Shown: positions 1 through 64,000 of the stretch, in pieces
Position numbering within the stretch: the first letter of the stretch is position 1
Layout: each line of letters opens with the position of its first letter
Assembly (NCBI GenBank): GCA_017549105.1
Contig: JAFYVN010000011.1
Location: 1-64,000 of the forward strand
Direction of reading: 5' to 3'
Origin: Clostridia bacterium
GTDB taxonomy: Bacteria > Bacillota > Clostridia > Oscillospirales > Acutalibacteraceae
Length of the DNA stretch: 64,000 nucleotides
Translations under genes and position numbers: made by a program
Notes under the pieces: model-generated
Told to the model about the DNA's origin: nothing
The model's database searches: none
Seen by the model: the letters and a program-made list of their open reading frames with translations, nothing else

Positions 1-362
1 GCGGAGATTGCTTCAACAACCTCTTCGTTAAGACCGAGGTTGAGGATAGTGTCCATCATACCGGGCATAGATGCACGAGCACCGGAACGGACTGAAACGA
101 GAAGGGGATTTTCCTTATCGCCGAACTTTTTGCCTGTAACTTCTTCCATCTTAACGATGTATTCCATGATCTGAGCCTGGATTTCATCGTTGATCTTCTT
201 GCCGTCCTCATAGTACTTTGTGCAAGCTTCAGTTGAAATTGTGAAGCCCTGGGGAACGGGGAGACCGATCTTTGTCATTTCTGCAAGGTTTGCGCCTTTG
301 CCGCCGAGAGTGTTACGCATTGAAGCGTCGCCTTCGGAGAACAAATAAACATACTTGTACAT
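1..362 (-). CDS. ppdK: Pyruvate, phosphate dikinase, N-terminal fragment
   Basis: This is the first ~120 codons of pyruvate phosphate dikinase; the rest lies beyond the left edge. The enzyme interconverts PEP, AMP and PPi with pyruvate, ATP and Pi in the cytoplasm. The encoded start [14 protein letters not shown] is followed by [13 protein letters not shown] and then [10 protein letters not shown], the hallmark of the PPDK/PEP-synthase ATP-grasp domain; [16 protein letters not shown] further on is the conserved nucleotide-binding segment. A GGAGG lies about 10 nt before the ATG. Nothing in the fragment is unusual, and the identification is firm because PEP synthases differ in this N-terminal stretch. 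Confidence 0.95.
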
Positions 363-615
363 TGGAATCTACCTCCATAAAAAATTATAAACATTATTAA
401 TGGGCGCACTCCGCCAACGACGGAATGAACCATTTATGATTATAACAGATAAAAAATAAAATTTCCATATATTTTTAAGAAAATATAATAAATTTTCGTG
501 TTGATTTTTTAGTAACTATTTACATATCGGGCATATTTATGCGGGCGCTGTTGAAAAGATATACGGAAATGATGTATAATCAATTCGGAATTATGTTGCT
601 TTGCAAAGCTGAATT

Positions 616-761
616 CTCTCCCTCAGGGTCTATGACCCAGCTCCCTCGTCAGAGGGAGCCATAACAGATATCTTCTGCTTTAAATTATTTTACTGCATAT
701 ATCTTGCTTTCCCTTTAGGCTCCCTCTGACGAGGGAGCTGTCCGTAGGACTGAAGGAGAGA
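616..761. repeat. Inverted-repeat element, CTCCCTCGTCAGAGG type
   Basis: About 146 bp with near-identical inverted arms. The left arm reads CTCTCCCTCAG, a short inner hairpin, then AGCTCCCTCGTCAGAGGGAGCC (616-660); the right arm (718-761) is its reverse complement with only the inner hairpin differing. The middle is AT-rich and has no coding potential. The form is that of a MITE-like or palindromic intergenic element, and elements with these ends are frequent in gut Firmicutes as far as I recall; it has no transposase of its own. Confidence 0.7.
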
Positions 762-823
762 TATTGATCATTCAGTTTATATCAATATTTGCACACATAT
801 AAAACAAATTTTTGACTTTTCTC

Positions 824-854
824 TTGACATTTACCTTGGGTGAAATATTAAAAT
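824..854 (+). promoter_or_regulatory. MerR-type promoter with 19-bp spacer
   Basis: TTGACA (824-829) and TAAAAT (849-854) are separated by 19 bp, the elongated spacing typical of promoters activated by MerR-family proteins. An imperfect dyad, ATTTACCTTGGGTGAAAT (829-846), fills the spacer. The gene directly downstream encodes a MerR protein, so autoregulation is the simple inference. Confidence 0.6.
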
Positions 855-878
855 AACCCTCGAAAGGAGGTCGGTTTT

Positions 879-2183
879 ATGAAAATGAAAGACGTAATCG
901 AGAAAACGGGACTGACCGACAGAGCGGTAAGGCTTTACATTGACGAGGGTCTTGCCGTGCCGAACATTGAAGAATCTTACAGCGGAAGAAAAAGCATTGA
1001 TTTTTCCGAAAGCGATGTTGAACGGCTGAAAAATGTTGCGCTTCTTCGCAAAGCGGGATTTTCGATTGCCGATATAAAAAGCATCGTTGACGACAGTTCA
1101 ACCGCAAAAAATATTGTTGAAAACTTCATTGAACAGACTGAAAACAACATTGCACACGAAACGGAAATCGTTGAAAAGCTCAAAGGAATTTCGTTTGATG
1201 AAGACGTGACACTCGAAACAATATGCAATTCCCTCTCCGAAACGGTTGAGGAAAAAGAAGTGCCGAGTGAAGATATAAAACTGACACCGAAAGAAAAAAT
1301 CACAAAATTTCTGTTTATAACATTTGCGAGTCTCCAGATCGTAGTTTCTGTTCACGCTCTGATTTTAATTTGCCTGAGTACCTTTAATTACCGATATCCT
1401 TGCATTTCTGAAAACGGTATCTCCGTTTTGCTCTTTCATATCGGCTGGTTTGTTACTATACTTCTATGTGCAGTGATCATACGGTTGAACACAGGACGCT
1501 ATGTGTCGGTTAAAAGCAGAAAAACATTGAAACGGCTGTCTGCAATATTGACATTTGTTACGATGCTTTGCGGATTGGCATCAAACTTTTTCTCTCTTAT
1601 CGGTGTATTTGCTCAACCCGTTTATTCACAAACCGACAACCCAGATAACTATTTGGTGTTTGATAAATGGTCTAAAGATGAGTTGGAACAAATATGCGAC
1701 TTTTTTCCTGGCGTAATACCTGATAGTGCGATTAATTGCACAAAAAGTTTGCACGAAGCAGATTACCCATACACAACAAAATATTTTTACCGATACACTT
1801 GTGACAATGATTATTGGTATGAATCCTATGATGTTTGTGCCGAATGGTCATTACCAGATGAAGAATACCGAAAAGCAAAAAATGAACTTCCTAAAGGAAC
1901 CAATACAGTCCAAAGAGGAAACTGGACTTGCATTTATTATGAAAGACGCGTAAGTTTTATCGAAGACCGCAAAGATTTGCTTGATGAATACACGGGAACA
2001 GATGAAATTGATTATAAAAACTTCAAAGACGAATTTGTAATAAAAAACTGGGGACGTATCGGCTATTCTTTTTCTGTTGCAGCATATAATGACCAGACGC
2101 AAAGGATAAGGTATATTGTTTCCGGTTGTTGCGGACACAACCACTCAAGTGCCGGTCCCTATTACCTCTCCCTCGACTGGTAA
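879..2183 (+). CDS. Membrane-tethered MerR-family transcription regulator
   Basis: A 434-residue protein with an N-terminal MerR winged helix (residues 1-70; starts MKMKDVIEKTGLTDRAVRLY) and a predicted helical linker to about residue 135. Three hydrophobic segments follow (about 143-168, 180-201, 221-245), then a polar C-terminal domain of roughly 190 residues ending near a CCGHNH motif. The regulator therefore appears anchored in the membrane, with the C-terminal part probably outside; the CCGHNH motif could bind metal, but this is a guess. AGGAGG stands 8 nt before the ATG, and a MerR-type promoter lies just upstream, suggesting autoregulation. It is monocistronic and followed by a strong terminator. 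Ordinary MerR regulators are shorter and soluble. Confidence 0.8.
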   Translation: MKMKDVIEKTGLTDRAVRLYIDEGLAVPNIEESYSGRKSIDFSESDVERLKNVALLRKAGFSIADIKSIVDDSSTAKNIVENFIEQTENNIAHETEIVEKLKGISFDEDVTLETICNSLSETVEEKEVPSEDIKLTPKEKITKFLFITFASLQIVVSVHALILICLSTFNYRYPCISENGISVLLFHIGWFVTILLCAVIIRLNTGRYVSVKSRKTLKRLSAILTFVTMLCGLASNFFSLIGVFAQPVYSQTDNPDNYLVFDKWSKDELEQICDFFPGVIPDSAINCTKSLHEADYPYTTKYFYRYTCDNDYWYESYDVCAEWSLPDEEYRKAKNELPKGTNTVQRGNWTCIYYERRVSFIEDRKDLLDEYTGTDEIDYKNFKDEFVIKNWGRIGYSFSVAAYNDQTQRIRYIVSGCCGHNHSSAGPYYLSLDW

Positions 2184-2218
2184 CCTCGCTCTTGAAAAAA
2201 TCAAAAGTATGATATATA

Positions 2219-2250
2219 ATCGGTGTGGATTAGTTCCGCACCGATTTTTA
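2219..2250 (+). terminator. Rho-independent terminator of the merR-like gene
   Basis: A 10-bp stem (2219-2228 with 2236-2245, one G-U pair), a 7-nt loop and a run of five T. Confidence 0.85.
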
Positions 2251-2276
2251 TATCAGATTCATGTTTGCTTTGTTTT

Positions 2277-2422
2277 GCCTTCCCCTTGAGGGGAAGGTGT
2301 CGCACAGCGACGGATGAGGTGATTGCCGCAAGGCAATTATTATATAATTTCCATGCTTGACTTTTATGCTTCGCATCCACCTCATCACCGTCTGTGACGG
2401 AGCTTCTCCTCAAGGAGAAGCC
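2277..2422. repeat. Inverted-repeat element, CTTCCCCTTGAGG type
   Basis: The ends are GCCTTCCCCTTGAGGGGAAG (2277 onward) and its near inverse CTTCTCCTCAAGGAGAAGCC (to 2422). Inside lie a second inverted pair, GGATGAGGTG and CACCTCATCA, and two small hairpins. It has the same architecture as the element at 36338-36461. The right arm reads through as a spurious N-terminal extension of the downstream antiporter. Confidence 0.75.
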
Positions 2423-2470
2423 CTAACAACAAAATTCTGCTGTCAATTCGAAAATATACGGTCGTGTTTT

Positions 2471-3802
2471 ATGGAAATATTAACATTAATTTTATTCTGT
2501 CTTGCGCTGATGATATGCATTATTCTTGACTTGTCGGTGCTTTACGCACTCGGGGCAGGGCTGGTCATATTCTGCGCATATGCAAAAATCAAAAAGCATA
2601 CTTTCAAAGCAATAATCAAAATGATTTTTGACGGAATCAAAACCGCAAAAAACATCCTGATTGTCTTTCTGATTGTCGGCGTGCTGACTGCAACGTGGCG
2701 TGCAAGCGGAACGATTCCCTTCATCATATGCTCCGCGGTAAAGCTGATAAATCCCGGCATCTTCGTGCTTATGACATTCCTGCTGTGCTGCGGTGTTTCG
2801 TTACTTATGGGCACATCCTTCGGCTCGGCGGCAACGATCGGCGTCATCTGTATGACAATGGCTCATTCAATGAACATCAATCCCGTTATCGCGGGCGGCG
2901 CAATGCTTTCGGGCGTGCTTTTCGGCGACAGATGCTCCCCCGTTTCAACGAGCGCACTCCTCGTTTCGGAGCTGACAAAAACCGACATTTTCACCAACAT
3001 AAAAAATATGTTCCGCACAGCGGCAATCCCCTTTCTGCTGACCTGCATTGTTTATACATTCCTCGGATTTTCCGCAGGTTACGGCGGCGAAGTGCCCGAC
3101 CTGAACGCTCTTTTTTCAAAGGAATTCAGCCTGCATTGGCTCTCGGTTGTTCCCGCTGTTGTGATACTCACGCTTTCGCTTCTGAAAGTAAAAGTCAAGT
3201 TTGCAATGCTTGCAAGTATCGTTTCAGCAGTTATCGTAAGCATTTTTGTTGAGGGTGCGGAAATTCCGTGGCTTCTGCGTACAATGATTCTCGGCTTTGA
3301 GGCAGAAAGCACCGAAATCAGCAATATGATTAACGGCGGCGGACTTGTTTCAATGCTGAATGCGGCGGCGATAGTCTGCCTTTCGTCGGCATATTCGGGA
3401 ATTTTTGCCGCAACGGGACTTCTCAATTCGCTGAAAGAAAAAACCGATGCGCTGAGCAAAAAAATAACGCCATACGGCGCAACGATGGTAACATCAATCT
3501 TCACTTCGCTGATTTCGTGCAATCAGACTCTCGCAATCATCCTTGCACACCAGCTTTGCGACGGCAACGAAAAGGATGCCGACAAGGCGGCAATTGACCT
3601 TGAAAACTCGGCGGTTGTTATTTCTCCGCTTGTGCCGTGGTCGATAGCAGGTGCCGTTCCGCTTGCATCATCGGGAGCACCGACAGCCTCCCTTCTTGCC
3701 GCTTGCTACTTATATATTTTACCGATATTCACATTCATAATCTCACTCATAAAGCACAGAAAGGATAAGAAAAATGAACAGAATCACAAGCTTCACGGTT
3801 GA
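2471..3802 (+). CDS. NhaC-family Na+/H+ antiporter
   Basis: A 443-residue polytopic membrane protein of the NhaC/MleN family. The segment GTSFGSAATIGVICM, followed by AGGAMLSGVLFGDRCSPVS, is the family signature, and LAHQLCDGN with SAVVISPLVPWSIAG recurs near the C-terminus. The likely role is exchange of Na+ (or an organic acid) for protons across the cytoplasmic membrane. An upstream in-frame ATG at 2357 lies inside the repeat element, so the start at 2471 (MEILTLILF) is preferred even though its ribosome-binding site is weak. The 3' end overlaps luxS by 29 nt, suggesting coupled expression. The substrate cannot be decided from sequence. Confidence 0.85.
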   Translation: MEILTLILFCLALMICIILDLSVLYALGAGLVIFCAYAKIKKHTFKAIIKMIFDGIKTAKNILIVFLIVGVLTATWRASGTIPFIICSAVKLINPGIFVLMTFLLCCGVSLLMGTSFGSAATIGVICMTMAHSMNINPVIAGGAMLSGVLFGDRCSPVSTSALLVSELTKTDIFTNIKNMFRTAAIPFLLTCIVYTFLGFSAGYGGEVPDLNALFSKEFSLHWLSVVPAVVILTLSLLKVKVKFAMLASIVSAVIVSIFVEGAEIPWLLRTMILGFEAESTEISNMINGGGLVSMLNAAAIVCLSSAYSGIFAATGLLNSLKEKTDALSKKITPYGATMVTSIFTSLISCNQTLAIILAHQLCDGNEKDADKAAIDLENSAVVISPLVPWSIAGAVPLASSGAPTASLLAACYLYILPIFTFIISLIKHRKDKKNEQNHKLHG

Positions 3803-4226
3803 CCACGACCTTCTCACAGAGGGTATCTATGTTTCAAGAATTGACGGCGATATCACCACCTATGACCTGAGAACAAGAGTCCCCAATTCGGGCGATTTTA
3901 TGGACACAACAACCGCTCACACCGTTGAGCATATGTTTGCAACATTCGTGAGAAATTCCGAAATCAAGGACGATGTTATTTACTTCGGACCAATGGGATG
4001 CAGAACGGGATTTTATCTGCTTGTGCGCAACGCAGACAACGCAAAAATCCTTGATATCACGAAAAAAATCCTTGCGGATATCGTCGCTTATGAAGGCGAA
4101 GTTTTCGGCAACACAAAGAAGGAATGCGGAAACTATCTTGACCTTGACCTTGCAAAAGCAAAGGAAGAATGCAGCAGATATCTCAAGGCTCTTGAAGCAG
4201 AACAGACATTTGAATATAAAGTATAA
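3774..4226 (+). CDS. luxS: S-ribosylhomocysteine lyase
   Basis: LuxS cleaves S-ribosylhomocysteine to homocysteine and the AI-2 precursor DPD in the activated methyl cycle. The 150-residue length is normal. The metal ligands are present as H49 and H53 in HTVEH and C118 in KKECGNY, and the catalytic cysteine is C76 in MGCRTG. The ATG lies inside the 3' end of the antiporter gene and is preceded by AAAGGATAAG. A terminator follows directly. No pfs/mtnN or other methyl-cycle gene is nearby, so the pairing with an antiporter is unexplained. Confidence 0.97.
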   Translation: MNRITSFTVDHDLLTEGIYVSRIDGDITTYDLRTRVPNSGDFMDTTTAHTVEHMFATFVRNSEIKDDVIYFGPMGCRTGFYLLVRNADNAKILDITKKILADIVAYEGEVFGNTKKECGNYLDLDLAKAKEECSRYLKALEAEQTFEYKV

Positions 4227-4230
4227 AAAG

Positions 4231-4275
4231 ACGGTCGGGTTTCATCACGAAATCCGACCGTAATATTTTTTATTT
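4231..4275. terminator. Bidirectional terminator between luxS and the convergent membrane gene
   Basis: The stem ACGGTCGG/CCGACCGT (4231-4238 with 4254-4261) extends inward through TTTC/GAAA. A T-rich tract follows on the + strand and an A-rich tract precedes it, so it can serve both converging genes. Confidence 0.8.
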
Positions 4276-5025
4276 TGTTACCGTTTCTTTCTGCTCAAAT
4301 TCAAATGCAAGCTTACCCTTGTGGCGGTAAGGCACAAATTTGATAAAGAGGTAAGAAAGAAATGCGCCGACAGAATTGAGAACGATATCTGCCATAGTGT
4401 CCATAATGGGCCAACGTTCGGGAACGATGGGGTCAAAGAGAGTAAGCTCCTTGGGTGTGCCGAGTGCAAGCTCGAGCGACCAATGCTGTGCGTCACCGGG
4501 ATATCCACCCATCATACCCGCAATCTGGTCAAATCCGAATTCAAAAAGCTCCCAGCAGGTTGAAGCGAGGAACGAAAATCCGACGGATGCGAGAAGGATG
4601 AGAGTCATCGGTGCGGTTGATTTTCTTGCCTTAAGGATAGCGCATACGATTTCGTAGCCGAAGAATACGCAGGCACCGCCGCCGATGAAATGGAGAGCAA
4701 CGTCCCACCATCTGAAATCATAGTAGAGATTAAGGAATTTTCCGCCAAATGAGCCACACCATATCATAACCATAAGTGCCGACTGAAATCCTGATGCAAC
4801 GTGACGGAAAACACTCTTTTTGGGGAAAGCCATAAAAATTTCCCACGCAAATGTGCAAAGGAAGTTTGCGCCGACCTGAAGGGGGTCTGTGATATCAAAA
4901 GCCTCACCCTCTGCAGGAAAAAATCCTTTGACAAATGCAAAAAGAAGGGTTGCTCTGAGTATCCACCAGAAAACAAATCTGTATGTAGGGCAATTTTCTT
5001 TTAAGCTCTGAATATATTCTTTCAT
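4270..5025 (-). CDS. DUF2238/YjdF-like integral membrane protein
   Basis: A 251-residue protein with about six hydrophobic segments. It contains DVALHFIGGG, a CWELFEFGFD stretch and DTMADIVLNSVGA, a combination I associate with the YjdF/DUF2238 membrane family and loosely with VanZ-like proteins. The charged motifs D..LH and E..E in the membrane core hint at a metal- or lipid-related function, but none is established. GGAG lies 9 nt before the ATG. It is monocistronic and shares a terminator region with luxS. Family assignment is moderately sure; function is unknown. Confidence 0.65.
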   Translation of the reverse strand: MKEYIQSLKENCPTYRFVFWWILRATLLFAFVKGFFPAEGEAFDITDPLQVGANFLCTFAWEIFMAFPKKSVFRHVASGFQSALMVMIWCGSFGGKFLNLYYDFRWWDVALHFIGGGACVFFGYEIVCAILKARKSTAPMTLILLASVGFSFLASTCWELFEFGFDQIAGMMGGYPGDAQHWSLELALGTPKELTLFDPIVPERWPIMDTMADIVLNSVGAFLSYLFIKFVPYRHKGKLAFEFEQKETVTK

Positions 5026-5162
5026 GCTCTTTCTCCGTTCATAGGTTATAATTTGAATATATCATATCAATATTTTGCGGTTGTGTCAACAACAGTTTGC
5101 TTTTATCGGGAAAGTATGATATTATATAATACATTGAATTTGTCTGAAACAAGGAGCAAACT

Positions 5163-6308
5163 ATGACACAGAAACTTTACTATGAAAACCAATATATAAA
5201 AGATTTTGCCGCAACGGTCGTTTCCTGCACCGAAGGCAAGAGAGGATTCGAGGTTATTCTTAACAAAACCGCGTTTTTCCCCGAAGGCGGAGGTCAGCCG
5301 GGCGACACGGGCTTTATCGGCAATTCGGAGGTTATCGATACCGTTGAAAGCGGCGATGATGTTGTTCACATATGCAAAGAAGCTGTTTCGGGCGAGGTTG
5401 AATGCAGACTCGATTTCGAAAAGAGATTTTCAAATATGCAGGAACACACGGGCGAGCATATTTTCTCGGGCATAATCCACGCTATGTGCGGCTGCGACAA
5501 TGTCGGCTTCCATATGGGCGAGCATAACGTGACCGTTGATTTTAACTGCGTTGTTACCAAGGAACAGCTTGACGAAGCAGAAAGACTTTCCAACGAAGCA
5601 ATTTACAAAAATATTCCTGTTGAAGCAATTTATCCGACAGATGACGAGCTTTGCAACTATGATTACAGAAGCAAAAAAGAAATCAAAGGTCAGGTTCGTC
5701 TGACAAAAATCGGCGATGTTGACCTCTGCGCCTGCTGCGGAACTCACGTTGCATTCACGGGCGAGGTCGGAATTATAAAAGTTATATCCGTTATGAACCA
5801 CAAATCGGGCGTACGTGTAACTCTTCAGATAGGCAGAAAAGCTCTTGCGGATTACCGCGAAAAGAACGTCAGCGTTCACGAAATTTCGGCTCTTCTCAAG
5901 GCAAAAACCGAAGAAATAACTTCTGCCGTTGAGCGTGTTATGGCACAGCTTCAGGAAGCAAAATTCAAATATTCACTCCTCAAAAAAGAGATTTTTTCCG
6001 TTAAGGCGGCAGATGCATCGGGCGAAAAATTTATCGCATTCGATGATGGCGGTGAAGCCGAGGATGCAAGAATTTTCAGCGATATGCTTGCCGAAAAATG
6101 CACGGTTGCGGCTGTATTCTCGGGCAATGACGAAATCGGCTACAAATATGCAATCACAAGCCGTTCCGAGGATGTAAGAGCAATCGGCAAGGAACTTAAC
6201 TCAGCCTGCAACGGCAGAGGCGGCGGCAAACCCGATATGGTTCAGGGCTCTGTTGCAGCAAAGCGTGAAGAAATCGAAAATTTCTGGAGCAACGTCGGAT
6301 TGAACTGA
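5163..6308 (+). CDS. alaX: Alanyl-tRNA editing protein AlaX (long form)
   Basis: A 381-residue free-standing trans-editing factor that hydrolyses Ser-tRNA(Ala) or Gly-tRNA(Ala). It is homologous to the editing and C-Ala parts of alanyl-tRNA synthetase but lacks the aminoacylation core. Zinc-site motifs are HTGEH (H95, H99) and CCGTH (C191, H195). A coiled segment follows (about 215-265), then a DHHA1-like C-terminus with GRGGGKPDMVQG. The glycine-rich FFPEGGGQPGD near residues 38-48 is the usual entry to the editing domain. AAGGAG precedes the ATG and a TATAAT stands at 5125-5130. The length matches AlaX-L. Confidence 0.92.
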   Translation: MTQKLYYENQYIKDFAATVVSCTEGKRGFEVILNKTAFFPEGGGQPGDTGFIGNSEVIDTVESGDDVVHICKEAVSGEVECRLDFEKRFSNMQEHTGEHIFSGIIHAMCGCDNVGFHMGEHNVTVDFNCVVTKEQLDEAERLSNEAIYKNIPVEAIYPTDDELCNYDYRSKKEIKGQVRLTKIGDVDLCACCGTHVAFTGEVGIIKVISVMNHKSGVRVTLQIGRKALADYREKNVSVHEISALLKAKTEEITSAVERVMAQLQEAKFKYSLLKKEIFSVKAADASGEKFIAFDDGGEAEDARIFSDMLAEKCTVAAVFSGNDEIGYKYAITSRSEDVRAIGKELNSACNGRGGGKPDMVQGSVAAKREEIENFWSNVGLN

Positions 6309-6345
6309 AAATATACATTAAACAATAAAAAAATCCTCTCATAAG

Positions 6346-6374
6346 TTGACATACTTTAAAAAAAGTGTTATTAT
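6346..6374 (+). promoter_or_regulatory. Sigma-A-type promoter
   Basis: TTGACA (6346-6351), a 17-bp spacer and TATTAT (6369-6374), about 55 nt before the ATG of the secreted zinc-finger-like protein. Confidence 0.75.
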
Positions 6375-6428
6375 AAACCATAAACTGTGCTCTGCACAAA
6401 TTATATTTATTGAAAGGAATAACTCAAA

Positions 6429-6881
6429 ATGAAAAAGCTCACAGCAATTGTACTTGCTCTTGTTATTGCTCTTTCAGCAGCAACAGTAGCATTTGCAGCA
6501 ACATCAGTTTACACCTGCCCCGCTTGCGGCGATGTAATCGAAGGCGAAAAAGAATTCAACACTCATCTCGAAAAGACTTGCCCCGTAGTAGGTTCCGAAG
6601 GCAAATACAAGGAATGCCCCTACGACGGTTGCGACGCAAAGTTCAAGAGCCAGGAAGAATATGACAAGCACCTTGAAATTTGCTTCTACAAGCCCGAACC
6701 CACAATCGCTGACAAGGTTTCAGACTTCATCGCAGGCATCGACTTCAAAGAAGTTTTCGGCAAGGTAACAGATTTCCTCGGCGGCATCGACTTTGCAGGT
6801 ATCCTTGCAAAGGTTGTTGGCTTCATCGGCGGTATTGATTTTTCAGGTATCATCGATAAAATCGGTAGCATCGAACTTTAA
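6429..6881 (+). CDS. Secreted protein with two C2HC zinc-finger-like motifs and a repeated tail
   Basis: A 150-residue protein with a clear signal peptide (residues 1-23, ending AFA). Two motifs with classic zinc-finger spacing follow: C-x2-C-x12-H-x4-C (YTCPACGD...HLEKTC) and C-x4-C-x12-H-x3-C (ECPYDGCD...HLEICF). The C-terminal third has three copies of a roughly 17-residue amphipathic repeat with cores AGIDF, GGIDF and GGIDF. It stands alone between its own promoter and terminator. I do not recognise a described family; export of a finger-like fold suggests binding to metal or a surface partner rather than DNA. Codon use is that of a highly expressed gene. Confidence 0.8.
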   Translation: MKKLTAIVLALVIALSAATVAFAATSVYTCPACGDVIEGEKEFNTHLEKTCPVVGSEGKYKECPYDGCDAKFKSQEEYDKHLEICFYKPEPTIADKVSDFIAGIDFKEVFGKVTDFLGGIDFAGILAKVVGFIGGIDFSGIIDKIGSIEL

Positions 6882-6893
6882 TCAAAAAAGATT

Positions 6894-6927
6894 TCCGGGC
6901 ATCCATATCGGATACCCGGATTTTTTA
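6894..6927 (+). terminator. Rho-independent terminator
   Basis: TCCGGGCATCC and GGATACCCGGA form an 11-bp stem with one mismatch, followed by six T. Confidence 0.85.
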
Positions 6928-6993
6928 TGCCTTATGAAAAGTTCTGTCCCGACAACATAAAACTGTTTTCTTTTATGATTATAAACAGACCAA

Positions 6994-7037
6994 ATCAAAA
7001 AACGGCTTGCAGGGTGTAATTTACGATGCAAGCCGTT
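6994..7037 (-). terminator. Terminator of the alkaline phosphatase gene
   Basis: A 10-bp stem (7002-7011 with 7027-7036) around ACGGCTTGCA. Read on the minus strand it is followed by a run of T. Confidence 0.8.
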
Positions 7038-7094
7038 CTTTCTTTATTCAGTTTCTGTTGTTCGCTCAGCAAAACTTTCCTTCGGTCTTATATC

Positions 7095-8219
7095 TTATTT
7101 TTCGTCGTAAAGATATGACTGAGGAGCGGGGAAGTAAATCTCGTTATTTGTCATAAAAGCAACCGCTTTTGTGGGAATATCGATATTATCGATTGTTTCG
7201 CCGTCTTCAATAAATGAATCGCAACCGTAAACAAGTACGGGAACATCAGTATCTGAGTGGCTGCCTGAAGTCCAGGTGTATGTGCCGTCACCGTTGGGTT
7301 TAACTGCGCCTGTTTCGTGGTCAGCAGAGATAACGATGAGTGTGTGTCCGTCTTTTTCGGCAAAATCAATTGCATTGCTGATAGCCTTATCAAACTCAAG
7401 AACCGCAGTCATTGCACCGTCGCCATCCTGTGAGTGTGAACGCTTGTCGATGTGTGCGCCTTCAACCATAAGGAAGAAGCCGTCTTCATCTTTGTCAAGA
7501 ATTTCAATAGCCTCTGTTGTAAGTTCCGAAAGAGTAGGCTGATCTTTGTCACTGTCGAGACCCTGCCAGAGAGTATCGCTGTCAAACTGACCGATAGACT
7601 TCTGACCGTCTTTAAGAGCCTTTACTTCGCTGAGTGTTGAAACATATTCTTTGCCGTTTGCGGTGCAGGCTTCTTTTGTTACGGTTTCTTCGTCGATTGA
7701 ACCCCAGATAAGGTCAATATCCGAAGCAACCTGGTCAGCAAAAAGTTCGGGAGCCATATCTCTGTCTCTTTCGTGAGCGGAGAATGCAGAAGGAGTTGCA
7801 CCCGTAACAGCGTCACTTGTAACAACGCCCGTGCTCATTCCTCGGCTCATTGCAACCTCGGTAATCGAAGCGGGAGTTGCAAAAACCTCAAGAGGATCGG
7901 TGGGATAAACACCGATATAGCCGTTCATTGTTCTGCCGCCGGTTGCAAGAGCGGTACCGCCCGCTGCAGAGTCGGTAACAAGGTTGCTTGCCGAACGTGT
8001 TCTCGAAAATCCGTGATACTCGGTTCTTTCAAGCATTTCAAGCTTGACATTGTGCTTATTCTGAGTTGAATACAAATGATTCCAACCCATACCGTCACCA
8101 ATCATAATGATTACGTTTTCAAATTCGTTTGCTTCCTCTGCGGGTGCTTCAAAAACAAGACCGAAGCTTGAAGTAATCATAATAACGATGGACATTATAA
8201 ATGATACGATTTGTGCCAT
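7095..8219 (-). CDS. phoA: Alkaline phosphatase (PhoA family), exported
   Basis: This phosphomonoesterase acts outside the membrane. Family motifs are IIMIGDGMG (metal Asp), VTDSAAGGTALATG with the nucleophilic serine, EGAHIDKRSH, SADHETG and SHSDTDVPV, covering the zinc and magnesium ligands. The N-terminus is a hydrophobic signal or anchor (about residues 3-25). The ATG at 8219 is chosen because GGGAGTG stands 8 nt upstream; an in-frame TTG at 8240 would put the ribosome-binding site inside the gene. It is monocistronic with its own terminator. At 374 residues it is somewhat shorter than E. coli PhoA, as usual for Firmicutes. Phosphate control is likely, but no Pho box was identified. Confidence 0.93.
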   Translation of the reverse strand: MAQIVSFIMSIVIMITSSFGLVFEAPAEEANEFENVIIMIGDGMGWNHLYSTQNKHNVKLEMLERTEYHGFSRTRSASNLVTDSAAGGTALATGGRTMNGYIGVYPTDPLEVFATPASITEVAMSRGMSTGVVTSDAVTGATPSAFSAHERDRDMAPELFADQVASDIDLIWGSIDEETVTKEACTANGKEYVSTLSEVKALKDGQKSIGQFDSDTLWQGLDSDKDQPTLSELTTEAIEILDKDEDGFFLMVEGAHIDKRSHSQDGDGAMTAVLEFDKAISNAIDFAEKDGHTLIVISADHETGAVKPNGDGTYTWTSGSHSDTDVPVLVYGCDSFIEDGETIDNIDIPTKAVAFMTNNEIYFPAPQSYLYDEK

Positions 8220-8306
8220 TAAAAACACTCCCTTTTTCAATTTGTTTTATTTTAGCAAAATCAACCGAAAGTGTCAATAAATCACAAAACATTTACAGAT
8301 ATTTTT

Positions 8307-10934
8307 TTACCGATCCGACTTCGAAAATATTGCTTTGCCGATTTCACCCGTTATCAGAGGCACAAGCGAAAGAGCAATAACCGTTGCCCACTGCGCAGAA
8401 TTCATCGGAACAGTTCCGAAAACTTTTGCAAGCGGAGCGATAACAACAACAGCCGCCTGAAGAATCACACAAACAGCAACCGCAAGGTTCATCATCTTAT
8501 TGCCGAAAAATCCTGCCTTGTAAAGCGGTAAAGACGAGCGTGTGTTGACGGCGTGGATAATTTCGCAGAAACTGAGTGTGCAGAACGCCATTGTGCGTCC
8601 GAGTGATATTCCGTCATCCGCACCGAACATCAGATTTCCGATAAGATAAGCAAGAACCGTAAGGGTACCCACAAGCATACCTTCAAGTGAAATATCAATC
8701 CACAGTCCGTCGGAGAAAAAACCTTTTCGGGGTGAAACCGGCGGTCTTTTCATTATATCTTTTTCTGTTTTTTCTGTGCCGAGTGCCATTGCCGGAAGAG
8801 AATCTGTTACAAGATTTACCCACAGAAGCTGAATCGGTATCAGAGGAGGGGCAAGACCGAGAACGGATGCCGCAAACACCGCAAGAATTTCACCGATATT
8901 TGTGCCGAGCAAAAAATGCACAGCTTTTTTTATATTATCAAAAATACCTCTTCCCTGCTCAACCGCCTTGACTATAGTTGCAAAATTATCGTCGGTCAGT
9001 ATCATATCTGCCGCATTTTTGGCAACATCCGTGCCGCCCTTACCCATAGCACAACCGATATCTGCCGCTTTGAGTGCAGGTGCATCATTAACACCGTCGC
9101 CCGTCATTGCAACAATCTCGCCCTTTGCTCTGAATGCTTTGACGATTCTGACCTTGTGTTCAGGACTGACACGGGCAAAAACTCTGCAGTCTCCGATTGT
9201 CCGGACAAGAGTTTCGTCACTCATAAGGTCAAGCTCACTTCCCGTTACCGCACGCAGACCGTCATCAAGAATTCCGAGTTTTTTCGCAACCGCACAGGCG
9301 GTAACAATATGGTCGCCCGTAATCATAACGGGTATGATCCCCGCTTTTTTGCATGTTGCAACCGCCTTTGCCGCTTCGGGTCTCGGAGGGTCGGTCATTC
9401 CGATAAGTCCCGCAAACACAAAGTTTTTTTCTCCATTATCTGACGCTCCCGATGACACTCTGTAAGCAACGGCAATTACTCTGAGCGCATCCTTTGCCAT
9501 CTGTTCATTCTGAAGACTCACCCTTCTTCTGATGCTCTGAGTCATTGCGGTAACGCTTCCGTTAACAAGCACATATCCGCACAGCGGAAGAATCACATCG
9601 GGCGCACCCTTGGCTATAAGCCGAAATCCGCCGCCGAACGAATTCACCGTTGACATCATTTTGCGCTCGCTCGAAAACGGGTTTTCATACACTCTCGGGT
9701 ATTCTTTTTCAAAAGATGACACCTTTTCGCCCGCATCGTATGCGGCAGAAAAAATTGCGGTTTCGGTCGGATCGCCACTGTAAGTAACGGTTTTTCCTTT
9801 GCGTGAAACCCGCGAATTATTGCAGAGCGCACCCATAAGCAGAATTGCTCTGCCCTCTGAACTCCCCGTGTTTATCTCACCCGATGCATTACTTACACGG
9901 GTAACGGTCATTCGGTTCTGAGTAAGAGTTCCCGTTTTATCGGAACAAATAACAGTTGCAGCACCGAGGGTTTCAACTGCGGGCAGATGGCGGATAATTG
10001 CGTTGCTCTTTGCCATACGCTGAACACCCATCGAAAGCACGATGGTCACAATCGCCGGCAAACCTTCGGGGATGGCAGCAACTGCAAGACTCACCGAAAG
10101 CATAAACGACGGCAGTATCCCCGTTTTTCTTATTATTCCGAGCAAAAAAACAAAAACGCATATCACAAGAGCTCCGACTCCGAGCGCTTTTCCGATTTTG
10201 CCGAGGCGCTGCTGAAGCGGTGTCTGCGGTGATTCCTCGCTTGCAAGCAGATGCGCAATTTTGCCGACCTCGGTTGCCATTCCCGTTTCGGTCACAATCG
10301 CTTTGCAGTTGCCCGAAATAACCGTTGTTGATGAAAAAATCATATTTTTGCGTTCCGCAAGAGGACAAGCTTCGTTGTATACCGTTTCGGGATATTTTTC
10401 GCACGGTTCCGACTCACCCGTAAGCGCGCTCTCCTGAACCTTCAGCGAATTTGCTTCAATCAGCCTTGCATCGGCAGGAACCATATCTCCGCTTTCGAGC
10501 AACACAACATCACCCGGCACAAGCTCGGATGTATCAATTTTCTTTACTTTTCCCGAACGGATAACACACGCTGTGGGAGCGGACATTTTTTTGAGCGCAT
10601 CAATCGCCTTTTCTGCCTTTTGTTCCTGAAACACTCCGATTGCGGCATTAAGAACAACAATCATCAGAATCACAATCGGCTCAACAAAATCCCCGCTGCC
10701 GTCAACAAGGCTTGTCATAAACGAAATTATGCACGCTATGAATAAAATCACCACGCAGAAATCCGCAAACTGTGCAAAAAACCTGCGGATAAGCGATGCT
10801 TTTTTCTTGCCCTCCAAACAATTTTTACCGTATTTTTCAAGCCTTTTCCGTGCAACTGCATCGCTCAATCCGTTTGACATATCGCTTTTAAGCTCGTCAG
10901 CAGTGCGGTTTGCCGTTTTTGAATGCCAAAGCAT
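8307..10934 (-). CDS. P2-type cation-transporting ATPase (probably Ca2+)
   Basis: An 875-residue P-type ATPase. It has the phosphorylation motif DKTGTLT, actuator motif TGES, PEGLP in the fourth transmembrane helix, and hinge TGDGVNDAPALK. The N-terminal cation-ATPase domain and a C-terminal block of membrane helices are present. IPEGLPAIV and the lack of N-terminal CxxC metal-binding domains point to a Ca2+ pump of the SERCA/PMR1-like bacterial class rather than a heavy-metal pump. GGAGG precedes the ATG. It stands alone between the phosphatase and abrB-like genes. Confidence 0.92.
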   Translation of the reverse strand: MLWHSKTANRTADELKSDMSNGLSDAVARKRLEKYGKNCLEGKKKASLIRRFFAQFADFCVVILFIACIISFMTSLVDGSGDFVEPIVILMIVVLNAAIGVFQEQKAEKAIDALKKMSAPTACVIRSGKVKKIDTSELVPGDVVLLESGDMVPADARLIEANSLKVQESALTGESEPCEKYPETVYNEACPLAERKNMIFSSTTVISGNCKAIVTETGMATEVGKIAHLLASEESPQTPLQQRLGKIGKALGVGALVICVFVFLLGIIRKTGILPSFMLSVSLAVAAIPEGLPAIVTIVLSMGVQRMAKSNAIIRHLPAVETLGAATVICSDKTGTLTQNRMTVTRVSNASGEINTGSSEGRAILLMGALCNNSRVSRKGKTVTYSGDPTETAIFSAAYDAGEKVSSFEKEYPRVYENPFSSERKMMSTVNSFGGGFRLIAKGAPDVILPLCGYVLVNGSVTAMTQSIRRRVSLQNEQMAKDALRVIAVAYRVSSGASDNGEKNFVFAGLIGMTDPPRPEAAKAVATCKKAGIIPVMITGDHIVTACAVAKKLGILDDGLRAVTGSELDLMSDETLVRTIGDCRVFARVSPEHKVRIVKAFRAKGEIVAMTGDGVNDAPALKAADIGCAMGKGGTDVAKNAADMILTDDNFATIVKAVEQGRGIFDNIKKAVHFLLGTNIGEILAVFAASVLGLAPPLIPIQLLWVNLVTDSLPAMALGTEKTEKDIMKRPPVSPRKGFFSDGLWIDISLEGMLVGTLTVLAYLIGNLMFGADDGISLGRTMAFCTLSFCEIIHAVNTRSSLPLYKAGFFGNKMMNLAVAVCVILQAAVVVIAPLAKVFGTVPMNSAQWATVIALSLVPLITGEIGKAIFSKSDR

Positions 10935-10993
10935 TTTATTCCTCCCCGAATGTCAATTTTTTGAATTACTGTTCATATATATTCACTCGGGGA

Positions 10994-11028
10994 TAAAAAA
11001 ATCCCCCGGTCAACCGAAGTTGCCGGGA
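10994..11028 (-). terminator. Terminator of the AbrB-type gene
   Basis: On the minus strand a CCCGGCAAC/GTTG(A)CCGGG stem with a short TTCG loop is followed by seven T. Confidence 0.85.
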
Positions 11029-11039
11029 GAAAAGCGTTC

Positions 11040-11282
11040 TTATTCCGCTTTAAGCTTTTCAAGACAGCTTGCACAAATAAATTTGCCTTCAAACTCGTGA
11101 AGCTCTGACTCAGCCTTGCAGAAAATGCAATTGCTTACCGCTTTTTTTACAATAATCTGCTTGCCGTCTGAGAACAGTTCAACTGCACTTCCCTGCTCTA
11201 CAATGCCAAGCTCCTTTCTGATCTGCATAGGAATAACTATTCTTCCCACGCTGTCGATTTCTCGGATAAATCCTGCAAACAT
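11040..11282 (-). CDS. AbrB-family transition-state regulator with C-terminal zinc ribbon
   Basis: An 80-residue DNA-binding protein. The N-terminal half (GFIREIDSVGRIVIPMQIR) is the AbrB/SpoVT swapped-hairpin beta-barrel. The C-terminal half carries CIFCKAE and CASCLEK, a four-cysteine treble typical of AbrB paralogues in Clostridia. Its role is probably that of a growth-phase or sporulation-linked repressor. GGAGG precedes the ATG by 9 nt. It is divergent from spmAB, and a palindrome covers its promoter -35 box, consistent with self-repression or shared control. Confidence 0.9.
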   Translation of the reverse strand: MFAGFIREIDSVGRIVIPMQIRKELGIVEQGSAVELFSDGKQIIVKKAVSNCIFCKAESELHEFEGKFICASCLEKLKAE

Positions 11283-11326
11283 ATTTTTTTACCTCCATTT
11301 GCGGTTTTCCCGCTTGATTTAACTCT

Positions 11327-11355
11327 TTTATACCATATTTTGACATATTTGTCAA
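11327..11355 (-). promoter_or_regulatory. abrB-type promoter with palindromic -35 region
   Basis: Minus-strand TTGACA (11350-11355), a 17-bp spacer and TATAAA (11327-11332). The -35 box is half of the palindrome TTGACATATTTGTCAA (11340-11355); its other half is a TTGACA facing spmA on the + strand. The palindrome may be an operator controlling both directions. Confidence 0.65.
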
Positions 11356-11433
11356 TAGAATTAACATATTTTGTAAAAAATTCTTTTTTTCTTCAAATTT
11401 ATTCCTCAAATTAATAATGAAAGGAAACGGGTA

Positions 11434-12030
11434 ATGATAAACTACATCTGGGCAGGAATGATAATTTTTTCGGTCATCGCCGCTTTTTTCGGAGGTACGG
11501 CAGATGCGCTCACAACCGCAATCATATCGAGCGCATCGGACGCAGTTTCGCTGTGCATCCGTCTGGGCGGAACAATCTGTCTGTGGGGCGGACTTATGGA
11601 AATTGCAGAGCAATCGGGTCTTACGGGCGCAGTATGCAAATTGCTGTCACCGTTCCTCAGAATTGTTTTTCCCAAAATGGATATAAAAGGCAAAACCGCA
11701 AAGGCAATATCGATGAATGTTACCGCAAACCTTCTCGGGCTCGGAAATGCGGCAACTCCGCTCGGGCTTGAAGCAATGCAGCGCCTTCAATCGGAAAACA
11801 GTTCAAAAGAAAAAGCAAGCACGGATATGATAAAATTCGTTGTAATGAATTCGGCTGCATTTCATCTTATTCCGACCACCGTAGCGGCAATGCGCCAGGA
11901 TTACGGCAGTAAAAACCCATTTGAAATAATGCCCGCCTCTTGGATTTCATCGGCTTGCGCACTCACGGTCGGTCTTGTTTCGGCAAGCATTTTTATCAAG
12001 CTGTCGGAGGGGATAAAATGGAAAAATTAA
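11434..12030 (+). CDS. spmA: Spore maturation protein A
   Basis: A 198-residue membrane protein of the SpmA family, needed for core dehydration of spores in Bacillus. It starts MINYIWAGMIIFSVIAAFF and contains the conserved block NVTANLLGLGNAATPLGLEA and FVVMNSAAFHLIPTT. About four to five membrane segments are visible. It overlaps spmB by 13 nt. GAAAGGAAAC precedes the ATG. The pair is a good indicator that the organism, or its recent ancestors, forms endospores. Confidence 0.95.
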   Translation: MINYIWAGMIIFSVIAAFFGGTADALTTAIISSASDAVSLCIRLGGTICLWGGLMEIAEQSGLTGAVCKLLSPFLRIVFPKMDIKGKTAKAISMNVTANLLGLGNAATPLGLEAMQRLQSENSSKEKASTDMIKFVVMNSAAFHLIPTTVAAMRQDYGSKNPFEIMPASWISSACALTVGLVSASIFIKLSEGIKWKN

Positions 12031-12539
12031 CCTCTTATATCTTACCCGTCATAACCGCACTTATTATTATTTTCGGCATATCAAAGGGAATCAAGGTTTT
12101 TGACTGCTTTGTTGAAGGTGCTAAAAAAGGTTTTGACTCCGCAGTAAAACTTCTGCCGCCGCTGATGGGACTTGTTGTTGGAGTAACAATGCTTCGCCAA
12201 TCGGGTGCGCTTGAAATTATAACAAAAATGCTTCTTCCGCTCGCAAAACTAACAGGTATCCCTGCTGACGTGATGCCTCTGACGGTGCTCAGTCCGATAT
12301 CGGGAAGCGGTTCGCTGACGATGTTTGAACAAATTCTGAAAAACTTCGGTCCCGATTCTGCCGAAGGGAGGATTGCTTCGGTCATAATGGGTTCAACCGA
12401 AACAACTTTTTATGCCGTAACCGTCTATTTTGGCTCAGTAGGTATCAGAAAAAGCGGATGCACTGTTCCCGCCGCACTTCTTGCGGATATGACGAGCTTT
12501 ATTGTGTCCGCAATGACGGTTGCTCTTTTTTCTGACTGA
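12018..12539 (+). CDS. spmB: Spore maturation protein B
   Basis: A 173-residue partner of SpmA. Conserved parts are LLPPLMGLVVGVTMLRQSG, SPISGSGSLTMFE and MGSTETTFYAVTVYFG. The ATG at 12018 (MEKLTSYILP) has GGAGGGG 7 nt upstream inside spmA; a longer in-frame reading from 11940 is rejected because it lacks a ribosome-binding site and homologous sequence. SpmA and SpmB resemble nucleoside-transporter-like membrane proteins, and their exact transport activity is not known. Confidence 0.95.
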   Translation: MEKLTSYILPVITALIIIFGISKGIKVFDCFVEGAKKGFDSAVKLLPPLMGLVVGVTMLRQSGALEIITKMLLPLAKLTGIPADVMPLTVLSPISGSGSLTMFEQILKNFGPDSAEGRIASVIMGSTETTFYAVTVYFGSVGIRKSGCTVPAALLADMTSFIVSAMTVALFSD

Positions 12540-12643
12540 CAATATAATAAATTCCTGTTGAAATTTTATAATATTCGTGTTATAGTGTCTGTGTATGTGA
12601 AATAATTCGCATTGTTAAAATAAAATATAAGGCGGACATTGAT

Positions 12644-13492
12644 ATGATAGGAATTATTGATGTCGGCGGCGGCATGAGAGGTATTTACACGAGCGGTCTT
12701 TTCGATTATCTTATGGATAAGGGGATTTCGTTCAAATATTATCTCGGTGTTTCCTCCGGCAGCGCAAACCTCATCGCTTATGCGGCAGGACAAAGAGGAC
12801 GTACATACCGATTCTATACCAAGGATGCTTTCGACAAGAGCTTTATGGGTTTAGGCGCATATTTCAAAACCGGAATGATAATGAATCTTGACAGGATTTT
12901 TGCAAATCCGCTCGAAGGCGACAACGCTCCCGACTATGATTCATTTATGAAGGCTGATTTCAGATTCACAGCGGTTTCGACCCATATGAAAACACTCTCC
13001 CCCGCTTACTTTGGCAAAGAAGAACTCAAGCCCGATGACTTTACTGCGCTCAAAGCAGCTGCTGCAATGCCCGTTGCTTGCAGACATCCCATCAAATATA
13101 AGGGCGAGAGTTACTTCGACGGCGGTCTTTCCGACCCGATTCCCTATAAGAAAGCGTTTGAGGACGGCTGTGACAAAGTTATCGTCTGCATAACCAAACC
13201 CGAACACGAAAGAAAAACAATTCTTCCGTGGTATATAGTAAAGCCTCTTCTCATCCAATACCCCAATGTTGCGGATTCGGTGCTTGACCTTCACACAAAA
13301 TACAACGAAGGTGTTGACGGCGCCCTCAGACTTCAGGAAGAAGGTAAAGTGCTTGTTGTTGCTCCGAGAGAGTGCTTTGGAATCAACACCATCACACGTG
13401 ACCTTGACGGACTCAATAAACTTTATCAGCTCGGCTACGAAGACGGCAAAAAAATCGAAGAATTCGTTATTGCAAACGAACAGTATGTATAA
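12644..13492 (+). CDS. Patatin-like phospholipase
   Basis: A 282-residue cytoplasmic acyl hydrolase of the RssA/YjjU type. The oxyanion-hole motif GGGMRG (residues 8-13), the nucleophile elbow GVSSGSAN and the catalytic aspartate in DGGLSDP are all present, so the Ser-Asp dyad is intact. The likely activity is deacylation of phospholipids or lysophospholipids. It appears monocistronic, with AAGGCGG before the ATG. The 3' side leads into a structured non-coding element. Confidence 0.9.
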   Translation: MIGIIDVGGGMRGIYTSGLFDYLMDKGISFKYYLGVSSGSANLIAYAAGQRGRTYRFYTKDAFDKSFMGLGAYFKTGMIMNLDRIFANPLEGDNAPDYDSFMKADFRFTAVSTHMKTLSPAYFGKEELKPDDFTALKAAAAMPVACRHPIKYKGESYFDGGLSDPIPYKKAFEDGCDKVIVCITKPEHERKTILPWYIVKPLLIQYPNVADSVLDLHTKYNEGVDGALRLQEEGKVLVVAPRECFGINTITRDLDGLNKLYQLGYEDGKKIEEFVIANEQYV

Positions 13493-13523
13493 AATTAAGG
13501 GGATAGGAACAAAAGATGCAGAA

Positions 13524-13609
13524 CGGACAAACTGAGCAATAACAAGGATCAGCCTTGTTATGCCTGCCCGAAGGCGTACAAAAGTACGTCGAGCGGCGAA
13601 GTTTGTTCG
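13524..13609. ncRNA. Structured element with three-way-junction fold
   Basis: CGGACAAACT (13524-13533) and AGTTTGTTCG (13600-13609) form a 10-bp closing stem. Inside are a 9-bp hairpin ATAACAAGG/CCTTGTTAT and an imperfect longer hairpin tipped by CGTAC-AAAA-GTACG. A T-rich tract (ATTATTTTTCTTTATTTTT) follows 12 nt later. It lies directly downstream of the patatin gene. It could be a small structured RNA, the end of the patatin transcript, or another palindromic repeat family; one copy in the window does not decide. Confidence 0.45.
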
Positions 13610-13658
13610 TAGCATAAAACATTATTTTTCTTTATTTTTAACTTTTGAGAAAATTTCA

Positions 13659-13694
13659 GGGTTCTTCGGGATGTTAATTCATTCCTGTAGAACC
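13659..13694. other. Stable hairpin upstream of the micro-lipoprotein
   Basis: AGGGTTCTTCGGGATG and CATTCCTGTAGAACCCT pair around a 6-nt loop TTAATT. There is no long T-run after it, so it is not a classic terminator. Its role is unknown. Confidence 0.5.
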
Positions 13695-13750
13695 CTTTGT
13701 CATATATTGTTTTATGCGGTCTGCGCTTTTTTTACATCCCCTCTTAATAA

Positions 13751-13799
13751 AATCTTAGAGATTTTCCCCCTTTAATCTTAGAAATTAAACCGTTATAAT
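13751..13799 (+). promoter_or_regulatory. Putative promoter with direct-repeat operator
   Basis: Two direct repeats AATCTTAGARATT lie at 13751-13763 and 13774-13786, 23 bp apart (about two helical turns). They are followed by TATAAT at 13794-13799, 40 nt before the micro-lipoprotein ATG. There is no good -35 box, which fits an activator-dependent promoter bound at the repeats. Confidence 0.5.
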
Positions 13800-13838
13800 A
13801 CAGACATAACATAAAACAAAACACAGGGGGACAAAAAA

Positions 13839-13943
13839 ATGATACTTTTTAAATTCTTTGCAGTTGTTATTCTTTCACTCACTCTTGCCGCTTGCGTGCT
13901 TTCAGGTCAGGAAGAGATTGCCGAAGCTGAAGAAGCAGCATAA
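13839..13943 (+). CDS. 34-residue micro-lipoprotein
   Basis: A very small open frame supported by several independent signals. AGGGGG stands 10 nt before the ATG. The product has a basic/hydrophobic N-terminus (MILFKFFAVVILS), then a good lipobox LTLAAC, predicting cleavage before Cys19. The mature peptide would be only 16 residues, acidic at the end (EEIAEAEEAA). A TATAAT with two direct repeats lies upstream and a strong terminator downstream, so it is a complete small transcription unit. No family is recognised. It could alternatively be a signal peptide releasing a peptide pheromone, as lipoprotein signal peptides do in enterococci. Confidence 0.65.
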   Translation: MILFKFFAVVILSLTLAACVLSGQEEIAEAEEAA

Positions 13944-13980
13944 AGTGTAAAATCAAAACGCAACTTTCCGGGCAACCAAA

Positions 13981-14014
13981 AACCCACTCTCGATTGAGAG
14001 TGGGTTCTTTTTTT
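13981..14014. terminator. Bidirectional terminator, micro-lipoprotein / rpsU
   Basis: A perfect 11-bp stem AACCCACTCTC/GAGAGTGGGTT with loop GATT. Eight T follow on the + strand and five on the minus strand. Confidence 0.9.
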
Positions 14015-14025
14015 GTAAGATTTAA

Positions 14026-14202
14026 TTATTTAAACTTACGCTTACGAGCAGCCTCTGACTTCTTCTTTCTCTTAACCGAAGGCTTCTCATAGTGTTCTCT
14101 TTTGCGAACCTCCTGGATAACGCCGTCTCTTGAAGTCTGTCTTTTGAATCTTCTGAGAGCGTTCTCGAGTGACTCGCCTTCCTTAACTTTTACCTGACTC
14201 AA
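14026..14202 (-). CDS. rpsU: Ribosomal protein bS21
   Basis: A 58-residue basic protein of the small ribosomal subunit, reading (M)[18 protein letters not shown] and continuing [20 protein letters not shown] to a Lys/Arg-rich tail. The start is a TTG at 14202, with GGGAGGG 7 nt upstream and no ATG in reach. The length is standard for Firmicutes bS21. It is transcribed separately from leuS upstream, with a 112-nt gap between them. The bidirectional terminator follows. Confidence 0.95.
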
Positions 14203-14314
14203 TGTATTCCCTCCCCTCGTCTAAATACAGGGACTAATTTTCATAGCTTGTTGACTATTATACAATAACTGATACCTGCTTGTCAACCTTAAATATATGA
14301 ATTTTTTGCAACAA

Positions 14315-16738
14315 TTACGGTTTGACAACGATATTTACAAGTCTTCCCTTGACATAAAGCTCTTTAACGATTGTCATACCGTTTATTGCTTCTGCAATCT
14401 TATCAAGTGCCTTCGCAGCGGCAAGAGCCTCTTCCTGGGTTGCTTCAGCGGCAATAACGAGCTTCTCTCTTACCTTGCCGTTAATCTGAACAGCAATTTC
14501 AACCTCGTCATCAACGCACTTTGCTTCGTCGTATGTGGGCCAGCTTTCGAATGCGATTGTTTCGCTATGACCGAGCATCTCCCAGATTTCTTCGCAGATA
14601 TGGGGTGCGATGGGGCTGAGCACTCTGATGAATCCCTCTGCAAATTCCTTGGGACAGCTGTCTGCCTTATAAAGCGCATTGACAAAAATCATCATCTGGC
14701 TGATTGCTGTGTTGAAAGCAAGGTGTTCAAAGTCTGTTGTAACCTTACGGATTGTAACATTATAGATTTTTTCAAGCTCGGCATATTTGCTGTCATTTAT
14801 CTTTGATTCGTCGGTGAAGAAGTTCCACACTCTTAAAAGGAAACGCTTTGCGCCTTCAACACCCTGATTGCTCCAGGGCTTTGAAGCTTCAAGGGGGCCC
14901 ATGAACATTTCGTAAAGACGGAGTGTATCAGCACCGTAGTCACGGACAATATCCGACGGATTTACAACGTATTCAGGGAATCTCTTACCCATCTTGATGC
15001 CGTTTGAACCGAGGATCATACCCTGGTGAACAAGCTTTTTGAAAGGCTCTTTAACAGGTGAAACACCCTCGTTATATAAGAATCTGTTCCAGATTCTTGA
15101 ATACATAAGATGACCTACTGCGTGTTCGGGACCGCCGACATAAAGGTCAACGGGAAGCCAATGTTTGAGAAGTTCGGGGTCGCAGATTGCCTTGTCGTTA
15201 TTCGGGTCTATATATCTCATAAAATACCAGCTTGAACCTGCCGAACCGGGCATTGTTGAAGTTTCACGCTTGCCTTTAACACCGTTTTTCTCAACAAATT
15301 TCCATTCCTCTGCATTTTCAAGAGGTGCCTGACCGTTTTTGCCTTTGTATTCCTCAAGTTCGGGAAGAACAAGCGGAAGTTCATCATCATCAAGAGCATG
15401 GATTTCTCCGTCATCGGTATAATAAACGGGAACGGGTTCGCCCCAGTAACGCTGTCTTGCAAAAATCCATTCACGGAAATGATAGTTAACCTTTCTCTTG
15501 GCAACGCCCATCTTCTCGAGCTTCTGAGTGATTGCTTCCTTTGCTTCCTCAACGGTAAGACCTGTAAATTCTTCTGAATTGATAAGCTTGCATCCCTTAC
15601 CAAGATAACCGCCCTTTTCAAAAGCACACTCGGAAACATCTGCACCGTCAACAACCTGAATCATGGGAATGTTATGTACTACCGCATATTCAAAGTCACG
15701 CTGGTCGTGACTGGGAACCGCCATAACAGCACCCGTGCCGTAGCTTGCAAGAACAAAGTCACCGATATAAACGGGAACTTCCTTGCCGTTTACGGGGTTT
15801 ATTGCATATATGCCTTTAAGAGGACAGCCCGACTTTGTCTTGTTGAGATCGGTACGGTCCATATCAGACTTTTTAACGGTTTCCTGGATATAAGCATTAA
15901 CTTCGTCTTTATTTTCGATTCTCGGCATAAGGCTCTTGACAAGGTCACCGTCGGGAGCCATAACCATAAAGGTTATACCGTATATAGTTTCAATACAGGT
16001 TGTGAAAATTGAGAATTTGCCTCCGCCTACAAGCTGGAATTCCACCTCAACACCGGTGCTCTTTCCTATCCAATGGCGCTGCATATCCTTTGTTGACTCA
16101 GGCCAGTCTATTTCATTAAGGCCGTCAAGAAGCTCTTCGGCAAATGCAACCTGGTCGATAACCCACTGCTTCATATTCTTACGGACTACGGGATATCCGC
16201 CGCGCTCGCTCTTGCCGTCAATAACCTCATCGTTGGCAAGAACTGTGCCAAGCTCCTCACACCAGTTAACGGGAATATCAACAAGCTTTGCATAGCCTTT
16301 GAGATAAAGCTGCTTGAAAATCCACTGTGTCCACTTATAGTATGAGGGATCTGAAGTAGCAATCATCTTTGACCAGTCATAGTCAAAGCCGAGCTCTTTA
16401 AGCTGTTTGGAGAAAGTCTGGATGTTCTCCTGAGTAAATCCGTTGGGATGATGACCTGTTTTAACGGCATACTGCTCTGCAGGCAGACCGAACGAGTCAT
16501 AACCCATAGGATGAAGAACATTGTAACCCTGCATTCTCTTCATTCTTGAAACAATATCCGTAGCTGTATAGCCTTCGGGATGACCTGCGTGAAGACCTAC
16601 GCCTGAGGGATAAGGGAACATATCGAGAACATAATATTTGGGTTTTGAAAAGTCCCAAACATCGGTTTTGAATGTTTCGTTATCTTCCCAATATTTCTGC
16701 CACTTTTTTTCTATATTAGCGTAATCATAATGAGCCAT
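14315..16738 (-). CDS. leuS: Leucyl-tRNA synthetase
   Basis: An 807-residue class Ia synthetase charging tRNA(Leu). The first block reads MFPYPSGVGLHAGHPEGYT, containing the HIGH-equivalent HAGH. An editing domain is inserted between the Rossmann halves, and a C-terminal anticodon/leucine-specific region follows. The KMSKS loop is altered: the text is SNGIKMGKRFPEYVVNPSDI, i.e. KMGKR. The surrounding YGADTLRLYEMFMGPLEASKPW is otherwise well conserved, so the gene is intact. No T-box leader is visible upstream, where a heptad-repeat element occupies most of the gap to rsfS. Confidence 0.97.
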   Translation of the reverse strand: MAHYDYANIEKKWQKYWEDNETFKTDVWDFSKPKYYVLDMFPYPSGVGLHAGHPEGYTATDIVSRMKRMQGYNVLHPMGYDSFGLPAEQYAVKTGHHPNGFTQENIQTFSKQLKELGFDYDWSKMIATSDPSYYKWTQWIFKQLYLKGYAKLVDIPVNWCEELGTVLANDEVIDGKSERGGYPVVRKNMKQWVIDQVAFAEELLDGLNEIDWPESTKDMQRHWIGKSTGVEVEFQLVGGGKFSIFTTCIETIYGITFMVMAPDGDLVKSLMPRIENKDEVNAYIQETVKKSDMDRTDLNKTKSGCPLKGIYAINPVNGKEVPVYIGDFVLASYGTGAVMAVPSHDQRDFEYAVVHNIPMIQVVDGADVSECAFEKGGYLGKGCKLINSEEFTGLTVEEAKEAITQKLEKMGVAKRKVNYHFREWIFARQRYWGEPVPVYYTDDGEIHALDDDELPLVLPELEEYKGKNGQAPLENAEEWKFVEKNGVKGKRETSTMPGSAGSSWYFMRYIDPNNDKAICDPELLKHWLPVDLYVGGPEHAVGHLMYSRIWNRFLYNEGVSPVKEPFKKLVHQGMILGSNGIKMGKRFPEYVVNPSDIVRDYGADTLRLYEMFMGPLEASKPWSNQGVEGAKRFLLRVWNFFTDESKINDSKYAELEKIYNVTIRKVTTDFEHLAFNTAISQMMIFVNALYKADSCPKEFAEGFIRVLSPIAPHICEEIWEMLGHSETIAFESWPTYDEAKCVDDEVEIAVQINGKVREKLVIAAEATQEEALAAAKALDKIAEAINGMTIVKELYVKGRLVNIVVKP

Positions 16739-16774
16739 TTTGATTCAGCTTCCTTTCAAATTCAACCTTATAGT

Positions 16775-16888
16775 AAATGAAAAATTAATAATGAAGAATG
16801 AATAAATTCGGAAGGGCTTTGCCCTTACCAATTATAATAAGCGTCGCAGACCCTTAATTACTCATTACTCACTTTTCATTATTCATTT
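16775..16888. repeat. Heptad-repeat palindromic element, copy 1
   Basis: The left side is four 7-bp units (AAATGAA AAATTAA TAATGAA GAATGAA, 16775-16802). A core hairpin GAAGGGCTTTGCCCTTACC and the conserved text GCGTCGCAGACCCTTAA follow. The right side is five heptads (TTAATTA CTCATTA CTCACTT TTCATTA TTCATTT, 16854-16888) complementary to the left ones. Related copies are at 25434, 33361, 37041 and 38418. Confidence 0.7.
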
Positions 16889-16893
16889 GATTT

Positions 16894-17256
16894 TTATTCC
16901 GGAGTAATAACACTGCTCAGATCGAGCTGATTTGCATCCGCCCAGAGTCTTTCGAGATTATAATATTCTCTGTCTTCGTGCTGGAACACGTGAACAATAA
17001 CAGTGCCGTAATCAAGAAGAATCCAGCCTGTTGCTCTGCCCTCGATATGCTCGGGAGAAACATCAAGGCGCTGCTTGATTTCATATTCAACATCGTCTGC
17101 AAGCGACTTTGTGTGGGTGTTCGATGTGCCGGAAGCGATAACAAAATAATCCGAAACGATTGTTATCTCCTCTGTTTTGATGGCAACGATATCCATTGCC
17201 TTTTTTTCGTCAAGAACCTTTGCGATTTCCAGGACGAGTTTTTCGGAATCTATCAC
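16894..17256 (-). CDS. rsfS: Ribosomal silencing factor RsfS
   Basis: A 120-residue protein of the RsfS/Iojap family, which binds uL14 and blocks subunit joining when nutrients are scarce. Family text includes KKAMDIVAIKTEEITIVSDYF, the SNTHTKSLADDVE segment and GWILLDYGTVIVHVF. Its ATG overlaps the stop of the nadD-yqeK gene by 4 nt (ATGA). The nadD-yqeK-rsfS order is the conserved Firmicutes arrangement. Confidence 0.95.
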   Translation of the reverse strand: MIDSEKLVLEIAKVLDEKKAMDIVAIKTEEITIVSDYFVIASGTSNTHTKSLADDVEYEIKQRLDVSPEHIEGRATGWILLDYGTVIVHVFQHEDREYYNLERLWADANQLDLSSVITPE

Positions 17257-18422
17257 AAAACATTATCCTTTCTGTTTTTTAGCTTAAACAACATATCGTT
17301 GTAACATTCGACCGTTGCGGGATGAATCGGTAAATCCGACGAAGCAAGCTTCAGCACGGTATACCGCGATGTGTACAGAATTGCATCCTCAAGGCTTTTT
17401 TCGGCAAGTCTGCGTACAACATTCACATCGGGATAATCTCTGTCAGCAGAAATAAAGTCCGCAACATAAACGATTTTTTCGAGAAGAGTCATATCTGCCC
17501 TGCCCGTTGTGTGCCATCTGACGGCACTGAGAATTTCTTCGTCGGTTATCATTCCGCTTTCCTTGAGAAAAGCCGCACCCGAAATCTGATGCCAGACCTT
17601 GGGATTGATAATCTCAACACGCGAAAGAGGTTCTCCCGACCTTTCGATTATTTCAAGCTGGTCTGACTTCGATGTGTTTTTGGTAACATCGTGAAGAAGA
17701 CCTGCAAGACGTGCTTTTTCGACATCCGCACCGTATTTTTCCGCAAGCACGGCGGCGCATTCGCTGACACACTCGCTGTGGTGCATCCTATAGTCATCAA
17801 GCTTTTCGGAAAGCAGCTTTCTGTAATCCGAAAGCCCGTCATCATAAAGACTGTTTTCACGGATATAATCCGCAACCTTTGGACTGATAAGAGCGGGTGA
17901 TTGCTCTCCCCTTGCTATTATTACCCGTATTTCCGTTGAACTCACCTCAAAGGGTTCAACGTCAAGCAGAATAATTCTTTCTTTCTGCTCATCGGTAAAA
18001 ACGGATAAATCGGGTACAAAGCCATTTTCTCTTGATGCGGCGCAGATATACGCAAGCTCAAGTATTTCTTCCCACAGATACCAACCCGTCAGCGTTGCGA
18101 GCATATCCGAGCCGATGATGAAATAAAGCTCATCTTCGGGATAAATCTTTTTCAGCTCACGCAGAGTTTCAACCGTGTAGCTCTTACTGCCTCTGTCAAG
18201 CTCGATTGACGATACTTCAAACCGCTCATCCTCAAATGCAAGGCGGCACATATTGAGTCTGTCTTCACCGCTTGCAAGCTTGCCCGGAAGCTTATGGGGA
18301 GGAATGCACGAGGGAATAATCAGCATCTTTTCAAATCCGAGTCTGTCTGCCGCTTCTTTTGCAAGCCTGACGTGACCCGAATGCGGAGGATTGAACGTTC
18401 CTCCGAAAATTCCGATTTTTAT
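17253..18422 (-). CDS. nadD-yqeK: Nicotinate-nucleotide adenylyltransferase fused to YqeK HD hydrolase
   Basis: One frame of about 390 residues joins two enzymes that are usually separate neighbours. The N-terminal part (1-190) is NadD, with KIGIFGGTFNPPHSGH as nucleotide-binding loop and the SSTEIR motif, making deamido-NAD from NaMN. The C-terminal part is a YqeK HD-domain protein with HHSECV, LLHDVTK and WHTTG; YqeK enzymes hydrolyse diadenosine tetraphosphate. The first ATG (18326) would delete the essential GGTFNPPH loop, and a stop lies just upstream, so initiation must occur at a non-standard codon: ATA at 18422 (6 nt after AAGGAGAG) or ATT at 18428. It overlaps rsfS by 4 nt. Confidence 0.9.
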   Translation of the reverse strand: MKIGIFGGTFNPPHSGHVRLAKEAADRLGFEKMLIIPSCIPPHKLPGKLASGEDRLNMCRLAFEDERFEVSSIELDRGSKSYTVETLRELKKIYPEDELYFIIGSDMLATLTGWYLWEEILELAYICAASRENGFVPDLSVFTDEQKERIILLDVEPFEVSSTEIRVIIARGEQSPALISPKVADYIRENSLYDDGLSDYRKLLSEKLDDYRMHHSECVSECAAVLAEKYGADVEKARLAGLLHDVTKNTSKSDQLEIIERSGEPLSRVEIINPKVWHQISGAAFLKESGMITDEEILSAVRWHTTGRADMTLLEKIVYVADFISADRDYPDVNVVRRLAEKSLEDAILYTSRYTVLKLASSDLPIHPATVECYNDMLFKLKNRKDNVL

Positions 18423-18446
18423 TGTAATCTCTCCTTATCAGAGATT

Positions 18447-19334
18447 TTATTTGAGGTTAACCTTCTTGTGCATAATGTACGATGTTACAAAGAACATAAC
18501 AACATCAAGCGCAAGGAAAGCAAAGCCGGGAGTCACTTCCATACCGAGCTGATTGCCGACAAGATATTCCGAAGGACTGAGAATACCGAAGCTGAGAGTC
18601 TTATCGTCATTGAAAACCATAACGAAGTTAACAACATCGGTCATTTTGAATGAAATCCAAAGGAAAACAAGAGCTGTTACAAAGAAAATAACGATTGAAG
18701 CAATAATTGAATGCTTCTGGAGAAGTCTGACATGAGAAACGGTAATCGAAAAATAAATAATCGAAACAAAGCTGAGGAAAATAACGAAGAACATCAGCAC
18801 GATATAAACAACATAAGCAATAATCTGATTTGTTGAGGGAAGGTCGCCCATCATAGCAAGAAGAGACTCAACAAGCGAAATCTTCTCCATGCCGATAACT
18901 TCGTCTGCGGTGTAATTCATCAGATAAATGCTTGTGAGCATAAATGCGGCATAGCTGAGAATCATCCAGCCGCCGTAAACAATAACCTTTGAGCCAAGCA
19001 GCTGATTGCTCGAAACGGGAAGAGTAAAACTCAGATAGCCTTGCGGGCTGAACAGCGATTTGAAGAAATCGTAAACAACAAAGAAAAATGTTACGAAAAT
19101 CAGAAGGAACGAAACAAGAATCGAAAGAATAATCGAAACGTTTCTTGCGGTTGAAATCTTCTGTGCAAATTCGGCGCTGATTGAGTCGCTGCCCTGAAGA
19201 GCGGCGCAGACCGCAAACACACCCACAAGGATGATTATTGCAATGTAGAATAAACTGATAACTCTTGCACTTGCAAGAAAATCGTTTTTGAGGAGCATAA
19301 AGAACTTGTTCTTCGGCTTAGAAGTTCCAGTCAA
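18447..19334 (-). CDS. ABC-2 type transporter permease
   Basis: A 295-residue membrane protein with six hydrophobic segments and an ABC-2-like SPQGYLSFTLPVSSNQLLGSK stretch after the second one, typical of permeases paired with the preceding ATPase. The start is taken as TTG at 19334, 7 nt after AAGGAGGTG and inside the last codons of the ATPase gene (17-nt overlap); the first ATG (19298) lacks a ribosome-binding site. The substrate is unknown; relatives include bacitracin-type and sporulation-delaying peptide exporters. Confidence 0.8.
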   Translation of the reverse strand: MTGTSKPKNKFFMLLKNDFLASARVISLFYIAIIILVGVFAVCAALQGSDSISAEFAQKISTARNVSIILSILVSFLLIFVTFFFVVYDFFKSLFSPQGYLSFTLPVSSNQLLGSKVIVYGGWMILSYAAFMLTSIYLMNYTADEVIGMEKISLVESLLAMMGDLPSTNQIIAYVVYIVLMFFVIFLSFVSIIYFSITVSHVRLLQKHSIIASIVIFFVTALVFLWISFKMTDVVNFVMVFNDDKTLSFGILSPSEYLVGNQLGMEVTPGFAFLALDVVMFFVTSYIMHKKVNLK

Positions 19335-20025
19335 CGCTGAACACCTCCTTAAATATATCATTGATTGTTTTTCCGCTCTGAGTGATGTTGGCAACAGTAT
19401 CCTTCATAAGAAGCGAGCCTCTGCCGATCATAACGATTGAATCAAAAATTTCTTCAACGTCCTGAATAAGATGGGTTGACATAAGAATTGTTGAACCCTC
19501 GGGACGGTTTTTGAGGATTGTTTCAAGAATAAAATCTCTTGCCGCAGGGTCAACACCGCCCATAGGCTCGTCGAGAATGTAGAGCTTTGCGTTTCTGCAC
19601 ATAACAAGCAGAAGCTGAAGCTTTTCCTGCATACCCTTTGACATGGTCTTAACCTTCTGCTTATGTGGAAGCTGGAACACATCCATCATATGCATAGCCT
19701 TTGCCTTATCGAAATCATCATAGAAATCCGCAATGTAGTTGACCGCATCGTCAGAGGTCATCCAGCTTGCAAGGTAGGTCTTTTCGGGAAGAAAAGCAAC
19801 CTTGGATTTGCTGATTTTGCCGGGCTTGTCGCCATCGATAAGAACTTCGCCCGAATAGTCATTGATAAGACCCGTAAGAATTTTAATCAGCGATGTTTTG
19901 CCGCTGCCGTTGGGTCCGAGAAGGCCGATAATCTGACCGCCTTCAAAGTCAAAAGAAACGTTGGTCAAAACCTGATGACTGCCATAGGATTTGCTTAAGT
20001 TTCTTACAGAAATAATCTGAGACAT
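19318..20025 (-). CDS. ABC transporter ATP-binding protein
   Basis: A 235-residue ATPase for the adjoining ABC-2 permease. Walker A is GPNGSGKT, the signature is MSKGMQEKL (a degenerate LSGGQ, common in the YtrB-like group), Walker B is LYILDEP and the H-loop is STHLIQD. The ATG at 20025 follows CGGGAGGTT; a GTG nine codons earlier is less likely. It is the first gene of a run through permease, nadD-yqeK and rsfS, although short gaps allow internal promoters. Confidence 0.92.
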   Translation of the reverse strand: MSQIISVRNLSKSYGSHQVLTNVSFDFEGGQIIGLLGPNGSGKTSLIKILTGLINDYSGEVLIDGDKPGKISKSKVAFLPEKTYLASWMTSDDAVNYIADFYDDFDKAKAMHMMDVFQLPHKQKVKTMSKGMQEKLQLLLVMCRNAKLYILDEPMGGVDPAARDFILETILKNRPEGSTILMSTHLIQDVEEIFDSIVMIGRGSLLMKDTVANITQSGKTINDIFKEVFSVDWNF

Positions 20026-20154
20026 TTTAACCTCCCGTTGTTTAATGGACACTTTTCCATAATTAGGATATATTATATCACTATTAATTATAAAATAAAA
20101 GACTTATTTTATTATTTTTTTAAGAATAATTAAACATTTTGTGAAGGATGGAAA

Positions 20155-20182
20155 GAAAACGGCAGACCTTAACGGTCCGCCG
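20155..20182 (-). terminator. Terminator of the small XRE gene
   Basis: CGGCAGACC/GGTCCGCCG form a 9-bp stem with one mismatch around loop TTAAC. Read on the minus strand a short T tract follows. Confidence 0.6.
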
Positions 20183-20189
20183 AAAAATC

Positions 20190-20432
20190 TTATTTAATTT
20201 CCTGCTCCAGTTTATCAAAATCCTCTGCCGAGAAGAATTCGCCGAGAGTAATTTCCAGACCGTCGCACAGCTTTTTAATTACCGTAATTGAAACATCACG
20301 TCTCGATTCATCCATCATACTGTAGACCGTCGAAGGCGTAACCCCGGAAACGGTTGCAAGTTCATTATATTTGATATTTCGTTCTTTGCATATATCCGCA
20401 AACCTTTTGACAACAATATCCTTTACCGCCAT
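20190..20432 (-). CDS. XRE-family helix-turn-helix regulator
   Basis: An 80-residue protein that is essentially one lambda-repressor-like HTH: FADICKERNIKYNELATVSG, then TPSTVYSMMDESRRDVS, with a short acidic tail. Start at ATG 20432 (MAVKDIVVKRF) gives a 6-nt spacing from GAGGTG; a GTG three codons upstream would overlap that site. It is divergent from another small XRE gene across a 99-bp region containing a GCGTATACGC palindrome. The target is unknown. Confidence 0.85.
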   Translation of the reverse strand: MAVKDIVVKRFADICKERNIKYNELATVSGVTPSTVYSMMDESRRDVSITVIKKLCDGLEITLGEFFSAEDFDKLEQEIK

Positions 20433-20473
20433 ACATTTCACCTCAAAGATATTGTAAATTTTTCTCCGCTTCT

Positions 20474-20514
20474 GCGTATACGCGCTTGCGTAATCAGAGG
20501 AGATGTTTTATAAT
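20474..20514 (+). promoter_or_regulatory. Promoter and operator-like palindrome between divergent XRE genes
   Basis: The perfect palindrome GCGTATACGC (20474-20483) adjoins TTGCGT (20486-20491), which lies 17 bp before TATAAT (20509-20514). The palindrome is placed to control both divergent genes. Confidence 0.6.
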
Positions 20515-20531
20515 TATTTTGAGGTGATATT

Positions 20532-20750
20532 ATGCAGAATAATCTCAGAAAAATAAGATTGTCAATGAATCTTTCTCAAAAGGAAGTATGCTGTGAACTC
20601 CAAAAATACGGATGCTATATTGAACGAAGCACGTACACAAAATATGAATCCGGAAGCCGAAATATTTCTTGTGAAAATTTATGTGCATTGGCAAAGGTTT
20701 TTAAAACGACCACAGACAACATACTCGGAATTTCAAATACCAAAGAATAA
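20532..20750 (+). CDS. XRE-family helix-turn-helix regulator
   Basis: A 72-residue HTH protein: LRKIRLSMNLSQKEVCCELQ followed by IERSTYTKYESGSRNIS and a C-terminal LAKVFKTTTDNILGI, the standard XRE ending. GAGGTG stands 8 nt before the ATG. The recognition-helix region differs clearly from the divergent neighbour, so the two are not recent duplicates. It has a good promoter of its own. The function is unknown. Confidence 0.85.
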   Translation: MQNNLRKIRLSMNLSQKEVCCELQKYGCYIERSTYTKYESGSRNISCENLCALAKVFKTTTDNILGISNTKE

Positions 20751-20761
20751 AATATTGGGAA

Positions 20762-20797
20762 CAAAAAAACACCCCGCTCGGCTGAGCGGGGTGTTGT
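20762..20797 (-). terminator. Terminator of the minus-strand lipoprotein gene
   Basis: A perfect 11-bp stem ACACCCCGCTC/GAGCGGGGTGT with loop GGCT. Seven T follow on the minus strand. Confidence 0.9.
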
Positions 20798-20808
20798 AAT
20801 TTCATGTG

Positions 20809-21693
20809 TTATGCTGCGTCTGCGGGTGTTGCGGGAGCAGTTCTGTCGATTGTGTATTCAACAGTGTTGCTGTAGCGGAGAGTTACGGGAACAGTGCCGA
20901 TATCGGCAAGTGAACCCTGACCTGTTACGTTTGTCTTAACGTCGATATTCTTTACATACTTGATGGTATGTACTTCGTCTGTTTCAACGTTTGCAACGAT
21001 GATAATCTGGCAGTCCTTATATTCAAGAACGGGCTTATCAACTGTGAGATATTTCTCTGCCTTCTGGAATTCAGTCATAACATCGTCTACATTGCCCATA
21101 TCGTATGCCTTCTCGATTGTTGCGGGAAGTGCGGGGGATTTGAGAGTGAGGGTAATTGTTCTCTGATTGCCTTCATCAACGCAGGTTGCGCTCTCGATAT
21201 CTTCGAGAGTAAGTGCGCTGACATAGCTTGCACCCTTAACGGGCATAAATGCAACCATATCTTCGCCGTATGCAAGCTCTGCACCGTCATTGTGGAGCAT
21301 ATAACTGTCAAGAGAAGTAATTGCTGAATTGATATAAGCATTTTCGCTGAAGGGAAGGTCGTTGCCCTCTGCATCCTTTGCCTTACCGATGCTCTTGCTC
21401 TGGCTCATATTAACAGCTGCTTTTGTGCCCTTAATCTCATTGATGTGAAGATTGAAGTATTCAAAGATTGTTGCTGTGTTAGCCTTAAGCATTTCGGGAG
21501 TGTAGGTTGTGTCTGTAATAACCTGACTCTCTTCGTCGATGCTTGTTGTGATATCGGTGGGAAGAGGAGTTTTTACAAAAATTGTTGTTGTGGTAGTTGC
21601 TTCTTCTTCACCTGTTGAGCTGCAGCCCGCAAATGAAAAGATAAATGCAACCACGAGAAGCATACTTATTGCAGCCAAAATTTTCTTATTCAT
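20809..21693 (-). CDS. Lipoprotein of unknown function (paralogue of 39471-40373)
   Basis: A 294-residue exported lipoprotein. The signal peptide ends in the lipobox FAGC, followed by a Thr-rich linker (EEEATTTTTIF). The body has a helical N-terminal half with EYFNLHINEIKG and a beta-rich C-terminal half with LEYKDCQIIIVAN and TLRYSNTVEYTI. The same arrangement recurs in the protein at 39471-40373 (VDYKDIKVQVTVA, TATYSNIKY), so the two look paralogous. ATG 21693 follows AAAGGAG; an in-frame TTG seven codons earlier is rejected. No function is known; binding of a surface ligand is a guess. Confidence 0.75.
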   Translation of the reverse strand: MNKKILAAISMLLVVAFIFSFAGCSSTGEEEATTTTTIFVKTPLPTDITTSIDEESQVITDTTYTPEMLKANTATIFEYFNLHINEIKGTKAAVNMSQSKSIGKAKDAEGNDLPFSENAYINSAITSLDSYMLHNDGAELAYGEDMVAFMPVKGASYVSALTLEDIESATCVDEGNQRTITLTLKSPALPATIEKAYDMGNVDDVMTEFQKAEKYLTVDKPVLEYKDCQIIIVANVETDEVHTIKYVKNIDVKTNVTGQGSLADIGTVPVTLRYSNTVEYTIDRTAPATPADAA

Positions 21694-21858
21694 TAGGTTA
21701 ATCTCCTTTCGCAAACAGCAAAGCAGCCGTTCTCTGCGATATTAATAGAGTAATTATATCACAGATAATGACAAATTACATCTGATTTTTGTGAAATAAA
21801 AATTTTTGTTAAAAGTAGAAAAATTTGATGTGTCGGCTTTGTTGAATTTGCCTAATTA

Positions 21859-23130
21859 TCAAACGTTGAGACCCTTTTCGTCAAAGAGGAAAAGAGTTTC
21901 AAGGCAGATATCCATACCTGCTTCGATTGTCTTGAGGTCAAGATTCTCGTGATTATCGAGTCTTGTGTGATAATATCTTGCGGGAGCGGGGTCCATAGCT
22001 GCAAAAGCAGCTGCCTTTATGCCTGTGCCGCTCTTTGAAACTGCAGCAGCATCCGTTGCACCGAGAGAAACAGATGCATAAGGTACGTCATAGCCTGCGA
22101 TTTTTGCGCCTTCTTTAACAAGCTTGCAAGCCTCTGCGCTGTTTGTAACGGTACCTGTCATATCCTTATTATAGATAGCAAGGAAATCGAAATCGTGAAC
22201 AGTATCGATTGCAACAAAAACAGTTTCAACGTCGCTGAATTCTTTGCCGTGCTTTTCGCAGAAATCCTTTGCGCCTCTGAGACCGATTTCTTCTGAACCG
22301 GTGCAAAGAGCAACTACTTCTGTGTTTTCAAAGCGGATGTTGTTATCCTGAAGGAACTTGAGAATGCCGATTGAGGAGAAGCAGCCGGTAAGATCATCGT
22401 TTGCACCTTCAACGATTCTCTTTTTATCATAGAAGAATGAAGCTGCAAGGAAAAGAACGATAAATCCGAGAGCAACATAGCTGAGGATATCCATTGCGGT
22501 TGAGTCGATGAATTCGGGCTTTACGAATGACATAACAATAGCAACAATGCTGATAACTGTGACATAAAGAACACCGAGAATTGCACCGCCGATAACGGGA
22601 ATAAGAAGCTTGGGTCCACCGTAATAGGTGAATCTCCACTCCATTGACGAGTCAGCGTGACCGGCAAAAATAATGCGTCTCTTTGTTTCTCCGCTTGCCT
22701 TACGGACACCGTAGGTATTATGCGAAGTCTTTTTGGGAAGGAACGGATCAAGAGTTTCTTTGTAGAAAAGGAACTCGGTGATTATAAAGAAAAAGCAGAT
22801 AACTGAAAGTGCAACAGATACATAAAAAAGAGGGGCGATTGCAAAAAACTGACCGAGGAACAGAAGCACGGATGCAACTGTCATAAGCACAACCGAGAGA
22901 GGAATCCAGCCGAGGAATGCCTTGGGATGAACGGTGAACGACTCGGTCTTCACTTCGTCACAGCAGGTTTTAAGCTCTTCCGCCATAAAGTCGATGCCTT
23001 TTTTCTCTTCTTCGGTACCTGCGAATCGGGGACCGATTTCCTTGCAGACCTTTTTGATTGCCCTTGCCGCATAATTCGTATACATTCTGCGCTCGGACTG
23101 ATAATTTTTTACGCTTTCGCTTGCTTTCAC
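21859..23130 (-). CDS. M28-family membrane metallopeptidase
   Basis: A 423-residue aminopeptidase-like protein whose two-zinc site is complete: AGHADS (His), EGANDDLTG (Asp), GSEEIGLRG (Glu pair), AIDTVHD (Asp) and YHTRLDN (His). Two pairs of membrane segments interrupt the peptidase fold: one pair before the first ligand (about 90-135) and one pair after it, so the catalytic domain is membrane-embedded or cytoplasm-facing. The start is a GTG at 23130, 6 nt after AAAGGAGTG, while an upstream ATG would place that site inside the gene. It is single-gene transcribed. Confidence 0.85.
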   Translation of the reverse strand: MKASESVKNYQSERRMYTNYAARAIKKVCKEIGPRFAGTEEEKKGIDFMAEELKTCCDEVKTESFTVHPKAFLGWIPLSVVLMTVASVLLFLGQFFAIAPLFYVSVALSVICFFFIITEFLFYKETLDPFLPKKTSHNTYGVRKASGETKRRIIFAGHADSSMEWRFTYYGGPKLLIPVIGGAILGVLYVTVISIVAIVMSFVKPEFIDSTAMDILSYVALGFIVLFLAASFFYDKKRIVEGANDDLTGCFSSIGILKFLQDNNIRFENTEVVALCTGSEEIGLRGAKDFCEKHGKEFSDVETVFVAIDTVHDFDFLAIYNKDMTGTVTNSAEACKLVKEGAKIAGYDVPYASVSLGATDAAAVSKSGTGIKAAAFAAMDPAPARYYHTRLDNHENLDLKTIEAGMDICLETLFLFDEKGLNV

Positions 23131-23217
23131 AGCAAACACTCCTTTCAGAATATGTGATATCGGGTTCTGCACGACCCGTTTAATTGCAAATTAATTATTA
23201 ACAATCTTCGTCTTGGT

Positions 23218-23246
23218 TTGACAAGACCGTTATTTGAATGTAATAT
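23218..23246 (+). promoter_or_regulatory. Promoter of the VanY-like gene
   Basis: TTGACA (23218-23223), a 17-bp spacer and TAATAT (23241-23246), 34 nt before the ATG. Confidence 0.75.
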
Positions 23247-23279
23247 ATAAATCGGATAAATTCCACGGAGGATACTTGT

Positions 23280-24206
23280 ATGAAAAAAATATTTATACCG
23301 ATTGTTGTTGCAGGTCTTACTGTTGCTGTTGTCTGTTCGGCATGTGCCAGAAAGTTTGATACAGAAGATATTAAAATCACATCTGCCGTTGCTCAAACTG
23401 TCACGGAATCCGAAAACCTTACCGAAGAAACAGCAACAGTTGTTTCCGAAACCGAATCGGAAGTGCCGACAGATGAAGTAACAACGGAAAAAGAAACAAG
23501 CTTTGCCGACAAAATCGCATCCGTTTTCGAAAAAACAACACAGGCGCTGACAGATGCACCCACAACGGCTCCCGTTATCTATATTGAAGATTATGAATAT
23601 GCATATGCGGGATTTCAGCCTGCCTATGCAAACATTGACATCGATGACTGGAAGATGCTTCTTGTGAACAGAGATTACATTCTTCCCGATGGATATGAAG
23701 TTGAGCTTGCGCCGAGCATAACCGATGACCCCGACAGTATGAAGCTTGATTACCGTGTTGCACCGCACTACAATGAAATGTATCTTGCGGCTCTTGAGGA
23801 CGGAATTGAACTTACTCCCGTTTCTGGCTACCGCTCGGTTGAGAGGCAGGAACGCAACTTCAAAAATAAAATTCAGAAATATATCGATGAAGGCTACAGC
23901 AAAACCGAAGCCACTCAGATGGCGGCAACAATTATTCTGCCTCCCGGCACAAGCGAACATAACGCAGGACTTGCCATGGATATCTGCAGTCTTTATCAGA
24001 GTTTTGAAAATACCGATGAATTTGCCTGGCTGAGCGAAAATGCTGCTGATTACGGATTCATTCTCCGCTATCCCGAAGATAAGCAGGATATCACAAAAAT
24101 CATTTATGAACCCTGGCACTGGAGATATGTAGGCATTGAAGCCGCAAAAGAAATGAAGGCAAGCGGTCAGTGCTTTGAGGAATATCTCGGAGTTGTAAAC
24201 AATTAA
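23280..24206 (+). CDS. VanY-type D-alanyl-D-alanine carboxypeptidase, lipoprotein-like
   Basis: A 308-residue exported zinc peptidase (M15B) that trims the terminal D-Ala from peptidoglycan stems. The N-terminus has a signal with possible lipobox CSAC, then a long Glu/Thr/Ser-rich linker to about residue 100. Catalytic motifs follow: SGYRS, PPGTSEHNAGLAMDI (zinc His and Asp) and EPWHWRYVG (catalytic Glu and zinc His). GGAGG lies 8 nt before the ATG. The stop overlaps the stop of the convergent sugar transferase. Confidence 0.93.
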   Translation: MKKIFIPIVVAGLTVAVVCSACARKFDTEDIKITSAVAQTVTESENLTEETATVVSETESEVPTDEVTTEKETSFADKIASVFEKTTQALTDAPTTAPVIYIEDYEYAYAGFQPAYANIDIDDWKMLLVNRDYILPDGYEVELAPSITDDPDSMKLDYRVAPHYNEMYLAALEDGIELTPVSGYRSVERQERNFKNKIQKYIDEGYSKTEATQMAATIILPPGTSEHNAGLAMDICSLYQSFENTDEFAWLSENAADYGFILRYPEDKQDITKIIYEPWHWRYVGIEAAKEMKASGQCFEEYLGVVNN

Positions 24207-24793
24207 ATCTTGCGTTTATTCTCCGGCTCTCCGCCTTCTGATATGTTCTCTCTTCTGAGCACAACCATAACGGTTTTAAACAAAATTTTAATATCAAGAC
24301 CTATGCTCTGTTTGTCAACGTATTCCTTGTCAAACAGGGCTTTTTCTTCGTCCGAAAGCATATCTCTGCCGTTGACCTGAGCAAGACCCGTGATACCGGG
24401 TCTGACGGAATAAACATTATATTCTTTTCTGAGCTGACGGATTTCTTTTTCTTCGGGGATAAGAGGTCTCGGACCGACAAAACTCATATCTCCGATAAGA
24501 ACATTGAAAAGTTGGGGAAGCTCATCAAGACTTGTTTTGCGAAGAAATCTGCCGCTTCTTGTAATGCATTCATCCGCCTCGGTAAGCTCGCTTGTTGCAG
24601 CAAGGCGGGTATCGTTTTTCATTGTACGGAATTTGTAAATATAAAACAGCTTGTTATCTTTGCCGACACGGTACTGCTTATATATAACGGGATTACCCGC
24701 ATCAACGGCAATAATCAAGCCGATAAGCAGGAAAATCGGTGAAAGCAGTATTATGAGCACAAGGCTCACCGTAAAATCGAATATGCGTTTCAT
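24203..24793 (-). CDS. Bacterial sugar transferase (initiating phosphoglycosyl transferase)
   Basis: A 196-residue monotopic phosphoglycosyl transferase, which moves a sugar-1-phosphate from a UDP-sugar to undecaprenyl phosphate to start a surface glycan. The re-entrant membrane helix (residues 6-32), KFRTM, the KTSLDELPQLFNV segment and RPGITGLAQVNGRD are all present. AGGTG precedes ATG 24793; a start four codons earlier is possible. The usual accompanying glycosyltransferases are absent here, so it may serve a remote cluster. galU lies 3 kb away. Confidence 0.92.
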   Translation of the reverse strand: MKRIFDFTVSLVLIILLSPIFLLIGLIIAVDAGNPVIYKQYRVGKDNKLFYIYKFRTMKNDTRLAATSELTEADECITRSGRFLRKTSLDELPQLFNVLIGDMSFVGPRPLIPEEKEIRQLRKEYNVYSVRPGITGLAQVNGRDMLSDEEKALFDKEYVDKQSIGLDIKILFKTVMVVLRRENISEGGEPENKRKI

Positions 24794-24814
24794 TTCACAC
24801 CTCATTTATGAGCG

Positions 24815-25417
24815 TTAACGTTTTGACCAGAAAACATAGTCCTCTATCAAAACTGCCCTTGCAGGCGCCCCTTCAATCCCTTCACATCTGACGGGCGGAG
24901 CAAAAAGAAAATAATTGCCGGGTTTGACCTCCGAAAGGTCAAGACCTTCGAGAATTGCTACGGAATTAAGTAAAAACGCTTTGTGCGGACCGACCTGATT
25001 GCCTTTGCATCCGACAGAATTTGAATCCGTACCGATAAGGATAAGACCTCTGTCAGCAAGCTCCTGGGCAGAGGAATCCATAAAAAACGCCTTACCGTTG
25101 CCTTTAATCAGCAGTCTTTCGCACTTTTTGGGGAAGAATCTGTCAACATATTCACCCGTGATGACCCCGTTCGGAACCTCAATAACCGTGCAAGGACCGA
25201 CAAACGGTTCAAGCGGAAGCTCGTCTATCGTTTTGCCGTCGGCAACAAAGTGAAGAGGCGAATCAACGTGGGTCGCTGTATGGGCACACGCGTGGATAAC
25301 CGACAGATTGCACGCAGAGTCCTCACCGATAACGGAGATTTGCTCCGCATACGGCTCAGGGTCTCCGGGATAAACCTCGGATGAGAAAAACTTTCTTGAA
25401 ATGTCAATCAGTTTCAT
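24815..25417 (-). CDS. Cyclase-family hydrolase (kynurenine formamidase-like)
   Basis: A 200-residue protein of the cyclase/arylformamidase family, a metal-dependent amide hydrolase fold. The signature HTATHVDSPLHF supplies the metal-binding His and Asp residues, and the start MKLIDISRKFFSSEVYPGDP is typical. The start ATG 25417 follows AAGGGTGAC; an upstream extension from 25486 is rejected because it runs back into the repeat element. There are no tryptophan-degradation genes nearby, so the substrate is open. Confidence 0.85.
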   Translation of the reverse strand: MKLIDISRKFFSSEVYPGDPEPYAEQISVIGEDSACNLSVIHACAHTATHVDSPLHFVADGKTIDELPLEPFVGPCTVIEVPNGVITGEYVDRFFPKKCERLLIKGNGKAFFMDSSAQELADRGLILIGTDSNSVGCKGNQVGPHKAFLLNSVAILEGLDLSEVKPGNYFLFAPPVRCEGIEGAPARAVLIEDYVFWSKR

Positions 25418-25433
25418 AGTGTCACCCTTGTTG

Positions 25434-25534
25434 AATGAAAAACTAAAAATGAATAATGAATAATTTCGGGCGGGCTTTGCCCGCACCCAATATAATTGCG
25501 TCGCAGACCCTTAATTTTTCATTTTTCACTAAAA
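25434..25534. repeat. Heptad-repeat palindromic element, copy 2
   Basis: The left heptads GAATGAA AAACTAA AAATGAA TAATGAA lead into a core hairpin CGGGCGGGCTTTGCCCGCACC and the same GCGTCGCAGACCCTTAA text as copy 1. The right heptads are TTAATTT TTCATTT TTCACTA. It fills the gap between prfB and the cyclase-family gene. Confidence 0.7.
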
Positions 25535-25536
25535 AT

Positions 25537-26655
25537 TTATTTTGCACTATCCTTAAGAGATTCCATCTTGAGATAAGCGTTGATGAAGCCGTCGATATCG
25601 CCGTCCATAACAGCGTTGATATTACCTGCTTCAAAGCCTGTTCTGTGGTCTTTTACAAGAGTGTAGGGCATAAAGACATATGAGCGTATCTGGCTGCCCC
25701 ACGCAATTTCTCTCTGCTCACCCTTGATATCGTCAATCTTGTCGAGATGCTCTCTCTCTTTGATTTCGATAAGCTTGGACTTGAGCATTTTCATTGCAAC
25801 GTCACGGTTCTGATGCTGGCTTCTTTCAACCTGGCAAGCGCAGACGATGCCCGTGGGAATATGTGTGATACGAACGGCTGACGAGGTTTTATTAACCTTC
25901 TGACCGCCTGCACCGCTTGAACGGTAATAGTCTATGCGAAGGTCGTCGGGGTTGATTTCAACCTCAACGGTGTCATCGATTTCGGGCATAACTTCAAGGG
26001 ACGCAAAGGAAGTGTGTCTTCTGCCCGAAGCATCGAAAGGTGAAACACGGACAAGTCTGTGAACACCCATTTCACCCTTAAGATAGCCGTAAGCGTTTTC
26101 ACCCTCAAAAAGAATAACCGCAGACTTGAGACCTGCTTCGTCACCGTCAAGGAAGTCGAGCGTGCTGACCTTGAAGCCGTGCTTTTCGCCCCAGTGCTGA
26201 TACATTCTGACAAGCATCTGGTTCCAGTCCTGAGCTTCGGTACCGCCTGCACCTGCGTGGAAGGTAAGGATTGCATTCTTTGAATCGTATTCACCCGAAA
26301 GAAGGGTGCTGAGGGTCATTGCTTCAAGCTTTTCCACAAAGCTGTCAACCGAAGCCTTGCATTCGTCGAGCATATCGAGGTCTTCTTCTTCATTTGAAAG
26401 CTCAATCAGAACAAGAGCATCGTTATAATCGTTTTCGAGTGCATTATATGCACCGACTTTATTTTTAAGCTGACTGATTCTCTGCTGAACCTTCTGGGAA
26501 TTTGCAAGGTCATTCCAGAAACCGTCCTGAGCAGTCTGCTCTTCAAGCCCTGCGATTTCTTTATTCATATCGTCAAGACCGAGAGCCTCGCGGAGCTGAC
26601 CGAGTTTTTCTTCATATTCGAGCAATGAAAGTCTTAATTCTTCAAACTGAACCAT
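25537..26655 (-). CDS. prfB: Peptide chain release factor 2
   Basis: RF2 ends translation at UGA and UAA. The 372-residue protein has the SPF recognition motif (VSPFDASGRRH) and the GGQ catalytic loop (SSGAGGQKVN). Unlike many prfB genes it reads straight through with no programmed +1 frameshift: the position normally CTT TGA C is here CTT GAC (encoding Leu-Asp in GLDD, about residue 28), as if the single T had been removed. No Shine-Dalgarno-like stimulator is visible there. Autoregulation by frameshifting is therefore absent. Confidence 0.95.
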   Translation of the reverse strand: MVQFEELRLSLLEYEEKLGQLREALGLDDMNKEIAGLEEQTAQDGFWNDLANSQKVQQRISQLKNKVGAYNALENDYNDALVLIELSNEEEDLDMLDECKASVDSFVEKLEAMTLSTLLSGEYDSKNAILTFHAGAGGTEAQDWNQMLVRMYQHWGEKHGFKVSTLDFLDGDEAGLKSAVILFEGENAYGYLKGEMGVHRLVRVSPFDASGRRHTSFASLEVMPEIDDTVEVEINPDDLRIDYYRSSGAGGQKVNKTSSAVRITHIPTGIVCACQVERSQHQNRDVAMKMLKSKLIEIKEREHLDKIDDIKGEQREIAWGSQIRSYVFMPYTLVKDHRTGFEAGNINAVMDGDIDGFINAYLKMESLKDSAK

Positions 26656-26843
26656 AAAAAATCTCCTGATACATAATTAATCAGCATATATTATATCGGA
26701 ATTTTGCTCACTTGTAAAGAAGTAATATACAATTTTTGTAATACTGTTACAATTATAATATTTTTTAAAAATATCATTGCATTTTCTGTCATAATTATGT
26801 AGAATATAATGTATATGTAAAACTAGAAAGAGAGAGAAACACA

Positions 26844-27926
26844 TTGAAATACAATAACCTTCCCTGCCCCTGCTGCAAAAAACCGCTCAGGCAGGAGGAT
26901 GACGTTGTTGTCTGCCCCGTATGCGCAACCCCGCAGCACAGAGACTGCTGGATGGAAAACGGACACTGCGTAAACGAAAACCTTCACGGTTCAGGATATG
27001 TATGGAGCTCAGACAGCGCAAAAACCGAAACGGTTGAAGAAACCGTCAGCTCTTCGGAATCAAAAATATGCCACATCTGCGGCAGCGAAAACCCCTCAGA
27101 CTCGCTTCATTGCGGCAACTGCGGTGCTCTTTTCGGCGAAGACCGTCAGTCAGAAAGCAACGGCAAAACCTGCGCTTTCTGCGGAAAAGAAAACGACAGC
27201 GACGCACTCCACTGCAAATACTGCGGTGCGCCCGTCGGCATAAATAATCCTTATGTGAACGACAATCCCTATCTTGCCGGCACGGGAATTGCTCCCGATG
27301 AGCTTATCGGCGGCATAAAAGCGGGCGATATCGCACTTTACACACAGGCAGCATCAAAAAGATATCTGCCCAAGTTCAGACGCTTTGCAAAGGGCAAAAA
27401 GCTTTCGTTCAACTTTGCGGCATTCTTCTTTGCACCGTATTGGTTCTTCTACAGAAAAATCTACAAAGCAGGAATATTCTTCATCGCTTTGTTTGTTACG
27501 GCATCGCTGATGCTTTCGGGATACTCAACCGAGCTTATTAAGTGTTCGGATGAATATATGAACGTGATGTACGGAATCGACTATGAAGCAGCAACCGAAG
27601 AAGAGCTTGCCGAACACGCAAAGACTCTTGAGCAAGCAAGTGCGGAATTCGTTGCGAAGGCTAAAAAACCGATGCTTATAGTTTTCGGTGTTGATATTTT
27701 GCTTCACCTCATCTGCGCACTTATCGCAGACAGACTTTATTACAAAAAGCTCAAAGACGACATAAAACTGATTGACGAAAGCGTCAAAGAGCCGAATATG
27801 CGCAAGCTTCTTATTTCACGCAAAGGCGGTCTTGCCCCGCTTTCGTTTGCGGCAAGTCTTTTAGGATATAATTCACTCGTCCAGCTTCTTGTGGCGGGTG
27901 CAGATATGATAATGAACAGTTTATAA
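26844..27926 (+). CDS. Prokaryotic RING/zinc-ribbon membrane protein with DUF2628-like domain
   Basis: A 360-residue protein. The N-terminus (1-45) is a RING-like zinc domain of the prokaryotic type: PCPCCKKPL, VVCPVCATPQHRDCW and NGHC. Two zinc ribbons follow (CHICGSENP...CGNCGALF and CAFCGKEND...CKYCGAPV). The second half has KLSFNFAAFFFAPYWFFYRK, a DUF2628-like entry into two or three membrane helices. The start is a TTG at 26844 after a purine-rich AGAGAGAG. The arrangement suggests a membrane scaffold with cytoplasmic zinc modules; the function is unknown. It is followed after 18 nt by galU, so the two may be co-transcribed. Confidence 0.8.
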   Translation: MKYNNLPCPCCKKPLRQEDDVVVCPVCATPQHRDCWMENGHCVNENLHGSGYVWSSDSAKTETVEETVSSSESKICHICGSENPSDSLHCGNCGALFGEDRQSESNGKTCAFCGKENDSDALHCKYCGAPVGINNPYVNDNPYLAGTGIAPDELIGGIKAGDIALYTQAASKRYLPKFRRFAKGKKLSFNFAAFFFAPYWFFYRKIYKAGIFFIALFVTASLMLSGYSTELIKCSDEYMNVMYGIDYEAATEEELAEHAKTLEQASAEFVAKAKKPMLIVFGVDILLHLICALIADRLYYKKLKDDIKLIDESVKEPNMRKLLISRKGGLAPLSFAASLLGYNSLVQLLVAGADMIMNSL

Positions 27927-27944
27927 TTTACGGAGGATACAATT

Positions 27945-28829
27945 ATGAAAGTCAGAAAAGCCATAATTCCCGCAGCAGGTCTCGGCACACGAGTTCTCCC
28001 CGCTTCAAAATCAGTTCCCAAGGAAATGCTCAACATTGTTGATAAGCCCGCAATCCAGTATATCGTTGAAGAAGCTGTTGCGGCAGGTATCGAAGATATC
28101 CTTATCATCACAAACAGAGGCAAGGGCGCAATCGAAGACCATTTTGACCATTCATTCGAGCTTGAAGCAGGTCTCAGAGGCAATCCCTCAAAAGAAAAGC
28201 TTTATGAAGATGTCAAAGCAGTTGCAAACCTTGCAAACATCTACTTCATCCGTCAGAAAGAAACAAAGGGTCTTGCTCACGCACTTCTCTGCGGTAAATC
28301 ATTCGTAGGCAACGAGCCTTTTGCTGTTCTTTACGGCGATGACGTTATCATCTCCGAAGACCCTGTAACCGCACAGCTCACACGTTGCTACGAAAAATAT
28401 AACAAGGGCGTTGTAGGTGTTAACGAAGTAAGTGAAGAACTTATCAGACTCTACTGCACACTCGACGTTTCACCCATCGAAGGCGAAGACAGAGCAATGA
28501 CCTGCAGAAGAATCATCGAAAAACCCGCTCCCGACCAAATTCTTTCTCTCTTTGCGATTCTCGGCAGAGTTGTTCTTCCTCCTGAAACCTTTGAACTTAT
28601 CGAAAAAGGTCTTGCAAACACTCCCGAAGGCGAAGAATTCTATCTTACCGATGTATTCACAGAGCTTGGCATGAACGACAAGCTTCTTGCTTATGATTTT
28701 GACGGCAAGAGATATGATATGGGTAACAAGCTCGGCATTATGAAGGCAAACTGCGAGGTTGCAATGAATCATCCCGAAATCGGAGAAGGATTCAAGGAAT
28801 ATCTCAAGGAACTTGTTAAAACATTCTGA
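27945..28829 (+). CDS. galU: UTP-glucose-1-phosphate uridylyltransferase
   Basis: A 294-residue enzyme that makes UDP-glucose from UTP and glucose-1-phosphate for surface glycans and galactose metabolism. The nucleotide-binding loop is IIPAAGLGTRVLPASKSVPK. KPAIQYIVEEA, the QKETKGLAHALLC segment, YGDDVI and FDGKRYDMGNKLG are family blocks. GGAGG lies 9 nt before the ATG. The length is normal. Confidence 0.96.
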   Translation: MKVRKAIIPAAGLGTRVLPASKSVPKEMLNIVDKPAIQYIVEEAVAAGIEDILIITNRGKGAIEDHFDHSFELEAGLRGNPSKEKLYEDVKAVANLANIYFIRQKETKGLAHALLCGKSFVGNEPFAVLYGDDVIISEDPVTAQLTRCYEKYNKGVVGVNEVSEELIRLYCTLDVSPIEGEDRAMTCRRIIEKPAPDQILSLFAILGRVVLPPETFELIEKGLANTPEGEEFYLTDVFTELGMNDKLLAYDFDGKRYDMGNKLGIMKANCEVAMNHPEIGEGFKEYLKELVKTF

Positions 28830-28846
28830 TAAAAGAGGAAATAAAA

Positions 28847-29815
28847 ATGAAAAAGACGTTTTTCAGACCTGCAACAGCGGTTTTGCTTGCGCTGATAATG
28901 GCAATCATTCCGCTTTCTACGGTTATCGCATCAAACAGCAACTCCTCAATGCGCTATTTTGCGCTTACTCCCGGTGATGTTCTCACAGGCAGTGACGTTC
29001 TTACCGGTTCGGATGCACCGTCAACCGAAACAGATGCACCCGCAACACCCGATGTTCCCGGCACAACTGTTCCCGATGAACCCGGAACCACTCTCCCTGA
29101 CATTCCGTCAACCACTCTTCCCGATTCTCCCGCAACTCCCGATAAACCCGAAGAACCTTCCGTTCCTGCAACACCCGATGTTCCCGGCACCACCCTTCCC
29201 GACGAACCCGGAACAACCAATCCCGACAAACCCTCGGAGCCTTCAAAGCCTTCCGCGCCCTCGGATAAGGATATCGTGGGAACAATCTCCATCGCTTTCC
29301 GTATGAGCAGAATTTCTTTCGGTCACGTCTGGATTTATATTCATAACACAACCGACGAACCGTTTGAAGTCGGACTTTACACCGTTCAGCCCGGCGAAGG
29401 CGTTTCGCTCGGCAATTTCAACCTCACCCGCTCCGACGGACGCGGTCTTTACTACAACATCGAGTCATACTGCGGAAATCTTTACGGCCTCGACGGCACC
29501 GTTTCCGTCTCCGATAAACTGACCCGCGGCAGACTCAACACAGTAAGCGAGGTTCTCAAAATCGGCAACCATTTTGACCCGATTTATAACTGCACCGGTT
29601 TTGCACTCACCATCTGGAACATAGGCTCGGCAAAGATTATGCCGTTCATCCCCATCCCCCTTGTTGCAATGGTTGAAATTATCCTTTGGGGCGGCAGATT
29701 CAATAATCTTGAGATGTCCTATCCCCCTGCAGATCAGGTCTATAAGCAGAAGGGCAACGGAAGCGATGCATATCTTGTTCCCGTTTGCGAAGAATCGCTC
29801 GACAGTCCCGTATAA
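28847..29815 (+). CDS. Secreted Pro/Thr-rich protein with possible permuted papain-like domain
   Basis: A 322-residue protein with a signal peptide (1-30), a low-complexity linker of PDVPGTT/PDEPGTT-type repeats (about 50-142), then a 180-residue domain. The domain begins with FGHVWIYIHNTTDEP, continues VGLYTVQPGEGVSLGNF and YYNIESYC, and later has YNCTGFALTIWN. A histidine in a strand followed far downstream by a cysteine starting a helix is the order seen in circularly permuted NlpC/P60-like (LRAT, YiiX) thiol hydrolases, so a cell-wall or lipid hydrolase is possible. This is inference from motif order only. It is probably co-transcribed with galU (17-nt gap). Confidence 0.65.
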   Translation: MKKTFFRPATAVLLALIMAIIPLSTVIASNSNSSMRYFALTPGDVLTGSDVLTGSDAPSTETDAPATPDVPGTTVPDEPGTTLPDIPSTTLPDSPATPDKPEEPSVPATPDVPGTTLPDEPGTTNPDKPSEPSKPSAPSDKDIVGTISIAFRMSRISFGHVWIYIHNTTDEPFEVGLYTVQPGEGVSLGNFNLTRSDGRGLYYNIESYCGNLYGLDGTVSVSDKLTRGRLNTVSEVLKIGNHFDPIYNCTGFALTIWNIGSAKIMPFIPIPLVAMVEIILWGGRFNNLEMSYPPADQVYKQKGNGSDAYLVPVCEESLDSPV

Positions 29816-29833
29816 TATAATGTAATAACAGTA

Positions 29834-29871
29834 TCACCCCGAAACCGCAACGGATTTCGGGGTGAATTTTT
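29834..29871 (+). terminator. Terminator after the secreted Pro/Thr-rich protein gene
   Basis: A perfect 11-bp stem TCACCCCGAAA/TTTCGGGGTGA, then ATTTTTAT. Confidence 0.9.
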
Positions 29872-32599
29872 ATGCTTTCGGAAGTGTGACAGTTGCTTTA
29901 AACAGGTCGCCGTCGATTGAAATTTCAAGTCTGCCCTTCTGCAATTCGCAGAGATTCTTTGCAATTGAAAGTCCGAGTCCGTTACCCTCGCTCGAACGGG
30001 ATGCATCGCCTCTGACAAATCTTTGGGTCAGTTCGTCTGCCGAAATATCGAGCGCCTCTGCGGATATATTCTTGAAAACGATTGAGCATTCCCTTTCACC
30101 CTCAACAACTTCAACATAGGCTCTTGTGCCTTCCATTGCATATTTTCTGATATTTGAGAAAAGATTTTCTACAATGCGCGAGGTTTTCTGGGAATCCGCC
30201 ATTGCAAGGACAGGATAATCGGGCATACGCAGAAGTATTCCGATGTTTTTGTTTTTAAGCTCATCCTCGTGCTCACCTACAGCCTGAGCTGCAAACTCGC
30301 AGAGATTAATTTTCACGGGGTGGATTTCCATTGCGCCCGACGAAGCCTTTGAAGCCTCAACCAGGTCCTCGATGAGCTTCTTCATCTTCTGCGCTTTTTC
30401 GTCGAGAATATCAACATATCTGTTGGCATCCTCTCCCTCAATATTGCATTTTTTGAGCAGGTCAACATAGGTAACGATTGAGGTCAGCGGAGTTTTGAGG
30501 TCGTGGGAGACGTTGGTGATAAGCTCCGCCTTCATCCTCTGATCACGCACCGCACTTTCAACCGCATTCTGCAATCCGTCTTGCATTGAAAGAATATCCT
30601 CTGCAAAGCGGCGCATAAAGGGCGGCATATATTTTGTATCAATCGTGCGGTTAAGGTTGCCGTTTTTGACATCATTGACCGCCTCAAAAATCCTGTCGGC
30701 AGAAACGATGATAAGAAGAACAAAAAGCAGAATTGCAATATCGCCGATAATGCCGAGAAGCAGAAGCAGGAAAGCAAGACCCTCTTCGCCGTCGCTCATA
30801 AGCATACCCGTGATGAAATAATAGATAATCGACAAAACAACAAAAAGTATTGCCGAAGCGCAGGCGATAATCTTGAACTTCGTGCCCTGACCCTTTGAAT
30901 AGTCGCAGGTGAAAATATACTGTATCTTTTCAACTGTTTTCTTTGACTTTTTCCAAAGGAATCTGAAAAGCTTTCCAAACGGTTTGCAAACGAACTTAAT
31001 CAGCTTCCACGCAAGTCTGATGATAAGATAACAAAGCGTGTGCTTTATAAATGTTTTGTTACGGATATTCCTTGCAATGCTCATGTTGAGAGCTGTCCAT
31101 ATCATAAAAAATCCCGCAAAACAGAATGCGATAAGCTCACTTGTAAACAAAGCAAGACTGTTGAACGCACCCGTCAGAAAAGCGGCATCGCTTCCGAAAT
31201 AATCATCGGCAAGACCTACGGGATCAAACTCTCCGATAACAAGGCATAACGCAAGGAATGCAAGAATTGCCATTGCTCCGACACCGAGAATCCAGTTGAT
31301 TTCAGCAGGAACTTTGTCGGTAAAATTGATTTTTACTCCGTTTGCGGTTTTACCTGCAACAGCGATAAGATAAACAGCCGCTGCACACGCAAGCAGGAAT
31401 GTTATAACGGTGAGAGTCAGAAAAAGTGTGGGCGATTTAATGTGAGCAGAGGCAAAATCGCTGTATGCCTTCTCTGAAATCGAAAATCCGTCAACGTCTT
31501 TATAAACGGGGATTCCGAAATATGCCGCCTGAACATCCTCGTAATATCCCTGAAGAAAGCTCTTTGTTTCGAGCTGGCTCTTTACATAATAATCGCTGAA
31601 CATCCAGCTGCGGAGCAGACCGAAAACACTTTTGCGCTCTTTGGGAGCGTTGCCTTTATATAATGTATACTTACCGTCTTTAAGACCCTCGGCAAATCTG
31701 CCGTCACCGACAAGCTTTTCAAGAATCTGCTCCTCGGTATCGGTTGCAGTTATTCCGCAGTTTGAGACAACCGCACCCGATTTATAAATCATCGCATAGT
31801 TGACGTTTTTTACATTGCTGATGCTTCTTTTGTTGATGTTATTCTGATGAAAAAAATTCGCAAGCTCGTTTTCGCGGTTCTGGTCAACAATACTGATAAA
31901 ATCATCCTTGGTCACTTCACCGTAGCAGTAGTTTCCGTCAACCAGATAAAGAGTGCTGAGTGCCTTGCTGATATCGTTAACATAATCGGGAGCGTTGCCC
32001 GTAATATAGGGGTCATAGACATGACCGGGATTTTCAGCAGCATGAACCTGAGTGTATACGATATTGTTATCAACAATATTTACGGGAACCTCCACTATTG
32101 TTGTTGATTCTTCATCAGCATATACTTCTTCGTAATGATCAACATAGTAAAGATCCGAAAACTCCTCTTTGGAAATGAAATTGCCGTCATAGTTGAAATA
32201 ATAAGTAACATTATTATATACAAGCGAATAACGGTAGCGATTCTGCGCATCATGGTGAACTTTGAGTTCCGACTGCTCAAGCAGATCAAATGCCTGCGAA
32301 ACCCGCTCCGCCTCTTTCTGATATCTCTGATTTATGTCTTTTCCGTCGGCAGTTTTCTGAAAATCTTCAATGCTGTTGACCGTCAGAAAATGCGCCGAAT
32401 GAAACATATCAGTTATAAATCTGTTCATCTGATAACGGAACGACGGGGTTTCAAAATAAGTTGCGCTTGTGTCACCCGCATAATGAGCGAAGCTTCTTAT
32501 GAACAGACTTCCGAAGAACCCCGACACAAGAAACATCACAACCGCCATAACGAGGGCGGCAATTTTTATTGCTTTAATATTTTTCAATTTTGTAGCCAA
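29870..32599 (-). CDS. Large sensor histidine kinase
   Basis: A 909-residue kinase. One N-terminal membrane helix (about 10-33) leads to an extracytoplasmic domain of roughly 360 residues. A block of several further membrane helices follows (about 390-640), then a HAMP-like stretch and the kinase core with ITNVSHDLKTPLTS (phospho-His) and the N, G1 and G2 boxes of the ATPase (VENLFSNIRKY, SEGNGLGLS). The frame opens at TTG 32599, 26 nt inside the response-regulator gene; a second TTG four codons on is possible. The multi-helix block makes it unlike simple two-helix sensors and suggests that it senses a membrane state. No target operon is adjacent. Confidence 0.9.
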   Translation of the reverse strand: MATKLKNIKAIKIAALVMAVVMFLVSGFFGSLFIRSFAHYAGDTSATYFETPSFRYQMNRFITDMFHSAHFLTVNSIEDFQKTADGKDINQRYQKEAERVSQAFDLLEQSELKVHHDAQNRYRYSLVYNNVTYYFNYDGNFISKEEFSDLYYVDHYEEVYADEESTTIVEVPVNIVDNNIVYTQVHAAENPGHVYDPYITGNAPDYVNDISKALSTLYLVDGNYCYGEVTKDDFISIVDQNRENELANFFHQNNINKRSISNVKNVNYAMIYKSGAVVSNCGITATDTEEQILEKLVGDGRFAEGLKDGKYTLYKGNAPKERKSVFGLLRSWMFSDYYVKSQLETKSFLQGYYEDVQAAYFGIPVYKDVDGFSISEKAYSDFASAHIKSPTLFLTLTVITFLLACAAAVYLIAVAGKTANGVKINFTDKVPAEINWILGVGAMAILAFLALCLVIGEFDPVGLADDYFGSDAAFLTGAFNSLALFTSELIAFCFAGFFMIWTALNMSIARNIRNKTFIKHTLCYLIIRLAWKLIKFVCKPFGKLFRFLWKKSKKTVEKIQYIFTCDYSKGQGTKFKIIACASAILFVVLSIIYYFITGMLMSDGEEGLAFLLLLLGIIGDIAILLFVLLIIVSADRIFEAVNDVKNGNLNRTIDTKYMPPFMRRFAEDILSMQDGLQNAVESAVRDQRMKAELITNVSHDLKTPLTSIVTYVDLLKKCNIEGEDANRYVDILDEKAQKMKKLIEDLVEASKASSGAMEIHPVKINLCEFAAQAVGEHEDELKNKNIGILLRMPDYPVLAMADSQKTSRIVENLFSNIRKYAMEGTRAYVEVVEGERECSIVFKNISAEALDISADELTQRFVRGDASRSSEGNGLGLSIAKNLCELQKGRLEISIDGDLFKATVTLPKA

Positions 32600-33263
32600 T
32601 GCCCCACACCACCTTTAAATATTTTGCGTCCCTGGGGTTGATTTCGATTTTGTCGCGGATGCGTTTGATGTGGACCGTCACGGTCTTTTTGGAGTCAAAC
32701 GCAGGCTCATCCCACACAGCCTCATAAATCTGGTCGGAGGAGAGAACCCTGCCGAGATTTTCCATAAGCACCTTCATAATTCCGTATTCCGTTGCTGTAA
32801 GCTTCACGCTTTCGCCGTCAAGAGTCAGCTCTTTTGCCAGAATGTCAAGCGAAAGTCCCCCCGTTGTTATAACGCCTTCTTTTTTCTGCATTGAGCCGAG
32901 AGCAGTGAATCGCCTTATCTGCGACTTTACCCTTGCCATAAGCTCAAGCGGATTGAACGGCTTTGTAACATAGTCATCCGCACCGAAGGAAAGACCCGTT
33001 ATCTTGTCGGTATCCTCACTCTTTGCGGAGAGCAGAATGATGGGTATATTGTGCATCTCACGGAGTTTCAATGTTGCCTGAAGTCCGTCAAGACCGGGCA
33101 TCATAATGTCGAGAATAACGCAGTGCACCTCGTTATTCTTAACCTGCCCGAGCGCCTGTCTGCCGTTTTCGGCACGCAGCACGTTATACCCTTCAAGCTT
33201 TAAATAAATTTCAACGGAATCAAGAATTGCGATATCGTCATCGCAGACGAGTACGGTATACAT
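32574..33263 (-). CDS. OmpR-family response regulator
   Basis: A 229-residue two-component regulator. Receiver domain: the DDD acidic pocket near the N-terminus, phospho-acceptor D52 in ILDIMMPG, and the K in DYVTKPF. The winged-helix output domain ends VVWGIGYKIEKY. ATG 33263 is used because GAGG stands 8 nt upstream; an in-frame GTG three codons earlier overlaps it. The 3' end overlaps the kinase gene by 26 nt, so they form one operon. Confidence 0.95.
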   Translation of the reverse strand: MYTVLVCDDDIAILDSVEIYLKLEGYNVLRAENGRQALGQVKNNEVHCVILDIMMPGLDGLQATLKLREMHNIPIILLSAKSEDTDKITGLSFGADDYVTKPFNPLELMARVKSQIRRFTALGSMQKKEGVITTGGLSLDILAKELTLDGESVKLTATEYGIMKVLMENLGRVLSSDQIYEAVWDEPAFDSKKTVTVHIKRIRDKIEINPRDAKYLKVVWGIGYKIEKY

Positions 33264-33360
33264 CGGTTTCACCTCTGAAAATCAATTCACCCTTGGACAA
33301 TTATGATTATATCGGGGCGTAATTACAAAAAGAGTAGCAAAAAAGTTACAAGTTTATTAA

Positions 33361-33474
33361 GAATGAAAAATTAAAAATGAATAATTTCGGGCGGGCTTCA
33401 CCCGCACCCATTATAAATCGTAGCGCAGCGACCCTTAACTCTGCATTCTGCACTTTGCACTCTGCATTTTTTAT
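33361..33474. repeat. Heptad-repeat palindromic element, copy 3
   Basis: The left heptads GAATGAA AAATTAA AAATGAA are followed by the core CGGGCGGGCTTCACCCGCACC. The right side uses a different heptad: TTAACTC TGCATTC TGCACTT TGCACTC TGCATTT (33435-33469). The text GCGCAGCGACCCTTAA joins the two. It sits between the two-component operon and secA. Confidence 0.7.
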
Positions 33475-33481
33475 GCATAAA

Positions 33482-33505
33482 TCCCCCGACAAGCAGTCGG
33501 GGGAA
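33482..33505 (-). terminator. Hairpin at the end of secA
   Basis: CCCCCGAC/GTCGGGGG stem with a short loop, 9 nt beyond the secA stop on the minus strand. The T tract is interrupted (ATTTATG), so termination strength is uncertain. Confidence 0.6.
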
Positions 33506-33513
33506 ATCATTTT

Positions 33514-36264
33514 TTACTGCTTTCTTACGTCGCCGCAGCAGTTCTTATATTTCTTTCCGCTGCCGCAGGGACAGGGATCGTTGGGTTTTGCCTTTTCTTT
33601 CTTTCTGACGGGCTGTTTTTTATCCGTGCCGTCGGATGAACCGCTGGTTGCGGTGATTTTTGCGGTCTGCTCACGCTTTGTTTCTTCCTGACTCTTGATG
33701 ACAACGGTCATAATCTGCCTTGCGGTATCCTCACGGATTGCCTCGGTCATACCGTCAAACATATCTGAACCAACGTTTCTGTAGGCAACAACGGGGTCGG
33801 TCTGACCGTATGCGCGAAGTCCGATACCTCTGCGGAGCTGATCCATTGCATCGATATGATCCATCCACTGTCTGTCAACATTGCGAAGAAGAATCTGCTT
33901 TTCGAGCTCACGCATAATGGGTTCGCCGTTTTCACCGATGCCAAACTGCTCTTCGCGTGCTTCATAAATCTTATGAGCTCTGTCGAGAAGCATTTCTCTT
34001 GCTTCTTCCTTATCGAAGTTGTCTGTGAAGTCGTCTGGAGTTGTGAGCCAGCCTTTGAACTTATCACGCAGGCCGTCGATATTCCAATCTTTCTTTGACA
34101 TACCGTTTGAGCAGAAGAAATCAATTGCATCGTTGATGCTGCCCTCAATCATTCTCATAATAACGGGCTTGAGTTCTTCGCCGTCAAGCACCTGATTACG
34201 CTGTTTGTAGATAAGCTCTCTCTGACGGTTCATAACGTCGTCATACTGAAGAACGCTCTTTCTGATACCGAAGTTTCTGCCTTCAATCTTCTTCTGCGAG
34301 CTTTCGATGGTGTTTGAAATCATCTTTGCTTCAATGGGCATATCCTCGGGAGTTTTGAGGGTATTCATAACACTTGTGATTCTGTCTCCGCCGAAAAGAC
34401 GCATAAGGTCATCCTGGAGCGAGAGGAAGAAACGGCTTGCACCGGGGTCACCCTGACGGCCTGCACGGCCTCGGAGCTGATTGTCGATACGTCTTGATTC
34501 GTGACGCTCTGTGCCGATTATGAAAAGACCGCCCGCTTCACGCACTTTTTCTGCTTCGGGTGCAATTTCATCGTCATATTTCTTTTCAAGAGCGGAATAT
34601 TCGGCTCTTGCCTGAAGAATTTCTTCGTTATCGGTTTCCGCAAAACCTGTTGCCTCTGCAATGAGTTCTTCGGTATAACCCTTTCTGCGAAGCTCTGATT
34701 TTGCAAGATATTCGGAGTTACCGCCAAGCTTGATATCGGTGCCTCGACCTGCCATATTGGTTGCAATTGTTACTGCATAAGGCTTACCCGCCTGAGCAAC
34801 GATTTCAGCTTCCTTATCGTGGTGCTTTGCGTTAAGAACTTCGTGCTTGATGCCCCTTCTCTTGAGAAGTGCGCTGAGAAGCTCTGATTTTTCAATCGAA
34901 ACAGTACCTACAAGCACGGGCTGACCCTTTGCGTGGCATTCCTCGATGGTCTGGATAACAGCAAGATACTTTGCCTGCTCTGTCTTATAAACAACATCGG
35001 GCATATCGTTTCTTATCATCGGCTTGTTGGTGGGAATTTCGATGACATCAAGATTATAAATCTGATTGAATTCGGTTTCCTCGGTCATTGCAGTACCGGT
35101 CATACCCGAAAGCTTTGTGTAAAGGCGGAAATAATTCTGGAATGTGATGGTTGCAAGCGTCTTGCTCTCGTGCTCAACATCAACGTTTTCCTTTGCTTCG
35201 ATAGCCTGATGAAGACCCTCGTTATAGCGTCTGCCCATCATAATACGGCCCGTGAATTCGTCAACGATAAGAACCTGATTATCCTTGACAACATAGTCAA
35301 CGTCACGGCGCATAACACCGTTTGCCTTAAGAGCCTGATTGATGTGATGCTGAATTGTCATATTCTCGGCATCCATAAGGTTTTCAAGATTGAAGAAAGC
35401 CTCTGCCTTGGCAACACCGCTCTTTGTGAGGGTTGCGGTCTTTGCCTTTTCGTCAACAACGTAGTCACAGCTTTCGTCAACAATATCGTCAACCTCTTCT
35501 TTGGAGTTGAGTTCTTTTATTCTTGTGCATTTAAGCGAAAGAGCAAAGCGGTTTGCCATTTTATAAAGGTCGGTTGACTTTTCGCCTCTGCCCGAAATGA
35601 TAAGCGGAGTTCTTGCTTCGTCGATAAGGATGGAGTCAACCTCATCGACGATTGCAAAGTTGTGGCCTCTCTGCACCTTGTGTTCCTTATAAACAACCAT
35701 ATTGTCACGCAGATAGTCAAAGCCCATTTCGTTATTGGTGCCATAGGTAATATCAGCGGCATAAGCTTCTTTTCTTTCGGGATTTTCTTTTTCGTGGATG
35801 ATAAGACCGACGGTAAGACCCATAAAGCGGTAAACCTTGCCCATCCACTCACTGTCGCGTCGTGCAAGATAGTCGTTGACGGTAACAATGTGAACACCGT
35901 TTCCCGAAAGAGCGTTAAGATATGCAGGAAGGGTTGCAACAAGAGTTTTACCTTCACCCGTTCTCATTTCGGCAATTCTGCCCTGATGGAGAATGATACC
36001 GCCGATAATCTGCACGGGGAAATGCTTAAGACCGATGACTCGCCACGATGCCTCACGGCAGGCAGCAAATGCCTCGGGAAGAATATCATCAAGTGTTTCG
36101 CCGTTTGCAAGACGCTCTTTGAATTCGGGAGTTTTTGCCTGAAGCTGTTCATCGGTGAGCTTGGCAAATTCTTCTTCAAGCTTAAGCACCTTATCGCAAA
36201 GCGGACGTACACGCTTAACTTCTTTCTGAGAATAGTTGCCGAAAATTTTGGTTAAAAGACCCAT
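33514..36264 (-). CDS. secA: Preprotein translocase ATPase SecA
   Basis: A 916-residue motor that drives proteins through SecYEG. It starts [19 protein letters not shown]. Walker A is MRTGEGKTL, the DEAD-type box is DEVDSIL, and [29 protein letters not shown] and the helical wing are all present. The C-terminus ends in the zinc-binding SEC-C motif [14 protein letters not shown]. The length is typical and no second secA is present here. Confidence 0.98.
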
Positions 36265-36337
36265 AATACACCTCTGTTTAATACGGATTTATTTTTTCTA
36301 TTGTAAATTTTAATTGTTTGTGTTAGAATTTTCTAAA

Positions 36338-36461
36338 AGCCTTCCCCTTGAGGGGAAGGGGGACCGCTTGCGGTGGATGAGGTGCAAGCTATATGGTTAC
36401 TGTTGCTTCGCAACCACCTCATCAGTCACTTTGTGATAGCTTCTCCTCAAGGAGAAGCCTT
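36338..36461. repeat. Inverted-repeat element, CTTCCCCTTGAGG type
   Basis: The left end AGCCTTCCCCTTGAGGGGAA and right end CTTCTCCTCAAGGAGAAGCC are inverse. Internal GGATGAGGTG and CACCTCATCA match those in the element at 2277-2422, while the centre differs. It lies in the promoter region of the dCMP deaminase gene. Confidence 0.75.
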
Positions 36462-36490
36462 TAATACATCTGTCTAAAGGAGAATCATCT

Positions 36491-36988
36491 ATGCCGAAAA
36501 GAGAAGACTACATTTCGTGGGACGAATATTTTATGGGCATCGCCCTTCTTTCATCTTACCGCAGTAAGGACCCCAGCACTCAGGTCGGTGCGTGCATAGT
36601 CAACAATCATAACAAAATTATGTCCGTCGGCTACAACGGTTTCCCGAGAGGATGCAACGATGACGATTTCCCCTGGGAACGCACCGGTGAAACATACGAC
36701 ACAAAGTATCCCTATGTCTGCCACGCAGAGCTTAACGCAATCCTCAATAACGGCGGAGCAAGCCTTGAGGGATGCAAGATTTATGTTGCTCTTTTCCCCT
36801 GCAACGAATGTGCAAAAGCAATCATTCAGTGCGGAATAAAAGAGGTTTTCTATCTTTCGGATAAATATGCGGACACTCCCGGCACAAGAGCTTCTAAAAG
36901 AATGTTTGATTCTGCGGGAGTGAAATATACTCAGCTCAAACCCGCAAAGGATGAGCTTGTGGTTGATTTCAGAGAAGAAAATATATAA
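36491..36988 (+). CDS. Deoxycytidylate deaminase
   Basis: A 165-residue dCMP deaminase (ComEB-like), converting dCMP to dUMP for dTMP synthesis. Zinc-site motifs are CHAELNAIL (His, catalytic Glu) and PCNECAK (two Cys). The phosphate-binding segment MSVGYNGFPRGCNDDDFPW is characteristic of dCMP rather than cytidine deaminases. AAAGGAG precedes the ATG. A terminator follows. Confidence 0.95.
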   Translation: MPKREDYISWDEYFMGIALLSSYRSKDPSTQVGACIVNNHNKIMSVGYNGFPRGCNDDDFPWERTGETYDTKYPYVCHAELNAILNNGGASLEGCKIYVALFPCNECAKAIIQCGIKEVFYLSDKYADTPGTRASKRMFDSAGVKYTQLKPAKDELVVDFREENI

Positions 36989-37010
36989 TTCGTATGCGTA
37001 ATTATTATCG

Positions 37011-37036
37011 GGCGGGATATTTCTCCCGCCTTTTTT
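37011..37036 (+). terminator. Terminator of the dCMP deaminase gene
   Basis: A GGCGGGA/TCCCGCC stem and six T. Confidence 0.9.
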
Positions 37037-37040
37037 ATTT

Positions 37041-37107
37041 CATACTACGATGAAATCGGAGCGAAGCGACCCTTCGTTCTGCACTCTGCGTTCTGCATTC
37101 TGCACTT
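37041..37107. repeat. Partial heptad-repeat element, copy 4
   Basis: The text GCGAAGCGACCCTT is followed by heptads TTCGTTC TGCACTC TGCGTTC TGCATTC TGCACTT (37073-37107), matching the right half of copy 3. The left half is replaced by the terminator hairpin of the dCMP deaminase gene. Confidence 0.65.
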
Positions 37108-38401
37108 AAAAAGTATAAACAACCGAGCCGACCTTTGCACCTGTGCCGTCAAGTGCACGGACACTCATAACGCTTCCGTTATCAACCCATACAAAGCCCG
37201 CGCTCTCGTCAAAAAGAAGGGGTTCTGCGTAGATTGCGGGTTCTGCCGAACCGTCGGCTGTGCAGTAAATAAGCTTCTGCACCGAAACTCCGTTTGCGTT
37301 GACTTCGCCGTAAGAAGCAAAGACAGCCTTTGTGCCGTCGGGACTTACGGAAAATACGTCTGCCGAAGTAATATCAATACCGCTGAAAGTCTGTGTTGCA
37401 CCGGTCATAAGGTCGGTCATAACCAGGCTTTTTCTGTTTATAAGATATCTTCCGCACTGCATATAATCGTTATAATAATCGCCTTCAAACTGAGTAAGAA
37501 CTCTTTCCTCGCCGTTTGCAAGATTCATATTGGCAAATCCCGAATCATTTTTCTTGAGATAATGCATACCGTTTACGTCGTTGACATACCATACACCGAG
37601 GATATCTTTTACAACGATTTTGGGTCTGTATGCGTTTGAAAGCTCCATAACGTCGGCTCTTCTGCCTTTGTCGTTTTCGTTATAGTATCTTGATGAAAGA
37701 AAATACTTTGCATCGCCGAGATTCTTTACGAAATCATCGGTAAGCAGAGTCCAGTCCTGACGGAATGTGCCGTTGCGGTCAATCATTCTTGTGTGGTTGG
37801 AAACATAGGTTGATGCCGAGCCGTTTGCAAGGTTGAAATTATAGATTTCGGAATAGAGCTTGTCTGCTTTATAGAAATTGTTTTTATCAAAATCGGCAAG
37901 AAGAAGGTAGCCTTCGCCATAGCCTGCAGGTTTTGCGGTAAGCTTTACGAATGCATATGAATATACGTCAACATCCGCACTCATATCAGATGTGAAAACT
38001 CCGTAACCGCAAGCCTTGCCGTCTTTTTCTATGTAATTCACGGTAACAGGGATTGTTTCGTAGCTTGCTTTGAGATTAGCCTTGACCTGCTTTACCTCAA
38101 GAGTGCAGGGATTCATAGCACCGTTTGCATATTCAAAGAATTTCACGCTTCCGTCAAGCGATGCAACATAATAAACACCGTCAAAATCCGTGGGGAGATA
38201 AACCTCACCGTTTGCCCCCTTGACAGAGAGCTTGAGACTGAGAAGATATTCACTATCTTCGTAGGTATAAACCACGGGATCGGGGTCTTTCTTGATTATT
38301 TCAGTTTTGTTTTCTCCCGAAGAAAAGAAAAATACAACTCCCGATGCAATCATTACAACCGCAAGCACAGCGGCAAGTATTTTTAAAGCATTGTTTTTCA
38401 T
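37106..38401 (-). CDS. Membrane-anchored extracytoplasmic protein, propeller-like repeats
   Basis: A 431-residue protein with an uncleaved-looking N-terminal anchor (residues 7-28, VVFFFSSG) and a large outside domain. The sequence has recurring short blocks such as GVYYVASLDGSVKFFEYAN, GVWYVNDVNGMHYLKKN and FSVSPDGTKAVFASYG that resemble the strands of TolB-like beta-propellers. No catalytic motif is recognised. It is the only gene lying between two heptad-repeat tracts (37073-37107 and 38418-38445) of the same orientation. The function is unknown. Confidence 0.65.
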   Translation of the reverse strand: MKNNALKILAAVLAVVMIASGVVFFFSSGENKTEIIKKDPDPVVYTYEDSEYLLSLKLSVKGANGEVYLPTDFDGVYYVASLDGSVKFFEYANGAMNPCTLEVKQVKANLKASYETIPVTVNYIEKDGKACGYGVFTSDMSADVDVYSYAFVKLTAKPAGYGEGYLLLADFDKNNFYKADKLYSEIYNFNLANGSASTYVSNHTRMIDRNGTFRQDWTLLTDDFVKNLGDAKYFLSSRYYNENDKGRRADVMELSNAYRPKIVVKDILGVWYVNDVNGMHYLKKNDSGFANMNLANGEERVLTQFEGDYYNDYMQCGRYLINRKSLVMTDLMTGATQTFSGIDITSADVFSVSPDGTKAVFASYGEVNANGVSVQKLIYCTADGSAEPAIYAEPLLFDESAGFVWVDNGSVMSVRALDGTGAKVGSVVYTF

Positions 38402-38417
38402 TTCGTTCTCCTCTTTT

Positions 38418-38445
38418 TACGTTCTGCACTCTGAATTCTGCACTT
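38418..38445. repeat. Short heptad-repeat tract, copy 5
   Basis: Heptads TGCACTC TGAATTC TGCACTT preceded by ACGTTC, between the exonuclease gene and the propeller-like gene. It has the same unit and direction as copy 4. Confidence 0.6.
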
Positions 38446-39208
38446 ATATTTCTATTTCCAGTTCGACCGGGCAATGGTCAGAGCCGAAAATTTCGTTATG
38501 GATTTTTGCATCCTTCATTTTCTCTTTCAGTTTTTCAGATACGACAAAATAGTCGATTCTCCATCCCGCGTTCTTTGCCCTTGCGGAAAAACGGTATGAC
38601 CACCAACTGTAGACCCCTTCAAGGTCGGGATAAAAATATCTGAACGAATCAACAAATCCGCTCTCAAGCATCTCGGAGAATTTGCCTCTTTCCTCGTCGG
38701 TGAAACCGGGATTCCTCTTGTTTGACTTGGGATTTTTGAGGTCAATTTCTTTATGCGCAACATTAAGATCTCCGCAGAAGATAACGGGCTTTTTCTTATC
38801 AAGCTCGCAAACATAGTTTCTGAATGCGTCCTCCCACTCCATTCGGTAGTCAAGGCGCACAAGTCCGTCACGGGCGTTGGGAACATAAACAGTTATGAAA
38901 TAATAATTATCAAATTCAAGGGTTATGACTCTGCCCTCGGTATCGTGCTCCGGAATTCCGAGACCGTAAGCCACCGAAAGAGGCTCTTCACGGCTGAAAA
39001 CAGCGGTGCCCGAATATCCTTTTTTCTCGGCATAACACCAATACTGGTGATAACCTTCAAGGGTAAGCTCTGCCTGGCCCTCCTGCATCTTCGTTTCCTG
39101 CAGACAGAATATATCGGCATCAAGCGCCGCAAAACTTCCGTAAAAATCCTTTGTAAGGCACGCTCTGATTCCGTTAACGTTCCACGAAACAAACCTCTTG
39201 ACAGCCAT
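38444..39208 (-). CDS. xth: Exodeoxyribonuclease III / AP endonuclease
   Basis: A 254-residue DNA-repair nuclease of the ExoIII/APE1 family, cutting at abasic sites and removing 3' blocks. It starts MAVKRFVSWNVNGIRACL. Metal and catalytic residues are in CLQETKMQEG, VPNARDGLVRLDYR, GDLNVAHKEIDL and GSDHCPVELE. ATG 39208 has GGAGGG 9 nt upstream; an ATG three codons earlier abuts that site. The stop codon region overlaps the end of heptad tract 5. Confidence 0.96.
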   Translation of the reverse strand: MAVKRFVSWNVNGIRACLTKDFYGSFAALDADIFCLQETKMQEGQAELTLEGYHQYWCYAEKKGYSGTAVFSREEPLSVAYGLGIPEHDTEGRVITLEFDNYYFITVYVPNARDGLVRLDYRMEWEDAFRNYVCELDKKKPVIFCGDLNVAHKEIDLKNPKSNKRNPGFTDEERGKFSEMLESGFVDSFRYFYPDLEGVYSWWSYRFSARAKNAGWRIDYFVVSEKLKEKMKDAKIHNEIFGSDHCPVELEIEI

Positions 39209-39367
39209 AACGTACATCCCTCCATTATAATTAAAATGTATTATATCATACTTTTTCCGTTCTGTCACCTATTTATAATATTAAAGTTTTGTAAATAAAC
39301 AATTTCTTTATGTAAATATGTATAATTATGAACGGCGATTTTTGGCAGTCTATTTTGTGTTTCATAC

Positions 39368-39396
39368 TTGACAAAAGACCGAATTTGGAGTATTTT
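39368..39396 (+). promoter_or_regulatory. Promoter of the Ala/Thr/Glu-rich lipoprotein
   Basis: TTGACA (39368-39373), a 17-bp spacer and TATTTT (39391-39396). Confidence 0.7.
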
Positions 39397-39470
39397 TATA
39401 TTACAAGTGCGCAGAATCATCATAGGAACTGCGCAAAAAAATTTTTTATTATTTTTCAGGAGGAAGAATC

Positions 39471-40373
39471 ATGAAAAAAATTCTCGCAGTTCTCCTCGCA
39501 GCTTCAATGCTCTTCGCATTCGCAGCTTGCGGCGGAAACGATGAAGGCACAACCACCACAGCTCCCGTTACAGAAGCAGAAGTTGTAACAGACGCTCCCA
39601 CAGAAGCAGCTACAGAGGCAGCTACAGAAGCTGCAACAGAAGCTCCCGCAGTTGACGAATCAGCAGCAGCCACAGAAGCAGTTTCAGAAGATGCTACAGC
39701 AACAGCTGACCCCTCAGCAGTTGACGCTTCAGCAGCAGAAACAACAGCTGCAGTTGCTGACAAAGAAATGACAAAGGCTGAATTCGTTGCTTTCCTTAAC
39801 GCTGAAACAGCTAAGGCAGCAAAGGGCAAGTACAGCTACAAGAGAGTTTGTGAATACACAGACCCCATCGACGTTGGCGGCGCAACTGATATCCTCAACG
39901 GCATCATCAGCGCAATCGACGAAAACTCAAACCTCGACACAGTTGTTGGCGGTTTCCTCGGAATCGGCACAATCACAGAAGCTAAGGATGACTATGCTCT
40001 TAAGGCAACAACCCTTAAGGAATCCGATCTCACATCATTCAGCTATGCAAACGGCGTTTACACCTTCACTCTTGCAAACGTAAACAACCCCAAGAAGACA
40101 GGTGCTACAAGCCTTTCAAGATTCACAAACGACTTCATCACACACGAAGAAGTTGTTGATGGCGTTGCTGAATTCACAACAGCTATCACAGTTAACGAAA
40201 CAAACGTTGACTACAAGGACATCAAGGTTCAGGTTACTGTTGCAGAAGGCAAGATCACAAACATCACATATTCATATGCTTTCGCTGCAACTCTTAAGCT
40301 TAAGGCAGTTGTTACCATCAACGGCGACGGCGCTGCAAAGCTCACAGCAACATACTCAAACATCAAGTATTAA
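39471..40373 (+). CDS. Ala/Thr/Glu-linker lipoprotein (paralogue of 20809-21693)
   Basis: A 300-residue exported lipoprotein. The signal peptide ends in the lipobox FAAC. A TEAATEAATEAATEAPA-type linker follows (about 28-95), then a 200-residue globular domain. The latter has FLNAETAKAAKGKYSYK and ends in beta-strands VDYKDIKVQVTVAEG and TATYSNIKY, matching the plan of the lipoprotein at 20809-21693. Codon choice is strongly biased (GCT, ACA, AAG, GTT), as in highly expressed genes, and AGGAGGA precedes the ATG. It is probably an abundant surface protein; the ligand is unknown. Confidence 0.75.
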   Translation: MKKILAVLLAASMLFAFAACGGNDEGTTTTAPVTEAEVVTDAPTEAATEAATEAATEAPAVDESAAATEAVSEDATATADPSAVDASAAETTAAVADKEMTKAEFVAFLNAETAKAAKGKYSYKRVCEYTDPIDVGGATDILNGIISAIDENSNLDTVVGGFLGIGTITEAKDDYALKATTLKESDLTSFSYANGVYTFTLANVNNPKKTGATSLSRFTNDFITHEEVVDGVAEFTTAITVNETNVDYKDIKVQVTVAEGKITNITYSYAFAATLKLKAVVTINGDGAAKLTATYSNIKY

Positions 40374-40392
40374 TCGATAATACAAATAAATT

Positions 40393-40424
40393 TTCCCTCT
40401 GCTTCACGGCAGAGGGAATTTTTT
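40393..40424 (+). terminator. Terminator of the Ala/Thr/Glu-rich lipoprotein gene
   Basis: A perfect 10-bp stem TTCCCTCTGC/GCAGAGGGAA, then six T. Confidence 0.92.
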
Positions 40425-40496
40425 ATACACTTGATTTTCTTGCGGTTATATGTTAGAATACGGAAATAAGAAAACAAAGCCGAAAGGATTATTATT

Positions 40497-41105
40497 ATGA
40501 AAAGAATAATTTCAATACTGCTTATCGTTGCTTCAATCACTGTGCTTTTCGCATCGTGTAAGCCGAGCAAAGAAAAGGTTATTGTTTCGGGTAACTACAC
40601 ATACGTTGCTCTTGAAGACAACACCGCCAAAATCACAAAATACAGCTGTTCCGATGAAATGCTCGTGCTCGAAATCCCGTCAGCGATAGACGATATGACA
40701 GTTACCGTCATCGGCTCGGGTGCATTCAAGGATGTTCAGAATATCGGTGCAGTCACCTTCCCCGAAACCATTACTCTTATCGAAACCGATGCTTTCACAG
40801 GCAGTTCAATCAAAAAGGCTTATCTCCACAGATGCTCCGCTCTTACCGAAATTCAGGAAAAAGCTTTTGCGGAATGCCACAATCTTATTCAGGTTGACCT
40901 TCCCAAAAATCTTGAAACTATCGGTGAAGGCGCATTCTATTACTGCGACAGCCTCAAGGTTGCAAATTTCAGAGGTAACACCCCGAATATCCATCAGTTC
41001 GCCTTTGATGCCTGCCCCAAGGTCAAAATTTACACAAAATCAGATATGATGAACGTTATAAATTTTGCTCAGACCTATCACGTTGAACTCTCTGTTTCCG
41101 ACTAA
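40497..41105 (+). CDS. Leucine-rich-repeat (BspA-like) lipoprotein
   Basis: A 202-residue lipoprotein with lipobox FASC. The mature part has about five LRR_5 repeats of the BspA type, e.g. VIGSGAFKDVQNIGAVTFPE, then LIETDAFTGSSIKKAYL and IGEGAFYYCDSLKVANF. BspA-like proteins usually mediate adhesion. This one is short and lacks extra domains. Its 3' end overlaps the convergent AGCS gene by 50 nt, and its terminator lies within that gene. Confidence 0.88.
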   Translation: MKRIISILLIVASITVLFASCKPSKEKVIVSGNYTYVALEDNTAKITKYSCSDEMLVLEIPSAIDDMTVTVIGSGAFKDVQNIGAVTFPETITLIETDAFTGSSIKKAYLHRCSALTEIQEKAFAECHNLIQVDLPKNLETIGEGAFYYCDSLKVANFRGNTPNIHQFAFDACPKVKIYTKSDMMNVINFAQTYHVELSVSD

Positions 41106-42459
41106 CGGAATCAATCCTGCGGATGTGCTTCGGTGCATCCGCATTTTTTATTTCGTCAACAGCTTCCTTTCCGAGTAAAAGAAGCGCAAAAATATTGGGC
41201 ACAGCCATAAGTCCGTTAAGAATATCCGACAGACCCCACACGCTTTCAAAGCGTATGATACTTCCCGCAAAAACTGCTGCAACATATAGCGAATTATAAA
41301 CTTTGCCGCTTTTTTCTCCGAAAAGATATTCAGCACCGCATCTGCCGTAATAAGACCACGCAATCAGAGTTGCAAAAGCAAAAAGGCAGATGCATCCGTT
41401 AAGAAAATAACCTCCCGCTTTGCCGAAAACGCTTTCAAATGCCGCTGCGCAAAGCTGAGCTCCGTTAAGCTCCCTGCCGGTAACACCGCAGACCAATATC
41501 GCAACACCCGTCACGCTGCACATAAAAACCGTGTCGATGAAAACCTCAATTATTCCCCACATCCCCTGCTCGCCCGCATTCTTGCAGTCTGCGGCGGCGT
41601 GAATGACCGCACTGCTCCCGAGACCTGCTTCGTTTGAAAAAACACCTCTTGAAATCCCGTATCTTGCTGCCTTGGCAAGACCGAAACCGCTGATGGACTT
41701 AATCGTGAAAGCCTCTTTTATAACAGTCTTTATGCAAGGAACAATGTTTTCGCTGTTTTTCGCAATGATGATAAAACAAGCCGCAACAAAAGCTGCCGAA
41801 AGCACGGGAATCAGTTTTTCGGATATCGACGATATTCTTTCAAGACCGCCCGAAACTGCAATTGCGGTAAGAACACTCAGAACAGCCGCTGTAATGACGG
41901 GTCTGACTCCGAAACCGCTCATCCCCTGCGCAACGGAATTTGCCTGAGTCATATTCCCCATACCGAGCGATGCGCCCGTGAGAAAAACGGCATACGCCGA
42001 TGCAAGACCTTTCATCCCAAGACCGTTTTCTATGTAATACATCGGACCGCCTTTGAGTTTCCCCGAAAAATCACGGACTCTGTATTTTATTCCGAGAATG
42101 TTTTCGCAGCAGCACGTCATCATTCCGAGAACAGCAGAAAGACACATCCAGAAAAGCGAACCCGGTCCGCCCGAAATAACAGCCGTTGCCACTCCGATTA
42201 TATTGCCCGTTCCGAGGCAAGCGGCAAGTGCGGATGTAAGCGCGGAAAACTGAGAAATCGAGCCGTCGGCACTTTTATTTTTTCTGTTTCTGAAAGCGGA
42301 TACGAGCGTTGTTCCAAGCCATCGCTTCACTCCGAAAATCTGAAAAAATCCCGACCTTGCGGAAAGGTAAAATCCCGTTCCGAGAAAAACAGCGAGCATC
42401 GGAGCTCCCCATATTACCGAACCGATTGCAGAATTGATTTGGGATATCATTTCAAACAC
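41056..42459 (-). CDS. Alanine/glycine:cation symporter (AGCS family)
   Basis: A 467-residue, roughly eleven-helix transporter that takes up alanine or glycine with Na+ or H+. Family motifs are ALAACLGTGNIIGVATAV near residue 85, GGPMYYIENGLG, and FSNEAGLGSSAVIHAAA. An in-frame GAGG precedes the ATG. The last 17 codons form a basic tail (SVSRKQRVQRDRSEQNL) encoded on the strand opposite the LRR lipoprotein, and the terminator of that gene lies inside this coding region. Confidence 0.94.
   Translation of the reverse strand: MFEMISQINSAIGSVIWGAPMLAVFLGTGFYLSARSGFFQIFGVKRWLGTTLVSAFRNRKNKSADGSISQFSALTSALAACLGTGNIIGVATAVISGGPGSLFWMCLSAVLGMMTCCCENILGIKYRVRDFSGKLKGGPMYYIENGLGMKGLASAYAVFLTGASLGMGNMTQANSVAQGMSGFGVRPVITAAVLSVLTAIAVSGGLERISSISEKLIPVLSAAFVAACFIIIAKNSENIVPCIKTVIKEAFTIKSISGFGLAKAARYGISRGVFSNEAGLGSSAVIHAAADCKNAGEQGMWGIIEVFIDTVFMCSVTGVAILVCGVTGRELNGAQLCAAAFESVFGKAGGYFLNGCICLFAFATLIAWSYYGRCGAEYLFGEKSGKVYNSLYVAAVFAGSIIRFESVWGLSDILNGLMAVPNIFALLLLGKEAVDEIKNADAPKHIRRIDSVSRKQRVQRDRSEQNL
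41118..41149 (+). terminator. Terminator of the LRR lipoprotein, inside the AGCS coding region
   Basis: TGCGGATG/CATCCGCA stem with a TTCG-containing loop and six T on the + strand. It is 13 nt past the lipoprotein stop and within codons near the end of the convergent symporter. Confidence 0.8.
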
Positions 42460-42527
42460 CTCAGTAAAAAATATGAAAACCGACCTGGAAAAAGAATAAA
42501 TTACATCTTTATTTTTTGCCCGACAAA

Positions 42528-42536
42528 TGCTATAAT
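42528..42536 (+). promoter_or_regulatory. Extended -10 promoter of the flavodiiron gene
   Basis: TGCTATAAT: a consensus TATAAT preceded by TGn, 31 nt before the ATG. The -35 region is weak, as is common with extended -10 promoters. Confidence 0.6.
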
Positions 42537-42566
42537 AAAATGAATATTCAAAAAGGAGCGCAAAAA

Positions 42567-43721
42567 ATGTTTATCACAAACGACATTAAATATATCGGAG
42601 TCAACGACAGAGAAATTGACCTTTTTGAGGGTCAGTACGTTGTTGAAAACGGAATGGCATATAATTCCTACATCATCGAGGACGAAAAAATTGCCGTGTT
42701 TGACACCGTTGATGCACGTTTCGGCAACGAATGGCTCGCAAACATCAAAGCAGTTCTCGGCGAACGCAAGCCCGATTATCTCATCATTCAGCATATGGAA
42801 CCCGACCATTCTGCCAACATAAATCTTTTTGCCGAAAATTATCCCGAAGCAAAAATTGTTGCATCAAAGAAGGCTTTCGGAATGATGCTTCAGTTCTACG
42901 GTAACGACTATGCGGACAGACAGATTGTTGTCGGTGAGGGCGACACGCTCTCGCTCGGCAGTCACGAGCTGACCTTTGTTACTGCACCGATGGTGCATTG
43001 GCCCGAAGTAATCGTTACCTACGACAGCAAGGATAAAGTGCTTTTCTCGGCTGACGGTTTCGGAAAATTCGGCGCACTTGATGCGGACGAGGACTGGGCG
43101 TGCGAAGCAAGACGCTACTATTTCGGCATCGTGGGCAAATACGGTGTTCAGGTTCAGGCACTTCTCAAAAAAGCTGCCGCTCTTGACATTCAGACCATCT
43201 GTCCCCTTCACGGTCCTGTTCTTACCGAAAATCTCGGATATTATCTTGACCTTTACAACACCTGGTCATCCTACGGCACCGAAAGCGAAGGTATTGTGAT
43301 TGCGTACACAACCGTTTACGGCAACACCCGAAAAGCAGTTGAAATGCTCGCAAAGAAGCTCGAAGAAAACGGCTGCCCGAAGGTTGTTGTGAACGATCTT
43401 GCACGCTGCGATATGGCAGAGGCTGTTGAAGATGCTTTCCGCTACGGAAAAATTGTTCTCGCAACCACAACCTACAACGGTGAAATGTTCCCGTTTATGA
43501 GAGAATTTATCGCTCATCTGACCGAAAGAAACTTCCAGAACAAAACCGTCGGATTCATCGAAAACGGAACCTGGGGTCTTATGGCGGAGAAATTTATGAG
43601 AAGAATGCTCGAAAACAGCAAAAATCTCACTTATACCGAAGCAGGTGTTCACATCAAATCCGCTGTCAATGAAGAAAACATTGCCCAGATTGATGCTCTC
43701 GCAAAAGAGCTTTGCAAATAA
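42567..43721 (+). CDS. Flavodiiron protein (O2/NO reductase)
   Basis: A 384-residue FprA-type enzyme that reduces oxygen to water or NO to N2O, protecting anaerobes. The beta-lactamase-like domain has the diiron ligands in HMEPDHS (H76, E78, D80 and H81), VHWPE (H144), SADGFGKFG (D163) and CPLHGPV (H215). A flavodoxin domain (about 245-384) starts IAYTTVYGNTRKAVEM and binds FMN. AAGGAG precedes ATG 42567; an upstream reading from 42516 is rejected. No rubredoxin or C-terminal extension is present, so electrons must come from a separate carrier. Confidence 0.96.
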   Translation: MFITNDIKYIGVNDREIDLFEGQYVVENGMAYNSYIIEDEKIAVFDTVDARFGNEWLANIKAVLGERKPDYLIIQHMEPDHSANINLFAENYPEAKIVASKKAFGMMLQFYGNDYADRQIVVGEGDTLSLGSHELTFVTAPMVHWPEVIVTYDSKDKVLFSADGFGKFGALDADEDWACEARRYYFGIVGKYGVQVQALLKKAAALDIQTICPLHGPVLTENLGYYLDLYNTWSSYGTESEGIVIAYTTVYGNTRKAVEMLAKKLEENGCPKVVVNDLARCDMAEAVEDAFRYGKIVLATTTYNGEMFPFMREFIAHLTERNFQNKTVGFIENGTWGLMAEKFMRRMLENSKNLTYTEAGVHIKSAVNEENIAQIDALAKELCK

Positions 43722-43765
43722 AAAAACGTCCGTTCAGAAGGGCGGCACACCATAAGAAATTTAAG

Positions 43766-43873
43766 CCTTAAAACGGATATTTGGGCACGTAACTGCGTTA
43801 AAAATGCTCGAAATCCACAAAGGATTTCTGTGCTTTTTGCCTTGTTCCGTATCCAAACTATCTCATTTTAAGG
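43766..43873. repeat. 108-bp imperfect palindrome
   Basis: It begins CCTTAAAA (43766-43773) and ends TTTTAAGG (43866-43873), centred on GAAATCC-ACAAA-GGATTTC (43810-43828). The two arms can be aligned over nearly their whole length with small gaps (GGATATTTGG versus the inverse of CCAAACTATC; GTTAAAAATGC versus the inverse of GCTTTTTGCC). There is no open frame. It could be a MITE-like element or a long RNA hairpin in the 3' region of the flavodiiron transcript. Confidence 0.65.
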
Positions 43874-43923
43874 TGCGAAGCAGTTTTTATCAGATTATTT
43901 TTCGTTCAGACGAAATGACAAAA

Positions 43924-43957
43924 ATCCCGCAATACTTTGTGTATTACGGGATTTTTT
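43924..43957. terminator. Bidirectional terminator after the flavodiiron gene
   Basis: ATCCCGCAATAC/GTATTACGGGAT stem with one mismatch. T tracts follow on both strands, serving the flavodiiron gene and the convergent SleB-like gene. Confidence 0.85.
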
Positions 43958-44001
43958 CGTGAAGTATCAACGGAAAAGAAGCGATAAAAACCTTAACTTC
44001 C

Positions 44002-44553
44002 TTATGGCGTACCGCCCAAGTGGGCGGACTTTCTTATTACCTGAACAGCTGCCGTATACGCTTTGTCCGACGGCTCGAAATCTGCCGACAAAAAATCGGG
44101 ATAATTCTCCGAAATGTATCTGCCGAGCGTTACCGTTCCGTCTGTTTTTTCAAAAATCTGCTCCGCAACAGTCAGCATTTCGGGGTAAGTTCTGCAACCG
44201 CTGAGGGTTATGCACCGGGCAATCAGCTCTGTGCGTGCCGTAAAACATTCGGATGAATCTGAATCAAGCCCGAGTGCATAAAGCGTTTCGTGATTTACCC
44301 GTGAATCATTTTCAAGCTGCTCAAGACGCTGAAAATCAGCAACCGCCCGCTTGGTTTCAAAATCAAAAATTCCGTTTTCTTTGCCGTGATACAAATTCAT
44401 TTTCCTTAATTCGTGCTGAATTCTTGCAACTCTTTCTCCGCTGCTGCCGAGCGTTTCTGCCCTTGCACTGACGGACGATATGAGAATAAGCATAATCAGG
44501 TCAATGGCAAGAAGTGCCGTTAACAGCCACATTTTTCTCGGTTTTCGGCTCAT
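44002..44553 (-). CDS. Exported peptidoglycan-binding protein with degenerate SleB-like domain
   Basis: A 183-residue protein with a signal or anchor (1-31), a PG_binding_1 domain (36-95; GSSGERVARIQHELRKM, KENGIFDFETKRAVADFQ) and a C-terminal 75-residue region. That region, RTELIARCITLSGCRTYPEM through PSDKAYTAAVQVI to HLGGTP, follows the pattern of SleB/CwlJ spore-cortex hydrolases (ELLAR..YAEARGE...; P...A..AA...L; GGA). The catalytic Glu-bearing AEARGE is replaced by TLSGCR, so it is probably inactive as a lytic enzyme. The start is supported by GGGAGC before the ATG. The relationship to SleB is inferred by eye. Confidence 0.65.
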   Translation of the reverse strand: MSRKPRKMWLLTALLAIDLIMLILISSVSARAETLGSSGERVARIQHELRKMNLYHGKENGIFDFETKRAVADFQRLEQLENDSRVNHETLYALGLDSDSSECFTARTELIARCITLSGCRTYPEMLTVAEQIFEKTDGTVTLGRYISENYPDFLSADFEPSDKAYTAAVQVIRKSAHLGGTP

Positions 44554-44750
44554 TTTATCAGCTCCCGAAAATTATTTTTTTACCCGTTTATGCTTTTATG
44601 ACATATAAAATACTGACTTTGGAAAATAATTTTTGAAAATCCGACAATTTTTTCTTTGAAGAAAAATACAAAAAAGACACAATATATAGGTTTTATGTTC
44701 ATTTTAGTAACTATTCACCAATTAAAATTCACCATTGAACAAAAAAGTTG

Positions 44751-44779
44751 TTGACAAATTTCAAATATTAGCTTATTAT
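44751..44779 (+). promoter_or_regulatory. Promoter of the sigma factor / tRNA-like / zinc-ribbon unit
   Basis: TTGACA (44751-44756), a 17-bp spacer and TATTAT (44774-44779), overlapping an additional TATAAT at 44777-44782. Confidence 0.7.
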
Positions 44780-44810
44780 AATTGTTAATAGGGTTTTGCG
44801 AGGTATCTTA

Positions 44811-45389
44811 ATGCAAATAAATCAGCAAAAAAAATTGTCTGATGAAGAGCTTGCGGTTCTTGCCGCAAACGGCGATGATGAGGCTATGGCTCATCTTATT
44901 TCTGCCGTCACTCCCATCGCAAGGGCAAAGGCATCGGGCTTCGCAAACGCAAGAATTTCGAACGAGGATTTAACCCAGGAGGGTATGCTCGGATTTCTTG
45001 ATGCGGTCAAGAAGTTTGACCCGTCAAAGGGTGTGCCGTTCAAGGCATTTGCCGAAATCTGCATCAACAACAGAATCATTTCCGCTGTGCGAATGAATTT
45101 CAACAGCAAAAACGCCGCTCTCTCAAATGCGGTTCCGTTTGAAGCGGATTCCGTTGACATTGCTGCAGGCACCGACCCCGCCGATATTATATCCGACAAG
45201 TTTGAAACCCAGTATCTTGCAGAGCTTCTGAGCAGCGGACTTTCCGAATTTGAAAAGAAAGTCATCGATTTGCGTCTTCAGAACAAAAGCTATGCTCAGA
45301 TTGCGCAGGAGCTTGACCGAAGCGAAAAGGCGGTTGATAATGCGCTTCAGCGAATCAAAAGCAAGATGCACCGAAAACTCAATAAATAA
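44811..45389 (+). CDS. Sigma-70 family factor (SigH-like)
   Basis: A 192-residue alternative sigma factor. Region 2 reads ISNEDLTQEGMLGFLDAVKKFDP, with KGVPFKAFAEICINNRIISAVR, and region 4 reads LSEFEKKVIDLRLQNKSYAQIA, followed by KAVDNALQRIKSKMHRKL. The region 2 style resembles Spo0H/SigH rather than ECF factors. GAGGT lies 7 nt before ATG 44811. It is not in the usual sigH neighbourhood (rlmB, secE). A GNRA-loop hairpin (45391-45404) and a tRNA-like element follow within 25 nt, then a zinc-ribbon gene, apparently in one transcript. Confidence 0.85.
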   Translation: MQINQQKKLSDEELAVLAANGDDEAMAHLISAVTPIARAKASGFANARISNEDLTQEGMLGFLDAVKKFDPSKGVPFKAFAEICINNRIISAVRMNFNSKNAALSNAVPFEADSVDIAAGTDPADIISDKFETQYLAELLSSGLSEFEKKVIDLRLQNKSYAQIAQELDRSEKAVDNALQRIKSKMHRKLNK

Positions 45390-45410
45390 TACTCCGCAAG
45401 GAGTAAATAT

Positions 45411-45480
45411 ATGCCCACGTAGCTTAAAGCAGAGCGTTGAAATTCAAAGGTGGCGGTGCGATTCCGTCCAAGGGCGTCAA
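45411..45480 (+). ncRNA. tRNA-like structure upstream of the zinc-ribbon gene
   Basis: About 70 nt that fold like a tRNA with a reduced anticodon arm. Acceptor: GCCC (45413-45416) pairs with GGGC (45472-45475). TA is followed by a D arm GCTT-AAAGCA-GAGC (45422-45435). A 4-bp mini-hairpin TTGA/TCAA (45437-45447) replaces the anticodon arm. The T arm GGCGG-TGCGATT-CCGTC (45452-45468) has G instead of the universal second U of the TUC loop. The 3' end reads G then TCA instead of CCA. AAGGAG at 45398-45403 precedes a three-codon frame ATG-CCC-ACG-TAG that overlaps the acceptor. It is not a functional elongator tRNA, so a regulatory leader is more likely. Confidence 0.55.
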
Positions 45481-45509
45481 AAATATTTTTTCAAGCGAGG
45501 TTAACAACA

Positions 45510-45788
45510 ATGTACGAAGACAAGACTCTCATCTGTAAGGAATGCGGCGAAGAATTCATCTTCACAGCCGGTGAACAGGAATTCTATGCTGAAAAAGGCT
45601 TTGTAAACGAGCCCCAGCGCTGCAAGACATGCCGTGACGCACGCAAGAATGCTGCCCGTGGCGAGCGTGAATGGTTTGAGGCAACATGTGATTCCTGCGG
45701 TGGAGTTGCAAAGGTTCCCTTTAAGCCCCGTGAGGACAGACCCGTTTACTGCAGCGAATGCTTCGCAAAGAAGCAGGAGCAGGCATAA
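45510..45788 (+). CDS. Zinc-ribbon protein (zf-trcl type)
   Basis: A 92-residue protein with two CxxC pairs making zinc ribbons: LICKECGEEF with RCKTCRDARK, and CDSCGGVAKV with YCSECFAKK. Relatives are small, widespread, uncharacterised proteins in Clostridia, often annotated as zinc-ribbon or cold-shock related. ATG 45510 (MYEDKTLICKEC) has GAGG 9 nt upstream; a longer reading from 45450 starts inside the tRNA-like element and is rejected. The leader is the tRNA-like structure, and a strong terminator follows. Nucleic-acid or ribosome binding is a guess. Confidence 0.88.
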   Translation: MYEDKTLICKECGEEFIFTAGEQEFYAEKGFVNEPQRCKTCRDARKNAARGEREWFEATCDSCGGVAKVPFKPREDRPVYCSECFAKKQEQA

Positions 45789-45814
45789 GCTCTGACTTTA
45801 TATCATGCTTAAAG

Positions 45815-45846
45815 AACCCCCTCGGAAATCCGAGGGGGTTTAAATT
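45815..45846 (+). terminator. Terminator of the zinc-ribbon gene
   Basis: A perfect 11-bp stem AACCCCCTCGG/CCGAGGGGGTT with loop AAAT, then a T-rich stretch. Confidence 0.9.
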
Positions 45847-45959
45847 TTGGGTGAATTTCCAGCCAAAAACTTCAACTGACGGATTATTGAAATAATATGA
45901 TTTGCAAATTATAATTATAGTTGTGAGGTGCTTCAAAAAATTATTTAAGGAGTAAAGTT

Positions 45960-46493
45960 ATGTCAGTAGATATTAATAAAGTCAGCGCACAAATTGCCTC
46001 GTTAAGAAAGGCAAAAGGACTTACTCAGGCTGAACTTGGAGACAGATTGAATGTTTCGTTTCAGGCTGTCAGTAAATGGGAAAGAGCCGAAGCGTTACCA
46101 GATATCGGTCTGCTTGTTGACCTTGCAGGTATTCTTGAAACTTCTGTTGATAATATCCTTACCGGCGGAGAAAAAATGATTAATTACAGAGGAAAAATCA
46201 CTGTTTCGGAGATGAAAGAGGGCATTTCCTGCATAGAAAAATGCGGCAAGCTTCTCGGAAAAGACAATCTGATTTACCGCTGTGCCGTTGACGGCATCAA
46301 CAAGGGAATGAACACGGATATCGTGGAATGTTTTTCAAACGATTACATTTTTGAGTGTTTTGTCGCCGAGGCAATCATTCAGAATCTCAAAGCAGGCTCT
46401 TACATTGACCTGACCGATGTTAAGAATAATTTCAAACACGAGCATTTCAGAAATATTGTTCTTGACTATGCAGTAAAATATGGGGTTAAATAA
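45960..46493 (+). CDS. XRE-family regulator with C-terminal domain
   Basis: A 177-residue protein. The N-terminal HTH (9-64) reads IASLRKAKGLTQAELGDRLN, then VSFQAVSKWERAEALPDIGLL and the usual VDNILTGGE end. A 105-residue C-terminal domain of unknown role (MKEGISCIEKCGKLLGK and following) is also found behind XRE domains in other Clostridia. AAGGAG precedes the ATG, and a terminator follows. It probably controls its own or nearby expression. Confidence 0.88.
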   Translation: MSVDINKVSAQIASLRKAKGLTQAELGDRLNVSFQAVSKWERAEALPDIGLLVDLAGILETSVDNILTGGEKMINYRGKITVSEMKEGISCIEKCGKLLGKDNLIYRCAVDGINKGMNTDIVECFSNDYIFECFVAEAIIQNLKAGSYIDLTDVKNNFKHEHFRNIVLDYAVKYGVK

Positions 46494-46497
46494 AGAA

Positions 46498-46522
46498 AAC
46501 CGCCCGTAGCGGGCGGTTTTTA
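46498..46522. terminator. Bidirectional terminator, XRE gene / topB operon
   Basis: AACCGCCCG/CGGGCGGTT stem with a TAG loop. T tracts are present on both sides. It overlaps the stop codon of the GH5-like gene by 3 nt. Confidence 0.85.
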
Positions 46523-47818
46523 TGTTTTTCCTACAACCAATTTCGAGCCAACCTTTACTTTTATCTGAGGTTTGCTCTTTTTTGTTTTTCCTTCGGGAAG
46601 GACAAGGACATTCCCGTATTTGAAAGCATCCTTGAGCACTGCGGTCATTTCTTTGTTTTCGGTGAAATTCTTTGTTGCAAGCGGCTTTGACCACTTGTTT
46701 CCGATTTCTTCGTAGCTATCAAGAACAAGGTCTGCTTCGGGAACACTGCCACCGAAGATATATGCGGATTTCAGTCCTGCGCCCTTGTAATCGCCGATGA
46801 GCCACGAAATTCCGCCGTCATTGAGTGCGGTGAGCGACTCCGAAAGATTTTCCTCCGCTCTGATTTTACAGACGATGCACGGAATCCTGTTCTGCTTATA
46901 AGTTTTGACCTGTCTGAGAAGCGCGCCTGCCTCAAAGGTGGTTCTGAAATGCGAATAAAATCCGTAGGCAACATTCTGAAGGTCGGTCTTTTCGGGGAGT
47001 GAATCGGGTGTACCCGCCGCCTCAACAATAACAACGTGTCTTTCGTCAACCGTTCTTATCGCCTTTATTGCTCTGCGGTAAAACTTGTTGAGAGTGTCAA
47101 CCTTGCTCTCCCAATCGGCAATGCGGCTGAGAGGTCGGTTAAGAAGGTCATAAGCCGCAACGGTTGCTTCATCTTTATAGTGAGATGCAACCTGAGTCCA
47201 GAATCTTATAACAGCATTTCTCGACTCAAAGCCTTCCTTACCCGAGTTGAAAAGAATGCTCTCGTCTCCGCTTCCGCAGGCTGAATCCGTATTCTGAAAT
47301 CCGGGTGCGGAATGAAGCTCGAAAATAACATAAAGACCCGCTTTTCTGCACTTTTCAACAAGAACATCAAGCTTGTCAAAATCAATATCGTCCTTGCAGT
47401 TATCCTTTCTGCAAAGATACTTGAAACGCAGAGGGATTCTCACGCAGTTTGCGCCAAGTTTTCTGATAATCTTTATATCGGACGGAGTTATAAAGTTTTC
47501 ATAATATTTTTGGCAAAGCTGCCTTGCACCGTAGCTGCCGAACCTCTTTTCGAGGGCATAAAAAACATCGTAGCCTTTCGGTGACTCAATATCAGCCTTG
47601 CTGAAATAAAAAATATCATCGTTGAGATTTATACCTCTCAAGGAGGTTTCAATGCCGTTTTCATTGACGAAGGCGGCATTTTCAGTATGCAGAAAATCCG
47701 ACTCGGCAATCGGTTTTGCTGCCGCTGAAGCCTTTATAAAGCCGTAAACAGTCGGCACCGCCGCCGCTGCCGCACCCGCAGCACAACCCGCAATCATAAT
47801 TTTTTCACTTTCTGTCAA
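46520..47818 (-). CDS. GH5-like glycoside hydrolase lacking catalytic glutamates
   Basis: A 432-residue protein with an N-terminal hydrophobic anchor (6-35) and a GH5-type barrel. The fold markers are SLRGINL near 59, LGANCVRIPLRF (121-132), FELHSAPGFQN (167-176) and YGFYSHFRTTFE (285-296). The acid/base motif NEP is NRP (N227-R228-P229), and the strand-7 nucleophile motif GEF is CKI (317-319). Both catalytic Glu are therefore replaced, though the frame is intact. It is probably a carbohydrate-binding pseudoenzyme. The start is TTG 47818, overlapping the vanZ stop (TTGA) with AGGAGG 8 nt upstream. It is last in the topB operon. Confidence 0.8.
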   Translation of the reverse strand: MTESEKIMIAGCAAGAAAAAVPTVYGFIKASAAAKPIAESDFLHTENAAFVNENGIETSLRGINLNDDIFYFSKADIESPKGYDVFYALEKRFGSYGARQLCQKYYENFITPSDIKIIRKLGANCVRIPLRFKYLCRKDNCKDDIDFDKLDVLVEKCRKAGLYVIFELHSAPGFQNTDSACGSGDESILFNSGKEGFESRNAVIRFWTQVASHYKDEATVAAYDLLNRPLSRIADWESKVDTLNKFYRRAIKAIRTVDERHVVIVEAAGTPDSLPEKTDLQNVAYGFYSHFRTTFEAGALLRQVKTYKQNRIPCIVCKIRAEENLSESLTALNDGGISWLIGDYKGAGLKSAYIFGGSVPEADLVLDSYEEIGNKWSKPLATKNFTENKEMTAVLKDAFKYGNVLVLPEGKTKKSKPQIKVKVGSKLVVGKT

Positions 47819-48246
47819 CGCAATCTCCTCCTTTTGATATAAGAGAAAATATAAAATAATAAACTGACAGCCGCAACACCGGCAAGCGCACCGAGAGAAT
47901 CAACAAACCAATCGGAAACGCTGCATACCCTGTCCGCAACAAAATGCTGATGGATTTCATCCGTTACGGCATATGCAGATGCAATTGCAAACGAGATGAG
48001 CGGTCTCGGTTTTAAACAAGTCTGATAAAGGGCGTTATAAACAAGTACGGCAAGACCCGTAAACTCAAGGAAATGAGCCGCTGTACGGAGAAACGCTTCG
48101 CTTATGGGAAGTTTCAGAAGAAACAGAAGCCAAATGCTTGTTTCGCCCGATTCTTCGCCGTTTTGCGCAGAAAGTGAGAATATAATCCCCATACACACGG
48201 CAACCGCTGCCCACGAAACGGCAATAATAAATGGTCTTTTTTTCAT
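47815..48246 (-). CDS. VanZ-family membrane protein
   Basis: A 143-residue four-helix membrane protein of the VanZ family (teicoplanin-resistance-associated, but widespread with unknown function). It contains the typical FSLSAQNGEES, then RTAAHFLEFTGLAVL and DEIHQHFVADRVCSVSDWFVDSLGALAG. Its ATG shares one base with the stop of the upstream gene (TGATG), and AGAGG lies 8 nt before it. The overlap on both sides implies translational coupling within the topB operon. Confidence 0.92.
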   Translation of the reverse strand: MKKRPFIIAVSWAAVAVCMGIIFSLSAQNGEESGETSIWLLFLLKLPISEAFLRTAAHFLEFTGLAVLVYNALYQTCLKPRPLISFAIASAYAVTDEIHQHFVADRVCSVSDWFVDSLGALAGVAAVSLLFYIFSYIKRRRLR

Positions 48247-49868
48247 CAGTCAAACCTCTTTGTGCCGATAAAACTGATACTGCTTTCAGAGTCAAAAACG
48301 GCAATTCCTTCAACATCCTCCGAAGTGACAAAGCAGCTCGAACGTGAATAAAGCGGATAACAAACCGCCTGCTGAAGGATATAATTCTCTGCCGTAAAGC
48401 ATCCGCCGAGAAGCTCGTCATCGCTTTCAACGGTCATAAGTCTGTCGATTATCATTCCGTAATCCTCACCCGAAAAACGGAACAAGCCTCCGTTTCTGAA
48501 CGAAGCAAGAAAATCAACCGCACTGCTGTAAGCCGATTCGGTGCCGGTAAGCGCAATCTGATACTGACCCTTGCTGACTGCCGTACGGATTTCGGAAGGC
48601 GTTTTGTTCTCTATTGTTATGCCGAGACTGATGCCCATTGTCTTCTGCCATATCTGAAGCTGATTGCGTACAGCAGAATCAAGCCATTCGGGGCAAAGAA
48701 CGGTGAGCTGAACCTTATCCTTACCAAGCTCGGAAATACCCGTCTTCCAGAATTCCTTTGCCGCTTCGGTATCAAAATTGATTTTCGGAGTCTGTCCGCC
48801 TACGGCATCGCGGTAGTTAAGACTGCCCGCAGAGCAGTTTTTGGGCACAAATCCGTCGGTCAAATCCGAATTTTCGGGTGCCTGAGCAAAAAGACTGCGG
48901 TCAATCGAACTGCTCAGTGCAATTCGGAGATTTGCATTTTTCAGACTGGAATCAGAACAGTTGAAGAAGAAACCGAAAACGGAATTGGGATTATTCTGAA
49001 CAACCACCGAATTCTCGGGAATAATCGAATCGGGAGGCAAAAACGCACCGCTGACATTGCCGATTGCAATTTCGTTACCGATTTTTTCGGCATTATAATT
49101 AAAACTGAAATTGACAAGTGAGGGCAGAACCGTCTGTTCGCCCGCATAATAGTTGTTGCGTCTTATGGTTAGGGTTGTTTCTGCATCCCACGAGCTAACA
49201 TAAAACGGTCCGTTGCAGAGCATATGCTTATTACTCAGACCGTATCTGCCGCCTGTTGCGGTAAAAAATTCCTCGTTGCACGGCATAAACACACTCTCGG
49301 TAAGTCTTTCAAGAAAATCCTCACAAGGTTCAAGAAGCTTTATAACGAGGGTGTTGTTATCGGGTGCGGTTACACCGAGGGAAGAAACATCAGCATGACC
49401 AGCATGAATTTCAGCCGCATTTTCAATGATAAAAAGTCGGTGTGCACTCGGTGAGTTCGTTGCGGGAGAAACCGCTCGGCGCATTGCAAAAACAAAGTCA
49501 TTCGCCGTCAGTTTTTCACTGGAAAATTTATTGTAGAACTCTTCACCGAATTCGCTTTTGATTGAAGTGGGGCAATACCATTCGGTACCGGGTTTGAGGA
49601 TAAATGTATAGGTAAGCGAATCGGGAGAAATACTCCACGACTGTGCAATACCGGGTATGATTTCACCCTCAGCCGAGCGGCGCACAAGCCCCTCAAAGGT
49701 GTTGTTGATAATAACGTGAGCCTCGGTATCGCCCGCATACTGCGGGTCAAGAGTGGAGGGCGATTTGCTCAGAGAATAACGGATTGTGCCGTTATCACCG
49801 TTTCTGGCGCAGGATGCAAGGGATAAAAGCATCGCTATTGCCAGAATTACAGAAAGAAAACGCCTCAT
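48246..49868 (-). CDS. Solute-binding protein of the oligopeptide/dipeptide type (OppA-like)
   Basis: A 540-residue lipoprotein with lipobox LASC (residues 17-20). It is a family 5 extracellular solute-binding protein: STLDPQYAGDTEAHVIINNTFEGL, GIAQSWSISPDSLTYTFIL and LTANDFVFAMRRAVSP are the standard blocks. No opp permease or ATPase genes are nearby, so it may feed a remote transporter or act as an orphan receptor. ATG 49868 overlaps the topB stop by 4 nt, with GGAGG 8 nt upstream inside topB. Confidence 0.92.
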   Translation of the reverse strand: MRRFLSVILAIAMLLSLASCARNGDNGTIRYSLSKSPSTLDPQYAGDTEAHVIINNTFEGLVRRSAEGEIIPGIAQSWSISPDSLTYTFILKPGTEWYCPTSIKSEFGEEFYNKFSSEKLTANDFVFAMRRAVSPATNSPSAHRLFIIENAAEIHAGHADVSSLGVTAPDNNTLVIKLLEPCEDFLERLTESVFMPCNEEFFTATGGRYGLSNKHMLCNGPFYVSSWDAETTLTIRRNNYYAGEQTVLPSLVNFSFNYNAEKIGNEIAIGNVSGAFLPPDSIIPENSVVVQNNPNSVFGFFFNCSDSSLKNANLRIALSSSIDRSLFAQAPENSDLTDGFVPKNCSAGSLNYRDAVGGQTPKINFDTEAAKEFWKTGISELGKDKVQLTVLCPEWLDSAVRNQLQIWQKTMGISLGITIENKTPSEIRTAVSKGQYQIALTGTESAYSSAVDFLASFRNGGLFRFSGEDYGMIIDRLMTVESDDELLGGCFTAENYILQQAVCYPLYSRSSCFVTSEDVEGIAVFDSESSISFIGTKRFD

Positions 49869-52042
49869 TTGTTTTCCTCCATCCATTTTGCAAGCTGGTC
49901 CGCAAGCGGATTGCTCGATGTTTTCTGCTTTGCCTGCTGCTGCATATAGTGGGCAACATCACGCTTGCCTGCGCCTGCACTTTCTTTTCTTTTTTCAAAT
50001 TCGGAGAGTTTTTCTCTGTATCCGCAGACACAGAAGAAAGCTTTTTTATCGCCTTCGCCCCTCATTTCGAGCTTCTTATGGCATTCGGGGCATCGTGCGT
50101 TTGTTATAACCGTAACGCTCTTGCGGTATCCGCATTCTCTGTCCTGACAAACGAGCATCTTGCCCTTTTTGCCGTTGACTTCGAGCAGATACTTGCCGCA
50201 TTCGGGGCAAGGTTCACGGGTCATATTATCGTGCTTATATTTTGAATCGCTCGATTTTACGGAGCTGACAAGCGAGCGGGCATAGTCACGCATTTCGGAA
50301 ATGAACTTTTTGCTGTCCGCACCGCCTTTGGCAATAAGCGACAGACGTTGCTCCCATCTTGCGGTAAGCTCTGCGGATTTGAGATCGGGCGGAACAATAT
50401 CAATAAGCTGTTTACCCTTTGAGGTGGGGAAAATTTCCTTGCCTCTGCGTTCAACGCAGAACGAGTCGAAAAGCTTTTCGATTATATCCGCTCTTGTTGC
50501 GGGAGTTCCGAGACCGCCCGCTGTTTTGAGCGCATCTTTAAGTGAGCCGTCGTCAACCTGACCCGTCGGATTTTCCATTGCGGAAAGAAGGGTTGCCTCT
50601 GTGTATCTTGACGGCGGAGATGTTTTGCCTGCACAAAGGCGGACTCCCTTGGGGAATACGGGCGCACCCTGTGAAAGTGCGGGAAGCGACTGCGACGAAA
50701 TATCATCGTTATCATCATCTTCGTCTGCAAGCGACGAATCATAAAGAGCCTTCCAGCCTGCCGATTTAACGGACTGACCTTTGGTGTAGAATTTATGGTT
50801 TCCGATTGTTATTGTGACCTGCATTTCGTCATATTCAAACGGTGCGCTGAGCACAGCAATAAAACGGCGCACAACGAGGTCATAGATATGACGTTCTTCC
50901 CTTGTGAGTTTGTTGAGATCAACATACTGCTCGGTGGGAATGATTGCGTGGTGGTCGGTGACTTTTGCATCGTTGACAATATATTTGGTCGGAATCGGCT
51001 TTGCACGCAGAACCGCATTTGCAAAATCCTTGTAGGGTCCAACGGCAATTGCACGCAGACGCTCGGGAAGAGTTGCGGCAACATCCTTGGTTATATATCT
51101 TGAATCCGTTCTCGGATAGGTGAGAAGCTTGTGGGTTTCGTAAAGGCTCTGCATAAGCGAAAGGGTCTGCTTTGCGGAGTAGCCGTATTTTTTGTTGGCA
51201 TCCCTCTGAAGCTCGGTAAGGTCGTATGCGGCAGGTGGCGCCTTGAATTTATAGGTCTTTTTGACCTCGGTAAGAGTACCTCTTTTGCCTTTGACATCAT
51301 CGGCAACAGCCTGTGCTGCTGCGGCATCAAAGAATCTCGCCTGGTTATGTTTATCTTTATAAAGTGCCGAAAATCCGTCAAAATCGGCTTTTACGGTAAA
51401 ATAATCCTTGGAGCGGAATCTGAGGATTTCTTCTTCACGCTTAACAATCATTGCAAGGGTCGGGGTCTGAACTCTGCCTGCGGAAAGCTGTGCGTTATGC
51501 TTGCAGGTAAGTGCACGGCTGACGTTGAGACCTATAAGCCAGTCTGCCTCCGCACGGCATTGCGCACTGCGGTAAAGATTATCATACTGTGAAGCAGGTT
51601 TGAGCGAAGCAAATCCCTCACGGATTGCCTTGTCGGTCTGCGACGAAATCCACAGACGGAGCATAGGCTTTCTGCAATTTGACTTCTGAATTATCCAGCG
51701 AGCAACAAGCTCACCTTCACGACCCGCATCGGTTGCAATAACAACCTTGTCAACCTCGTTGCTCGAAAGAAGCGAGCTGACGGCCTTGAACTGCTTCGAT
51801 GTCTGACCGATAACAACAAGCTTCATTCTTTCGGGAAGCATAGGAAGATCTTCCATTCGCCAGGTTTTATATTTATTGTCATAGGCTTCGGGGTCAGCAA
51901 GGGTAACGAGATGGCCAAGCGCCCAGGTAATTATATATTTATCGCCGATTATACAGCCGTTACCGTTCTTTTTGCATCCGAGAACTCGGGCAATATCCCT
52001 TGCAACGGAAGGCTTTTCGGTTAAAACGAGAGTTTTTGCCAA
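49865..52042 (-). CDS. topB: DNA topoisomerase III
   Basis: A 725-residue type IA topoisomerase that decatenates DNA. The TOPRIM domain begins (M)AKTLVLTEKPSVARDIARVLG. The catalytic tyrosine is in LLTYPRTDSRYI. Two C-terminal zinc ribbons (PCPECGKYLLEV...CQDRECGY and CPECHKKLEM...CVCGYREK) end the protein. The start is TTG 52042, with TTGGAGTGAG upstream; an ATG six codons earlier would contain that site. In Firmicutes topB is often on mobile elements, but here it opens an operon with envelope genes and has no plasmid-type neighbours. Confidence 0.95.
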   Translation of the reverse strand: MAKTLVLTEKPSVARDIARVLGCKKNGNGCIIGDKYIITWALGHLVTLADPEAYDNKYKTWRMEDLPMLPERMKLVVIGQTSKQFKAVSSLLSSNEVDKVVIATDAGREGELVARWIIQKSNCRKPMLRLWISSQTDKAIREGFASLKPASQYDNLYRSAQCRAEADWLIGLNVSRALTCKHNAQLSAGRVQTPTLAMIVKREEEILRFRSKDYFTVKADFDGFSALYKDKHNQARFFDAAAAQAVADDVKGKRGTLTEVKKTYKFKAPPAAYDLTELQRDANKKYGYSAKQTLSLMQSLYETHKLLTYPRTDSRYITKDVAATLPERLRAIAVGPYKDFANAVLRAKPIPTKYIVNDAKVTDHHAIIPTEQYVDLNKLTREERHIYDLVVRRFIAVLSAPFEYDEMQVTITIGNHKFYTKGQSVKSAGWKALYDSSLADEDDDNDDISSQSLPALSQGAPVFPKGVRLCAGKTSPPSRYTEATLLSAMENPTGQVDDGSLKDALKTAGGLGTPATRADIIEKLFDSFCVERRGKEIFPTSKGKQLIDIVPPDLKSAELTARWEQRLSLIAKGGADSKKFISEMRDYARSLVSSVKSSDSKYKHDNMTREPCPECGKYLLEVNGKKGKMLVCQDRECGYRKSVTVITNARCPECHKKLEMRGEGDKKAFFCVCGYREKLSEFEKRKESAGAGKRDVAHYMQQQAKQKTSSNPLADQLAKWMEENK

Positions 52043-52129
52043 AAAACTCACTCCAATCATTACTATAATACTCCAAATTATATGATAACAAAAACACTAT
52101 GATTATATTTTCTGTTTTAGAATAATAAT

Positions 52130-52168
52130 TAAAAAATATATCACCCTCTCCGAATCGGAAAGGGTGAT
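52130..52168 (-). terminator. Terminator of the DUF4349 gene
   Basis: ATCACCCTCTCCG/CGGAAAGGGTGAT 13-bp stem with one mismatch. On the minus strand a T-rich tract follows. It separates this gene from topB. Confidence 0.8.
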
Positions 52169-52183
52169 AAAATATCGTTTCAA

Positions 52184-53107
52184 TTATTTATTTCTGCGTT
52201 TTCTGATTATTTTTTTAAGAATAATAATCGCAACAGCGATAACAGCAACAACGGGAATGATAATCGGAAGACCGCCGATGAAATTGACAACAAAATCGCC
52301 CAGACCTTCGCCAAGCTCTTCAAGATTATCAAGGAAAGTATTCTTGATTCTGCTGATTATGGTCGGCTTTTCTTCGGTCACACGCTCAACCTCATCTATG
52401 TTGAGAGTAACGGTGCTGTAGCCGATTCTGTTTTCAAGCACACGCATCTGTGCGGTGTAGGTTTCAATCTGATAGTTAACCTCGGAAAGTCTTTCCTGAA
52501 TCGAAAGCACATCTTCGAGCGATTCAGCCTTTTCAAGAAGACCTGTGAGAGTTGTTCTCTCGGTTTTGTAGGCGCTGATACGGCTTTCAAGATCAACATA
52601 TTCGAGTGTAACATTTTTCTGGCTTTCGGTTTTGCGTGTTATCTTGCCCTTCTCCTCTGCTCCTGCAAGAAATTCGTCAAGCTTATCTGCAGGAATACGC
52701 ACAACGTATGTTGAACTTCTGTTGGAATCCGATGAATAAAAACTGCCCATATGATTTGTGGAATTTTCAACATAACCGCCAAGCTTTGCAACGCTTGCGG
52801 TCATTGCGGCAAGATATGCTTCGTATTCCTTGGTCTGGATTGACAAATCAACCGTTTTGATAATTTTTTCTTCGGTTGATTTCTGCTCTGCGGGAGCTTC
52901 GGCACCTGAAGCAGATGACTGCGCACTGTATTTGAAATCACCGCCGATGTCTGCAACGCTGTCGGAATAAAGCTCCATATCGTTTTCAACTGCAAACGCT
53001 CCGTTTTCCGTATCGGCAGCTGCAAGCTTGTCGCTCGACGCTCCGCAAGCCGCAAGAGAAAGCACAAAAACAATGCAAAGGATAACTGTGAACAATCTTT
53101 TTTTCAT
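52184..53107 (-). CDS. DUF4349 lipoprotein
   Basis: A 307-residue protein with lipobox LAAC. An acidic, Ser/Ala-rich linker precedes a DUF4349 domain: VDLSIQTKEYEAYLAAM, YVVRIPADKLDEFL, then a coiled coil (about 150-215) ESRISAYKTERTTLTGLLE. A C-terminal membrane helix (about 275-300) is followed by KKIIRKRRNK, so it spans the membrane at its C-terminus and may be lipid-anchored at its N-terminus. The function is unknown. ATG 53107 is preceded by GAAAGG. Confidence 0.85.
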   Translation of the reverse strand: MKKRLFTVILCIVFVLSLAACGASSDKLAAADTENGAFAVENDMELYSDSVADIGGDFKYSAQSSASGAEAPAEQKSTEEKIIKTVDLSIQTKEYEAYLAAMTASVAKLGGYVENSTNHMGSFYSSDSNRSSTYVVRIPADKLDEFLAGAEEKGKITRKTESQKNVTLEYVDLESRISAYKTERTTLTGLLEKAESLEDVLSIQERLSEVNYQIETYTAQMRVLENRIGYSTVTLNIDEVERVTEEKPTIISRIKNTFLDNLEELGEGLGDFVVNFIGGLPIIIPVVAVIAVAIIILKKIIRKRRNK

Positions 53108-53246
53108 TAAAATCAACCTTTCTTTTTATGGATTTTTTATTGTTATGTCTGCTTTGCAAAAATGTTAAATTTCTTCAAAGCCATTGACATTTATCCGATT
53201 TTATGGCACTAATATATATAGAAAAGAAATTTGGGAGGAATACTCT

Positions 53247-53765
53247 ATGATAAAAAAGATACTTGCGATTCTTGCTGCGCTGACCACCGTTTTCTCGCTC
53301 GCTTCATGTTCGGTTAAAAATGATAAAACAACTGAAGAGCTTGTTTCGGAGCAGGAGGCTGAATATGAGCAGCTTATCGAATCCATGTCACAGGCGGAGC
53401 TTGAAGTTTCCGAAAATGTTATCAAGAACATTAAGGACATCGGTAAAACAGTAAAAAACAAACAGATTGTTCTTAAAACTCCCTATGCTCACGGTGAGCG
53501 CTATCGTATATATATTTTCAACAAAAAGGGAATCTGTGAAAAGGTAAGGGACTATTGTTTCTTCAACAGTTCCGAGTTGTTTGAGCTCAATAACGAAAAG
53601 CAGAAGGAAAAGACCCAAGAGAAAAAAATCGATAGTGACAAAGATGCAAGAATGGTTGCTTTTGAAAGTGAGTATGACATTGAAGAAAGAAACAAGTTCG
53701 ACCAGATTTATGATTACTACAACAGCGACGAAGGCAGAGCTGCCGGATATGAAATAATCGAATAA
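53247..53765 (+). CDS. Small lipoprotein, coiled and charged
   Basis: A 172-residue lipoprotein with lipobox LASC (residues 17-20). The mature part is highly charged: a helical Glu/Gln-rich segment (EQEAEYEQLIESMSQAE), a short beta-like middle (IVLKTPYAHGERYRIYIF) and a Lys/Glu-rich helix before YDYYNSDEGRAAGYEIIE. No family is recognised. GGGAGGA precedes ATG 53247. It is divergent from the DUF4349 gene and ends at a terminator. Confidence 0.75.
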   Translation: MIKKILAILAALTTVFSLASCSVKNDKTTEELVSEQEAEYEQLIESMSQAELEVSENVIKNIKDIGKTVKNKQIVLKTPYAHGERYRIYIFNKKGICEKVRDYCFFNSSELFELNNEKQKEKTQEKKIDSDKDARMVAFESEYDIEERNKFDQIYDYYNSDEGRAAGYEIIE

Positions 53766-53774
53766 TTTTTATTT

Positions 53775-53803
53775 TCCGCTCTCTTTAAGAGGGCGGATTT
53801 TTA
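53775..53803 (+). terminator. Terminator of the charged lipoprotein gene
   Basis: A TCCGC...TCTT/AAGA...GCGGA imperfect stem followed by five T. It touches the stop of the convergent anti-sigma gene. Confidence 0.75.
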
Positions 53804-54547
53804 TTTGTAATATTCCTCGGGAACAATCATTTCCGCAGGATTTGACCCCATTCCGCTTTCACGCTTGGGCATTGCGATATAATATTCGTCAATTGCCTCT
53901 CTGTCAAAGGAATAAATTAATTCCGTGTTGAAAATTTCATATATTTCGTGTTCTTCAAACGGGGTGAAATAAACCGGGAGCACACCGTAAACACTGTTTA
54001 TTCTTCTTGCGTAATCGCGGTTTACCTCATCAAATGCTTCTTTTGAAATATTAAACCGTTCGACAAACTGAACGATCGCCATACCGTCTTCGGCAGAAAC
54101 CGTTTCGCTCCACTCGGCAAATTCAACTTCATCGACAAGAGACACAAACGACTGAGGGATTACCGAATAAATGCTTCTGAAGCCTTCAGCATCAAAGATG
54201 CTCCAAGCCCAATCTTCAACAATGAGTGCAGTATCATTTTTCAAATCGGCTCCGCCCGACAAACTGTCAGACTGTGCGGAATAATAATTTACATCCTGAT
54301 CCGCAAGAAAGATATCCTCTGCCGCCGCTTCGTTTTCAGCCATATCGGCGGGCGCACCCGCTTTAAGATAAAATCCGGGAGAAAAAACAGCAACCGTAAT
54401 AACCAGACACGCTGCTGCAGCCGCAAGAGCCGTATAATTAATTCTTCTTCGTTTTTTACCTTTGCAAGCTTCGAGGATTTTCTGCTTCTGCAAATCGTCG
54501 AGCTTTATTTCCTCTGCCGCTTCTCTGAATTTATCAAATTCGGTCAT
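53801..54547 (-). CDS. Putative anti-sigma factor
   Basis: A 248-residue single-pass membrane protein. The cytoplasmic N-terminus (1-38, FDKFREAAEEIKLDDLQKQK) is followed by a membrane helix (39-60), an acidic linker and an outside domain with DEVEFAEWSETVSAEDGMA. No zinc-binding ZAS motif is present. Its ATG overlaps the end of the ECF sigma gene (ATGA) with AAGGAGG upstream, the usual sigma/anti-sigma layout. The assignment is by context. Confidence 0.75.
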   Translation of the reverse strand: MTEFDKFREAAEEIKLDDLQKQKILEACKGKKRRRINYTALAAAAACLVITVAVFSPGFYLKAGAPADMAENEAAAEDIFLADQDVNYYSAQSDSLSGGADLKNDTALIVEDWAWSIFDAEGFRSIYSVIPQSFVSLVDEVEFAEWSETVSAEDGMAIVQFVERFNISKEAFDEVNRDYARRINSVYGVLPVYFTPFEEHEIYEIFNTELIYSFDREAIDEYYIAMPKRESGMGSNPAEMIVPEEYYK

Positions 54548-55035
54548 TGTTTCGCCTCCTTTTCATAGATTTCCCGCAGGGCATCCCGTCCCCTTTGCAG
54601 TCTTTTTTTGACTGCCGCAGAGGTTATACCGAGCAAGGATGATATTTCTTCCGTCTTATAGCCTTCAACGTAGTGAAGGTGCATAACTATTCTGTATTTC
54701 CCGTCGAGCGACATCAGCAGACCGAGGATTTGCGCATTATCCTCGCTCGTGCCAAGATTGCGGATTTCGTCAAGGCTGACGAAGCTTGTCCGCTTTCTGC
54801 TTCTGAGAATATCGTGACATATGTTGGTTGCAACCCTTATAAGCCAAGCCTTTTCGTGGTCGGAGCCGTTGAAATCGGGGGCTTTTGTTATGTAACGCAA
54901 AAAACAGTCCTGAACTGCATCCTGAGCATCCTCCCTGTTGCCAGTCATAACCGAGCACAGTCGGTAAAGGCTGTCACCGTATTCCTCCAACGCCCTTTCG
55001 GCATCGGGAGGGATTTTTTTCGTTTTAGCAGGCAA
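54544..55035 (-). CDS. ECF-type RNA polymerase sigma factor
   Basis: A sigma factor of about 163 residues. Region 2 reads EEYGDSLYRLCSVMTGNREDAQDAVQ, then ALIRVA-type KAWLIRVATNICHDILRSRK; region 4 reads MSLDGKYRIVMHLHYVEGYK, with SSLLGITSAAVKKRLQRGR. The start is placed at TTG 55035, after AGAAGGTG and inside the previous gene's last codons. It stands third in a four-gene operon with two small membrane proteins and the anti-sigma factor, suggesting an envelope-stress response. Confidence 0.9.
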   Translation of the reverse strand: MPAKTKKIPPDAERALEEYGDSLYRLCSVMTGNREDAQDAVQDCFLRYITKAPDFNGSDHEKAWLIRVATNICHDILRSRKRTSFVSLDEIRNLGTSEDNAQILGLLMSLDGKYRIVMHLHYVEGYKTEEISSLLGITSAAVKKRLQRGRDALREIYEKEAKQ

Positions 55036-55366
55036 GCAACAACACCTTCTCTCTGTTGGTGAATAGATAATAATTACCGTCATTGTCACGGTAAAGCTTT
55101 GCGTTCATAAAATTTTTGCAGTTGGATTCAAAATCCTCATCAGGTTTCTGTGTCTCCGGCACAAGAGAATTAACAGAGCCGATATATTCCATAGTGTCGG
55201 ACTGAACTTCAACAAGCCTTTCGTCCCAAAGAAGCATTCCGTCATAATAAATCATCGGTCGGTAAACAGGAGGTGATTCGTGATATAAAGAATGCATAAT
55301 TCCAAAAACCGTTGCCGCAACGGCAAGAATAATCAATATTATAATCGATATTTTAAAACGCTTCAT
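55025..55366 (-). CDS. Small membrane-anchored protein in the ECF operon
   Basis: A 113-residue protein with an N-terminal membrane helix (6-24), then an outside domain with RPMIYYDGMLLWD and a C-terminal KNFMNAKLYRDNDGNYYLFTN. Proteins of this plan are frequent in clostridial operons but have no assigned role. The ATG overlaps the upstream gene's stop by 4 nt, and it overlaps the ECF gene by 11 nt. Confidence 0.75.
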   Translation of the reverse strand: MKRFKISIIILIILAVAATVFGIMHSLYHESPPVYRPMIYYDGMLLWDERLVEVQSDTMEYIGSVNSLVPETQKPDEDFESNCKNFMNAKLYRDNDGNYYLFTNREKVLLLAC

Positions 55367-55572
55367 CTTCTCTTATTAATCATAAAAGCGACAATCCCCG
55401 CAACAGAACCCGCCGCAAAAGAAATAATGCTCTTTTGCCAGAACATATGCCGTACGCTCTGGATAACATAATCGGCAGGATTTGTGCTAAGCTTCAGACC
55501 CAGGCTGAGGACTGCAAAAGTAAGAACAAATACAATAATAAATATCAAAAGCGGTAACGCGATTTTTTTCAT
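55363..55572 (-). CDS. Two-helix membrane protein, first gene of the ECF operon
   Basis: A 69-residue protein with two hydrophobic helices (3-26 and 46-65) joined by a polar stretch (KLSTNPADYVIQSVRHMFWQ). A purine-rich AAAAGGG precedes the ATG. No family is recognised. The tight overlap with the next gene suggests a joint function, perhaps sensing for the sigma factor. Confidence 0.7.
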   Translation of the reverse strand: MKKIALPLLIFIIVFVLTFAVLSLGLKLSTNPADYVIQSVRHMFWQKSIISFAAGSVAGIVAFMINKRR

Positions 55573-55654
55573 ATCAAACCACCCTTTTCTGTCTGTTCAC
55601 TATATAAACGGAAGAACAGGGCAGATGGTGACACAATTTTAAAAAAAATTTAAA

Positions 55655-55686
55655 AAAGTTAAAAGCGCCCGCAAAAAGGCGCTTTT
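55655..55686 (-). terminator. Terminator of the flavin reductase gene
   Basis: AAAAGCGCC/GGCGCTTTT 9-bp stem. On the minus strand it is followed by AACTTTTTT. Confidence 0.85.
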
Positions 55687-55690
55687 ATCC

Positions 55691-56185
55691 TTATTTCTTA
55701 TAAACTTTCAGAATTTCGCCGATATAGACCTTGTGGTAGTCCTTATTGGCATAGTTATTTTCGATTGATGCATCCTCAAAACCTGCGGGGTCAATAAACT
55801 GCGAAGCCATTTTGCGGCAGACAAGAGTATATTCCGCCTGATCAAAGGTCACACCGCCGTCGGTGAATACGGGTGTAAGACCGCAGAACTCCGCCTTGTT
55901 GATATCTCTGCCACTCTTTGAACCGCAGATACGCAGAGCATCCCTCATCTCCTCTCCGTAGAAGGTAAGGGTGAAAATATCGCTGTTTTCGATGAATTCA
56001 TAGGTGTATCTCTGAGGTCTGATGAAGATAAACACAGCATCCTTGCCCCAGATTTCGCCGAGTCCGCCCCAGCTGACGGTCATCATATTGAACTTTTCTT
56101 CGTTACCTGCGGTAACAAGACCCCAGCCGTCGGAAATAAGCTCAACAGCGCTCTTTTTTATTTCTCTGATATTGATTTCTTTCAT
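55691..56185 (-). CDS. Flavin reductase-like domain protein
   Basis: A 164-residue FMN-binding protein of the flavoredoxin/flavin reductase family. NMMTVSWGGLGEIWGKDAVF and FIRPQRYTYEFIE match the FMN-binding split barrel, with FTLTFYGEEMRDALRICGSKSG. It probably reduces flavin or shuttles electrons. GGGGGGAG precedes the ATG. It is single-gene with its own terminator. Confidence 0.88.
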   Translation of the reverse strand: MKEINIREIKKSAVELISDGWGLVTAGNEEKFNMMTVSWGGLGEIWGKDAVFIFIRPQRYTYEFIENSDIFTLTFYGEEMRDALRICGSKSGRDINKAEFCGLTPVFTDGGVTFDQAEYTLVCRKMASQFIDPAGFEDASIENNYANKDYHKVYIGEILKVYKK

Positions 56186-56225
56186 AAAATCTCCCCCCGT
56201 TTCATCTATATTATATTCATATATA

Positions 56226-57227
56226 TCAGAATGTATAATCGGGTTTTACGGGTTTTCCTGTTGTTGATGACTCGACAATAGCAAGGCAGACTGCAACAGT
56301 CTTTGCACCTTCTCGTGCGTCGGTCAGAACGGGTTTATCGTTGAGAATAGCATCGGCAAAAACCTCGAATTCTCTTGCAGCATTGTGGTTATTGACCTCA
56401 ACCTCGATGGTCTGGGGTTCTTTTGTTACGCCTTCTTCATCAACGGTAAAAAGAGTCATTGTCGGTGACGTATTGTCACAGATAATTGTTCCCTTTGTGC
56501 CGTAAATAACGGTGCGCATTGTGTAATCACGCTTACAGCCGGTTGAAACAAAAACCTTGCCCGCAACATTTTCGCCGAATTTCATAACAGCGATTGTTGC
56601 ATCGTTATAGGGAACCTGGGGCAGAAGCTTGTGTGTACCGTAAGCAAAAACCTCCTGCGGGTCGCCTGCAATCCATCTGATAAGGTCAACTGCGTGGCAG
56701 CCGCCGCCGATAACTCCGTGGCGGTTGGGGTCAGCACGCCAGTCATCGCAAAGCTTCATATAGTCGTGAGCATACTCGGATTCAATAAAATAAAGTTCAC
56801 CGATTACGCCCGATTCAACAAGCTCCTTTGCTTTTTCAAAAGCGGGAGTGAATCTGCAGATCTGACCAACCATAAATTTTGCTTCCGATTCATCGGCAAC
56901 TCTGACGATTTCTTCAACATCCTCACGGGTAAGTGCAAGAGGCTTTTCGCAAAGCACGTTTTTACCTGCACGGAGAAAATCGCAGGAAACTTTTTTATGC
57001 AGCTGATCGGGAATGGCAACGGTAACCGCGTTGATTTCCTTATTATTAAGAAGATCGTTATAATCCAAAAAACGTTTTTCCTCGGGAATGCTGTATCTTT
57101 CGCCCGCAAAACGAAGATTTTCTTCGTTGCTGTCGCAGATTGCCTCTATCGGTGCGCCGAAACTCATTGCACCTTCAACGTGGCACATACCGAATTTCAT
57201 ACCTATATTTGCAACTTTTAATTCCAT
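56226..57227 (-). CDS. Gfo/Idh/MocA-family oxidoreductase
   Basis: A 333-residue NAD(P)-dependent dehydrogenase acting on a sugar or inositol-like substrate. The cofactor domain has NIGMKFGMCHVEG in place of GxGxxG, then NAVTVAIPDQLH and CEKPLALT (EKP motif). The C-terminal domain has GGGCHAVDLIRWIAG, with the catalytic His/Asp region. The loop near the N-terminus lacks the usual second and third Gly, so cofactor binding may be altered. AAGGATG precedes the ATG. No sugar gene cluster is nearby. Confidence 0.9.
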   Translation of the reverse strand: MELKVANIGMKFGMCHVEGAMSFGAPIEAICDSNEENLRFAGERYSIPEEKRFLDYNDLLNNKEINAVTVAIPDQLHKKVSCDFLRAGKNVLCEKPLALTREDVEEIVRVADESEAKFMVGQICRFTPAFEKAKELVESGVIGELYFIESEYAHDYMKLCDDWRADPNRHGVIGGGCHAVDLIRWIAGDPQEVFAYGTHKLLPQVPYNDATIAVMKFGENVAGKVFVSTGCKRDYTMRTVIYGTKGTIICDNTSPTMTLFTVDEEGVTKEPQTIEVEVNNHNAAREFEVFADAILNDKPVLTDAREGAKTVAVCLAIVESSTTGKPVKPDYTF

Positions 57228-57253
57228 TTAAGTATCATCCTTTTTATAATTGA

Positions 57254-57295
57254 TATGCCGTATGAATTTTCGGGTCTGAAAAAACATACGGCATA
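57254..57295. other. Hairpin after the hydrogenase operon
   Basis: TATGCCGTATG (57254-57264) and CATACGGCATA (57285-57295) form a perfect 11-bp stem. The loop, not the 3' flank, holds the T/A run, so it is an atypical terminator or an RNA-stabilising hairpin at the 3' end of the hydrogenase mRNA. Confidence 0.6.
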
Positions 57296-57311
57296 TATCA
57301 GCAATCAGATA

Positions 57312-59057
57312 TTATTTTGAATACTTGCCTCTCTTGACATAGTGAGTATGAAGAACCTCGTGAGCAACGTGGCTGCCGGGCTTCTCAAAGTATTCTGCAT
57401 AAACTGCCTTAACTGCTTCGTTTTCGTGTGACTTTCTTACGGGAAGGTTAGCATCTGCCTCATAGAGAGCCTTTGCTCTGATACCCTTAAGGTCAACGAA
57501 GTTGTGAACTGTTGCGGGCTGTACGGGCTGACCGCCGCCATTTACGCAACCGCCGGGGCAAGCCATAATTTCGATGAACTGATAATCAGCTGTGCCTGCC
57601 TTAACCTTTTCCATAACTGCCTGTGCGTTCTTAAGACCGCTTGCAGCGCAAACCTTGATTTCCTTGCCTGCGATGGTGTAGGTTGCTTCCTTGATACCTT
57701 CTGTACCTCTGACCTCGTTGAACTCAAGCTTCTTGAGCTCTTCGCCTGTAAGAACTTCGTATGCAGTTCTGAGAGCAGCTTCCATAACGCCGCCTGTTGC
57801 GCCGAAGATAACGCCTGCACCTGAGCCTTCGCCAAGAGGATTGTCGAAGCTTTCGTCGGGAAGAAGGTTGAAGTTAAGACCTGCAGTTTCAATCATTCTG
57901 CCGAGTTCACGGGTTGTGAGAGCATAGTCAACATCTGCATAGCCGCTTGCTGACTGGTCTGCTCTGCCTGCTTCAAACTTCTTTGCAGTACAGGGCATGA
58001 TGCTTACAACAACAATATCCTTGGGATCAAGGTTCATCTTCTTAGCATACCATGTCTTGATAACTGCACCGAACATCTGCTGAGGTGACTTACAGCTTGA
58101 AAGGTGGTCAATCTGCTCGGGGAAGTAGTGCTCGCAATACTTAACCCAACCGGGTGAGCAGGATGTAATAAGGGGCAGTGTGCCGCCGTTGTTGATTCTG
58201 TCGAGAAGCTCTGTTGCTTCTTCCATAATAGTAAGGTCAGCTGAGAAGTCGGTATCGAACACCTTGTCGAAGCCGAGTCTGCGAAGAGCAGCAACCATCT
58301 TACCTGTTACGTTTGTGCCGATTTCGTTGCCGAAGCATTCGCCGAGAGTAACTCTGATTGAAGGAGCAGTGTTAACAACAACGAACTTTTCGGGATCTGC
58401 GATTGCAGCAAATACCTTTGCGGTATCATCCTTCTCATAAAGAGCGCCAACGGGGCAATGAACGATACACTGACCGCAGGATACGCATGAGAAATCGTTG
58501 AGGGGAAGCTCAAAGGGTGAGCCGATATGAGTGTCAAAGCCTCTTGCGCTTGCACCGATAACGCTGATTGCCTGATTGTCACAAGCTGCAACGCAGCGGC
58601 GGCAAAGAACGCACTTGCTGTTATCTCTGATCATATGTGCAGCTGAATCGTCATACTGTGCTTCGGGATAAACGCCTTCGAAAACATTTTCGTCTTCAAC
58701 GCCGTAATCCTTGCAGAGCTTCTGAAGCTCGCAGTTGCCGCTTCTTACGCAGGAGAGACATTCTTTTCTGTGGGTTGAAAGAACGAGTTCAAGATTTGTC
58801 TTGCGGCTCTTTCTTACTTTTTCTGTGTTTGTGAAGATTTCCATACCCTCGTTTACGGGGAATACGCAAGCTGCAACGAGTGAACGTGCACCCTTAACTT
58901 CAACCATACACATACGGCAAGCGCCGATTTCGTTCATTTCCTTAAGGTAGCAAAGAGTGGGGATTTCGATGCCCGCATATCTTGCTGCTTCAAGGATTGT
59001 GCTGCCCTTGGGAACGCTCAGGGGCATATTGTTTATTTTAATGTTTACCATTTCCAT
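57312..59057 (-). CDS. hndD: [FeFe] hydrogenase catalytic subunit (HndD-like)
   Basis: A 581-residue hydrogenase. The N-terminus has a [2Fe-2S] plant-type ferredoxin domain (CYLKEMNEIGACRMC...AAC), a His-Cys3 cluster (HRKECLSCVRSGNCELQ) and two [4Fe-4S] motifs (CVLCRRCVAAC, CVSCGQCIVHC). The H-cluster motifs are complete: TSCSPGW, MPCTAKKFEA and MACPGGCVNGGGQ. Together with HndC it would couple H2 to NAD(P)(H), and to ferredoxin if it bifurcates. GGAGG lies 9 nt before the ATG. It is the last gene of the operon, 18 nt after hndC. Confidence 0.96.
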   Translation of the reverse strand: MEMVNIKINNMPLSVPKGSTILEAARYAGIEIPTLCYLKEMNEIGACRMCMVEVKGARSLVAACVFPVNEGMEIFTNTEKVRKSRKTNLELVLSTHRKECLSCVRSGNCELQKLCKDYGVEDENVFEGVYPEAQYDDSAAHMIRDNSKCVLCRRCVAACDNQAISVIGASARGFDTHIGSPFELPLNDFSCVSCGQCIVHCPVGALYEKDDTAKVFAAIADPEKFVVVNTAPSIRVTLGECFGNEIGTNVTGKMVAALRRLGFDKVFDTDFSADLTIMEEATELLDRINNGGTLPLITSCSPGWVKYCEHYFPEQIDHLSSCKSPQQMFGAVIKTWYAKKMNLDPKDIVVVSIMPCTAKKFEAGRADQSASGYADVDYALTTRELGRMIETAGLNFNLLPDESFDNPLGEGSGAGVIFGATGGVMEAALRTAYEVLTGEELKKLEFNEVRGTEGIKEATYTIAGKEIKVCAASGLKNAQAVMEKVKAGTADYQFIEIMACPGGCVNGGGQPVQPATVHNFVDLKGIRAKALYEADANLPVRKSHENEAVKAVYAEYFEKPGSHVAHEVLHTHYVKRGKYSK

Positions 59058-59075
59058 TATATTATGCCTCCTCTA

Positions 59076-60878
59076 TTAGCCTTTGATGATTGCGCCGAAC
59101 TTACATGAATCCATACAAGCACCGCACTTGATACACTTGGTTGTGTCGATAGTGTGGGGGTTCTTGACTGTGCCGCTGATAGCGCCAACGGGGCACTTTC
59201 TTGCACAAAGAGTACAACCCTTACACTTATCTTCAACGATTGAGTAGTTGAGAAGGCTCTTACATACGCCTGCAGGACACTTCTTATCAACAACGTGAGC
59301 GATATACTCTTCACGGAAGAACTTGAGTGTTGCAAGAACGGGGTTGGGAGCTGTCTGACCGAGACCGCAGAGTGAGTTCTCTTTGATGTAATATGCAAGC
59401 TCTTCAAGCTTGTCGATATCTTCAAGAGTACCGTTGCCGTCTGTAATCTTTTCGAGAAGCTCCATCATACGCTTTGTACCGATACGGCAGGGTGCGCACT
59501 TACCGCAGGATTCATCAACGGTGAAATCGAGGAAGAACTTAGCGATGTCAACCATACAGTTGTCTTCGTCCATAACGATAAGACCGCCTGAACCCATCAT
59601 ACAGCCGATAGCTGTGAGGTTATCGTAGTCGATAGGAGTATCGATAAGGCTTACGGGGATACAGCCGCCGGAAGGACCGCCGGTCTGAGCAGCCTTGAAC
59701 TTTTTGCCGTTGGGGATACCGCCACCGATATCATAGATGATTTCGCGGAGAGTTGTACCCATGGGGATTTCAACAAGACCTGTGTTTTCAATCTTGCCGC
59801 CGAGCGCGAATACCTTTGTACCCTTTGATTTCTCTGTACCCATTGATGCGAACCAATCTGCACCCTTGAGGATAATCTGGGGAATGTTTGCAAAGGTTTC
59901 AACGTTGTTTTCTGTTGTGGGCTTGCCGAAGAGACCCTTAACTGCGGGATAGGGAGGACGGGGTCTGGGCTCACCTCTGTTGCCTTCGATTGAAGTCATA
60001 AGAGCTGTTTCTTCACCGCAAACGAATGCGCCTGCACCGAGACGGATGAAGAGGTCAAAGTCGAAGCCGCTGTCGAAGATGTTCTTACCGAGGAGGCCGT
60101 ATTCTCTTGCCTGGTCGATAGCCATCTGAAGACGCTTAACAGCGATGGGGTACTCTGCACGAACGTAAACGTAACCTTCGGTTGCGCCTGTTGCGTAGCC
60201 GCAGATTGCCATAGCTTCGATAAGGCAGTGGGGGTCACCTTCAAGAACCGAACGGTCCATGAAAGCACCGGGGTCGCCTTCGTCAGCGTTACATACAACA
60301 TACTTCTGGTCAGCTGCGTTTGCTGCTGTGAAGCTCCACTTGAGACCGGTGGGGAAACCGCCGCCGCCTCTGCCGCGGAGACCTGAATCCTTAACAATCT
60401 GAACAACCTCTTCGGGCTTCATCTCTGTAAGAACCTTACCGAGAGCTGCGTAGCCGTCCATAGCGATATATTCGTCAATGTTTTCGGGGTCGATAAGACC
60501 GCAGTTGCGGAGAGCAACTCTCTTCTGGGTCTTATAGAAGTTTGTGTCGTTAAGAGAAATTGTTTTGCCTGCTTCTTCAATAACGCTTTCGTCTGCATCC
60601 TTGTAAACAAGTCTGTCAACAAGACGGCCCTTGAGAAGATGCTCGGAAACGATTTCTGCAACGTCACTTTCCTGAACGCGGCTGTAGAATGTGCCTTCAG
60701 GATAAATGATAACAACGGGGCCGAGGGCACAAAGACCGAAACAGCCTGTCTGAACAACTTTTACTTCTTCTGCGAGACCGTTCTTTTCGATTTCGCTTTC
60801 AAAAGTGGAAATAAGTACCTTACTGCCCGATGAAGTACAGCCGGTACCGCCGCAAATCAATACATGGGAACGAATCAT
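59076..60878 (-). CDS. hndC: NADH/NADP-binding hydrogenase subunit (HndC / NuoF-like)
   Basis: A 600-residue flavoprotein. A thioredoxin-like [2Fe-2S] domain (1-100; CGGTGCTSSGS and QTGCFGLCALG) is followed by the NuoF core with GLRGRGGGGFPTG (NAD and FMN loop) and GAGAFVCGEETALMTS. The NuoF [4Fe-4S] motif SCGKCAPCRIGTKRM comes next, and the C-terminus has two ferredoxin clusters (CKGCTLCARKCPVG and CIKCGACMDSCKFG). It passes electrons between the pyridine nucleotide and HndD. It lies 16 nt after hndB. Confidence 0.96.
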   Translation of the reverse strand: MIRSHVLICGGTGCTSSGSKVLISTFESEIEKNGLAEEVKVVQTGCFGLCALGPVVIIYPEGTFYSRVQESDVAEIVSEHLLKGRLVDRLVYKDADESVIEEAGKTISLNDTNFYKTQKRVALRNCGLIDPENIDEYIAMDGYAALGKVLTEMKPEEVVQIVKDSGLRGRGGGGFPTGLKWSFTAANAADQKYVVCNADEGDPGAFMDRSVLEGDPHCLIEAMAICGYATGATEGYVYVRAEYPIAVKRLQMAIDQAREYGLLGKNIFDSGFDFDLFIRLGAGAFVCGEETALMTSIEGNRGEPRPRPPYPAVKGLFGKPTTENNVETFANIPQIILKGADWFASMGTEKSKGTKVFALGGKIENTGLVEIPMGTTLREIIYDIGGGIPNGKKFKAAQTGGPSGGCIPVSLIDTPIDYDNLTAIGCMMGSGGLIVMDEDNCMVDIAKFFLDFTVDESCGKCAPCRIGTKRMMELLEKITDGNGTLEDIDKLEELAYYIKENSLCGLGQTAPNPVLATLKFFREEYIAHVVDKKCPAGVCKSLLNYSIVEDKCKGCTLCARKCPVGAISGTVKNPHTIDTTKCIKCGACMDSCKFGAIIKG

Positions 60879-60894
60879 ATTTTTTTAACCTCCA

Positions 60895-61266
60895 TTATGA
60901 GATAGCGTTGCTGATTGTGTATTCCTGAATAGCCTTGCCGCCCTTGAGGTGCTTTTCAACAACCTCGGCTGCCTTTTCGGGAGTCATCTTGATATAAGTG
61001 ACCTTTTCTTTGTCTGCTTCAAAGATTTCTACAACGGGTTCGTACTGGCAAACACCGATGCAGCCTGTCTGTGAAACAGTAACCTTATCTGCAAGACCTG
61101 CCTTGCTGACTTCTTCAACAAATGCGTTGAGAACGGGTCTTGCGCCTGCTGCGATACCGCAGGTTGCCATACCGACAACAACTCTGATTTCGCCGCTGCC
61201 TTCACGAAGGACAACCTTATCCTTCATCTTTTCTCTGATTGCTGCAAGCTCAGCCAATGATTTCAT
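60895..61266 (-). CDS. hndB: [2Fe-2S] thioredoxin-like hydrogenase subunit (HndB)
   Basis: A 123-residue small subunit of the HndB type: VVVGMATCGIAAGARPVLNA and SQTGCIGVCQYEPVVEIFE carry the cluster cysteines. A 24-kDa NuoE-like subunit (HndA) would be expected beside it but is not seen between 57.3 and 64 kb. A ribosome-binding GAGAGG precedes the ATG. Electron transfer within the hydrogenase complex is its likely role. Confidence 0.92.
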   Translation of the reverse strand: MKSLAELAAIREKMKDKVVLREGSGEIRVVVGMATCGIAAGARPVLNAFVEEVSKAGLADKVTVSQTGCIGVCQYEPVVEIFEADKEKVTYIKMTPEKAAEVVEKHLKGGKAIQEYTISNAIS

Positions 61267-61298
61267 AACATCTATCCTCTCTTTAATTATTTATTGTA

Positions 61299-61841
61299 TT
61301 ATGAAACGGACTCATAGGATTCTTTGAGGAAATCCTCAATCCATTTTATAACCTCGTAGCTGTCAAGCGGAACATCACCGAGAACCTCTCTGAGTTCTTT
61401 GGTGTCCAGTTCAACGCTTTCATTGCCGATTGTGTGAACAAACTTCCAGTCAATATCGGGTGAACCCTGAATCAGCACCGTCACGCTCGAAACAACATCG
61501 CCCAGAGGCGTAAAATCAAGATGGTTTTTGAAGAAAACCGCAGTGACCGTTGTTCCGTGGCTGTCTGTTTCGCAGTCGGAAGTTATTTCAATACCTCCGC
61601 CTGTTTGCTCCGCTGCAAGCTTGAGAAGCGGAATTCCGAGACCGACTTTTCTTGTTGTTCTTGTTGTGTAAAACGGATTCATAACATTCTGAACCGTTTC
61701 TTCGCTCATTCCGCAGCCGTCATCCTTTATCGTAAGAGTCAGGGTTTCGTCTGTTTCGTCGAGCTTTATAAGTATGTTCTCAGCTTTTGCCTTGACCGAG
61801 TTTTTTGCAATATCAAGAATGTTAAGCGATAATTCCTTCAT
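61299..61841 (-). CDS. GHKL ATPase-domain protein in the hydrogenase operon
   Basis: A 180-residue protein built almost wholly of a histidine-kinase-type ATPase domain: ILDIAKNSVKAKAENI (N box), LTIKDDGCGMS (G1), KVGLGIPLLKLAAEQTGGG (G2). No phospho-acceptor His domain is present, so it is more like an anti-sigma-type or MutL-like GHKL switch than a full sensor kinase. The ATG overlaps the PHP gene stop by 4 nt. Its constant company with the hydrogenase sensor genes suggests signalling. Confidence 0.85.
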   Translation of the reverse strand: MKELSLNILDIAKNSVKAKAENILIKLDETDETLTLTIKDDGCGMSEETVQNVMNPFYTTRTTRKVGLGIPLLKLAAEQTGGGIEITSDCETDSHGTTVTAVFFKNHLDFTPLGDVVSSVTVLIQGSPDIDWKFVHTIGNESVELDTKELREVLGDVPLDSYEVIKWIEDFLKESYESVS

Positions 61842-62572
61842 ATGTTTCTCAGCCTTTCGAAAAGCTTTTTGCGGATATTATCGGGAGTCTCTTCTTCAAC
61901 ATCAAGCTCAAAATAATTGAGTCTGCCGCTGATATCCCACAGATAATGGGCATCGGAAGAAACGACCAAAGGCTTGTCCGCAAGAACGGGGAATTTTGAA
62001 ATATATTCATCCTTTTTATCGGAATCGTGAAACTCCGCACACGGGAAGAACGGCATTTCGGGGAACACACCGAGAGTGGCGATGATTCCGTTTGCTTCTC
62101 TGTCGATATGGGCAGGGTAACAAATTCCGCCAAACTCTTCAACAAGAGCGGGTGCCTCGTCAACCGTTATCTGCGTTGCATTTGAAAGCAGAAATTCGTC
62201 AACTCCGATAACCTCGTCATTTTCGTCCATTATCATCTGCTGACCGAAAATATCAACTCGGTTTTTAAAAGGTATTCTGCGGAGATTAACTTTTTCGCTG
62301 AATTTCAGCGCATCATCAAGTTGCTCAAAAAGGCAGACAAGGTGAATATCTTCCGCAGTAGTCAGTTCCATACCTGCAACGGGTACAATTCCGTTTGCCT
62401 GCGCCGTTTTGAAAAAAGCGGGGCAGTTGAGGCAGGTGTTGTGGTCGGTCAAAGCCATAATATCAAGCTTCGCAACCACACCCATACCCGCAATGTTATT
62501 CGGAGTCATATCGTCGTCACCGCAGGGCGACAGGCAGGAATGCATATGCAAATCGTAATAATATTTCTTCAT
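61838..62572 (-). CDS. PHP-domain phosphoesterase
   Basis: A 244-residue PHP hydrolase. Metal motifs are DLHMHSCLSPCGDD, MALTDHN, GMELTT, CYPAHIDRE and VSSDAHYLWD, so the trinuclear metal site is complete. The substrate could be a nucleotide, phosphoprotein or sugar phosphate. It overlaps genes on both sides by 4 nt (ATGA). Position between a DRTGG protein and a GHKL ATPase suggests a second-messenger or phosphorelay function controlling hydrogenase expression. Confidence 0.9.
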   Translation of the reverse strand: MKKYYYDLHMHSCLSPCGDDDMTPNNIAGMGVVAKLDIMALTDHNTCLNCPAFFKTAQANGIVPVAGMELTTAEDIHLVCLFEQLDDALKFSEKVNLRRIPFKNRVDIFGQQMIMDENDEVIGVDEFLLSNATQITVDEAPALVEEFGGICYPAHIDREANGIIATLGVFPEMPFFPCAEFHDSDKKDEYISKFPVLADKPLVVSSDAHYLWDISGRLNYFELDVEEETPDNIRKKLFERLRNI

Positions 62573-62889
62573 ATCTTAAGAAGCATCGCCGTTTCGTAGG
62601 CGGGCAAATCCGATGTGAGGATGTTGACACCCTTTGCGTTTGCCGTTTCGGTAACGGCAGCATCAAGAGTAACGCCCTCGGCAAGGATTATACACGCAAC
62701 GTCGGCAAGGGATGCAACGGCAACGATGTTGATGTTGGACATAATTGTTATCCACGCACCGTCTGCCTTTGCTCTGCCCATAACCCAGCTGAGCAAATCA
62801 CCGATATAAACGTTGGTAATTTCACGTTCACCGTCGGGGATGGCAACGGCTGTGAAGCCGGGCATTGCCGCAAGCTCATTTACCGTCAA
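62569..62889 (-). CDS. DRTGG-domain protein
   Basis: A 106-residue protein resembling the DRTGG domain: TNVYIGDLLSWVMGRAKADG, AWITIMSNINIVAVASLAD and IILAEGVTLDAAV. Such domains accompany CBS domains and phosphotransacetylases and may bind small ligands. The start is TTG 62889, with GGAGGTG 6 nt upstream in the end of the previous gene (14-nt overlap); a longer reading from 63000 is an out-of-frame shadow over that gene. Confidence 0.8.
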   Translation of the reverse strand: MTVNELAAMPGFTAVAIPDGEREITNVYIGDLLSWVMGRAKADGAWITIMSNINIVAVASLADVACIILAEGVTLDAAVTETANAKGVNILTSDLPAYETAMLLKI

Positions 62890-64000
62890 CCGAATCACCT
62901 CCGCTGTATTCCGCAATATATTTCTTAAGAAGTTCCTTGTAAGCGATAATGCAATCGTTTCTGTCGGCATTTCCCATAACAATATCTTCCGCAAAAGCAC
63001 GGCAGCTCGGTGCGCCGCAAGAACCGCAGTCGATACCCGGAAGCTCCTTGCGTACCGCCTGAATCTTTGACATAAGTCTCATCGATTCACCGATATTATC
63101 GCTCAGACGGTTGAGCGGATTATAATTCGGCAGGTCGGTAAAGAAGCATTCGTGGGGAATGTAGCTCTCGCTGTCTTCGGGGGCATTGAGAGAAACGGGC
63201 ATATAGCGTCTCAGGGTATGAAGTCTGTTTTTGGCAACATAGGGATTTTCAATCGTCAGAACACCGCCCACGCATCCGCTCGGGCAAGCGTTAAGCTCAA
63301 CAAAATCAATCGGGGGAATGTTGCCGTCTTCTATCTGGTCGAGAACGGAGATAACGTTGTTGATTCCGTCCGCAGCAAGAATTTTGTCGTTTAAAAGTGC
63401 GGAGCCTTCGCCGCCGCATATCGCCCAGCTCAGACCGATTCTGCCGGCCTCGCTTGCGATTTCGCACACCCTCTCACGCTTCATAACGTTGATAAGCTGA
63501 AGGTAAATTTCGCTCATTGAAATTACCAGGTCAACCTCGCTCTTGTAGCTTCCGAAGCCGTTCCTTGCATAGCTCATCTTTGCGGGGCACGGAGAAATGA
63601 AGCAAACTCCGATATCCTCACTTCTGAGTTCGGGATGCTCCTTCATTGCTCTTTCTCTCGCAAGCCTTGCGGCAACCTCCATCGGAGGCAGAAGCGGAAT
63701 AAGATTATCTTTAAGGAACGGAAAACGGAGAACGATAAGCCTTGCAACAACAGGGCAAGCAGTGCTGATAACAGGCTTCTTGATGCCTTCGGTATGAAGA
63801 TAGAGGCGGGTATAAGCCGAAACAAGCTCGGCACCCTTTGAAACCTCAAACACATCGTCAAAACCGATATCAAGCAGACCCTGAAGCACATAGCCTATGT
63901 TGTCAAGATTATCAAACTGTGCAAAAAGCGCAGGTGCGGGCAATGCGATTTTGAATTTGAATTTTTTTATTTCGTCAAAAGAGTTGCAAATGCTCTTTTT
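62876..64000 (-). CDS. Putative sensory [FeFe] hydrogenase-like protein, partial
   Basis: The frame is open to the right edge, so the N-terminus is missing (375 codons visible). It holds a hydrogenase large-subunit domain with altered H-cluster motifs: STACPVVARL (first Cys of TSCCP replaced by Ala), SPCPAKMSYA and NACPSGCVGG (no GGGQP). A C-terminal RnfB-like [4Fe-4S] motif GIDCGSCGAPSCRAFAEDIV follows. This is the pattern of sensory or non-catalytic group C/D [FeFe] hydrogenases rather than of H2-producing enzymes. It heads a run of five overlapping or adjacent genes that ends in the catalytic hydrogenase. Confidence 0.85.
   Translation of the reverse strand, partial: KKSICNSFDEIKKFKFKIALPAPALFAQFDNLDNIGYVLQGLLDIGFDDVFEVSKGAELVSAYTRLYLHTEGIKKPVISTACPVVARLIVLRFPFLKDNLIPLLPPMEVAARLARERAMKEHPELRSEDIGVCFISPCPAKMSYARNGFGSYKSEVDLVISMSEIYLQLINVMKRERVCEIASEAGRIGLSWAICGGEGSALLNDKILAADGINNVISVLDQIEDGNIPPIDFVELNACPSGCVGGVLTIENPYVAKNRLHTLRRYMPVSLNAPEDSESYIPHECFFTDLPNYNPLNRLSDNIGESMRLMSKIQAVRKELPGIDCGSCGAPSCRAFAEDIVMGNADRNDCIIAYKELLKKYIAEYSGGDSVDGK

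Follow-up and report, generated by a model that had tools for sequence, protein, structure and literature searches.

In searches of one open-access library, no element of the kind described here was recognised; the nearest system encountered is the yjdF riboswitch, likewise a tRNA-shaped mRNA leader in front of a Shine-Dalgarno (SD) sequence, which is reported to be a homolog of tRNA-Lys (PMC9142559). Bacterial mRNAs and riboswitches cleaved by RNase P form a second group of relatives, being reported as non-tRNA substrates inside mRNAs (PMC11143913, PMC4919922). RNase P reads the D-T elbow and the RCCA of its substrates; the bacterial enzyme prefers U at position −1 and, in B. subtilis, A at position −2, and these preferences are species-dependent (PMC4919922). 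A third comparison is offered by raiA RNA (RF03072), a structured RNA that in other lineages lies, like the present element, just before the same zinc-finger (zf) gene. The element itself was found in the leader of the zf gene of the window, i.e. the whole 64,000-nt stretch of DNA that was analysed. On balance, we consider it probable that a domesticated tRNA-Thr(GGT) gene is present, which now serves as zf 5' leader with a tRNA-shaped end made by RNase P.

The leader element of the window

All features of the locus lie on the forward strand. The upstream gene (44811..45389) encodes a SigH-like sigma factor (Pfam Sigma70_r2 and r4_2; the top NCBIfam models are of the PRK08295/SigH type, with scores below their cut-offs) and is preceded by a promoter-like site (44751..44779, TTGACA-17 nt-TATTAT, 11/12 matches in a consensus scan) that is likely the operon promoter, a consensus match alone being no proof of function. 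A further promoter-like site within the sigH 3' end (45313-45341, TTGACC-17-GATAAT), which may merely reflect the codons there, could give rise to a zf transcript. The sigH stop is separated from the element by a hairpin with GCAA loop (ACTCC-GCAA-GGAGT, 45391..45404), followed by AUAU at positions −4 to −1 (45409..45412), the proposed leader contact of RNase P, whose putative cut is placed 5' of G1 (45413). The element (45413..45476, positions 1-73 in tRNA numbering) is a 64-nt cloverleaf that scored 82.4 bits with R1, the covariance model of the family; it consists of the acceptor 5' strand GCCCACG (45413..45419, opposite 45469-45475), the D arm GCTT-AAAGCA-GAGC without G18G19 (45422..45435), a reduced anticodon arm TTGA-AAT-TCAA without anticodon (45437..45447) and the T arm GGCGG-TGCGATT-CCGTC with G55 (45452..45468). 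The SD sequence of the zf gene, AAGCGAGG, is located at 45493..45500, and the zf gene (45510..45788) encodes a 92-residue double treble-clef protein (zf_Tbcl PF13451, zf_Tbcl_2 PF23477, TIGR04272).

A preliminary description of the locus had listed the GCAA hairpin, its AAGGAG, an ATG-CCC-ACG-TAG frame (45411..45422), the cloverleaf, the anticodon arm of 4 bp with 3-nt loop, the T-loop TGCGATT and the GTCA after GGGC, all of which are present in the sequence; its length of 70 nt has to be corrected to 64 nt, and the acceptor exists with two of its seven pairs (5-68, 6-67) failing to form.

In a cmscan analysis of the whole window, 45413-45476 matched the Rfam tRNA family (RF00005) with 39.2 bits (cut-off 29, E 9.4e-5), the sole family of Rfam 15 to reach gathering level in the 64 kb; the match was the lowest-scoring of 13 tRNA matches in the source genome (64% complete), and no tRNA was called by ARAGORN in the window. 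The 3-nt loop takes the place of the 7-nt anticodon-bearing loop of a tRNA, and the D-loop AAAGCA together with G55 lacks the G18G19/U55C56 elbow. Membership in the SpF41 sRNA family (RF02435), described as streptococcal and tRNA-like in its consensus, was rejected, as the match of 20.6 bits stayed far under the gathering score of 52. In the interval 45380-45520, where three Rfam matches were obtained at a threshold of E 10, the yjdF riboswitch (RF01764) was not among them; the tRNA-like four-way junction before the SD sequence is the feature that the element shares with it. The window sequence alone folded no better than its shuffles (z −0.52) and is not unusually stable on its own; the proof of structure is comparative.

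Covariation, gene neighbourhood and promoters

Searches for the zf gene yielded 110 loci, 103 of them distinct after removal of duplicates, in which the element was then placed by structural parse. It was found in 76/103, in 71 of these 76 with a sigma gene within 400 nt; the earlier proposal of a tRNA-like structure that accompanies the zf gene is borne out, the structure being conserved. Orthologous loci devoid of the structure, named beforehand as the outcome that would make it a decayed relic, therefore account for the smaller part: 27 loci (22 with and five without sigma gene upstream) either lack the element or have it too changed for the parse. Some of them matched R1 weakly, e.g. L085 (29.0 bits) and L089 (26.2 bits), and no R1 match was obtained for L015, L016, L040, L041, L043 and L044. 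The sigH-zf loci L040, L041, L043 and L044 carry a different leader about 100 nt 5' of zf, by eye with two hairpins and compensating changes.

R1 was seeded with 28 of 55 non-redundant copies, chosen for 7-nt acceptor strands on both sides and including the window copy as L001. From the MAFFT alignment of these 28 sequences alone, RNAalifold recovered the cloverleaf, the inner acceptor pairs being missing; with the structure supplied, the same alignment gave a covariation of 0.150 compared to 0.079 for shuffled alignments. The R1 alignment comprises 90 copies (86 distinct rows) and is fitted to the structure and hence biased towards it: here 92.8% of the cells pair versus 87.1% after shuffling and at most 56.9% with slid partners, and covariation amounts to 0.173 versus 0.080 and at most 0.053, respectively. 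Changes on both sides of a pair were counted in 92 cells compared to 36 in shuffled alignments and involve 10/19 pairs; compensatory changes in the stems had been named in the preliminary description as support. For one of the inner acceptor pairs, most cells do not pair (53/83). The tRNA-like element is confirmed as real and more than a product of chance.

Among the contacts of the tRNA core, U8-A14 is kept in 85/86, G26-A44 in 82/86, A15-U48 in 67/86 (A-C in nine) and U54-A58 in 86/86 distinct copies. The D-loop retains GG in 5-6/86; position 55 is U in 9/90 copies and G in 78; the 3' CCA, encoded in 162/165 nearby tRNA genes, is present in 0/90 copies, the 3' side being mostly A-rich in its place. 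The core of the tRNA thus survives, whereas little or nothing remains of G18G19, U55, anticodon and CCA. Copies differ in the length of the anticodon arm; in L008 and L025 it is lengthened by long insertions, with the remainder of the element kept.

At E 1e-12 and with strict filters, R1 matched 86/394 genomes of the order and gave no match in the other 308. From the 86 genomes 80 copies were fetched, the others being already in the sample, which resulted in a pool of 167 distinct copies once duplicates had been dropped. A zf gene follows in 165/165 copies with at least 150 nt of downstream sequence, and a sigma gene precedes 158/165 copies with at least 500 nt upstream, or 159/165 if L289, whose upstream frame is a divergent sigma factor by Pfam, is counted as linked, as was done here; two copies with less than 500 nt upstream were left out of the sigma and AUAU tests. 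Both neighbours were also present in 39/39 loci from the R1 matches (best-scoring, tRNAs excluded, window included). The 76 parse copies were found via the zf gene, so that their zf linkage is not independent; neighbouring genes played no part in the choice of the R1-found copies, although they did in that of the R1 seed.

The six unlinked copies without sigma gene upstream (L050, L077, L105, L285, L288, L296) all possess a TTGACA/TATAAT-like site (10-12/12 matches) within 100 nt before G1, the −10 hexamer of which ends 18-48 nt before G1, as opposed to the 159 linked copies, where the same interval contained a site with at least 11 matches in none and with at least nine in 18. Since the unlinked copies have a promoter-like site of their own just upstream, the element belongs to the zf mRNA and travels with the zf gene. 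In the linked loci the distance from the sigH stop to G1 is short (median 21 nt; at most 45 nt in 137/152) and leaves little room for a promoter. Culturable commensals that show the linked arrangement include Ruminococcus bicirculans 80/3 (L076) and Acetanaerobacterium elongatum (L095). An SD-like tetramer precedes 163/166 scored zf starts. Compared to mononucleotide shuffles, the 40 nt in front of the element are on average more stably folded (mean z −1.39, 85/167 below −1.5).

Relation to tRNA-Thr(GGT) genes

Among 38 loci examined for tRNA-like R1 matches in class and phylum, 36 are preceded by a sigH-like gene in the same orientation, and a tRNA-Thr(GGT) occurs in 36; gene orders after sigH include Gly(ccc)-Thr(ggt) (seven of the 38) and Tyr-Met-Thr(ggt) (14). 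The frame following some of these sigH-tRNA loci is, as recognised by eye, presumably EF-Tu. The tRNA-Thr(GGT) of the sister lineages occupies the same place after sigH and shares with the element the GCCC...GGGC acceptor (present in 12/12 sigH-type genes inspected), the D stem and the core of the T stem; in contrast, the element has neither anticodon nor CCA, GG is rare in its D-loop, position 55 is mostly G, and the zf gene is its immediate downstream neighbour.

Loci of transitional type occur in other families of the class: 38 of 60 zf loci have a sigma gene upstream, and in 13 of these 38 a tRNA-Gly(ccc) lies between the two genes. In four intermediates (L158, L298, L330, L341) the order is sigH-Gly(ccc)-degenerate tRNA-zf, and in the degenerate tRNA the T-loop reads TTCAA and the D-loop contains GG. 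At L315, L322, L327 and L329, little beyond an acceptor-like hairpin appears to remain just after tRNA-Gly(ccc). According to alignments of the two halves against a comparison pool of 116 tRNAs (including 19 of the sigH-type Thr; partly fetched for matching R1, and labelled by sequence), sigH-type Thr(GGT) was the best class for 118/167 copies and joint best for a further 12, another tRNA scoring higher for 37, among the latter L146; for the intermediates it was best in L298, L330 and L341, with a four-way tie for L158. A second tRNA-Thr(GGT)-like match (TTGGTAA type) exists elsewhere in 10/12 probed genomes and is absent in two (G048 and G228, the latter 61% complete); with a second tRNA-Thr elsewhere, the sigH-linked copy would have been free to change. 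Synteny and sequence, taken together, strongly suggest that the element descends from a tRNA-Thr(GGT) gene. The term tRNA mimic, used at the outset, is better replaced by descendant.

Probable descent from a tRNA gene would also be expected of a decayed, functionless relic; this reading is barely credible in view of the compensatory changes, the near-invariant core over many genera and the persistence of the element after it had left sigH.

The AUAU leader, zf expression and known leader RNAs

AUAU occupies the positions −4 to −1 of 70/90 copies, and the bases farther upstream drift. AUAU is also the commonest leader tetramer of the nearby real tRNA genes (28/165; A−4 in 104, U−3 in 87, A−2 in 98, U−1 in 126), these 165 genes being taken from the loci L148-L217 of order, class and phylum with one doubtful gene, the L158 element, included. 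With respect to RNase P recognition, the window and the 70 copies agree with the consensus of pre-tRNA leaders in this lineage, whereas the 3' RCCA contact is lacking in all 90; the missing CCA and the altered D-T elbow should weaken cutting by RNase P. AUAU is present in 112/159 sigH-linked and 1/6 unlinked copies (Fisher p = 0.012, with only six unlinked copies and the comparison made after the first three of them had been seen; p = 0.033 in its first form with L289 counted as unlinked); exceptions exist on both sides, since one of the six unlinked copies keeps the tetramer and 47/159 linked ones are without it. Judged from the leader sequence, RNase P would cut between AUAU and G1 and give rise to a tRNA-capped zf mRNA; among the partners initially suggested, which included a tRNA-processing enzyme, it is the one favoured here.

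A lengthening of the acceptor, in which AUAU would pair with a second AUAU on the 3' side, was considered and found possible but not convincing, such a partner being present in 46/114 AUAU copies versus 33 expected from shuffles; a perfect downstream complement was seen in 8/53 deviant leaders, and the 128-nt window fold pairs AUAU with a downstream AUAU stretch.

AUAU bears as well on the three-codon frame AUG-CCC-NNG-UAG, for which a role was considered. An ATG is found in 142/167 copies, the first in-frame stop is at codon 4 in 142/167, and AAGGAG stands in front of the frame in the window copy; a regulatory mini-ORF is very unlikely nonetheless, because the stop consists of U8, A9 and G10 of the tRNA fold and AUAU occurs also before real tRNA genes. 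Moreover, the preceding AAGGAG is not a feature of the family, an SD-like tetramer being found in 15/167 copies, close to the 8.7 expected by chance, and a role of the AAGGAG itself is not supported. With the SD lacking and the stop structural, a mini-ORF attenuator is disfavoured; the frame looks like a by-product.

Building on structure, position, linkage and leader signal as read from the sequences, we infer the following course of events for the reading by descent and RNase P processing. An ancestral tRNA-Thr(GGT) located after sigH would have been excised from the sigH transcript by RNase P; anticodon, CCA and the usual D/T-loop elbow would then have been lost while zf sat directly downstream. 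In present-day loci, sigH and zf would be transcribed jointly, the tRNA core would fold, and the cut between AUAU and G1 would release two pieces: an upstream one with sigH, in many cases carrying a hairpin close to the 3' end thus created, and a downstream one, the zf mRNA, whose 5' end would be enclosed in a tRNA-like cap some 25-40 nt ahead of the start codon. The cap may protect the zf mRNA, aid ribosome loading, or both. Outside the sigH operon, a promoter situated 18-48 nt before the element would take over, and the cut would be less needed.

The strongest rival, which may hold jointly with RNase P processing, is a direct effect on translation: the fold itself, by ribosome contact or as a ligand switch, would raise zf translation, and cleavage would be unimportant. 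The location of the element shortly before the SD sequence and its retention behind private promoters are in line with this possibility, as is the precedent of tRNAs placed upstream of an SD sequence, for which a 2- to 6.3-fold gain in expression in vitro is reported (PMC9142559). We rate it as a serious possibility at somewhat less than even chances: AUAU, which is outside the fold and yet conserved and matches tRNA leaders, is left unexplained, and the predicted folds, in which no switch was found, give no clear picture of the SD as free or hidden (mean unpaired 0.45, 164 copies).

raiA was detected in 56/291 genomes of the class; in at least 20 of the 56 (24/56 comparable) it precedes zf in the same orientation, at a distance of 38-121 nt; the distances among these at least 20 genomes include 38-40 nt (nine) and 114-121 nt (11). 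L323, L338, L343, L344 and L350 are among the places with raiA directly upstream of zf. raiA is absent in 38/38 sigH-linked and present in 7/22 unlinked genomes of the class, a split that may simply follow phylogeny. The long leaders upstream of zf at L331, L333, L335, L337 and L347 recall raiA by eye; those of L331, L335, L337 and L347 scored under the raiA gathering score. In the ModT paper, many sigH-dependent genes are reported to be less expressed in a raiA knockout, which has more tRNA; the word zinc does not appear in the main text of the paper (PMC11706538).

It is conceivable, if rather unlikely, that the zf protein has affinity for tRNA-like RNA and acts, by binding the element, as a repressor of its own mRNA. 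In favour of this, the same single gene follows each of the 165 copies with sufficient downstream sequence, and in other lineages it has raiA, likewise a structured RNA, immediately upstream; against this, no RNA-binding relative of the zf protein was found by sequence or fold, the best PDB sequence match (a zinc finger) having E 0.017 and the best Foldseek match E 0.18 with a model predicted from the single sequence (pLDDT 85.8, pTM 0.59). Release of the element as a stable small RNA acting in trans, which zf would merely adjoin, appears quite improbable: the tRNA fold and the RNase P-like leader would permit it, and raiA, reported to be an abundant RNA (PMC11751092), adjoins the same gene in other lineages, but the element stays with zf in the six unlinked genomes and lacks CCA.

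As the raiA-zf distance of 38-40 nt in one group is close to that of the element, the two RNAs may be interchangeable partners. The full scenario, in which a tRNA gene turned via living intermediates into an RNase P-made mRNA cap and in which element and raiA are interchangeable partners of a zf protein that reads structured RNA, is speculative and would hold with low probability. If true, the latter part would connect raiA RNA with a protein as well as with the growth stage of sigH; the shared neighbourhood as such offers a protein lead for this abundant RNA. The probable conversion of a tRNA gene into an mRNA control element would be traceable, its likely origin, intermediates and derived forms being found in one synteny block of bacteria common in animal guts; the copies constitute a large natural data set on what a non-decoding tRNA fold does and offer a direct test of RNase P shaping operon expression.

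Compared to the described systems, the element differs from raiA, which has its own Rfam model, a model without match in the genome of the element. In relation to RNase P-cleaved mRNAs, it represents a whole cloverleaf with tRNA-like leader that is conserved widely in an order, its cutting being putative. Finally, the element has a 2-nt junction between acceptor and D arm instead of the purine-rich J1/2 ligand site of the yjdF riboswitch, precedes another gene, points to tRNA-Thr, and is provided with an RNase P-like leader.
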